A stretch of DNA of 36,338 nt from an uncultured Desulfobulbaceae bacterium (lineage in GTDB: Bacteria; Desulfobacterota; Desulfobulbia; Desulfobulbales; Desulfocapsaceae). Shown here one piece after another: positions 1 to 36,338 of the stretch. Below the pieces are notes generated by a model. That model was given only the letters and a program-made list of their open reading frames with translations. It was not told the origin of the DNA and made no database searches. The stretch spans positions 1 to 36,338 of the forward strand of contig CAISPV010000022.1 of the NCBI GenBank assembly GCA_903887485.1, read 5' to 3'. Positions within the stretch are counted from its first letter, which is position 1, and every line of letters begins with the position of its first letter. The translations under genes and the position numbers were made by a program.

Positions 1-1160
1 AAGAAGCGGCCATGGCCGCCAAACAGGAAATGGGCTACAATGGCGCCTGCCGTAACCTGACCCCTGAACAGGTCGCGGAAAAAGAGGCAGCAGGACTGCC
101 CTTTGTCATCCGCTTCAAGGTGCCTGAACGCAGCGGCATGCTCGGCTATGACGACAAGGTCCTCGGGCGCATTGAACACAGTTACAGCGAGGTTGATGAC
201 TTTGTTATTGTCCGCTCCAACGGCAAGCCCCTCTACCTGCTCTGCAATGTGGTGGACGACATCCGTGACCGGATCACCCATGTGCTCCGCGGCCAGGACC
301 ACATGACCAATACCACCCGCCAGGTCCTGCTCTACGAGGCACTGGGCGCCCCCTTGCCGGTCTTTGCCCATATGCCGCTCACCCTCGATCTGAAAAAGGC
401 CAAGATCTCCAAACGCAGCCATGGCGAGATCGTCGCCGTTCATTTTTATAAAGAGCACGGTTTTATCCCCTGGGCTCTCTGCAACTTTCTGGTCCTTCTC
501 GGCTGGTCGCCTGGAGACGACAAGGAAATCTTTTCCCGCGAGGAACTCATCGAGGCCTTTACCCTGGAGCGGATCAACAAGTCCAACTCCATCTTCAATT
601 ACCGCAAAGGGGATGAAAAATTCTTCACCGACCCCAAGGCCATTGCCATCAATGAACAGTATCTGCGCACCATGGATATTGGCGATATTGGCGACATGGT
701 CCAGAAAGTCCTGGAAAAAGAAGGGTTGTGGGAGGTAGCCTATGCCGGTGAAAAAAAGGAGTGGTACCTGCACACCCTGGCCCTGATTCGTGACCGTTTT
801 CATACCCTCAACGATTTTGCAACCCTCGGTCGCGCCTATTTTGCCGATGACTTCCAGGTGGAGCAGAAACCACTGGAGAAAAACCTGCTCAAATTTCCAG
901 ACCTCAAGGAGTGGCTACCCCTGCTTGCTGACCGCTATCAAGCCCTTGAACAGTTCACTGCCGAAGAGACGGAACGGGTGGCGAAAGAATTGGCCGAGGA
1001 GAAGGGAGTTAAACCCGGTGTCATTGTCAATGGCATGCGCACCGTGGTCACCGGACAACTGGCCGGCCCTTCCATGTATGATATCCTCATGACCCTGGGC
1101 CGAGAAAAAGTTGTGCAACGCCTCCGCAGTGTTGACAGGTTCTTTCAACAGGCAGATTGA
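1..1160 (+). CDS. gltX: Glutamyl-tRNA synthetase, 5'-truncated by window edge
   Basis: Attaches glutamate to tRNA in the cytoplasm (class I synthetase). The reading frame is open from base 3, so the N-terminal part with the HIGH motif lies outside the window; about 385 residues remain of a usual 460-500. Visible family marks are the [14 protein letters not shown] and [10 protein letters not shown] segments of the catalytic domain, then the KMSKS-type loop KISKRSHG, then the helical anticodon-binding domain with LNFL-like ([12 protein letters not shown]) and [10 protein letters not shown] segments. The loop carries one residue more than the common KLSKRHG form, suggesting a divergent GltX clade. 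The stop is at 1158-1160 and glnS starts 37 bases later on the same strand, so they probably form one operon. The assignment is firm, but tRNA specificity (Glu only, or Glu and Gln) cannot be read from the sequence. Confidence 0.93.
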
Positions 1161-1197
1161 AAAACAATTTATTAGACAGAGAGCAGGACAAACAATC

Positions 1198-2892
1198 ATG
1201 ACAGACAGCACCGAAAACTCACCCGAAGCAAGGCCCCTGGATTTTATCCGGCAGATCATTGCCGAAGACTTGCGAACCGGTAAACACCAGCACCCCGTGA
1301 CCCGTTTTCCGCCTGAGCCCAATGGTTTTCTCCATATCGGCCACGCCAAATCCATCTGCCTCAACTTCGGCATTGCTGTCGAAAACAACAGTCCCTGCCA
1401 CATGCGCTTTGATGACACCAATCCCAGCAAGGAAGAGTCCGCCTATGTGGAGTCAATCAAAAAGGATGTCAAATGGCTGGGCTTTGACTGGGGCAAGAAT
1501 CTCTTCTACGCCTCCGATTACTTTGACCGGTTGTATGACTACGCCATCCAGCTGATCAAACTAGGAAAGGCCTATGTCTGCGAACTCTCAGCAGAAGAGA
1601 TCCGGATCTACCGCGGCACCCTCACTGAACCCGGCAAGGAAAGCCCGTACCGGGACCGAACCATTGAGGAAAACCTGGATCTTTTCCAGCGAATGAAGGC
1701 CTGTGAATTTGCTGAAGGCAGCCGTGTCCTGCGGGCTAAGATCGACATGAATTCCCCGAACCTGAACATGCGCGACCCGGTCATTTACCGGATCCTGAAG
1801 GTTGCCCACCATCGTACCGGTGACAAGTGGTGCATCTACCCCATGTACGACTACACCCACTGCCTCTCCGATGCCATTGAGGGAATCACCCACTCCCTCT
1901 GCACCCTCGAGTTTGAAGACCACCGCCCTCTGTACGACTGGTGCCTGGATACCTTGAAGACAGCGTGCCATCCCCGGCAGATTGAATTCGCTAGGCTCAA
2001 CCTGACCTACACGGTCATGAGCAAACGCAAGATCCTGCAACTGGTGCAGGGAAACTACGTTGCCGGATGGGACGATCCACGCATGCTCACCATCTCCGGC
2101 CTCAGGCGGCGGGGCTATCCTGCCTCCGCCATCCGCAAATTCTGCGCCGACATTGGCATTGGCAAGAAAGAAAGCTGGATCGACATGAGCGTGCTTGAAG
2201 GCGCGGTACGGGACGACCTTAATGAGACGGCGCCCCGAGCCATGGCCGTGCTCAATCCCTTAAAGGTGATCATTGATAATTATCCGCAAGGACAAAGCGA
2301 AGAGCTGGAGGCCCAGAATCACCCCCAAAGACCGGAGATGGGCAGCAGGACAATTCCCTTCTCCCGCGAGATCTACATTGAACGGGAAGATTTCATGGAA
2401 GATCCACCAAAAAAATTCTTTCGCCTGGGACCTGGCCGTGAAGTACGGTTGCGGTACGGCTATTTCATCCGTTGTGTCGCCGTGGTCAAAGATGTGGCAA
2501 CCGGAGAAATCGCGGCGATCCACTGCACCTATGACCCGGAAACACGAGGTGGTTCCGCCCCTGATGGCCGCAAGGTCAAAGGCACCATCCACTGGGTCTC
2601 CGCAGCGCACGCCATTTCATGTCCGATCCGACTCTATGACCGCCTTTTCTTGACCGAGAATCCCGATGCGGACAAGAACGTGGATTTCAAGGAACATCTA
2701 AATCCGCAATCGCTTACCACTCTTGACACCTGCATGCTCGAACCATCCCTGAGCAAGGCGCAACCAGGAGAGTCCTTCCAGTTTGAACGGAACGGCTATT
2801 TCTGTGCCGATCTAATCGATTATCAGCCAGGAGCCCCGGTCTTCAACCGAACCGTTACCCTGAAAGATTCTTGGACAAAGACAGACAAATGA
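1198..2892 (+). CDS. glnS: Glutaminyl-tRNA synthetase
   Basis: Charges tRNA-Gln directly with glutamine. The protein is 564 residues, close to the E. coli enzyme (about 554). [15 protein letters not shown] puts the class I HIGH motif at residues 46-49, followed by [11 protein letters not shown] near 69-79; the KMSKS-type motif VMSKR is at 273-277, and the C-terminal third is the two-barrel anticodon-binding region. I chose ATG 1198: the frame is open further upstream, but homology begins here and a GAGCAGGA ribosome site lies about 10 bases ahead. It follows gltX and converges on asnS. A weak GAGGC/GCCTC inverted repeat (2891-2895, 2910-2914) just after the stop may end transcription but is not a convincing terminator. 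A direct GlnRS implies that Gln-tRNA need not come only from the amidotransferase route. Confidence 0.97.
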
Positions 2893-3008
2893 GGCAACGG
2901 GGTCGTCAGGCCTCTTTCAAAATCAGACAAAAGTGTAGCAATCCCACCCTGTTTTTGTGAAGTTCAGATTAAAGGTGATGTCGGCGGAAAATCGATATCC
3001 GGCAATTT

Positions 3009-4388
3009 TCAGCAGGGAGCAAAACCGGGGGCGCGTGGAAAGGGAATTACCTCCCGAATATTGGCCATCCCGGTGACAAACTGCACCAGCCGCTCAAAGC
3101 CAAGACCAAAACCGGAATGGGGAACCGTACCATAGCGCCGTAGATCAAGGTACCATTCATAGCCGCTCGGCTCAATTCCCGCCTGTTGCATCCGAGCCAA
3201 CAGGACATCATATCGCTCCTCGCGCTGACTACCGCCAATAATCTCACCGATCCCGGGAACCAGGATATCCATGGCCGCCACTGTCCGTCCATCGTCACTG
3301 ACCCGCATATAAAAGGGTTTGATGGCTGCTGGATAGTCGGTAACAATCAACGGCCGCTGATAAATTTCTTCCGTAAGATAGCGCTCATGTTCTGATTGCA
3401 AGTCAATCCCCCACTGCACCGGGTAGGTAAAAGACTGCCCCGACTGCAACAGTTCTTCTACCGCCTGGGTATAGGTAATATGGGCGAATTCCTGGTCAAC
3501 CACCTGCTGGAGCCTTGCCAGCAACCCTTTGGCAATAAACCGGTCAAAAAGAGCCAGATCCTCGGCGCACTCTGCCAGAACCAGCCGCACAAGATATTTC
3601 AACATCTCTTCCGCCACCCGCCTGTTTTCCTCCAAGTCACAGAAAGCCATCTCCGGCTCCACCATCCAGAACTCGGCCAGATGTCGGCTGGTATTGGAAT
3701 TTTCCGCCCTGAAGGTGGGGCCAAAGGTATAAACATTGCACAGAGCCTGGGCATAAACCTCGGCCTGCAACTGGCCGCTCACGGTCAGACCGGCAGGGCG
3801 GCCGAAAAACTCGCCGCTGCTCTCTCCACTTCCTTTAACCGCAGAAGCGGCAGAAGGGGTGGTTACCTGAAACATCTCACCCGCACCCTCGCAGTCACTG
3901 GTGGTGATGATCGGAGTATGCACCTGGATAAAGCCACGCTCCTGAAAAAAGGTGTGCACCCCATAGGAAAGGCGGGAACGAACCCTGGCCACCGCCCCCA
4001 GGGCATTGGTGCGGGGCCGCAGATGGGTAATATTGCGCAGAAACTCAAAGGAATGATGTTTCTTCTGCAAGGGATAGGACTCTGGATCAGCCCAACCCAG
4101 AACCTGCACCTCGGTGGCCCGCAACTCAACTGCCTGTCCTTTGGCCGGTGACTCCTGGAGAATGCCGGTTACCAACACACTACAGCCAACACTGAGCTTT
4201 TTAACCTCATCCCCATAATTAGCCAAGGCCTGATCAGCAATGACCTGGATATTGGCCAGACTTGAGCCATCACCCACCTCAATAAAAGAAAAACCACTGG
4301 CATCCCGCCTGGTTCTCACCCAACCCGCCACCTGCAACTGCTCGCCTATCTGCGGGGCAGCAAGAATATTCACTATCCGTTTTTTCAT
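3009..4388 (-). CDS. asnS: Asparaginyl-tRNA synthetase
   Basis: Charges tRNA-Asn with asparagine (class IIb synthetase, cytoplasm). It is 459 residues, near the usual 466. An N-terminal OB-fold (about 15-110, [20 protein letters not shown]) precedes the catalytic domain. The latter has the [12 protein letters not shown] region, motif 2 [21 protein letters not shown] and motif 3 [15 protein letters not shown] near the C-terminus. I prefer ATG at 4388 to the in-frame TTG three bases upstream because AGAGG (4396-4400) sits 7 bases from the ATG. That AGAGG is the 3' arm of a small CCTCT/AGAGG hairpin (4396-4413), which could partly mask the ribosome site; this is inference. It is the last gene of a minus-strand run after the DUF89 gene (90-base gap) and converges with glnS. 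Confidence 0.96.
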
Positions 4389-4478
4389 CAAACAACCTCT
4401 TTTAAATGAGAGGAGTTAAGCCTTCAGCATTCAGCAAACACGAAAATCAAGCCATTATCTTCAAGATACTGAACACCA

Positions 4479-5396
4479 CTAACCAACAGCAGAATGCCCC
4501 CGGCAGTACAACACCATTTCTCCCTGACCGGGCAATTCATTCAGACCTTTCCCGGTCAGCCGGGCAAGATGAGCCCCAACCACCGGACACTTGACGGTCA
4601 GGAGAAAAAAGATATCCGCCTCTGTCTCGAAAACTGCTTCTGACAAGGTTTCAAAATTCCCTTGCCCCTTAGAGAGAATAAGATCAGCCCGCTGAAAGAC
4701 ATGAAGAAACTCAGCCGAGCAACTGGCTAGGGGTGTGCCAGGACATGCAGTGCCATTAGTGATAATGCGGGCATACTGATCAAGGCCGCAGGCCATGGCA
4801 TCCGCAAATAGGGCATCATTAATAATAGGCCCTTCTTTCACCGCCACAGTCACCTCCAACCCCACATCAACAAGACAACGAATAACCAGGGAATCATAGA
4901 CAATCTCGCCGCAGTTATCAGCAAGATAAAGAACTTTCGCCTTGCCAGGCAACCGGCAGACCTGCTCAAACAACTGCCTGCTCTCATCAATGACAAAAGA
5001 CATTGTTCGGGCCCGCACCATAGCGGCCCCTACGTCAAAACTGGCCATCGCCCCATAATCAATGATATTACCGGCAATAGCCAAACGAAGGGCGGCAAGC
5101 AAGGGCACCTCACTCTGTTCAACTTCCCGCAGGAGATCAGGCAGGATGGCAAGGGCCTGATCATTTGACGCTTTTTTAATGGCCAGATAAGGATCAGGGC
5201 AACCAGTAACCCTGGCAATGGTCGCATACACAGCCACCGAATTTTCAGGCGGGGTCAACGACATCTCCATCTGCGGTAACAGGGCAGCAACAACCCGGGC
5301 CACCTCCAGATGCACAGCCTCATCGGCCGTACTGATCCGCGCCACCCGCAGGGCCTGACCCATAAAACAGGCAAGGCAGTCAACAGAAGTCTTCAT
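4479..5396 (-). CDS. DUF89 (ARMT1-like) family protein
   Basis: A 305-residue cytoplasmic protein of the DUF89/COG1578 family, whose characterised members are metal-dependent phosphatases proposed to remove damaged or inhibitory phosphometabolites. Visible family marks are an N-terminal CLAC (C7, C10), AGNIIDYG at 108-115, LADNCGEIVYD at 158-168 with the putative metal-binding Asp160-Asn161, a conserved Asp near 194, and KGQGNFE at 243-249. The N-terminal CxxC is typical of the prokaryotic branch. The ATG at 5396 overlaps the TGA of the upstream TtcA-like gene in an ATGA junction, so translation is probably coupled. The substrate cannot be told from the sequence; the coupling suggests a role next to a sulfur or nucleotide transfer enzyme, but that is speculation. 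Confidence 0.85.
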   Translation of the reverse strand: MKTSVDCLACFMGQALRVARISTADEAVHLEVARVVAALLPQMEMSLTPPENSVAVYATIARVTGCPDPYLAIKKASNDQALAILPDLLREVEQSEVPLLAALRLAIAGNIIDYGAMASFDVGAAMVRARTMSFVIDESRQLFEQVCRLPGKAKVLYLADNCGEIVYDSLVIRCLVDVGLEVTVAVKEGPIINDALFADAMACGLDQYARIITNGTACPGTPLASCSAEFLHVFQRADLILSKGQGNFETLSEAVFETEADIFFLLTVKCPVVGAHLARLTGKGLNELPGQGEMVLYCRGHSAVG

Positions 5397-6208
5397 AGCA
5401 GGTATCCTTCCCGCACATTGGCCATGGCAGCAAAGATCGAGGCCTTAACCCCAGGATTCTGCTGATAGAGAGTGTGCAGCATCTTGCGCAGATGATCACG
5501 CCGGGTATTCCCGGCCAGTGGGCAAAGGTTATCAACCGGCACCAAGCCAAGAGTGACAGCAATATCCTGCACCTCATGTTTTTCGATATAGGCCAGTGGC
5601 CTAATAAGGGTCAGTCGGCCGTCAAAAAGGTCCTGCCTTGGCACCATGGTAGAAAGATTACCACTATAGAACATATTCAAAAACAGGGTCTCAATGAGAT
5701 CATCCTTGTGATGACCAAAAGCGATCTTGTTGCACCCATATTCTCGGGCCAGATCAAAAAGCTGATGACGACGTTGCCGGGAGCAGAGAAAACAACTCCG
5801 TTCTGGCTGGTCTTTATCTATCAATGGAATAGGCAACACTGAGTCAGGCAAGCAAGGTGAAAGCGAGACTTCAGCTATGGCTTGCGTTTCACCTGTCTCC
5901 CTGACCTGCTTCACAACCAAAGGGATCCCGAACCGATGCAATTGCCGGCGTATCTCTTCAACCGGACTTATGCCCCCATCCCCCTGCCCCCGAAACCCCA
6001 TATCTATATGGACAACGCGCAAGGTGTATTGGATAGGGGCCTTCTTCAGCCACATCTGCAGCAACCAAGCCAGCACCAGACTATCCACCCCACCGGAAAC
6101 GGCGACCAGCACACAATCACCATGACTGAGCATAGAATAGGCCTGCATGGCCTGGCCAATACGCCTGTTGACCTGCCTAGGTAGAATCGTCTCTGATTTC
6201 ATCGCCAT
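5393..6208 (-). CDS. TtcA-like PP-loop ATPase (tRNA thiolation family)
   Basis: Belongs to the TtcA/TilS PP-loop superfamily that adenylates a nucleobase of tRNA; TtcA adds sulfur to cytidine 32. With the start at 6208 it is 271 residues. The PP-loop SGGVDS is at 38-43, followed by HIDMGF (about 67-72). The pair C139/C142 (CFLCSRQRR) and C229 (NLCP) match the three cysteines that hold a [4Fe-4S] cluster in TtcA, and GHHKDDLIETLFLNMFY is a strong TtcA signature. About 20 extra residues precede the CFLC motif compared with E. coli TtcA. An in-frame ATG at 6256 lies upstream of a terminator-like hairpin and is unlikely to be used; ATG 6208 and ATG 6202 are the candidates and neither has a clean ribosome site. 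Coupled to the DUF89 gene. Exact tRNA target unproven. Confidence 0.82.
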   Translation of the reverse strand: MAMKSETILPRQVNRRIGQAMQAYSMLSHGDCVLVAVSGGVDSLVLAWLLQMWLKKAPIQYTLRVVHIDMGFRGQGDGGISPVEEIRRQLHRFGIPLVVKQVRETGETQAIAEVSLSPCLPDSVLPIPLIDKDQPERSCFLCSRQRRHQLFDLAREYGCNKIAFGHHKDDLIETLFLNMFYSGNLSTMVPRQDLFDGRLTLIRPLAYIEKHEVQDIAVTLGLVPVDNLCPLAGNTRRDHLRKMLHTLYQQNPGVKASIFAAMANVREGYLL

Positions 6209-6250
6209 AAAAAATGCCTGCTGAATTTGCTTCACGCAAAACCAGCAGGC
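6209..6250 (-). terminator. Rho-independent terminator or attenuator abutting the TtcA-like start codon
   Basis: Read on the minus strand, an 8-bp stem GCCTGCTG/CAGCAGGC (6243-6250 with 6216-6223) encloses a second 5-bp stem TTTGC/GCAAA (6236-6240 with 6226-6230) and is followed by A and then six T (6214-6209). The next bases are ATG 6208. It lies 39 bases after the lipoprotein stop, so it most simply ends the hisB-lipoprotein transcript. Any transcript reading into the TtcA-like gene from upstream would have to pass it, so attenuation is possible. Confidence 0.8.
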
Positions 6251-6289
6251 AACCATAAAACAGGAATAACAAACAACCTGATAGAGTTG

Positions 6290-6937
6290 TTATTTCTGGA
6301 GATAAGGACAATCAACCAGACGTTCCTTCAACCCCTGACGAACCAGCTCTTCCACCGTAATCCATTTAAAACCGCGACTTTTAACCTTGCCAAGGGTAAA
6401 CAGATTACTTGACAACGCTTCTTGGGTCTCATCAAAAGAAGCGGCCCAGAGAACCCTACCAGTATCCACATGCGTGAGAACCATCTCAAAGGCGGCAGAG
6501 GCCGGAGAATTCACCGACAGGTCACTTCCATCCCGCTCATGAAAACGAGTCACTGTGACCTCAAGGACCGCATTGGCATTCAGCTTGGCACCAAGGGCCT
6601 TCATCTGCGCCAGACGACCGCCAACCGCATCAGTCAACAAGGCGTCCAGTTGCCCCTCTGTCACGATATGAACCTTGTTATCTTTCCCCAGCTCCGCACC
6701 AATCACCCCATCAACAAATCCAGTCACACTGCCAGAAGTTGATATGCCTTTACAAGCTGAATTCAAAGCCTTTTCTGCCATCACTGTTGGCATCACGACA
6801 ATACCCGTGAGCGGCTGAAGTGTTACCGTTTTCTCTTCTGGCTGCTCACCCTTTTTTCCCATACAGGCGGAAAAAAAGACTGAACAAAAAAACGCCACAA
6901 TCAAGATACTGGTTATTTTTCTCACTCTTGTTTTCAC
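6290..6937 (-). CDS. Predicted lipoprotein of unknown function
   Basis: A 215-residue secreted lipoprotein. A positively charged start (MKTRVRK), a hydrophobic stretch (about 9-22) and the lipobox-like FSAC with Cys25 indicate signal peptidase II processing and membrane anchoring. The mature part shows alternating beta/alpha character (QMKALGAKLNANAVLEVTVTRF; TGRVLWAASFDETQ), reminiscent of the CsgG/PelC/TolB-N type fold of outer-membrane-associated lipoproteins; that resemblance is my impression only. I chose GTG 6937 because GAGG (6944-6947) lies 6 bases ahead; another GTG at 6949 would add four residues. It follows hisB by about 62 bases and ends at the hairpin at 6209-6250. No specific function recognised. 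Confidence 0.75.
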   Translation of the reverse strand: MKTRVRKITSILIVAFFCSVFFSACMGKKGEQPEEKTVTLQPLTGIVVMPTVMAEKALNSACKGISTSGSVTGFVDGVIGAELGKDNKVHIVTEGQLDALLTDAVGGRLAQMKALGAKLNANAVLEVTVTRFHERDGSDLSVNSPASAAFEMVLTHVDTGRVLWAASFDETQEALSSNLFTLGKVKSRGFKWITVEELVRQGLKERLVDCPYLQK

Positions 6938-6999
6938 AAATGACCTCACTTAAAATTTATCCGGACATCTCGCAATCCCAAACAACCCCAACAACAATC

Positions 7000-7599
7000 T
7001 TACAGCACACCTTTTGAAGACAAGGCCCCCGTCACCATATGATTTACACCAGTGGCCTGAGCCATCGCCCGAGCCAAGCCCTTGAAAATCGCCTCTATAA
7101 TATGATGACTGTTCTCGCCATGCAGCAGATCAATATGCAGGCTCACCCCAGCGTGTTGAGAAAACGCCCGCATAAACTCAAGGGTCAGGGCGGTATCAAA
7201 GGTTCCCAGCTTCTGATCAGGAACTGCAACGCCATAGTGCAAAAAAGGTCGATTGGAGAGATCAACCACAACACGTGCCAGTGTCTCATCCATAGGCAGA
7301 TAACTCAAGCCATACCGGTTTATTCCGCTTTTATCCCCCAAGGCTTTAGCAAAGGCCTGCCCCAAACAGATCCCTATATCCTCCACCGTATGATGGCCAT
7401 CAACCTCGACATCGCCTGTCGCCTTGATCTCAAGGTCAAAAAAACCATGCACGGCAAAAAGGGTCAACATGTGATCAAGGAAAGGAACCGCAGTATCTAT
7501 TTTGACAATACCAGTCCCGTCAACCAGCAAGACCAGCTGGATATCTGTTTCACGGGTAACGCGATGAATCAGGCCACGCCGTTGTTCCATTGCATTCAT
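7000..7599 (-). CDS. hisB: Imidazoleglycerol-phosphate dehydratase
   Basis: Dehydrates imidazoleglycerol phosphate to imidazole acetol phosphate in histidine biosynthesis. At 199 residues it is the usual monofunctional length, without the N-terminal phosphatase of enteric HisB. Metal-binding signatures are complete: FLDHML, DGHHTVEDIG, DETLARVVVDLS and GENSHHIIEAIFK. ATG 7599 is preceded by AAGGA at good spacing; ATG 7590 is an alternative. No other his gene is in the window, so it is separated from the rest of the pathway. The downstream lipoprotein gene is close and probably cotranscribed. Identification is firm. Confidence 0.96.
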   Translation of the reverse strand: MNAMEQRRGLIHRVTRETDIQLVLLVDGTGIVKIDTAVPFLDHMLTLFAVHGFFDLEIKATGDVEVDGHHTVEDIGICLGQAFAKALGDKSGINRYGLSYLPMDETLARVVVDLSNRPFLHYGVAVPDQKLGTFDTALTLEFMRAFSQHAGVSLHIDLLHGENSHHIIEAIFKGLARAMAQATGVNHMVTGALSSKGVL

Positions 7600-7786
7600 A
7601 CACTTTCCTTAAAGGGAGATTACCCCTGCCAATTAGTTAACAAGCAGACAAGGCTGTTTTCGACCATTTGCAAACTCACAATTAAATAATTACTCTATTT
7701 ATTCTATTCTTTAAAGGGCACCATCTTCTTTTTTTATCTCATCCCGTTTTTTTAACAATAGCGACTCAAAAGAGAACTCTTTTTTA

Positions 7787-7816
7787 TTGACAAGAGACCC
7801 ATAGACTTGTTAGAGT
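7787..7816 (+). promoter_or_regulatory. Sigma-70-type promoter for tRNA-Gly
   Basis: A perfect -35 TTGACA (7787-7792) is followed after 18 bases by TAGAGT (7811-7816), which matches the -10 consensus at four of six positions. The predicted start near 7823 lies about 20 bases before the mature tRNA, a normal leader length. The 245 bases between hisB and the tRNA hold no other recognisable feature. Confidence 0.6.
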
Positions 7817-7844
7817 ATTCTCGTTTTTACTTTATAGATATCGA

Positions 7845-7919
<75 letters not shown>

Positions 7920-7930
7920 TTAGAGATTCG

Positions 7931-7961
7931 AAAAGGTTCGACACAGTTCGAACCTTTTTTT
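7931..7961 (+). terminator. Rho-independent terminator after tRNA-Gly
   Basis: AAAAGGTTCG (7931-7940) pairs perfectly with CGAACCTTTT (7949-7958) around an 8-base loop, and the 3' arm runs into a T tract ending near 7961. It separates the tRNA from rplM, which begins 35 bases later. Part of the T tract belongs to the stem, as is common in this type. Confidence 0.8.
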
Positions 7962-7995
7962 ATTCATTGTACCAATCAGCATTTTGAGGAACACC

Positions 7996-8424
7996 ATGAA
8001 AACCTATCTGGCTCCAGTTAACGAGATCGAAAGAAAATGGTATGTCGTCAATGCCGAAGACAAGGTTCTCGGCCGCCTGGCATCAGAAGTCGCGTCTCGT
8101 CTGCGCGGGAAACACAAACCAACCTTTTCCACCTTTATCGACAACGGTGATTTCATTATTATCACCAATGCCGATAAGATTAAATTGACTGGAAAAAAAT
8201 GGGACGACAAGAAATACTACCGTCATACCGGATGGATAGGCGGGATTAAAGAGCAAAGCGCCAAGAAATTGTTAGAGGTACATCCAACACACCTCATCTT
8301 GAAGGCTGTTAAGGGAATGCTTCCAAAAAACAAACTTGGCGATCAGCAGTTAAAGAAACTTAAAATTTATGTTGGCAATGAGCATCCACATGCAGCTCAA
8401 CTGCCTGCCGAATTAGATATTTAA
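7996..8424 (+). CDS. rplM: 50S ribosomal protein L13
   Basis: Large-subunit ribosomal protein, 142 residues like E. coli L13. Typical segments are KWYVVNAEDKVLGRLAS near the N-terminus, KHKPTFSTFIDNGDFI, KLTGKKWDDKKYYRHTGWIGG and the C-terminal YVGNEHPHAAQLP. ATG 7996 was chosen over the in-frame TTG 7984 because GAGGA (7986-7990) is placed correctly and the family starts at MKTY. It forms the conserved two-gene unit with rpsI, 21 bases downstream. L13 can act as an autoregulator in some bacteria, but I see no clear leader element beyond the short gap after the tRNA terminator. Confidence 0.98.
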   Translation: MKTYLAPVNEIERKWYVVNAEDKVLGRLASEVASRLRGKHKPTFSTFIDNGDFIIITNADKIKLTGKKWDDKKYYRHTGWIGGIKEQSAKKLLEVHPTHLILKAVKGMLPKNKLGDQQLKKLKIYVGNEHPHAAQLPAELDI

Positions 8425-8445
8425 TTTTTCGCGGAGAAAACAACC

Positions 8446-8838
8446 ATGGCTCAAAATCGTTTTTATGCCACAGGGAAAAGAAAAACAGCAGTTGCCAGAG
8501 TATGGATCACCCCAGGCAGTGGCAAGGTTATTGTAAATACCATGAGCGCGGATGACTATTTCGGTGGGACCTTCAAAACCTACAAAATAGCAACGCCCTT
8601 CAAGGTAACCGATAATTTTGAAGGCTATGATGTCATCGCCACCTTAAAAGGCGGTGGAAAATCAGCTCAGGTGGATGCGCTAACCCATGGAATTTCCAGG
8701 GCCCTGCTGCATGTTAATCCTGACAACAGATTACCCTTGAAAAAATCGGGACTCCTGACCCGTGACCCCCGCATGAAAGAGCGGAAAAAATATGGTCAGA
8801 AAGGCGCACGCGCCAAGTTCCAGTTCTCTAAACGTTAA
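8446..8838 (+). CDS. rpsI: 30S ribosomal protein S9
   Basis: Small-subunit ribosomal protein of 130 residues, standard length. It starts FYATGKRKTAVARVW, contains GGGKSAQVDALTHGISRAL and ends in the universally conserved basic tail FQFSKR, whose last arginine reaches the peptidyl-tRNA site in known ribosomes. A GCGGAGAA ribosome site precedes the ATG. It is cotranscribed with rplM and followed about 100 bases later by a strong terminator. Confidence 0.98.
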   Translation: MAQNRFYATGKRKTAVARVWITPGSGKVIVNTMSADDYFGGTFKTYKIATPFKVTDNFEGYDVIATLKGGGKSAQVDALTHGISRALLHVNPDNRLPLKKSGLLTRDPRMKERKKYGQKGARAKFQFSKR

Positions 8839-8940
8839 TTCTTTTTTCTCTGTTTAAAGCCTTCTTCTTGTTTGAAGGATGACACATTGTTGCTTCGATC
8901 CTGAAGGAACTTATAACGGAAAGGAAAATGGCTTTATCAG

Positions 8941-8976
8941 AGGGAATAACAGATGTTCTGTTATTCCCTTTTCTTA
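8941..8976 (+). terminator. Rho-independent terminator between rpsI and argC
   Basis: A 13-bp perfect stem (8941-8953 with 8957-8969, core GGGAATAACAGA) closes on the three-base loop TGT and is followed by TTTTC and further T-rich sequence. It ends the rplM-rpsI transcript. A promoter-like TTGCTT (8890-8895), 16-base spacer, TATAAC (8912-8917) lies upstream of it, so a leader transcript towards argC would also meet this hairpin. Confidence 0.88.
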
Positions 8977-8994
8977 TTTCATCAGGTACTCATC

Positions 8995-10035
8995 ATGTTA
9001 AACGTCGCAATCATCGGCGCCTCGGGCTACACAGGTGTTGAGCTGGCCAGAATTCTCTGCAACCACCCAGAGGTACGACTTACTGCCGCCACTTCAAGAC
9101 AATATGCGGGCCAACCCCTTTCCCAGGTGTTCCCCAGTCTGCGCCAAAAAACTAATCTTATCTGCGAAAATCTCAGCACTGAAGAGCTGTGCGCCAGGGC
9201 AGATTTCTTTTTCACCGCCGTACCCCACAAGACAGCCATGGCCATTGTCCCGGATCTTCTCATAGCCGGAAAAAAAGTAGTGGATCTTTCAGCAGATTTC
9301 CGGCTACGTGATGTTGCTGTTTACGAGGAATGGTATCAAAAGCATACAGCCGTCGAACTACTCAAAGAGGCAGTGTACGGCCTACCCGAATTATATAGAG
9401 ACCAGATACGCACCAGCCGACTCGTTGCCAACCCTGGCTGCTACCCCACCTCAATCATTCTGGCATTGGCACCTCTCTTGAAGGCAGGCATTATTGACAC
9501 ACAATCAATTATCGCCGATTCAAAATCAGGAACATCCGGAACCGGCCGCTCGGCGCAAGTGGGCTCACTCTACTGCGAAGTAGCAGATGGCTTCCGGGCC
9601 TACAAGGTTGGCGGCACGCATCGCCATACCCCTGAGATTGAACAGGAAATTAATGTTTTTCTGCCAGAACCGGTACGAATTTCTTTTACCCCGCACCTAC
9701 TACCCATCTCACGTGGCATCCTGAGCACCGTTTATGCCCAACTGCAACCAGGAATTCATCAAGCGGATATCAGCCAGCTTTACGACAAGATGTATGCGCA
9801 AGAACCTTTTGTCCGCGTTCTTTCCGAAAACAACTTTCCCGCCACCCAGTATGTGCGCGGATCAAACTTTTGTGACATTGGCTTCAAAATTGACACACGA
9901 ACCGGCCGCATCATCATCCTGTCAACCCTTGACAATATTGTCAAAGGCGCTGCCGGCCAAGCAGTCCAGAATATGAATCTGATGTGCGGCTTTGCCGAAA
10001 CCTCCGGACTGGAAGGCGCGCCTTTTTTCCCCTAA
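8995..10035 (+). CDS. argC: N-acetyl-gamma-glutamyl-phosphate reductase
   Basis: Reduces N-acetylglutamyl phosphate to the semialdehyde with NADPH, third step of arginine synthesis. It is 346 residues, the usual length. The Rossmann start [11 protein letters not shown] (4-14), the catalytic cysteine in NPGCYPT (C149), SGTSGTGR and the catalytic-site histidine segment [13 protein letters not shown] are all present. ATG 8995 is the family start; the frame extends upstream through the terminator hairpin but without homology. It follows the ribosomal genes and leads into truA 45 bases later. No other arg gene lies here. Confidence 0.97.
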
Positions 10036-10080
10036 GCATTCAAGGTACGGGACTGTGAATAAGTAGGAGCTCAACCTGCC

Positions 10081-10836
10081 ATGCGTAACATAAAACTCAC
10101 CATCGCCTATGATGGAACCGATTATGCTGGCTGGCAAAGACAAAAAAACGCCATCACCATCCAAGGAGAGATTGAACGGCGGCTCCAGCTCATAACCATT
10201 AATCCAGTATCTCTGCACGGCGCCGGTAGAACTGATGCTGGTGTGCATGCCAAGGGAATGATTGCCAATTTCCACACCGAGGCCACCATTCCCTGCCCGG
10301 CCTTAATTAGAGGACTGAATGGACTGCTTCCACGATCCATCCGTATCATGGATGCCTGTGAAGAAGTCGATGGATTTCATGCCCGCTTCTCGGCCAAGGC
10401 CAAGACCTATACCTACTCCCTGTTTACAGGCGAAATTCAGCCACCCATGCAACGCCTCTATTCTGTGCATCTGCCTCACCTCCTACAACAGACAAACATT
10501 TATACCTGCCTCGCAAAGATCACAGGAACCCATGATTTTGCCAGTTTTGAGGCATCAGGCTCCCGTGATCTCAACGCACCGAGTACCCGCGGATCCGTAC
10601 GCACCCTTTATGAAGCAACTTTTGCCCAAATCACAACAGAAATGTACCAATTCCAATTCACCGCTGATGGCTTCCTTCGGCACATGGTGCGTAATCTGGT
10701 AGGCACTTTACTTGAAGCAGGAAAAGGCAGACGCAGCATCCTGGAATTTGAACAAACACTGCAAGCGAGAGAGAGAAGCGCGGCAGGTCCAACAGCGCCT
10801 GCCCACGGTCTCATTCTTGAAAAAATCTTTTACTGA
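10081..10836 (+). CDS. truA: tRNA pseudouridine synthase A
   Basis: Converts uridines 38-40 of the tRNA anticodon stem to pseudouridine. The protein is 251 residues, within the normal 240-270. The catalytic motif GAGRTDAGVHA places the nucleophile at Asp52; YDGTDYAGWQRQ at the N-terminus and DGFLRHMVRNLVGTL near the C-terminus are TruA hallmarks. It starts 45 bases after argC with AGGAG about 12 bases ahead, so the genes are likely cotranscribed. The 206 bases to the next gene are AT-rich and I see no clear terminator or promoter in them. Confidence 0.97.
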   Translation: MRNIKLTIAYDGTDYAGWQRQKNAITIQGEIERRLQLITINPVSLHGAGRTDAGVHAKGMIANFHTEATIPCPALIRGLNGLLPRSIRIMDACEEVDGFHARFSAKAKTYTYSLFTGEIQPPMQRLYSVHLPHLLQQTNIYTCLAKITGTHDFASFEASGSRDLNAPSTRGSVRTLYEATFAQITTEMYQFQFTADGFLRHMVRNLVGTLLEAGKGRRSILEFEQTLQARERSAAGPTAPAHGLILEKIFY

Positions 10837-11042
10837 ATTTGCCCTTTTCCGTTTCTCTTTTCCTGTTGCCAAAAAGAAATGAAACAGGTACAGGAATGAA
10901 AATAAGTTTTCAAAAATTTCCTTTATCTTACAATGATGGAAACAAACAAAAAGCGGCCAGGAAACGATCAAAAGAATGCCATGCATTCCTTTCGTCCTTT
11001 TAAAAATTTATCATCTAATTCTCTTTTCGACAGGATACTAAA

Positions 11043-12254
11043 ATGAGTTTTCCAATAATCACACTGGCAGACAGAGTTATCAACATCAAGCCCTCTCCAA
11101 CCCTGGCAGTAAATGCCAAGGCCAAGGCACTGAAAGCCGCGGGCGCTGACATCCTGAACTTCAGTGTTGGTGAACCCGACTTTGATACCCCACCCCATGT
11201 CTGTGAAGCAGGGAAAAAGGCTATCGATGAAGGATTTACCCGATACACTGCAGTCCCTGGCATGCCCGAATTACGCGAGGCCATCTGCCAGCGCCTGCAG
11301 AAAGACAAAGGGCTTTCCTACACAATGGATGAGATCCAGGTCGCCTGCGGCGGCAAGCATGGCCTCTACAATATGTTCCAGGCGGTGATCAATCCCGGTG
11401 ACGAGGTTCTTATTCCCACGCCCTACTGGGTCTCCTATCCACCCATGGTGCAGCTGGCAGGCGGCACCCCGGTGCTGGTTCCCCTTTTAGAACAGGATGA
11501 CTTTGACCTCAACCCAGAGATCCTGCATAAATATGCAACTAGCAAAACCCGGGCCATTATTATCAATTCCCCGTCCAATCCTACCGGTTCGGTTTTTTCA
11601 GTCGAGGCCCTGCAGGCCATTGCCAAAATGGCCCTGGAAAACGGCTGGCTGATCATCACCGATGACATCTATGACACCATCACCTATATGGACACCGAGC
11701 TCCCTCATATTCTGGAGATTGACAACAGATTAAAGGAGCAGACCCTGATCCTGAACGGCGTCTCGAAGTCCTTTGCCATGACTGGATGGCGGATCGGGTG
11801 GACGGCCGGGCCAAAACATATCATTGCGGCTATGAATAAAATCCAAGGCCAATCAACATCCAACCCCTCTTCTATTTCCCAGAAGGCCGCACTGGCAGCG
11901 GTCACCGGTCCCCAGGATTTTCCCAAGACCATGCAGAAGGCCTTCCTCCCCAGACGGGACTTTTTTGTTGAAGACCTGCGCTCCATAACAGGGGTGAGTT
12001 GTGTCAATCCCAAAGGGGCTTTTTACGTTTTTCCCAATTTTTCGACCTTCTTTGGGAAGACATTCAACGGCAAAGCCATTAACAATTCAGTGGATCTGGC
12101 GGATTACTTCCTCGACGAGGCAAAAGTAGCCTCTGTACCGGGAGCCGCCTTTGGGGCCGACGATTTTGTCAGGTTTTCCTTTGCCACCTCTATGGAAATC
12201 ATCAAAGACGGTATGGGCAGGATAAAAAAAGCACTCAGCAATCTCGAAGGATAA
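11043..12254 (+). CDS. Pyridoxal-phosphate aminotransferase, aspartate type
   Basis: A class I/II (fold type I) aminotransferase of 403 residues, most like the AspC/AatA Igamma subgroup that exchanges amino groups between aspartate and 2-oxoglutarate, sometimes also acting on prephenate. Visible are NFSVGEPDFDTP (about 39-50), the cofactor-contact segment ACGGKHGLYN, INSPSNPTG (174-182), the PLP lysine K242 in NGVSKSFAMTGWRIGW and the substrate-carboxylate arginine in VRFSFATS near the end. An AGGAT site precedes ATG 11043. It stands between truA and a convergent LysR gene. Exact amino acid preference cannot be read from the sequence. Confidence 0.9.
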   Translation: MSFPIITLADRVINIKPSPTLAVNAKAKALKAAGADILNFSVGEPDFDTPPHVCEAGKKAIDEGFTRYTAVPGMPELREAICQRLQKDKGLSYTMDEIQVACGGKHGLYNMFQAVINPGDEVLIPTPYWVSYPPMVQLAGGTPVLVPLLEQDDFDLNPEILHKYATSKTRAIIINSPSNPTGSVFSVEALQAIAKMALENGWLIITDDIYDTITYMDTELPHILEIDNRLKEQTLILNGVSKSFAMTGWRIGWTAGPKHIIAAMNKIQGQSTSNPSSISQKAALAAVTGPQDFPKTMQKAFLPRRDFFVEDLRSITGVSCVNPKGAFYVFPNFSTFFGKTFNGKAINNSVDLADYFLDEAKVASVPGAAFGADDFVRFSFATSMEIIKDGMGRIKKALSNLEG

Positions 12255-12260
12255 ATACAT

Positions 12261-12306
12261 AAAAAATAAAGAAACCCGGTTGCAGGATATGCTGTAACCG
12301 GGTTTC
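12261..12306 (-). terminator. Terminator of the LysR-type gene
   Basis: A 15-bp stem (12271-12285 with 12292-12306, one G-T pair, outer core GAAACCCGGTT/AACCGGGTTTC) with loop GATATG. On the minus strand it is followed by TTTATTTTTT (12270-12261), so it ends the transcript of the LysR gene that stops at 12378. On the plus strand it follows the aminotransferase but has no T tract. Confidence 0.8.
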
Positions 12307-12377
12307 AAAGATCCATTCACTCAAGAATTCTGCCAGCTTCGTCCTCTTTCCTTTAATCCGCGCCTCCACTAAAGCGA

Positions 12378-13370
12378 TTATTTCTTCAATATCAAGAGTT
12401 GCCTGGTCAGCAAGGATTGTTTTGCCAGTAAAGACTGTAACTTCCACGGCGATGACAGGCAGGCCCTGCTGGCACTACAGGTGGACATTACATCACAGAA
12501 AGCAAGAAATTCTGCCAGGGCATCACTCATAACCTGACCTTTACGCGAAATCACCTGAAGTTGTCGTTGCATATCAACCCCTTCAACCTTCAAGCTTTTC
12601 AACCAGCCATGTTCCACTTCCCGACACACCGTCAAAGACGAAAGACAGGCAATTCCTACCCCTGATTCAACAGCCCGCTTAATGGCTTCAGGGTGCCCCA
12701 TCTCCATGATCACATGAATCTGATCAAGATAAGCCTTCATCTTCTCGCGAAATATGGCAACGGTCCCCGACCCCTCTTCCCGCATAATCCATCGGGTATT
12801 CTTGAAATCTGTCTTCACATTAAATATCTCATTGCTGGCAAGAGGATCACCAGGACCAACCAGAATCACCAACTCATCCTTAAACCAAGGACGGATTATA
12901 GTATCAGTATGTTTTACCGGACCTTCGACAAAACCAATATCAGCCTTGCCCTCCCGAATAAGAGTCTCAGCATAACGAGTATGATGAACAAGCATATTAA
13001 TACCGACCTGAGCATGCATCCGTTTAAAGGCGCCAATCAGATAAGGGAGGAGATAATCACCAATAGTAGTACTGGCCACGATATTAATATGCCCGGTAAG
13101 TTCATCATTCTTCTCGGACATAATACTCTCAACGCTACTGACCTGACAGACAATCTCTTTGGCAAGAGGTAATAAATACCGGCCCCGCTCATTTAACAGC
13201 AGACTACGGCCATGACGATCAAACAGCGGTCCGGCAAGCTGATTTTCAAGTTCAGCTAAGGCCATACTCACCGCAGATTGGGTCACAAATAATTTTTTGC
13301 TCGCCTTGGTAACCTGGGCAGTCTCAGCCACTGCAATAAATATTTCCAATTGTCTCAAGGTGATAGACAT
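12378..13370 (-). CDS. LysR-family transcriptional regulator
   Basis: A DNA-binding regulator of 330 residues. The N-terminal winged helix-turn-helix (about 3-62) shows TLRQLEIFIAVAETAQVTKAS, LFVTQSAVSMALAELE and LFDRHGRSLLLNERG, followed by a linker and a two-lobed periplasmic-binding-like effector domain (about 90-295, GHINIVASTTIGDYLLPYLI; GVGIACLSS). It resembles the CysL/CbbR/YeiE branch. The C-terminus runs about 30 residues past the usual end with two near-repeats (LLAKQSLLTRQLL). ATG 13370 has an AAGGAAAGG site. It is divergent from nuoA across a 268-base AT-rich gap, which makes the nuo operon or its own gene a plausible target; the inducer is unknown. Confidence 0.88.
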   Translation of the reverse strand: MSITLRQLEIFIAVAETAQVTKASKKLFVTQSAVSMALAELENQLAGPLFDRHGRSLLLNERGRYLLPLAKEIVCQVSSVESIMSEKNDELTGHINIVASTTIGDYLLPYLIGAFKRMHAQVGINMLVHHTRYAETLIREGKADIGFVEGPVKHTDTIIRPWFKDELVILVGPGDPLASNEIFNVKTDFKNTRWIMREEGSGTVAIFREKMKAYLDQIHVIMEMGHPEAIKRAVESGVGIACLSSLTVCREVEHGWLKSLKVEGVDMQRQLQVISRKGQVMSDALAEFLAFCDVMSTCSASRACLSSPWKLQSLLAKQSLLTRQLLILKK

Positions 13371-13534
13371 TTACCCTTTCCTTATTCAATATTGCTTATA
13401 AAAAATATCTTTTTTTTAGATTAGCGATTTTGCACTTTATCACGTATATACTTTTTCTCAATAGTTTTCATGAACGGTATTTGTAATCAATAAATATTTC
13501 TATGAAATTAAACAAATTAATCCACAATACAAAC

Positions 13535-13550
13535 ATGAATAGCCATTCAT
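13535..13550. promoter_or_regulatory. Candidate operator palindrome upstream of the nuo promoter
   Basis: ATGAAT (13535-13540), a four-base centre and ATTCAT (13545-13550) form an inverted repeat eight bases upstream of the -35 element. The right half continues as ATTCATTA, which recurs at 13591-13598. The layout suits a regulator-binding site, possibly of the divergent LysR protein; no binding evidence exists. Confidence 0.4.
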
Positions 13551-13557
13551 TATTCAG

Positions 13558-13587
13558 TTGACAAGCGTACAAAAACTTCATTATAAA
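13558..13587 (+). promoter_or_regulatory. Sigma-70-type promoter of the nuo operon
   Basis: A perfect -35 TTGACA (13558-13563) and a -10 TATAAA (13582-13587) are separated by 18 bases. Transcription should start near 13594, giving an approximately 45-base leader before nuoA. The rest of the 268-base gap back to lysR is AT-rich with no other clear element. Confidence 0.7.
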
Positions 13588-13591
13588 GACA

Positions 13592-13603
13592 TTCATTAAT
13601 GAA
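13592..13603. promoter_or_regulatory. Perfect 12-base palindrome at the nuo transcription start
   Basis: TTCATTAATGAA reads the same on both strands and covers the predicted start site. Together with TTCATTA at 13546-13552 and 13577-13583 it makes three copies of one motif around the promoter. This position would suit a repressor site. Chance is possible in an AT-rich region. Confidence 0.4.
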
Positions 13604-13638
13604 GGACTGATCGTTCAATCAATATCAGGAGCGTGAAT

Positions 13639-14058
13639 ATGGAGTTTCAGTTTTCAAACTTTCTTTATCGCGACAATGTTCTCTGGATTGCGGCCTTCAC
13701 CTTGGGCGGTCTCGCTTTTGCCTTAGGGCCCATCGCTATTGTTTATCTCCTCATGCCTCGCGGCACCCGTCAATTCGAAAACAGAAACAAGCAAGCCATT
13801 GAGTGCGGCATGGTCCCCATTGGTGACAGCTGGGTGCGTTACGGCGTTGTCTTTTTTCTCTACGCCCTCATCTTTCTCGCCTTTGACGTAGATGTCCTTT
13901 TTCTGTTCCCGGTTGCCCTTGCTTACAACAATGAGATGTTTGCCTATAGGGATTTTGTAGAAATTGTAATCTTTGTCGGGATTTTATCGCTCGCAATCGT
14001 ATACGCATGGACAAAGGGAGTATTCAAGTGGGAACGCAAAATATACCTTCACCGTTAG
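13639..14058 (+). CDS. nuoA: NADH-quinone oxidoreductase-type complex I subunit A
   Basis: Small membrane subunit near the quinone site of complex I; 139 residues with three predicted membrane helices (about 14-38, 72-92, 103-125). The conserved loop YECG-like segment appears as [33 protein letters not shown], the family signature including the cysteine exposed in the deactive form of mitochondrial complex I. ATG 13639 was chosen over GTG 13633 because AGGAG (13627-13631) sits 7 bases from it. First gene of a 13-gene operon; its end overlaps nuoB by 31 bases. Confidence 0.95.
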
Positions 14059-14546
14059 AAGCAGTACCTTCATCATTCGTTCAATTTGCCATCGCCGACA
14101 AACTGATCAATCTTGGCCGGGCAAATTCCTTATGGCCACTTACTTTCGGTTTGGCATGCTGCGCCATTGAGATGATGGCAACAGGATGTGCCAGATTTGA
14201 CATGTCAAGATTTGGCGCCGAGGTCTTTCGCCCATCGCCACGACAAAGTGATGTGATGATTGTAGCCGGTACCATTTCCAAAAAAATGCAACCGGGGATC
14301 AAAACACTTTATGACCAGATGTCTGAGCCTAAATGGGTTATGGCACTGGGCAACTGTGCGATCTCGGGTGGACCTTTTGCATTTGAGGGACAGTATGGCA
14401 TTGTCCTGGGCGCCGACCAGTTTTTACCGGTTGATGTCTACATCCCCGGATGTCCTCCACGGCCAGAAGCTCTCCTGCAAGGCATCATCGAACTCGAACA
14501 TAAAATTTCCGGCTGGAAAAGATGGAAAAACCCTGAGACTGCATAA
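14028..14546 (+). CDS. nuoB: Complex I subunit B, N2 iron-sulfur protein
   Basis: Carries cluster N2, the terminal iron-sulfur centre that passes electrons to quinone. The cluster ligands are visible as C44 and C45 ([12 protein letters not shown]), C110 (GNCAISGG) and C142 ([11 protein letters not shown]). With start GTG 14028 it is 172 residues; AAGGGAG (14014-14020) sits 7 bases ahead, whereas ATG 14007 has no ribosome site. The gene begins inside nuoA, implying coupled translation. It has the usual length and no missing ligand. Confidence 0.95.
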
Positions 14547-14628
14547 ATCAATTGCGATTTCCAGGCCAGGTTTAATACGATAAAGTCAATCATTTAAACT
14601 GTTTCATACTCCTTCGGAGCCACAGATC

Positions 14629-15117
14629 ATGATACTCGAAACAACACAACAAGCACTGCAAGCACTCTTTGCCGGATCTGTTCCAGCAAATGGAGCTGAG
14701 GCTGGTTCCCCCAGGGGTAATGGTGTTCTCACTCGTGATTACATAATCCATGGATACCACCTTGACGCTCAAGTTGCCGTCGATCAACTCCTGGCAGCTG
14801 TAACTATTCTTGACCAGGCAGGATTTTTTATTGAAAGTATCACCGGTGTTGACTGGATTAAAGAAAACCAGTTGGAAGTCATCTATGATTTTTCCCGTTA
14901 CGACTTTGACACCTGCCGCGTGGTTATCCGTACCAGGATACCTCGTGACCAACCCGTAGTTCCCACCATTTCCACAATATACGCCGGAGCAAACTGGCAT
15001 GAGCGGGAGACCCATGATTTTTTTGGCATCAAATTTGCGGGCCACCCCCACCTCGTCCCCCTGCTCCTTCCTGAAGATGCAGATTTCCATCCACTCTTAA
15101 AGGATTTCAAGGCATGA
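14629..15117 (+). CDS. nuoC: Complex I subunit C (30-kDa type)
   Basis: Peripheral-arm subunit that packs against NuoD; 162 residues, so a separate NuoC and not the fused NuoCD of E. coli. The family signature HERETHDFFGIKFAGHP lies near 130-146. The N-terminal 40 residues (Gly/Ala/Pro-rich) are poorly conserved. An 82-base gap separates it from nuoB without a recognisable signal. The start has GGAG 10 bases ahead. Its TGA overlaps the nuoD ATG in an ATGA junction. Confidence 0.94.
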   Translation: MILETTQQALQALFAGSVPANGAEAGSPRGNGVLTRDYIIHGYHLDAQVAVDQLLAAVTILDQAGFFIESITGVDWIKENQLEVIYDFSRYDFDTCRVVIRTRIPRDQPVVPTISTIYAGANWHERETHDFFGIKFAGHPHLVPLLLPEDADFHPLLKDFKA

Positions 15118-16232
15118 GCGCTCCAATCCAACTCCGACCGGATGAAACTTTCATCCTCAATGTAGGGCCACAGCATCCAGCAACCCACGGTGTCCTCAGG
15201 GTTAAAATGGAAATGGATGGTGAATATATTGTCAAGGCAGAAACAGTCCTTGGTTATGTCCACCGCATGCACGAAAAGATGGGAGAAAACAGGACCTACG
15301 CCCAGTATCTTCCCAACTTAAGTCGCCTCGATTATCTTGGCGCTTTAGGCTATACCCATGGTCATGTCCTGGCTATAGAGCGGGCTGCAGGGATTGAGGT
15401 ACCAGAACGGGCCGAGTATATCCGGGCTATCACCGTTGAGCTCAATCGGGTGGCATCCCACCTCTTCTGGTTCGGGGCCTTTGTCATGGATCTTGGAGGC
15501 TTTAGTCCTCTCATGTACGCCATTCAGGATCGTGAACATATTCTTGATATGCTGGAGGCAGTAACCGGGGCTCGTTTAACCTATTGCTATTACCGTTTTG
15601 GTGGCCTCTACAATGATGTGGACGATGATTTCATTGAGGCAGCCAAACGTTTTATCCCCCGCATGCGTAAATCACTGAAAAAATATGCTGCCTTGGTGAC
15701 GGGCAATATTATCTTTCAGAAACGACTGGAAGGGATAGCACCTGTCTCGGCGGAGATGTGCCGTAAATATGGGGCCACTGGCCCCGTTGCCAGGGGATCT
15801 GGGATCAACTTTGATGTCCGTAAAAATGAGCCCTATTCGGTCTATCCTGAATTCGATTTTGATGTCCCAGTCTATCATGAATGTGACTCCATGGCCCGCT
15901 ACAAGGTACGCATGGATGAAATGGAGCAATCACTGCGGATCATCGAACAGGGCTTAGAAAAATTACCTAGCGGGCCCATCATGACCGAGAAAAAACCAAA
16001 AAATATTAAACTGCCGGTAGGTGATTTCTATCAGGCAGTGGAAACCGCACGCGGCAGTTTTGGAATCAGAATTGTCAGTGATGGTGATAAAAATGCCTAT
16101 CGACTAAAACTGCGTTCACCGACATATTCGAATATGCATCTTTTTGATGAGGCATGTGAGGGGATGCTGATTATGGATGCCCTTGCATTTATGGGAAGCT
16201 TGGACCTCGTCATACCAGAAATGGACAGGTAA
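15114..16232 (+). CDS. nuoD: Complex I subunit D (49-kDa type)
   Basis: Forms the quinone-binding cavity with NuoB; evolutionarily related to the large subunit of [NiFe] hydrogenases, without the nickel ligands. It is 372 residues. Recognisable are VGPQHPATHGVLR with the quinone-site histidine near residue 25, GYVHRMHEKMGENRTYAQYLP, ELNRVASHLFWFGAF and, near the C-terminus, KLRSPTYSNMHLFDEACEG. The gene is translationally coupled to nuoC. A 92-base gap without a clear terminator follows before nuoH. Confidence 0.96.
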   Translation: MSAPIQLRPDETFILNVGPQHPATHGVLRVKMEMDGEYIVKAETVLGYVHRMHEKMGENRTYAQYLPNLSRLDYLGALGYTHGHVLAIERAAGIEVPERAEYIRAITVELNRVASHLFWFGAFVMDLGGFSPLMYAIQDREHILDMLEAVTGARLTYCYYRFGGLYNDVDDDFIEAAKRFIPRMRKSLKKYAALVTGNIIFQKRLEGIAPVSAEMCRKYGATGPVARGSGINFDVRKNEPYSVYPEFDFDVPVYHECDSMARYKVRMDEMEQSLRIIEQGLEKLPSGPIMTEKKPKNIKLPVGDFYQAVETARGSFGIRIVSDGDKNAYRLKLRSPTYSNMHLFDEACEGMLIMDALAFMGSLDLVIPEMDR

Positions 16233-16324
16233 TTTCATTTCTAAATCAAAATGGAACAACGCCCCCCGACAGCGAAGCGGCGAAGTTACTATTTGATTGG
16301 AAAATGGACTAAGGGAGAAGGACA

Positions 16325-17311
16325 ATGAGTTTAACATTACTAAATGTCATAGTTGCTGTGGTGATTGCCATCGCCTTTGCCGCTGCCAACGCCGCCTATC
16401 TGGTCTGGGCCGAGCGCAGAGGTGCAGCCCGCATCCAGCGCCGTCCAGGTCCAAATATTAACGGCCCCTTTGGACTGTTACAACCACCTCTTGACGGCAT
16501 CAAACTGATGACCAAGCAGCTGATGATCCCGGGAGGAGCTGACAAAATTCTGTTTATGGTAGCCCCGGTACTTGCCATGGCACCAGCCATCATGAGTTTT
16601 GTCACCATCCCTTTCAGCAAGGGAATCGCCGCCCATAATATGGAGATTGGCGTCCTCATGATTTTCGCCTTTGCCTCCATGGGTGCCATGGCCATCCTCT
16701 TTGCCGGCTGGGGTTCTCGCAATAAGTATTCAGTCATGGCCTCGGTCAGGGCGGTATCACAAAATGTCTCCTATGAGATTCCCATGCTGATCACAGCGAT
16801 TACTGTGGTCATGGTCAATGGTTCTATGGATCTCAAGGCGATCAGCCTAGCCCAGGCCGGTGGTTTCTGGCACTGGAATATCTTTCCATCCCTGCACAGT
16901 CCATTAATGCCGATCTCTTTTATCATATTTTTCATCTGCTCCCTGGCAGAAACCAATCGCGCCCCCTTTGATCTTGGCGAGGCAGAGAGTGAACTGGTGG
17001 CTGGCTTTCATACCGAGTACGGCAGTATGGGCTTTGGTCTCTTCTTCATGGGAGAATATGCAAACATTGTTATTGGCGCCAGTCTGACAACTATTCTGTT
17101 TCTTGGTGGCTGGGATTGTCCCTTTGGCATGTTTCCAGGCGTCTGGTGGTTCTTACTCAAAATCTACCTCCTCATTGCTACCTTTATCTGGATTCGCTGG
17201 ACCTTCCCACGAACAACCATTTACGGACTGCTTAATCTGTCTTGGAAAATACTTATTCCTATATCCCTGTTCAACCTGCTGCTCACTGCAGGATTACTGA
17301 AGGTGTTCTAA
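16325..17311 (+). CDS. nuoH: Complex I subunit H
   Basis: Membrane subunit linking the peripheral arm to the proton-pumping arm; 328 residues with about eight membrane helices. The family segments ERRGAARIQRRPGPNINGPFG (about 31-51), LLQPPLDGIKLMTKQ and the acidic loop LAETNRAPFDLGEAESELVAGFHTEYG, rich in the glutamates of the proton path, are intact. A GGGAGAAGGA site precedes the ATG. nuoI begins one base after its stop. Confidence 0.96.
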   Translation: MSLTLLNVIVAVVIAIAFAAANAAYLVWAERRGAARIQRRPGPNINGPFGLLQPPLDGIKLMTKQLMIPGGADKILFMVAPVLAMAPAIMSFVTIPFSKGIAAHNMEIGVLMIFAFASMGAMAILFAGWGSRNKYSVMASVRAVSQNVSYEIPMLITAITVVMVNGSMDLKAISLAQAGGFWHWNIFPSLHSPLMPISFIIFFICSLAETNRAPFDLGEAESELVAGFHTEYGSMGFGLFFMGEYANIVIGASLTTILFLGGWDCPFGMFPGVWWFLLKIYLLIATFIWIRWTFPRTTIYGLLNLSWKILIPISLFNLLLTAGLLKVF

Positions 17312-17312
17312 T

Positions 17313-17771
17313 ATGGGCGGTTATTTCAGCGATATATTCAATGGGAGCAAAAGTCTGCTCATTGGGATGGGTATCACCTTTCGGGAATTTTTCAAACCTA
17401 CCGTAACTGTTCAGTATCCCTATCAGACTCTCAAGATGTCGGCACGGTTTCGTGGACATATCGAGCTCATTGCCGATGAAGAAGGGAATCCAAAATGTGT
17501 CGCCTGTGGGATGTGTCAGCGTGCCTGTCCCTCCGGTTGTATCAGCCTGGACTCTGTCTCGGTGGACATCGAAGTTGATGGGAAAGTTAAGAAGAAAAAG
17601 GTTTTAAGCAAATACGATCTTGATTTTACCAAATGCTCCCTGTGCGGACAATGTGTTGAAAATTGTAATTTTGGGGCAATAGACTTTTCAAAAGAATATA
17701 ATCTTGCGTCTACTCGCAAGGAAGATTTCCACTTTAATCTTCTTAAACGGTTGGAGGAGAGAAACGCATGA
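17313..17771 (+). CDS. nuoI: Complex I subunit I, 2x[4Fe-4S] ferredoxin-like
   Basis: Peripheral subunit carrying two [4Fe-4S] clusters (N6a, N6b) that lead electrons to N2. Two cysteine sets are complete: CVACGMCQRACP and CSLCGQCVENCNFGAID, the second with Asn where Pro is common. Length 152 residues. With NuoE, F and G missing from the operon, this subunit is the likely docking point for the electron donor. It ends in a four-base overlap with nuoJ. Confidence 0.95.
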   Translation: MGGYFSDIFNGSKSLLIGMGITFREFFKPTVTVQYPYQTLKMSARFRGHIELIADEEGNPKCVACGMCQRACPSGCISLDSVSVDIEVDGKVKKKKVLSKYDLDFTKCSLCGQCVENCNFGAIDFSKEYNLASTRKEDFHFNLLKRLEERNA

Positions 17772-18316
17772 ACCCTTCCATGGCCATAACAGAAGCGCCA
17801 GGGCTGTTCACCGCTGACGGCCTGACTGGTCTGATCTTTCTTGTAATGATGGCAGTCACTCTCATTGGTGGAATCATTTCCTGCTGCGCGGAACGACTGG
17901 TACGGGCGGTAGCAGGACTTATTGTCTGTTTTATCGGGGTGGCTGCCCTCTATTACTTCCTAAACTCGCCTTTTGTGGCAATGATGCAGATGCTCATCTA
18001 TGTGGGGGCCGTCTGTATCACTATCGCCTTTGCCATCATGCTCGCTGCCCCAGAAGAAAGCAAAAAAAATGGCCCAGCGGGACCATTATCAGGACCTCTG
18101 GGATTTATCACCGCAGGTCTGGTCACCATCGGATTAATCGTTATGGCGATGAGAGCAAAATTCACCTCTCTCCCCAAGGTCAGTGATGGGACAATGAAAG
18201 AAATGGGAATCCAGCTTCTGACCAGTTATTCCATGGTCTTTGAGCTCATATCCATTGTCCTGTTGATTGCAATCATTGGGGCATTAGTCATAGCCCGTGC
18301 TGGAAGGAGCAAATAA
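17768..18316 (+). CDS. nuoJ: Complex I subunit J
   Basis: Membrane subunit of 182 residues with about five helices. The conserved third helix shows MLIYVGAVCITIAFAIMLA, containing the tyrosine-valine-glycine stretch that forms the pi-bulge in known structures. It overlaps nuoI by four bases and nuoK by one, consistent with tight coupling. Confidence 0.93.
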   Translation: MNPSMAITEAPGLFTADGLTGLIFLVMMAVTLIGGIISCCAERLVRAVAGLIVCFIGVAALYYFLNSPFVAMMQMLIYVGAVCITIAFAIMLAAPEESKKNGPAGPLSGPLGFITAGLVTIGLIVMAMRAKFTSLPKVSDGTMKEMGIQLLTSYSMVFELISIVLLIAIIGALVIARAGRSK

Positions 18317-18642
18317 TGTCTCTACTTACTCTGTACAACAACCTCAACACCTTTCTTTATCTGGCAGCCATGTTGTTTGGCATGGGCATCTATGGGCTTG
18401 TAACCCGGCGAACACTCATCGGGATGCTTATTGCCTCCGAACTGATACTGGCCGCGGCGTCTATTAATTTTATGGCCTTTAACAGGTTTACGGCACCAGA
18501 CCCCACAGTAGGGCAGATATTTACCCTTTTCATCATGGCCATTGCCGCTGCCGAAGCCGCCATTGGACTGAGCATTATCATTGCCGTGTATCGAAACTAT
18601 AAATCTATCGACACCGAAGATCTGGTCGAACTTAAAGGTTAG
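18316..18642 (+). CDS. nuoK: Complex I subunit K
   Basis: Small MrpC-related membrane subunit, 108 residues, three helices. The two functionally important membrane glutamates appear as E42 (ASELILAAASINFMAF) and E80 (AAAEAAIGLSIIIA), corresponding to E36 and E72 of E. coli. The ATG overlaps the nuoJ stop by one base. Length is slightly above the usual 100. Confidence 0.95.
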   Translation: MSLLTLYNNLNTFLYLAAMLFGMGIYGLVTRRTLIGMLIASELILAAASINFMAFNRFTAPDPTVGQIFTLFIMAIAAAEAAIGLSIIIAVYRNYKSIDTEDLVELKG

Positions 18643-18659
18643 AAAAAGGAACATCTGTC

Positions 18660-20141
18660 ATGGATATAACAACGGTCAGTTCCGTAAAACTTCTCATAAC
18701 TCTCCTCGTTCCGCTTATTGGCACCTTGGGTGTCATGTTTATGGGGAAAAACGAGAATATCAGAGAAGGTATCTCGTCGGTTTCCTCAATCATCCTGTTT
18801 TTACTTGTCGCCTCAATGATTCCGACAGTACTGTCCGGCAAGACATTGATCTTCCACATGTTCAGTATCCTTCCTGGAGTCACCGTTACTCTCCGGGCAG
18901 ACGCCATGTCCATGATCTTTGCCTTGGTGGCATCGTCTCTCTGGACGATTGCAGTCTTCTACTCCATGGGCTATATGCGAGCCCACCACGAACATGCACA
19001 GACTCGATTCAATGCCTGTTTTGCTCTGGCAATCTTTGGCGCAATCGGGGTCGCCTTCTCTGATAACCTTTTTACCCTCTATCTCTTTTACGAGATCGTA
19101 TCAATCTGCACCTACCCCCTGGTTGCCCATCATCAGGACGCAGAAGGTTACAATGGCGCCCGGAAATACATTATCTATCTGACCACGACGGCCAAGGCAT
19201 TTCTGTTGCCCGCCCTGATCCTGATCTATGTCCTGACCGGAACCCTTGATTTTGCACCCAATATCTCAACCGGCATATTCCCGCCAGATGTCAACAAGAG
19301 CCTGGTGATCATGCTCTACATTTTCTGTCTCTTCGGTTTTGCCAAAAACGGGGTCATGCCCTTTCATCACTGGCTGCCAGGCGCCATGGTCGCGCCCACT
19401 CCTGTTTCTGCCCTGCTTCATGCCGTGGCCGTTGTTAAGGTTGGTGTTTTCTGCACCACCCGGGTCATGCTGTATGTCTTTGGGGTGGATACCATGCATG
19501 CCCTAAACCTTGGGATTCCAACGGCGTACTTTGTCGGATTTACCGTGATCATGGCCTCAATCCTTGCCCTCTCCAAGAACAACCTCAAAGAACGATTGGC
19601 TTATTCAACCATCAGTCAACTCTCATATATCATCATGGGTGTGGCTCTCCTCACCCCGGCAGGTATTGATGGCGGTCTGATCCATATCGTCAATCATGCC
19701 TTCGCTAAGATCACCCTCTTCTTTTGCGCCGGTGCCATTTATATTGCCGCTCACAAGAAAGATATCTCAGATATGGGAGGACTGGGCAAGACCATGCCCT
19801 TTACCTTCGGGGCCTTTGCCATTGCCTCACTTTCCATGATTGGCGCACCACCGGTCGGCGGATTTATCACCAAATGGAATCTGCTGGTTGGATCCATTCA
19901 GGCCCACCAGATCGGGATTTTGCTCATCCTTATCGCCAGCACCATGCTCAATGTCGGGTATTTCGCACCCATTACCATTAAGGCCTTTTTCGGCAAACGC
20001 CCGGAAGGTGAAACGTTCCAAGGTATCAAAGAGGCGCCCTTGTCCATGCTGATCCCCATCCTCATTGCATGTACAGTCTCTGTCCTTCTTGGTATCTTCC
20101 CAAACTTCATGATGCAATTTGTTAAGGTGGTGACAGGATGA
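18660..20141 (+). CDS. Mrp-type antiporter-like complex I subunit
   Basis: A 493-residue polytopic membrane protein of the proton_antipo_M family, about 14 helices, in the position where nuoL normally stands. The key charged residues are present: E145 (FYEIVSI, TM5), K229 (GFAKNGVMPFHHWLP, TM7), K260 (AVAVVKVG, TM8) and a lysine in GGFITKWN (TM12). It is clearly shorter than NuoL (about 610) and lacks the C-terminal transverse helix, so it looks more like MrpD or NuoM. It follows nuoK by 17 bases and overlaps the next small gene by four. It may be an extra pumping module; calling it NuoL would be by position only. Confidence 0.85.
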   Translation: MDITTVSSVKLLITLLVPLIGTLGVMFMGKNENIREGISSVSSIILFLLVASMIPTVLSGKTLIFHMFSILPGVTVTLRADAMSMIFALVASSLWTIAVFYSMGYMRAHHEHAQTRFNACFALAIFGAIGVAFSDNLFTLYLFYEIVSICTYPLVAHHQDAEGYNGARKYIIYLTTTAKAFLLPALILIYVLTGTLDFAPNISTGIFPPDVNKSLVIMLYIFCLFGFAKNGVMPFHHWLPGAMVAPTPVSALLHAVAVVKVGVFCTTRVMLYVFGVDTMHALNLGIPTAYFVGFTVIMASILALSKNNLKERLAYSTISQLSYIIMGVALLTPAGIDGGLIHIVNHAFAKITLFFCAGAIYIAAHKKDISDMGGLGKTMPFTFGAFAIASLSMIGAPPVGGFITKWNLLVGSIQAHQIGILLILIASTMLNVGYFAPITIKAFFGKRPEGETFQGIKEAPLSMLIPILIACTVSVLLGIFPNFMMQFVKVVTG

Positions 20142-20389
20142 TTGTCAATGTTATCGATTATCTACGTGACCGGCTGCAGCTGGTTAAATATTGCTGCTAT
20201 GGTGGTATCGCCCTCATAGTCATCTGGAGCCTGACCGTTGACACCAGCCATGCACACACCTGGGCTGAAAAGATGATACCAGGATTCTGGTCCCTGTTTG
20301 GCCTTGGCTCCTGTGCAGTCGTCATTATGGTGGCAAGAGTGCTCAGCAGAAGCGGGATCATGACCCGGGAGGATTATTATGACAACTAA
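20138..20389 (+). CDS. Small two-helix membrane protein within the nuo operon
   Basis: An 83-residue protein I cannot assign to a named family. It has a basic amphipathic start (DYLRDRLQLVK), a first membrane helix (about 15-34), a short external loop (DTSHAHTWAEKMI), a second helix (about 46-68) and the charged tail SRSGIMTREDYYDN. The gene overlaps its neighbours by 4 and 11 bases on either side, so it is certainly translated with them and probably belongs to the complex. It might be an accessory subunit joining the two antiporter-like proteins. Confidence 0.8.
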   Translation: MIVNVIDYLRDRLQLVKYCCYGGIALIVIWSLTVDTSHAHTWAEKMIPGFWSLFGLGSCAVVIMVARVLSRSGIMTREDYYDN

Positions 20390-22166
20390 TTTTTTCCATC
20401 CGGCCCTCATCATGATCATAGGGGCGCTTCTATTACCCTTGGTCAGAGGACCGTTCAGAAAGCCCTATCTCTTTCTGATTCCCTTATTGACCTTTCTGGA
20501 TGTACTCTATCTGAGCCAGCATCCCGGCACTTATGGTGTCCTCCAATTTCTCGACTGGGAGCTCACCTTTGGCCGGGTCGACCGCCTTTCCATGATCTTT
20601 GGTTTTATCATGGCATTGATGGCCATTATCGGCACCATCTACTCCATGCATGTGGACGATGAATGGCAGCATATTGCTGCCTGGTTTTATGTGGCAGGGT
20701 CGCTCGGCGTCATCTACTGCGGCGATTTCCTGGTACTTTTTCTTTTCTGGGAGATGATGGCCTTTGCCTCCACCTTCCTGATCTGGTTCAAAAAGGATCC
20801 TGAATCGCTGGCGGCAGGGTATCGATACATTCTTGTCCATACCTTTGGCGGGGTTATCCTTCTGTTAGGTTTTGTCCTCAGATATCAGGCAACCGGCGAC
20901 CTCTCCTTTGTCCAGTTAAATGTCCAGAATCCGGAGTTGTACACCTGGCTTATCATGATTGGCCTGATGCTGAATGCCGCAGTACCTCCATTGCACTCCT
21001 GGTTACCAGATGCCTATAGTAAGGCTACCGTTACCGGTTCCGTCTTCATGTGCGCCTTCACCACCAAGACAGCTATCTACACCTTGGCCAGAAGCTGTGC
21101 CGGCTTTGATGTGCTCATTGTTCTCGGAGTCATAATGGCCATCTACGGCATCATTTACGCGATCATGGAAAATGATGTTCGCAAACTTCTGGCTTGGGAA
21201 ATTGTCTCACAGGTTGGCTATATGGTGACAGGCGTAGGCATTGGTACTGCCCTTGCCATTAATGGCACCTGTGCCCATGCCTTCGCTCATATCCTTTACA
21301 AAGGTCTGCTGTTCATGGCAGCAGGGGCAGTTATTCATGCCACCGGTAAATCCAAATTTACCGAACTCGGCGGACTCTATAAAAAAATGCCTGTCACCTT
21401 TGTCTTTCTCGTGATCGGGGGAATATCTGTTTCCGCCTTCCCCTTTCTCTCTGGTTTTGTCTCAAAATCAATGATCATCAGTGCCAGCTTTGAATCACAT
21501 ATCCTCTGGGCCGGTTTTCTCCTGACCGTAGTCTCTGCTGGAACCTTCCTGGTGGCTGGCCTCAGACTTCCTTATCTTCTCTTTTTCAGTGAGAATAAAT
21601 GCAGTGCTGAAACCTGGGAAAAAGCTAAAGATCCCTCCTGGAACATGCAGCTTGCGATGATGCTCGCTGCTTTTCTCTGCATCTTCATCGGCTCCTATCT
21701 TCCCTTTCTCTATGGTATGCTCCCCAACACTGAGGTGGCCTATCATCCTTATGGGGCCTATCATCTAAGTGAAACCCTGCAAATCCTGGCACTTACTGCC
21801 TTGGGCTTCTTTTTGTTGCGCAAATATATTACGGCCAGAGAAACCATCAGTCTGGATCTGGACTGGTTCTACCGGAAAGGCGGCCAATATTTTCTCTGGA
21901 CAGTTACCAACCCCTTACAGTGGTTTGATACCGCTTTCAGTAAGGCATATAGAGTTGTCGGTTTGAGCACACTGATGACCACTTCACAATTCTGGTCATG
22001 GTTTGACTGGAATGGGATTGACGGCGTGGTTGATGGAACGGCCCGTTGCGTACGCGCCATTGGTCGGCGCGTCAGTCTGGTTCTCCAGCGCGGTCAGATT
22101 CAGCAGACAATATATTATACGGTAACTTTTGCCGCCGTTATTCTTGTAGCTTACGTCTGGCTATAA
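20379..22166 (+). CDS. NuoL-like antiporter subunit with TM7 Lys replaced by Asn
   Basis: A 595-residue membrane protein of the NuoL/MrpA family. The core (about 65-420) carries E125 (FLFWEMMAFAS, TM5), K230 (TTKTAIYTLAR, TM8) and K in GFVSKSM (TM12). At the position of the central TM7 lysine stands N199 (LMLNAAVPPLHSWLPDA, codon AAT at 20973-20975). The C-terminal 120 residues (LDWFYRKGGQYF, then GIDGVVDGTARC and a last hydrophobic helix after RGQIQQ) resemble the NuoL end that carries the lateral helix, in shorter form. It is the best candidate for the distal subunit. It overlaps the upstream small gene and precedes nuoM by 27 bases. Confidence 0.85.
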   Translation: MTTNFFHPALIMIIGALLLPLVRGPFRKPYLFLIPLLTFLDVLYLSQHPGTYGVLQFLDWELTFGRVDRLSMIFGFIMALMAIIGTIYSMHVDDEWQHIAAWFYVAGSLGVIYCGDFLVLFLFWEMMAFASTFLIWFKKDPESLAAGYRYILVHTFGGVILLLGFVLRYQATGDLSFVQLNVQNPELYTWLIMIGLMLNAAVPPLHSWLPDAYSKATVTGSVFMCAFTTKTAIYTLARSCAGFDVLIVLGVIMAIYGIIYAIMENDVRKLLAWEIVSQVGYMVTGVGIGTALAINGTCAHAFAHILYKGLLFMAAGAVIHATGKSKFTELGGLYKKMPVTFVFLVIGGISVSAFPFLSGFVSKSMIISASFESHILWAGFLLTVVSAGTFLVAGLRLPYLLFFSENKCSAETWEKAKDPSWNMQLAMMLAAFLCIFIGSYLPFLYGMLPNTEVAYHPYGAYHLSETLQILALTALGFFLLRKYITARETISLDLDWFYRKGGQYFLWTVTNPLQWFDTAFSKAYRVVGLSTLMTTSQFWSWFDWNGIDGVVDGTARCVRAIGRRVSLVLQRGQIQQTIYYTVTFAAVILVAYVWL

Positions 22167-22193
22167 AACACTGATTTTTGAGGACCACTGGGA

Positions 22194-23720
22194 ATGGATC
22201 AACTACTTATAAATCCAAATTATCCACATATTCTGAGCACTCTGATTTTCTTGCCCCTGGCAGGAGCCTTACTATTGCTCTTTGTGCAAAATGAATACTT
22301 TGCCCGTTTTTGGGCCTTGGGGATCGCCACTCTTACCGCCATACTCTCTATCCCGCTTGTCCGTGCCTTTGACCAAACATCAGCCAAGTTTCAATTTGCT
22401 GAACAGTACAGCTGGATAAATTCACTCAACATCCAGTATGTTATCGGGATTGATGGTATCTCTATCCTGCTGGTAATGTTGACAACCTTGATCATGCCTC
22501 TCTGTATCCTGGCATCATGGAGCTATATCAAGACCCGTGTTCAGACCTTCATGATCTGCCTGCTGATCATGGAAACTGCCATGCTCGGTGTCTTCATGGC
22601 CTTGGATTTTGTCCTGTTTTACATCCTCTGGGAGGCCATGCTGATTCCCATGTACCTGCTTATCGGGATCTGGGGTGGTCCAAGGAAGATTTACGCGTCA
22701 ATCAAATTTTTCCTTTATACCCTGGCTGGCTCCATTATGCTGCTGGTTGGAATTATCTGGCTCTACAAGACGAATAATTACTCCTTTTTTATCCCAGATA
22801 TGATGTGGCGGAATTATTCACTGACCGCCCAGATCTATCTCTTTTTGGCCTTCTTTCTGGCTTTTGCCATCAAAGTTCCCATGTTTCCTTTTCATACATG
22901 GCTACCCGCTGCGCATGTTGAAGCACCAACGGCAGGTTCTGTTATTCTGGCTTCCGTTCTCTTGAAAATGGGGACGTATGGCTTTCTCCGCTTTGCCTTG
23001 CCCATAACGCCACAGGCCACCACGCTACTCATGCCTTATATCCTCTGGTTATCGATTGCTGGCATCATCTATGGAGGGTTTACTGCCCTGGCCCAGCAAG
23101 ACATGAAAAAACTGATTGCCTACTCCTCTGTTGGCCATATGGGATTTGTCACACTGGGAATCTTTGTCATGAATCTTGAAGGAATAGAAGGTTCCATTCT
23201 GCAGATGATTAACCACGGTATTACCACTGGTGCCCTGTTTCTCTGCGTCGGAATGATCTACGAGAGAACACACAGTCGTGAACTTCGCTCCGCTACCGGT
23301 GTTGGCAAGTATATGCCAATCTATGTCACCTTTCTTGCCTTTTTCTCCCTCTCATCTTTTGGTTTTCCAGGAACTAACAGCTTTGTCGGGGAGTTTATGA
23401 TTCTGGCTGGCGCGTTCAAGCACAGCATACCCCTTGCCCTGGCTGCCATTCCTGGTGCAGTCCTTGCTGCCGCCTACATGCTGCGCATGCTTCAAAAGAT
23501 TGTCTGGGGAGGGACAGATAATCCAGATCAGTCTTGGCTCAAGGATCTGAATCTGCGTGAGATTATCACCTTATGCCCCTTCCTCTTTTTTGTTTTCTGG
23601 ATCGGACTGGGGCCACAGCCTTTTATTGATCTTATGCACATCAGTGTTATAAACCTCCTTGAGCAGTTTCATGCACATCAGGGTCAGGCAGTAGCTGCCG
23701 CAGAATTAATTTTTCATTAA
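22194..23720 (+). CDS. nuoM: Complex I subunit M
   Basis: Proton-pumping antiporter-like subunit, 508 residues, about 14 helices. Typical NuoM segments are VIGIDGISILLVMLTT (about 83-98), E147 (YILWEAMLIPMYLLIG), K227 (AIKVPMFPFHTWLPAAHVEAPT) and K258 (SVLLKMGTYGFLRF). These match E144, K234 and K265 of E. coli NuoM. The length and motifs are canonical, in contrast to the two antiporter-like genes upstream. nuoN follows after 39 bases. Confidence 0.95.
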   Translation: MDQLLINPNYPHILSTLIFLPLAGALLLLFVQNEYFARFWALGIATLTAILSIPLVRAFDQTSAKFQFAEQYSWINSLNIQYVIGIDGISILLVMLTTLIMPLCILASWSYIKTRVQTFMICLLIMETAMLGVFMALDFVLFYILWEAMLIPMYLLIGIWGGPRKIYASIKFFLYTLAGSIMLLVGIIWLYKTNNYSFFIPDMMWRNYSLTAQIYLFLAFFLAFAIKVPMFPFHTWLPAAHVEAPTAGSVILASVLLKMGTYGFLRFALPITPQATTLLMPYILWLSIAGIIYGGFTALAQQDMKKLIAYSSVGHMGFVTLGIFVMNLEGIEGSILQMINHGITTGALFLCVGMIYERTHSRELRSATGVGKYMPIYVTFLAFFSLSSFGFPGTNSFVGEFMILAGAFKHSIPLALAAIPGAVLAAAYMLRMLQKIVWGGTDNPDQSWLKDLNLREIITLCPFLFFVFWIGLGPQPFIDLMHISVINLLEQFHAHQGQAVAAAELIFH

Positions 23721-23759
23721 TCGCATTTAATAAATAACGACCTACTGAAGGTACTACAC

Positions 23760-25172
23760 ATGCAATTTCTACCTGAGTTAGCACTGTTGGGAGCGGCTCT
23801 TGTCATCTTCCTGGTCAGTCTGGGAAAGACTGACGCTGACAAAATGAAAACGGTTGCCATTTGTCTGGGAATAACAGTATTTGCGGCAACGCTTTTCAGC
23901 TTTGGACAAAAAGGAAGCCTTTTTTATGACGCCTACAAGATTGACCTCTACTCCCAGGTCTTCAAAACCCTGATTGCCGGAGCTATGGTTGTTGTCCTTA
24001 TCCTGGGACGCAAACTGAAAGATATACAAAAGACTGTTCATCCCGAATACTATCTTTTCCTGTTTATCAGCGTCCTCGGGCTCATGATGCTGGTCTCAAG
24101 CGTTGAACTTCTATCGATTTTTGTGGCTATGGAGCTCTCTTCCTTTGCCGTCTATATCATGGTTCCCATGCGAAATGACATTGGAAATTATCATTTTCAA
24201 ATGGAAGCCGGTATCAAATATCTGCTTTTTGGTGTTACCGCAACCGGATTCATGCTCTTTGGCATGAGTTATCTGTTTGGCTTGACTGGATCGACTCAAC
24301 TTGCAGTAATTATGGAAAAACTTTCGCATATATATAATCAACCAGCAGCAATCGTCGCTATCATGATGGTATTGGCAGGCTTCTTCTATAAACTTGCCCT
24401 TTTTCCTTTTCATTTCTGGGTACCAGATGTCTATGAAGGCGCCTCCAACGAGACTACTGCCTTTATTGCCTCCGTCCCCAAACTGGCCGCAGTTGCCTTG
24501 CTGATCCGCCTTGTCAGTATGGTGAACGGCGAAGGACAGATCATTGTCAACATCCTGATGGTATGTGCAGTTCTTTCCATGTTTTACGGGAACCTGTCAG
24601 CCCTTGTCCAGACCGATATCAAACGCATGCTTGGATTTTCAGGCATAGCCCATGCAGGATTTGTTCTCCTTGGAATACTCACCTTCCAAATCAGTGGCTA
24701 TGCCAATGCCCTCTACTATATCATTGGTTATGTAGTGATGAACTTGGCCTGTTTTCTGGTTATTTGTTCCGTTTCCAGCAATGGTGAGAATGTTCAAATC
24801 AAGGATTTAAGTGGGCTGCATAAACGTTCACCATTGCTTGCGCTTACTTTGACGGTGGCCCTTTTTGCACTCGCTGGCATTCCTCCCTTTGTTGGCTTCA
24901 TGGGTAAATTCATGCTGCTTGCTGGCGCGTTAAGACAAGGTTATCTCCTTCTGGTCATTCTTGCTGCCATTAATACGGCAATTGCCATCTTCTATTATCT
25001 CTCTGTGGTTCGTGTCACCTTCTGCAGTGATCCTGACAACAAAGATAGCGTTGTCAGTGGTCTCTTTACCAATATGACATCCATTGTTCTTCTACTCATT
25101 ATTGTAATCATGGGTGTCGCTCCCCAACGATTTGTTGATTTTGCCACATTCACTGTCCAATCAATGATGTAA
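23760..25172 (+). CDS. nuoN: Complex I subunit N
   Basis: Antiporter-like membrane subunit of 470 residues, usually next to NuoK in the complex. E125 (VAMELSSFAVYIM), K211 (GFFYKLALFPFHFWVPDVYEGA) and K241 (SVPKLAAVALLIR) are in the expected places. The VPDVYEGAS motif distinguishes it from NuoM. It is the last gene of the operon; a strong terminator starts about 65 bases after its stop. Confidence 0.95.
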   Translation: MQFLPELALLGAALVIFLVSLGKTDADKMKTVAICLGITVFAATLFSFGQKGSLFYDAYKIDLYSQVFKTLIAGAMVVVLILGRKLKDIQKTVHPEYYLFLFISVLGLMMLVSSVELLSIFVAMELSSFAVYIMVPMRNDIGNYHFQMEAGIKYLLFGVTATGFMLFGMSYLFGLTGSTQLAVIMEKLSHIYNQPAAIVAIMMVLAGFFYKLALFPFHFWVPDVYEGASNETTAFIASVPKLAAVALLIRLVSMVNGEGQIIVNILMVCAVLSMFYGNLSALVQTDIKRMLGFSGIAHAGFVLLGILTFQISGYANALYYIIGYVVMNLACFLVICSVSSNGENVQIKDLSGLHKRSPLLALTLTVALFALAGIPPFVGFMGKFMLLAGALRQGYLLLVILAAINTAIAIFYYLSVVRVTFCSDPDNKDSVVSGLFTNMTSIVLLLIIVIMGVAPQRFVDFATFTVQSMM

Positions 25173-25235
25173 TTTCCGTTCCATCCATCACATCAAATAA
25201 GGCTATCAACACTTCCTGTTGATAGAAAAAAAAGC

Positions 25236-25279
25236 AAAAAAAAAGCTCTTGTTCATGAAATGAACAAGAGCTTTTTTTT
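25236..25279. terminator. Bidirectional terminator after nuoN
   Basis: GCTCTTGTTCA (25245-25255) pairs perfectly with TGAACAAGAGC (25261-25271) around loop TGAAA. A run of A precedes the stem and eight T follow it, so it terminates nuo on the plus strand and the convergent PxxKW-type gene on the minus strand. A second small hairpin, TATCAACA/TGTTGATA (25204-25211, 25217-25224), lies just upstream. Confidence 0.9.
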
Positions 25280-25293
25280 ATTAAAAAAAACCG

Positions 25294-25545
25294 TTATTTT
25301 TTACCTTTTCCAGATGCCCTCTTCGCCGCCTTCAAAGGATTAACACGAATGGTAACTATATTTATTTCCGGCTTGGCATGGGTTGCAAAATTACATATCC
25401 CAAGACGCCACTTAGCCTCTGGTTGCATATAGGTTTTGCAAAATTGTGCCCCTGATTCTTCCACAATTCTTTCACATCCAGAACATTTTTCAATTACAGA
25501 TTTAAAATCTCTTTCGCTATAACTTTTCACAGCTTGATTTTGCAT
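25294..25545 (-). CDS. Small cysteine-rich PxxKW-type protein
   Basis: An 83-residue soluble protein. Four cysteines, C21 and C24 (EKCSGCERI), C36 (QFCKTY) and C51 (GICNFATH), are arranged like a metal site. P42-E-A-K45-W46 gives the PxxKW motif that names a family of small cysteine-rich proteins found mainly in Deltaproteobacteria, and a basic tail (NPLKAAKRASGKGKK) ends the chain. ATG 25545 follows a perfect AGGAGG (25551-25556) with five bases between, so initiation should be strong and the upstream in-frame start at 25566 is not needed. Function unknown; metal or nucleic acid binding is a guess from the cysteines and basic tail. Confidence 0.8.
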   Translation of the reverse strand: MQNQAVKSYSERDFKSVIEKCSGCERIVEESGAQFCKTYMQPEAKWRLGICNFATHAKPEINIVTIRVNPLKAAKRASGKGKK

Positions 25546-25941
25546 ATTATCCTCCTGATTTATCAAACAACTTTACAATCATGTCATGTTTATTGAAGCG
25601 AAAACTCATCATTATCCCATGGAGCCTAAAACCAAGCCATGATTCATATAAAAAAAGTGTACATTAACAAAACACGCAACTTTTCTCAAGAAAAAAACAG
25701 CAAAAGATTGCAACAACATCGAGAGCACTCAACATTCTTTTCTCTCCTTTAAAGAGACAGACAACTCATTTTCGACAACTTTTGCTAAGCAAACCATAAA
25801 AAAACAGTCTCTTATCGCTAGTTCCTTGTATTCAGCAACTTCATGAGATAGAATAAATCTTATCTTTGATATCAATATCATTCAGTTGTCTAAATTTACA
25901 CAAAATATAATCATACACAACGTCACAGAGAGGAACAAACC
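25546..25941. promoter_or_regulatory. Intergenic region with divergent control signals for the PxxKW-type and PilC-type genes
   Basis: This 396-base AT-rich gap has no supportable coding sequence. Near the right end lie a 14-base inverted repeat TGATAT-CA-ATATCA (25867-25880) and a perfect TATAAT (25906-25911) that could be the -10 of the PilC-type gene, although no good -35 lies at 16-18 bases. AGGAGG for the minus-strand gene is at 25551-25556. Confidence 0.35.
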
Positions 25942-27159
25942 ATGCCAGTTTATGTGTGGACAGGTGTAAATTCACAAGGCGTCAAACGTAAAGGCGAAGT
26001 AGAATTTCCTGATCAAGCTGCCGCGTTAGCCCATGTCAAACGCCTGCGGATCCAGGACATTAAAATAAAAGAGAAACCTAAAGATCTGTTTGAAAACATT
26101 TCTTTTTTTAAACCAAAAGTCACCGGTAAAGATCTTGTAATCTTTACCAGACAACTATCCACAATGATAGATGCTGGCCTACCACTAATCCAGAGCCTTG
26201 AGATCTTGGCAAAACAGCAGGAAAACTCAACGTTTAAAACAGTTCTTACTGCCATCAAGAGAGATGTGGAAACCGGAACCACTATCGCCGATGCAATGAG
26301 AAAACACCCCACGGTCTTTGACAATCTTTTTGCCAACATGATTGAAGCTGGTGAAACAGGTGGTATTCTCGACACCATTCTTGAACGACTGGCTGGGTTC
26401 AAGGAAAAATCGATGGCTCTGAAGAAAAAAATAAAAGGAGCAATGACCTATCCCGCTATCTGTCTTGCCATCTCGTTTCTTATCCTTGGTGTCATTCTCA
26501 TCTTTGTCATTCCTGTTTTTTCGGAAATGTTTTCCAGTATGGGGGCCGCACTGCCAATTCCTACACAAATAGTTGTCCAGATGAGTTATTTTGTAAAATC
26601 ATATTTTATCTACATTATCATGGGGATATTCGCCCTTATTTTTATCATTAAAAAAATATACAATACAGAAAAAGGCCGCTATAGAATTGACGCCATGCTT
26701 TTGCGAGCACCCGTTGTCGGGCCCTTAATCAGAAAAGTGGCTGTTGCCAAATTCACCAGAACACTGAGCACCATGCTCCAGAGTGGTGTATCAATCCTTG
26801 ACGCGCTGCAAGTAGTAGCCAAAACTTCTGGAAACAAAGTTATTGAGGGGGCTGTTTTCAGAATCGCAGACAGTATCAGTGAAGGTCGCCCCATTGCTGA
26901 ACCTCTTGAAGAAAGTGGCGTATTCCCAAACATGGTGGTACAGATGATCAATGTAGGCGAATCTGTAGGTGCCTTGGATACAATGCTTGCCAAGATTGCC
27001 GATTTTTATGATGACGAAGTTGATCAGGCCGTAAACAATCTCACAGCCATGATTGAACCCTTCATGATGGTCTTTTTAGGAGGAATGATAGGTGGTATAG
27101 TCATTTCCATGTACCTGCCTATCTTCCAAATGGCATCAGTAGTTGGTGGTAGTAACTAA
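25942..27159 (+). CDS. Type II secretion / type IV pilus inner-membrane protein (PilC/GspF family)
   Basis: A 405-residue inner-membrane platform protein. Two tandem T2SSF domains (about 68-190 and 270-392) each have the FTRQLSTMIDAGLPLIQSLEIL / FTRTLSTMLQSGVSILDALQVV pattern. Three hydrophobic helices lie near 170-195, 215-235 and 370-395. The N-terminus PVYVWTGVNSQGVKRKGEVE is typical of PilC. AGAGGA lies eight bases before the ATG. The partner ATPase, pilin and secretin genes are not in the window, so it is an isolated gene here and I cannot say whether it serves pili or secretion. Confidence 0.9.
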   Translation: MPVYVWTGVNSQGVKRKGEVEFPDQAAALAHVKRLRIQDIKIKEKPKDLFENISFFKPKVTGKDLVIFTRQLSTMIDAGLPLIQSLEILAKQQENSTFKTVLTAIKRDVETGTTIADAMRKHPTVFDNLFANMIEAGETGGILDTILERLAGFKEKSMALKKKIKGAMTYPAICLAISFLILGVILIFVIPVFSEMFSSMGAALPIPTQIVVQMSYFVKSYFIYIIMGIFALIFIIKKIYNTEKGRYRIDAMLLRAPVVGPLIRKVAVAKFTRTLSTMLQSGVSILDALQVVAKTSGNKVIEGAVFRIADSISEGRPIAEPLEESGVFPNMVVQMINVGESVGALDTMLAKIADFYDDEVDQAVNNLTAMIEPFMMVFLGGMIGGIVISMYLPIFQMASVVGGSN

Positions 27160-27269
27160 CAAACAGAAACAGACACAAATCAAACGTCCCGGCTTTGTTT
27201 TTTCATTATCAGGGTTTATTTTAAGAGTTTTTTTACAAGCTTGTTTTTTTATTATTAACGGAGAACGAC

Positions 27270-27557
27270 ATGACACTTACTAAGGCAGAATTAGTTCAAC
27301 AAATCTATAAAACTCACCCCACTCTCAGTAAGACCCAAGCAACAGAGTCAATAGAGGCTTTTTTGCGGATCTCAAAAAATACCCTGATCAATGGCTCCGA
27401 TCTCCTCCTGAGTGGTTTTGGGAAATTTAATGTAAAAGACAAAAACTCAAGAAGAGGTCGCAATCCTCAAACCGGAGACGAACTAACTCTTGATGCACGA
27501 AGAGTGATCACCTTCAAGCCCTCTGGAATCCTGCGTGACAAAATAAACAATTCTTAA
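27270..27557 (+). CDS. HU/IHF-family DNA-binding protein
   Basis: A 95-residue nucleoid-type protein that bends DNA as a dimer. It starts TLTKAELVQQIYKTHP, has the core GSDLLLSGFGKFNVKDKNSRRGRNPQTG with the DNA-contacting beta arm, and ends ARRVITFKPSGILRDKIN. The arm motif RRGRNPQTG is shared by HU and IHF; details at the ends lean to IHF alpha. A GGAGAA site precedes the ATG. A strong hairpin follows at 27605. The 110-base gap upstream is T-rich without a clear promoter. Confidence 0.93.
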   Translation: MTLTKAELVQQIYKTHPTLSKTQATESIEAFLRISKNTLINGSDLLLSGFGKFNVKDKNSRRGRNPQTGDELTLDARRVITFKPSGILRDKINNS

Positions 27558-27604
27558 AAATATAGAGGTCCATAGCAACAACAGTCTCTTTTCTTTCTCT
27601 GTGA

Positions 27605-27643
27605 TTCAGGGCTGAATCAGCCATAAGCTCATTCAGCCCTGAA
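27605..27643. repeat. Long perfect hairpin between the HU/IHF and ParB-like genes
   Basis: A 13-bp perfect stem (27605-27617 with 27631-27643, core CAGGGCTGAAT/ATTCAGCCCTG) encloses AGC/GCT around CATAA. No T tract follows on either strand, so it is not a standard terminator. It might stabilise the 3' end of the upstream transcript or be a protein site. Confidence 0.7.
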
Positions 27644-27715
27644 CAGCTCGTACTTATTCAGAATCCTATTCTGAACTCAATATCCTCCTTTTCTGCAAGC
27701 ACTCGGTTCTTGTCC

Positions 27716-28651
27716 ATGTCCACCCAACCTTCATTAAAAAATATCCCGCTGAGTTCAATCAACATCACTCCACACTGGAGCATCCACCCTTTTCTGGATG
27801 ACACCCCCTCAGCGACACTCAACCAATCATTTACAGAAACGGGAATCCTGCATCCCCCCATTGTTCAACAAGCACATGATGGAACTTTTAACCTTATCTG
27901 TGGGCGTAAACGCCTCTATGCACTCAAACATTACTTCAACCAAACAAGCTTTCCCTGTCTGATTATCCAACCTGCGCTCGACCCATATACTTTTTTTCTC
28001 TATATCTTGACCGATCAGCAGCTTAATGGACCGCTATCTCCAATAGAAATTGCCATTTTTGTCAAATATTGCCTGGATAAAATGGACGAAAAAGAAGTGA
28101 CAAATCTTTTTCTCCCTCGCTTGGGATATAAAAAGCAGGCATTTCTTATCCAACAACTCGTCAGCCTCTTGTCACTGGACGAAACAATACAACGACAAAT
28201 TCATCATGGCCTCATTGTCGACAAAATTGCCTTTGAACTTCTGATACTACCACCAGAGGACAGATTCTGCCTCTCATCGCTCTTTGAGCTCCTGCAACCA
28301 GGAACAGGAAAACAAAAAAGAATATTAACTCTCAGTCGAGACATAGCCAATCGTTCGCAAAAAACGATTTCATCTCTCTTTCAAGAACAGGACTTCAAGC
28401 ACATAGTAGAGCATCAAGAAATGAATCCGCCGCAAAAGACACACGCCCTCCTTGAACTCCTGCAAAAAGAATTTTACCCCAGAAGTAGTGTCGCAGAACA
28501 CGACTTTAAAGACAAAGCAAGAAGGCTCAATTTACCTGACAACTATGAGCTCACCCATAGTCTTAATTTTGAAAAAGATGAAGTGTATCTTACTATGACA
28601 TTTCCAAATTTGGAAAGTTGCGTAAACTGGGCACAAGAAAATGGCCGATGA
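27716..28651 (+). CDS. Divergent ParB-like protein
   Basis: A protein of 311 residues with a ParB/Srx-type N-terminal domain: PLSSINI (about 11-17), ETGILHPPIV (41-50) and NLICGRKRLYALK (59-71), in which GRKR stands where ParB has GERR. A central helical part (about 100-190, SPIEIAIFVKYCL to DKIAFELLIL) follows the pattern of the ParB helix-turn-helix region. The C-terminal 90 residues are not recognised. ATG 27716 and TTG 27710 are both possible; neither has a good ribosome site. There is no ParA neighbour and no canonical parS palindrome in view, so a chromosome segregation role is not supported. A regulator or an orphan paralogue is more likely. Confidence 0.7.
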   Translation: MSTQPSLKNIPLSSINITPHWSIHPFLDDTPSATLNQSFTETGILHPPIVQQAHDGTFNLICGRKRLYALKHYFNQTSFPCLIIQPALDPYTFFLYILTDQQLNGPLSPIEIAIFVKYCLDKMDEKEVTNLFLPRLGYKKQAFLIQQLVSLLSLDETIQRQIHHGLIVDKIAFELLILPPEDRFCLSSLFELLQPGTGKQKRILTLSRDIANRSQKTISSLFQEQDFKHIVEHQEMNPPQKTHALLELLQKEFYPRSSVAEHDFKDKARRLNLPDNYELTHSLNFEKDEVYLTMTFPNLESCVNWAQENGR

Positions 28652-28764
28652 AGGGAATATGAGAAAAATAAACTGAGGACAACTGAAAGGAGAATTGTTT
28701 TGGTTCAGCGTGAATTGGACTTTTGGTTCGTTTGTGATAAACAATTACAAACGGAGGAAAATCC

Positions 28765-29054
28765 ATGCGAAAAAACGTCATAACTACACCCCAGAAGAAA
28801 AAGTTTCCATTTTGCGTCGCCACGTCGAACATATTGCAGTGTCTGACCTGTATGACGAGTATTACCTTCAACCCAGGATTTTCTATTGCTGGCAGAAGCA
28901 GTTTTTTGAAAACGGATCCGCAGCATTTTATCCGTGTCAGCCGACCTCAAAAACGTGTCAAGGAAGTTAAATTTCAGCAGATTGAAGGCAATTTAACGAA
29001 AGCACGAAGTTCTTTCTGAGCTGAGGGAGGAGCATATCAAGATAAAACTTATTA
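28765..29054 (+). pseudogene. Transposase orfA remnant (IS3/IS911-like), frameshifted
   Basis: Pieces of a helix-turn-helix transposase subunit appear in three successive frames. KKRHNYTPEEKVSILRRH to QKQFFENGSAAF is read in one frame (about 28772-28931), RPQKRVKEVKFQQIEGNLTK in a second (about 28942-29001), and HEVLSELREEHIKIKL in a third (29003-29050). One missing A in the run at 28769-28774 would explain the loss of frame at the start: with it, the ATG at 28765 would read into the first piece. An AACGGAGGAAAATCC ribosome site is still in place. The fragment abuts the ribD stop at 29052, and no orfB or terminal repeats are seen. It is a dead remnant. Confidence 0.8.
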
Positions 29055-30179
29055 TGGTTTCAGAAAGTTACCATACACAACATCACCCGCAACCATAATA
29101 TCCTGCTCAAGACGTCTGTAACGGACATTATGCAAGCGGATTACATCTTCGCCACCACGAATATTGAGTCCCTCAATAACCGAGACGCCAGAGTTACCAG
29201 CAAAGATTGGGGCAATAAAAAGATTCACATGATCAACCAGTTGCTGTCTTAAAAAAGCACCATGAATAGTTGCCCCCCCTTCAACAAGCACCGAGGAAAT
29301 CCCTTTACTGGCAATGAACTTTAGCATCTGACGAAGATCAACCCTGCCATCAGCACCACAACCCACCTGATAGATAACAGCATTCCCAGTTCTTCTGATC
29401 CGTTCCATTTTTTCAAGGCTGACTTCTGTTCCACAAAAAATCCAGGTGGGAGCTGAAGAGTCAAGATGAAGGAGCCTGGCAGACTCGGGAATATGCAAGT
29501 GGGTATCAAGAACAATCCGGATAGGATCCCGTCCGCCATGCGGCAGGCGAGTAGTAAGGGATGGGTCATCGACCATCACGGTAGCATTTCCCACCAGGAT
29601 CGCATCCACGCGATCACGCAAACGATGGACCTTCCGCAATGAGGCAGACCCTGTCATCTGGCCACTTTGATGCGGCTGGTAACTGATGCGCCCATCAAGA
29701 CTCATCCCCGCCTTCATCACGACCCAAGGCAAGGATTGGGTGATATATTTAAGAAAAGGACGATTCTGGGCACGACATTCAGCCTCAAGCACCCCGCTTA
29801 CCACTTCAATCCCCTGACTTTGCAGATAGCTGCTGCCGCTACCATCAACCAGGGGATTAGGATCTTGCATTCCAACTACCACCCGCCTGATACCGCTGAC
29901 AGCTATCGCCTTGCTGCATGGGGGAGTCCGCCCGGTATGATTACATGGCTCGAGGGTCACATACAGAGTGGCACCAGCAGCCAATGCACCAGCCTGGCGC
30001 AAGGCATGTATTTCTGCATGCGGTGTCCCTGCCTTTTTATGATAACCCGTAGCAATAATCTCCTGATCACGGACGATAACCGCCCCCACGCAAGGATTGG
30101 GAGAGGTACGCCCCATGCCTTTACGCGCCTCTCGTAAAGCCAGGCGCATATAATAGTGATTTTTCTCAGATGGCAACAC
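29052..30179 (-). CDS. ribD: Riboflavin biosynthesis deaminase/reductase
   Basis: Bifunctional enzyme of 375 residues for the second and third steps of riboflavin synthesis. The N-terminal deaminase (1-145) has the zinc site H54-A-E56, C79 and C88 (TLEPCNHTGRTPPC). The C-terminal reductase (about 150-370) has KAGMSLDGRI, AILVGNATVMVDDP and VLVEGGATIHGAFL. It starts with GTG 30179 directly after the nrdR stop, with GAGG five bases upstream; an ATG at 30149 would cut into the domain. Last gene of the glyA-nrdR-ribD unit. No other rib gene is seen in the window. Confidence 0.95.
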   Translation of the reverse strand: MLPSEKNHYYMRLALREARKGMGRTSPNPCVGAVIVRDQEIIATGYHKKAGTPHAEIHALRQAGALAAGATLYVTLEPCNHTGRTPPCSKAIAVSGIRRVVVGMQDPNPLVDGSGSSYLQSQGIEVVSGVLEAECRAQNRPFLKYITQSLPWVVMKAGMSLDGRISYQPHQSGQMTGSASLRKVHRLRDRVDAILVGNATVMVDDPSLTTRLPHGGRDPIRIVLDTHLHIPESARLLHLDSSAPTWIFCGTEVSLEKMERIRRTGNAVIYQVGCGADGRVDLRQMLKFIASKGISSVLVEGGATIHGAFLRQQLVDHVNLFIAPIFAGNSGVSVIEGLNIRGGEDVIRLHNVRYRRLEQDIMVAGDVVYGNFLKP

Positions 30180-30650
30180 TTATGCCTCTTTGCTATCTCT
30201 GGCATCCAACAGGGTTTTCAACTCATCCACAAACTGACTGACATCTTTAAACTGGCGATACACTGAGGCAAAACGGACATAGGCAACCTCATCAAGTTCA
30301 GGAAGTGACTCCATCACCCACTCACCAATAATTTGCGATGAAACCTCTTTTAAACCAAGATCTTGAAGTCTTTTCTCAATCTCATCGACAAAGGCATCGA
30401 TATCGTCATAGCTTACCGGTCTTTTTTCGCAGGCCTTTTCAAGGCCGACAACCATTTTCTGACGGTCCCAGGCCTCACGACGCCCATCTTTTTTCACCAG
30501 AACAGGCATCATCACTTCCAGTCGCTCATAGGTGGTAAAACGCTGGTTACAGGTCAGACAAGAACGTCGTCGTCTGGTAATAGTACTCTCCTTATTCAAG
30601 CGAGAGTCAATGACCTTGTTATCAAGATGACCACAATAGGGACACTTCAT
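30180..30650 (-). CDS. nrdR: Transcriptional repressor NrdR
   Basis: Represses ribonucleotide reductase genes in response to ATP/dATP. The protein is 156 residues. An N-terminal zinc ribbon uses C3, C6, C31 and C34 (MKCPYCGH; SCLTCNQRFTTYE) with the arginine-rich RRRR (26-29), and an ATP-cone follows (about 48-138). Its position between glyA and ribD is a known conserved arrangement. The gene follows glyA by 12 bases. Identification is firm. Confidence 0.97.
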   Translation of the reverse strand: MKCPYCGHLDNKVIDSRLNKESTITRRRRSCLTCNQRFTTYERLEVMMPVLVKKDGRREAWDRQKMVVGLEKACEKRPVSYDDIDAFVDEIEKRLQDLGLKEVSSQIIGEWVMESLPELDEVAYVRFASVYRQFKDVSQFVDELKTLLDARDSKEA

Positions 30651-30662
30651 GCTTTCTCCGGT

Positions 30663-31913
30663 TTAGAGTACTGGATCAACAATGGCTGAGAGAGGAAATC
30701 TGTCACACAGTTCCCGTACTTCCTGACGTACCTGCGCGATGGTCTGTTGATCACGTTTGGTAATAACACGCTCAATCCAATCGGCAATGCGCAGCATTTC
30801 CGCCACTTTTAACCCCCTGGTGGTAACGGTAGGCGTTCCTATACGCACCCCGCTTGTCACAAACCGCGACTTGGTGTCAAAAGGAATCGCATTTTTATTC
30901 ACAGTCATCCCCCCCTGTTCAAGAAGCTCCTCCGCCTCTTTTCCGGTGATATCCTTGTTGCTCAAATCCACAAGGAAAAGATGGTTATCTGTTCCGCCGG
31001 AGACCAATCTGAAGTTTTTGGCCATCAAACCAGCGGCAAGGGCCTTGGCGTTTTCGACAACTTGAACCTGATCCGCCTTGAACGCGTCACTCATCGCCTC
31101 CTTGAAAGCAACGGCCTTGGCAGCTATAACATGCATTAAAGGTCCACCTTGTATACCAGGGAAGATATGACTATTTAGGGCCTTACCCCATTTTTCTCGT
31201 GCCAGGATCAACCCGCCCCTGGGGCCACGCAAGGTCTTATGGGTTGTTGTCGTGACGAAATCCGCATACGGAACAGGAGACGGATGCACTCCGGCCGCAA
31301 CCAGACCAGCTATATGGGCCATATCCACCATAAACAAGGCGCCGATCTCATCGGCTATTCTCCTGAATCCTGCAAAATCAATAAATCGTGGATAAGCGCT
31401 GGCTCCGGCTACAATCATTTTGGGCTTGTTTTCAAAAGCAAAACGTTCAACTTTTTCCATGTCGATTCGTTCCGTATCACGCTCAACACCATAAGAAACA
31501 AAATCAAACAACTGCCCTGAAAAATTAACCCCGCTGCCATGGGTCAGATGACCACCATGGGCAAGGTCCATTCCCAGCACCTTGTCCCCTGGTTTCAGGG
31601 TAGCAAAATAGACGGCCATATTGGCCTGCGATCCTGAATGAGGCTGGACATTGGCATACTCAGCGCCAAATATTTCTTTTGCGCGGGAAATAGCCAAGGT
31701 CTCCACCTGATCGGCGAAATCGCAACCACCGTAGTATCGTTTCTGCGGATATCCCTCGGCGTATTTATTGGTAAAAATCGAGCCCTGGGCCTCAAGAACT
31801 GCCTGGGATGCTATATTTTCAGAAGCAATCAGCTCCAACTGATTATTTTGACGCTCATATTCAAGCTTGATACTGTTGTAAACTTCAGGATCTTTTTTTT
31901 GCAATGCGTTCAT
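30663..31913 (-). CDS. glyA: Serine hydroxymethyltransferase
   Basis: Interconverts serine and glycine, transferring a one-carbon unit to tetrahydrofolate; cytoplasmic, PLP-dependent. It is 416 residues, as in E. coli (417). [10 protein letters not shown] (27-36), [13 protein letters not shown] (51-63), the [11 protein letters not shown] strand and the PLP lysine K226 in [14 protein letters not shown] are intact. ATG 31913 has AAGGTGA seven bases ahead; the frame is open to a TTG at 31946 but without homology. It heads the glyA-nrdR-ribD unit. The 291-base upstream gap holds the rpiB terminator, a palindrome at 32026-32042 and a structured element at 32057-32128. Confidence 0.97.
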
Positions 31914-32025
31914 AGCGGAATCACCTTTTGCTTTTCCAGTTGACAACCAACCAGATTTCTTCTCAAGGACAGACTAAACCGTTGTAACAAAATCATACCA
32001 TCATCTGAATGACAAAAACAGTACC

Positions 32026-32042
32026 AAGAACCGATCGTTCTT
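32026..32042. promoter_or_regulatory. Palindrome upstream of glyA
   Basis: AAGAAC (32026-32031), a five-base centre and GTTCTT (32037-32042) form an inverted repeat about 115 bases upstream of the glyA start. The promoter itself is not clear; a TATGAT hexamer on the minus strand lies nearer the gene but lacks a good -35. It could be an operator. Confidence 0.35.
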
Positions 32043-32056
32043 CATCTATCCCAGAA

Positions 32057-32128
32057 ACGAGCAATGCCACACAGGATAAAGACGAAACTTCAGCCATGGC
32101 CGTCGGTCGCGACGAAAGGATTGCTCGT
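32057..32128. repeat. Structured intergenic element
   Basis: ACGAGCAAT (32057-32065) and ATTGCTCGT (32120-32128) are perfect 9-base inverted arms 54 bases apart. Inside are a CGTCG/CGACG hairpin (32101-32114), the self-complementary GCCATGGC and a direct repeat GACGAAA (32081, 32111). It fits no riboswitch that I recognise, and lies between the rpiB terminator and the glyA gene. Confidence 0.45.
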
Positions 32129-32138
32129 AAAAGCTCCT

Positions 32139-32175
32139 AAAAAAAAAGCCGGCATTTCATATTCACAATGCCGGC
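32139..32175 (-). terminator. Rho-independent terminator after rpiB
   Basis: A 9-bp stem GCCGGCATT/AATGCCGGC (32148-32156, 32167-32175) with a ten-base loop is followed on the minus strand by nine T (32147-32139). It closes the etf-fab-rpiB block about 30 bases after the rpiB stop and separates it from glyA. Confidence 0.85.
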
Positions 32176-32204
32176 CCTTGTACATTATTCCCTAACTGCC
32201 CACT

Positions 32205-32636
32205 TCAACATTTACTGTAGAGCTCAATACGCCCAAGATGACGACCACCACTAAACTCAACCGCCAGCCAGATACGAACGATATCCTCAGCAACGCCAAG
32301 ACCAATAACCCTTTCACCCATACAGAGCACATTAGCATTGTTATGCTCACGGCTCATGCGGGCAGTATAGTGATCATGGCAGAGTGCAGCACGCACATGC
32401 ACATATCTATTGGCAGCCATGGACATACCAAGCCCTGTCCCACAGATCAGAATACCACGATCCACGGTACCAGCGTCTACTTTTTCACAAACCAGTTTGG
32501 CCACATCAGGATAATTAACGGATTCAGTGGAATAACAGCCCTGATCCTGAACTTCATGCCCCAACTCTTCCACCAATACTCGAATCATCTCTTTCAGATG
32601 AAAGCCACCATGATCAGCACCAATTGCTATTTTCAC
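32205..32636 (-). CDS. rpiB: Ribose-5-phosphate isomerase B
   Basis: Interconverts ribose 5-phosphate and ribulose 5-phosphate. The protein is 143 residues, normal for the LacAB/RpiB family. MKIAIGADHGGFHLK, the catalytic cysteine C65 in GILICGTGLGMSMAANR and CHDHYTARMSREHNNANVLCMG are the family marks. The start is GTG 32636 with GGGAG six bases ahead. It follows fabF by 38 bases, so it probably shares that transcript, and is followed by a terminator before glyA. Confidence 0.95.
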   Translation of the reverse strand: MKIAIGADHGGFHLKEMIRVLVEELGHEVQDQGCYSTESVNYPDVAKLVCEKVDAGTVDRGILICGTGLGMSMAANRYVHVRAALCHDHYTARMSREHNNANVLCMGERVIGLGVAEDIVRIWLAVEFSGGRHLGRIELYSKC

Positions 32637-32674
32637 ATCAATCTCCCGTAAGTGCTCTTTTCCCTGACTACCTT

Positions 32675-33919
32675 TCAGCCATGAAAACGCTGCATAACAA
32701 TAACACCGTTGGTGCCGCCAAAACCGAAAGAATTAGATACCGCTGCCCGAATCTCCATTTTCCTGGCCTGATTCGGCACATAATCAAGATCACACTCAGG
32801 ACTGGCCTCCTGCAGATTGATCGTCGGCGGGGCAATCTGCTGACTGACGCTCAGGGCTGTAAAGGCTGCCTCGATCCCGCCAGCCGCGCCCAGCATATGA
32901 CCAGTCATCGATTTTGTGGAACTGATGGCAAGCCTCCGGGCGTGATTACCAAAAACAGTTTTAATGGCCTGGGTTTCACAACGATCATTTAACGGGGTGG
33001 ATGTCCCATGGGCATTGATATAATCAATATCTTCAGGCGCAAGCCCTGCATCCTGCAGGGCCAGGCGCAGACAGCGTGCGGCACCTTCTCCGTCTTCAGG
33101 CGGAGCGGCAATATGATAGGCATCACTACTGGCACCATAACCAGTTATTTCCGCATAAATCGTAGCGCCGCGTTTGATGGCGTGTTCCAACTCTTCAAGG
33201 ACAAGCATACCAGAGCCCTCAGACATGACAAATCCATCCCGATCTTTATCAAAAGGCCTGGATGCCTGCGATGGCGCATCATTGCGCGTGGAAAGCGCCT
33301 TCATAGCGCTAAATCCGCCGACACCAAGGGGACAGATTACAGCCTCGGCGCCACCAGTAATCACCATATCACAGCTACCATAGACAATGGAGCGATAGGC
33401 CTCGCCAACGGCATGGGTCCCAGCGGCACAGGCAGTTGAAAGGGCGAGATTAGGCCCTTTTGCTCCAAGCTGCATGGAGATATGACCAGAGGGCATATTA
33501 GGAATGGCCATGGGAATGAAGAAAGGCGAGATCTTCCTTGAACCACGTTCAAGACAGCTCACATGATTCTGCTCAATGGTAGGAAGCCCCCCCATACCAC
33601 ACCCGGTAATCACCCCTACCCGCTGACAATTGGTTTCATCGATACTGGCGCCACTGTCCGCAAATGCCAATTTGGCAGCAACAATGGCATACTGCACATA
33701 AAGGTCAAGGTGTTTGGCAAGTTTTTTTTCAATAAACTCTTCTACCTGAAAGTCCTTTACCTCTGCTGCAATCTTGACCGCATAATCACTGGTATCAAAG
33801 CGGGTGATAAGGCCGACACCACTGGTTCCGGCACAGATATTCCCCCAGGTTTTTTGTGTCCCAGTGCCAAGCGGCGTTACTAAACCAATTCCGGTAACGA
33901 CAACTCTACGCTTTGCCAT
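32675..33919 (-). CDS. fabF: 3-oxoacyl-ACP synthase II
   Basis: Condensing enzyme that elongates acyl-ACP with malonyl-ACP in fatty acid synthesis. It is 414 residues, standard length. The Cys-His-His triad is visible as C164 (LSTACAAGTHAVG), His in INAHGTSTPLND and His in KSMTGHMLGAAGGIEA; the glycine-rich end SNSFGFGGTNGVIV is intact. A GGAGAG site precedes ATG 33919. It is third in the fabG-acpP-fabF order. Confidence 0.97.
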   Translation of the reverse strand: MAKRRVVVTGIGLVTPLGTGTQKTWGNICAGTSGVGLITRFDTSDYAVKIAAEVKDFQVEEFIEKKLAKHLDLYVQYAIVAAKLAFADSGASIDETNCQRVGVITGCGMGGLPTIEQNHVSCLERGSRKISPFFIPMAIPNMPSGHISMQLGAKGPNLALSTACAAGTHAVGEAYRSIVYGSCDMVITGGAEAVICPLGVGGFSAMKALSTRNDAPSQASRPFDKDRDGFVMSEGSGMLVLEELEHAIKRGATIYAEITGYGASSDAYHIAAPPEDGEGAARCLRLALQDAGLAPEDIDYINAHGTSTPLNDRCETQAIKTVFGNHARRLAISSTKSMTGHMLGAAGGIEAAFTALSVSQQIAPPTINLQEASPECDLDYVPNQARKMEIRAAVSNSFGFGGTNGVIVMQRFHG

Positions 33920-34002
33920 GTAAACTCTCCATCAAGCCAATAGATTCGTTTCTCACAGACATGAGAGGCTCTCATGTTCCACGAAAGCCCCTTTTTCCCA
34001 GC

Positions 34003-34233
34003 TTATTTAAGCTTGTTTATATAATCAATGGCATTTTGGACAGTATTGATCTTCTCTGCCTCTTCATCAGGAATCTCAACATCAAACTCCTCCTCCATGG
34101 CCATAATCAACTCGACAAGATCCAGAGAGTCAGCGCCAAGATCATCTACAAATGAGGCATTGGGAACCACTTTATCTTTTTCTACACTCAACTGCTCAAC
34201 AATAATATCAACCATCTGTTGATCTATAGCCAT
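34003..34233 (-). CDS. acpP: Acyl carrier protein
   Basis: A 76-residue acidic carrier protein. S36 in [12 protein letters not shown] is the site of 4'-phosphopantetheine attachment; the four-helix pattern and the [10 protein letters not shown] segment are standard. GGGAG lies shortly before ATG 34233. It sits between fabG and fabF, 83 bases ahead of fabF. Confidence 0.97.
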
Positions 34234-34254
34234 TTTTTTCTCCCATTTTTTAAT

Positions 34255-34284
34255 ATGTTAATAAAAACAAAAAAGTTACAGCAA
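34255..34284 (-). promoter_or_regulatory. Possible acpP promoter
   Basis: On the minus strand TTGCTG (34284-34279), an 18-base spacer and TAACAT (34260-34255) resemble a sigma-70 promoter, each hexamer matching four of six positions. It lies in the 95-base AT-rich gap between fabG and acpP and would allow extra acpP expression. AT-richness makes chance likely. Confidence 0.3.
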
Positions 34285-34328
34285 TAACAGCACAATAAAA
34301 CATCACCATCAAAAAAAATTGCAAAATG

Positions 34329-35072
34329 TCACATATACATACCACCATTCACATGCAAGACCTGTCCTGTCACATAACGACCATCATCACCAAGCAGATA
34401 GGCAACGGCACCGGCTACATCTTCAGGGGTTCCCAAGGCAGCCAAAGGGATCTCTGCCTTGATCTTTTCCTGGATATCCTCAGAAAGTGAACTGGTCATA
34501 TCCGTCACGATATACCCTGGAGCAACCCCGTTCACCGTGATATTCCGGGAGGCAAACTCCCTGGCCATGGATTTGGTCAGCCCTACAAGCCCGGCCTTGG
34601 CCGCAGCATAATTGACCTGGCCAGCATTGCCGGAAAAACCAATGACCGACGTGATATTGACGATCCGTCCCCATTTGTTTTTCATCATCACCCGTGAGGC
34701 AGCCTTCGCACAGAGAAAAGCCCCTTTTAGATTGGTATCCAGCACCAGATCCCAATCTGACTCCTTCATTCTGGCCATCAAGCCATCCCGGGTTATCCCG
34801 GCATTATTCACGAGGACATCAAGAGATCCGGCATCTGCAATTATCTGTTTGATAGCGGCCTGCACCTGTTCCCCCTCGGCCACATCAAAACAGATGATAT
34901 CCGCGCGGCCACCCGCACCCTGAATCATCTTTTGGGTTTCTTCGGCAGCAGCGGGATTCGACACATAGTTAATGTACACATGGGCACCCATGGAGCTGAC
35001 ACGCTGACATATGGCACGCCCAATCCCACGGCTTCCACCCGTTACCAGCGCTATTTTCCCTTTCAGAGTCAT
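34329..35072 (-). CDS. fabG: 3-oxoacyl-ACP reductase
   Basis: NADPH-dependent short-chain dehydrogenase reducing 3-oxoacyl-ACP in fatty acid elongation. It is 247 residues. The cofactor motif TGGSRGIG (11-18), [14 protein letters not shown] (89-102), S142, and the catalytic Y155xxxK159 (NYAAAK) are present, and the C-terminus ends in [10 protein letters not shown] as usual for FabG. Its ATG overlaps the etfA stop (ATGA at 35069-35072), so translation is coupled to an electron-transfer flavoprotein gene. Downstream are acpP and fabF. Confidence 0.96.
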
Positions 35073-36262
35073 GACTTACGTCGCTCCTCAATTTGCGTAA
35101 GAAGCTTGGGTACGATCTCAAACAGATCTCCGACCAAGCCAAAATCTGCCACATCAAAGATGGAGGCATCTTTATCCCGGTTAATGGCCACAATGGTCTC
35201 TGCTGATTGCATACCAGCCACATGCTGCACTGCCCCGGAGATACCACAGGCAATGTACAGTTTGGGCGCCACAGTTTTACCAGTCTGTCCAACCTGATGG
35301 GGATAACTGATCCATCCGGCATCTACCGCTGCCCGCGTTGCAGCAACCGCACCGCCAAGAGAGGCCGCAAGCTCGCGCATCAGCGTAAATCCTTGGGCGC
35401 TGTCCAAACCACGACCACCGGCAACCAGGATATCAGCTTCCTGAATATTCACATTGTCCTGCTCCGAAACCACGGATTCAATGACCCGCACCCGGGTTGT
35501 AAGCTGTTCGGGAGTTGGTTTCACCTCAACAATTTCCCCCTGTCGCTCACCATCAAAGGCCAGGGCCTTCATCACCTTGGGACGCACGGTGGACATCTGC
35601 GGCCTGGAATTCGGACAGACAATGGTCGCCATGATATTGCCGCCAAAGGCAGGCCTGGTCTGCAGCAAGGCGCCATCCTCCTCGCGGATGGCAAGCTGGG
35701 TACAATCGGCAGTAAGTCCAGCACCGAGGGTTGTGGCCACACCCGGAATAAAGGAGCGGCCAATGGCAGTCGCCCCGGCCAGGACGATCTCCGGCTTATG
35801 TTGCCGGATCAGCGAGGTCATGATTGCGCCATAGGCCTCATCGGTAAAATGGGCAAGCGCCGGATCATCAACCCGGTACACCGTATCGGCACCATGGGCA
35901 ATGAGTTGTCTGGCGGCTTCACCCGTTTCAGAGCCAATCAGAACAGCTGATAACGGCACGTTTCGGGTATCGGCCAGCTTGCGCCCTATCCCCAGGAGTT
36001 CAAGGGACACCGGAGCCAATGCTCCTCTTCTGAATTCGCCATAAACCCAAACGCCAGACCAACTCGCAAGATCTAAGGGAGCATCCTTACCAGCCCCTTC
36101 AATCGAAATGGCCCCGGGGTCACAAGCCTCCACACACGTTCCGCAGAGCGTACAACTATCACCTACCACGGCCCAACTACCCACAACCGTAATCGCACCA
36201 AAGGGACAATTGCTTTCACACACGCCACAACCGATGCACAGTTCTGTATCTATAATCAACAT
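35069..36262 (-). CDS. etfA: Electron transfer flavoprotein alpha subunit with N-terminal 2x[4Fe-4S] domain
   Basis: A 397-residue fusion. The first 60 residues hold two [4Fe-4S] binding sets (C9, C12, C15, C19 and C37, C40, C43, C47). The EtfA part follows (about 65-390) with the FAD domain: [43 protein letters not shown] and [21 protein letters not shown]. Such ferredoxin-fused alpha subunits are known in anaerobes, where they connect acyl-CoA or lactate dehydrogenases to ferredoxin or membrane carriers. A GGGAG site precedes ATG 36262; the upstream gene ends 21 bases earlier. The donor and acceptor are not shown here. Confidence 0.94.
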
Positions 36263-36283
36263 TTCGTTTTCTCCCGCCAGTAA

Positions 36284-36338
36284 TTATAGATACGATTGCA
36301 AACTATCCACAAGCTGCACGATCTGCTCATCCAGACTG
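36284..36338 (-). CDS. etfB: Probable electron transfer flavoprotein beta subunit, last codons only
   Basis: Only about 17 codons are inside the window: an open frame ending SLDEQIVQLVDSLQSYL and TAA at 36284-36286, on the minus strand just upstream of etfA. The sequence is too short to identify, but the position before etfA is where etfB normally stands. The call rests on context. Confidence 0.5.
   Translation of the reverse strand, partial: SLDEQIVQLVDSLQSYL

Follow-up and report, generated by a model that had tools for sequence, protein, structure and literature searches.

What does an antiporter-like subunit of complex I do when the lysine of its transmembrane helix 7 (TM7) is gone? Models of long-range coupling are built around this lysine. 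It has been called absolutely conserved and essential for activity in Mrp and in the related proteins of complex I (PMC7419157). The question is posed by a stretch of 36,338 nucleotides from an uncultured Desulfobulbaceae bacterium (contig CAISPV010000022.1), which as a whole is termed the window here. An earlier note on the window had reported that one of its antiporter-like proteins has Asn in place of this lysine and had suggested a silent, altered or differently coupled channel.

The replacement is real. The open reading frame at 20379-22166 of the forward strand, termed Z below, translates as a single frame of 595 aa. Residue 199 is Asn (codon AAT, 20973-20975), and His206 of the PxLHxWLP motif follows seven residues on. 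Exactly the same spacing from Lys to His is present in the other three antiporter-like proteins of the window, i.e., X (K229-H236), NuoM (K227-H234) and NuoN (K211-H218), as the earlier note had stated. The NuoN motif reads WVP instead of WLP and is missed by the pattern; K211 is present all the same. When aligned with E. coli NuoL (K229), NuoM (K234) and NuoN, Asn199 occupies the column of the TM7 lysine. A misalignment of TM7 is ruled out by the seven-residue spacing, by the common column in NuoL, NuoM and NuoN and by the structure model, in which Asn199 ends TM7a. Equally, a sequencing or assembly error is ruled out, because Asn is present in each of the 12 closest same-genus relatives and in most of the family. 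Of the canonical Glu5-Lys7 pair Z thus retains the glutamate of TM5 (Glu125, 20751-20753) and lacks the lysine of TM7. The TM8 lysine (Lys230, 21066-21068), which like the TM5 glutamate had been described correctly as still present, the TM12 lysine (Lys363, 21465-21467) and the fold with a broken TM7 are those of a canonical antiporter-like subunit. His300, His304 and Lys308 of the central axis (21276-21302) are present as well.

A complex I gene cluster with two MrpD-like genes and no nuoL

All genes of the cluster are on the forward strand in the order nuoA-B-C-D-H-I-J-K-X-s-Z-M-N. nuoA, B, C and D span 13633-16232, nuoH, I, J and K 16325-18642, and nuoM and nuoN are located at 22194-23720 and 23760-25172. 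nuoL is absent from the cluster; its place between nuoK and nuoM is occupied by X (18660-20141), the 83 aa s (20138-20389) and Z. The earlier note had recorded neither the missing NuoL nor the family-wide rule of Asn nor the invariant His on TM6 which are described below. X is an MrpD1-type subunit (NF006236, 822 bits) which keeps both Lys229 and Lys405. Z is of the MrpD2 type with a C-terminal lateral helix. It matches the NCBIfam family NF009310 (PRK12668, Na(+)/H(+) antiporter subunit D) with 741.3 bits over residues 2-591, above the curated cut-off of 564. No other family scores nearly as high; the profile of hydrogenase 4 subunit B attains 191 bits, below its cut-off of 667. The protein s matches no Pfam or NCBIfam family. 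Most related loci carry a relative of it at this position (73 ORFs), and it is possibly a dedicated part of an X-s-Z module.

Replacement of NuoL by two MrpD-like proteins is the hallmark of the 'green' complex I (PMC9040806), for which a role in rhizobia has been described (PMC7415380). Two MrpD-like genes between nuoK and nuoM and a missing nuoL are what is found here, and Z is the second MrpD-like subunit, MrpD2, of a green complex I. The rhizobial order J K X s Z M N is matched by the window, as a comparison with the Sinorhizobium meliloti plasmid CP050513 shows. This plasmid is annotated as J, K, MrpD family, hypothetical, Na(+)/H(+) antiporter subunit D, M, N, A, B, C, D, E, F, G, and its Z likewise has His154 and Asn199. 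In contrast to the plasmid, the cluster of the window starts with A B C D H I and has no nuoE, F or G between 13633 and 25172; in the entire assembly, which is 97.7% complete, nothing matches the NuoF family. The cluster is that of a complex I without NADH module. Among named relatives, a Desulfocapsa MAG is the closest, at 96%.

The assembly holds seven matches to PF00361: X, Z, NuoM, NuoN and three hydrogenase-4-like proteins on another contig (locus L148, contig C117). The latter, two subunit B-like and one subunit F-like, all keep the TM7 lysine.

An AlphaFold2 model of Z has a mean pLDDT of 85.3, with the lateral helix (496-568) at lower confidence. It places Glu125 in TM5 (117-136), residue 154 in TM6 (141-172) and Asn199 at the very end of TM7a (187-199). 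The best structural match is MrpD (Z-score 44.7, rmsd 2.3, 443 residues aligned), tied with NuoL. With NuoL and MrpA, the usual distal subunits, Z shares the fold, the TM12 lysine, the lateral helix and the last TM helix. Unlike Z, these proteins have Lys at the site of Asn199 and Arg/Asp instead of His on TM6, and the E. coli NuoL tail is shorter. Counted from the Asp aligned with D495 to the end, an anchor which is our own choice of equivalent, the tail has 72 residues in E. coli NuoL versus 100-106 in 137 of 140 complex I members; in Mrp-type members with Asn it varies from 77 to 124. Insertions of about 26 residues in the lateral helix have been linked to an extra pump, and they occur also in NuoL of complexes without one (PMC9040806). 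Lateral-helix length was therefore rejected as a count of pumps and is supportive only. The tails are in line with Z as the spanning, probably distal subunit of a four-pump arm.

Residue 199 across the family and its genomic context

To follow residue 199 through the family, 299 ORFs were collected from fetched loci with a profile of our own (score > 250). After removal of ORFs that repeated an identical 250-residue stretch 258 remained, the window copy included. In this uneven sample, gathered by similarity to Z, residue 199 is Asn in 205 ORFs, Lys in 50 and Ser in 3. Thus, the alignment of homologues for which the earlier note had called reveals Asn as the rule; members with Asn extend down to about 34% identity with the window protein. 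The remaining residues of the proton path are retained in nearly all members: Glu125 in 256 of 258 (one gap, one Gln), Lys230 and Lys363 in 257 each, Lys308 in 243, His300 in 242 and His304 in 220. In a first set of named ORFs (> 300 bits, those of the window included) the lysine is invariant in X (69/69), NuoM (72/72) and NuoN (59/59), and Z has Asn in 80 of 81 and Ser in one. Among the 63 ORFs of a further X-class set, which takes in MrpD-like proteins, Lys is present in 60, Glu and Ala in one each, and one is a fragment. An MrpD-like protein at locus L168 (8159-9649) carries Glu at the TM7 and the TM8 lysine positions alike.

The family is widespread. Named relatives are found in Desulfocapsa, in other Desulfobulbales-type genomes, in Verrucomicrobiota, in Rhizobium, Mesorhizobium and Ruegeria and in a Marinimicrobia MAG. 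NF009310 is above cut-off in 88 of 198 genomes of the phylum of the window, in 53 of 240 genomes of the class of Rhizobium freirei, and in 8 of 145 and 4 of 100 genomes of two further phyla.

Two of the ORFs with Ser199 deviate at other sites, too. At L295 (4757-6502) Ser199 is accompanied by Gln for Glu125, Thr for His206 and Ser for Lys308. At L166 (4107-10324) relatives of X, Z, M and N stand in a row with open frames, yet most proton-path residues are gone, in X, M and N as well as in Z. This Z has lost Lys230, His300, His304, Lys308 and Lys363, with Glu125 left; the locus is decayed or repurposed.

The direction of change was examined in a FastTree phylogeny computed with columns 154 and 199 removed and in an IQ-TREE quick tree of 64 rows. 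In the former, all 48 Lys proteins form one clade (support 1.0) nested inside the Asn proteins; the latter agrees, with a single Lys clade supported at 100. An AU test does not reject a single clade of all Asn proteins (p = 0.412), so either Asn or Lys could have come first, and Asn is not established by the trees as the ancestral state in spite of the nesting. The trees suggest about one switch between the two states, in either direction.

Different pictures emerge when the ORFs are sorted by genomic context, assigned from same-strand neighbours by a rule of our own. Of 141 ORFs in complex I clusters 139 have Asn and two have Ser, one of these the decayed L166; none has Lys. The 49 ORFs in Mrp-type clusters comprise 27 with Asn, 21 with Lys and one with Ser. 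In the remaining 68, with flanks too short or unclear, Asn is present in 39 and Lys in 29. Lys is therefore confined to Mrp-type clusters wherever the context is readable. The reverse does not hold: Asn is not confined to complex I clusters. The existence of homologues with Lys, which the earlier note had envisaged as the mark of a sequencing error, does not have this meaning. They exist (50 of 258), but they belong to one clade, and their readable contexts are all Mrp-type.

The X-s-Z trio is also present in loci that lack nuo genes, where it follows MrpC- and MrpD-like genes. In two such loci which were both scanned, L155 (6699-14170) and L159 (7353-14918), relatives of MnhE, MnhB/MbhD/MbhE, MrpF and MnhG are positioned between the MrpC/MrpD-like genes and the trio. 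These neighbours suggest that in Mrp antiporters, too, X-s-Z takes the role of the distal subunit; in L155 and L159 it apparently replaces the N-terminal part of MrpA. One Mrp-type cluster (L172, 5640-9771) has a tandem pair of MrpD2 genes.

His154 and the columns that change with residue 199

Residue 154 of TM6, His in the window (codon CAT, 20838-20840), goes with residue 199. The combinations in the 258 ORFs are His/Asn in 204, Gln/Lys in 46, His/Lys in 4, His/Ser in 2, and Gln/Ser and gap/Asn in one each. Wherever TM6 of an Asn199 ORF is readable, residue 154 is His (204/204, the window copy counted; the one further ORF is gapped there). A pairing of Gln154 with Asn199 does not occur among the 258 ORFs. 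Among the titratable residues which are at least 95% conserved in the Asn type, only His154 is nearly absent from the Lys type, where 4 of 50 ORFs retain it; there, His304 is relaxed and lost in about half. The comparison of titratable residues in the two types revealed no conserved substitute Lys for Asn199, and another lysine as stand-in for that of TM7 was dismissed. The four Lys ORFs with His154 arise at three places within the Lys clade; His, therefore, does not require Asn. The Lys proteins being one clade, the many sequences are not as many tests of the link between 154 and 199, and about one switch gives this link limited weight.

When Asn and Lys ORFs of Mrp-type clusters are compared, the most divergent columns of 553 besides 199 are 157, 202, 195, 154, 204 and 197, which all map to TM6 or to the TM7 break. 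Any such contrast of clades yields some differing columns. The 17-column window around residue 199 is among the top 5% or so of windows. The windows around Glu125, Lys230, His304, Lys308 and Lys363 show no raised difference between Asn and Lys types.

His154 aligns one residue before NuoL Arg175 and one turn from Asp178. These two residues, on the same stretch of TM6, are said to form ion pairs with Glu144 and Lys229 of NuoL (PMC13144422); the equivalents in T. thermophilus are Arg163 and Asp166 (PMC11496545).

The neighbour X may be touched as well. Its columns 402 and 403 are the top two of 482 in separating partners of the 27 Mrp-type Asn ORFs from those of 49 Lys ORFs. They adjoin Lys405 of TM12, a site which was inspected only after the list had been seen, and the surroundings of Lys405 as a whole (17 columns) do not stand out: 57% of windows reach an equal score. 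None of the 204 readable partners examined has lost Lys405 itself. In the Mrp structure the loop of the TM12 break touches the TM5 glutamate of the neighbouring subunit (PMC7419157).

A proposed rebuilt switch and its alternatives

We consider a rebuilt switch the best explanation, with a probability of about one half: an altered Glu125-His154/Asn199 switch in a lateral-helix-bearing, probably distal MrpD2 of a four-pump green complex I with an intact proton wire. The TM5-TM7 switch would have been remodelled by replacement of the TM7 lysine with Asn199. Most likely, His154 of TM6 would be the titratable partner of Glu125, facing Glu125 and Asn199 and taking over the task of the lysine, and Asn199 would serve as a neutral, hydrogen-bonding neighbour. 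The wire of Lys230, His300/304, Lys308 and Lys363 is whole, and the pKa of the gate partner would be nearer to neutral than that of lysine. In current models the proton itself is not carried by the Glu5-Lys7 pair, which acts as a gate or tuner of transfer along the central axis (PMC7419157, PMC11496545). With the wire intact, the subunit would still move protons and pump. A plain loss of the lysine is expected to do harm, since the equivalent lysine of Nqo13 of P. denitrificans, tested as K232Q, is reported to be essential for catalysis (PMC9802314).

Alternatively, the loss of the Glu-Lys pair may leave the gate permanently open for conduction across a low barrier, with coupling left to X and His154 incidental. 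Isolated Nqo12 and Nqo13 modules conduct protons faster when the pair is broken by a Glu to Gln exchange (PMC11496545). DabB2 of the DAB2 CO2-uptake complex is an antiporter-like subunit whose TM5-TM7 pair is broken and for which stabilisation of the open state has been argued (PMC13144422); there, in reverse to Z, the glutamate is lost (Ile151) and the lysine is kept. Further, the invariant Lys405 of X could pair with Glu125 across the interface. Such a gate would need neither an invariant His154 beside Asn nor a glutamate retained in 256 of 258 ORFs, and we regard it as doubtful.

Residue 199 may also be a mere lineage marker, at a site which tolerates Asn or Lys and reflects nothing but ancestry. 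With a single Lys clade the accompanying changes could be shared history. Against this, Asn persists in members with as little as about 34% identity to the window protein and in 139 of the 141 ORFs of complex I clusters, none of which has Lys, and the differing columns cluster on TM6 and TM7. We are hardly inclined to accept this view.

A silent, purely structural spacer which moves no protons and serves assembly and length only was part of what the earlier note proposed. It would agree with the reported indispensability of the lysine in Mrp (PMC7419157) and in Nqo13 (PMC9802314). Yet every other path residue is retained by between 220 and 257 of the 258 ORFs. The clearly decayed Z of L166 lost Lys230 through Lys363 together, whereas the Z family keeps them, and a silent Z is therefore unlikely. 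The other part of the proposal, an altered or differently coupled channel, is favoured by the replacement of the TM7 lysine in most of the family and by the concomitant changes in TM6. Least probable of all is a different ion, i.e., a Na+-binding Glu-His-Asn site or one that adapts the subunit to Na+ coupling: Asn and Glu are possible Na+ ligands, and relatives of the family reside in Mrp-type Na+/H+ antiporter clusters, but these clusters hold Asn and Lys types alike (27 and 21 of 49). Moreover, the Na+ path of Mrp has been assigned to the part built of small subunits, not to a subunit of the Z type (PMC7419157).

The proposed Glu-His switch is to be viewed against what is already known, namely the green complex I, the family NF009310, the loss of the lysine in HycC and the loss of the pair in DabB2. 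Like Z, HycC of the E. coli formate hydrogenlyase has lost the TM7 lysine and retained the glutamate of TM5 (Leu208 and Glu135; PMC9474812). Unlike Z, it has Leu, not Asn, is the one antiporter-like subunit on a hydrogenase, carries Glu391 at the TM12 position and belongs to a different family. Z is not of the HycC type, as its TM12 residue is Lys363 and its hydrogenase 4 score is below cut-off. The literature searched, which did not extend to the original descriptions of the green complex I, yielded no mention of the Asn/His state; within these bounds the Asn199/His154 state of MrpD2 may be new.

More tentatively, and with less confidence than in the rebuilt switch itself, we propose that the Glu-Lys switch is exchangeable. 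MrpD2 of the redox-driven green complex I would use a Glu-His version in which the titratable group has moved from TM7 to TM6 and Lys has given way to a neutral Asn. A version with Lys and Gln also exists in Mrp-type antiporters, and one joint change, which would also touch the facing TM12 of the neighbour, might separate the two. A widespread complex I family without TM7 lysine, with the wire kept and with an invariant His on TM6 provides a natural experiment and suggests that the lysine itself is dispensable. At the same time the family supplies defined residues to swap, i.e., the Lys/Gln and the Asn/His versions of one and the same protein.
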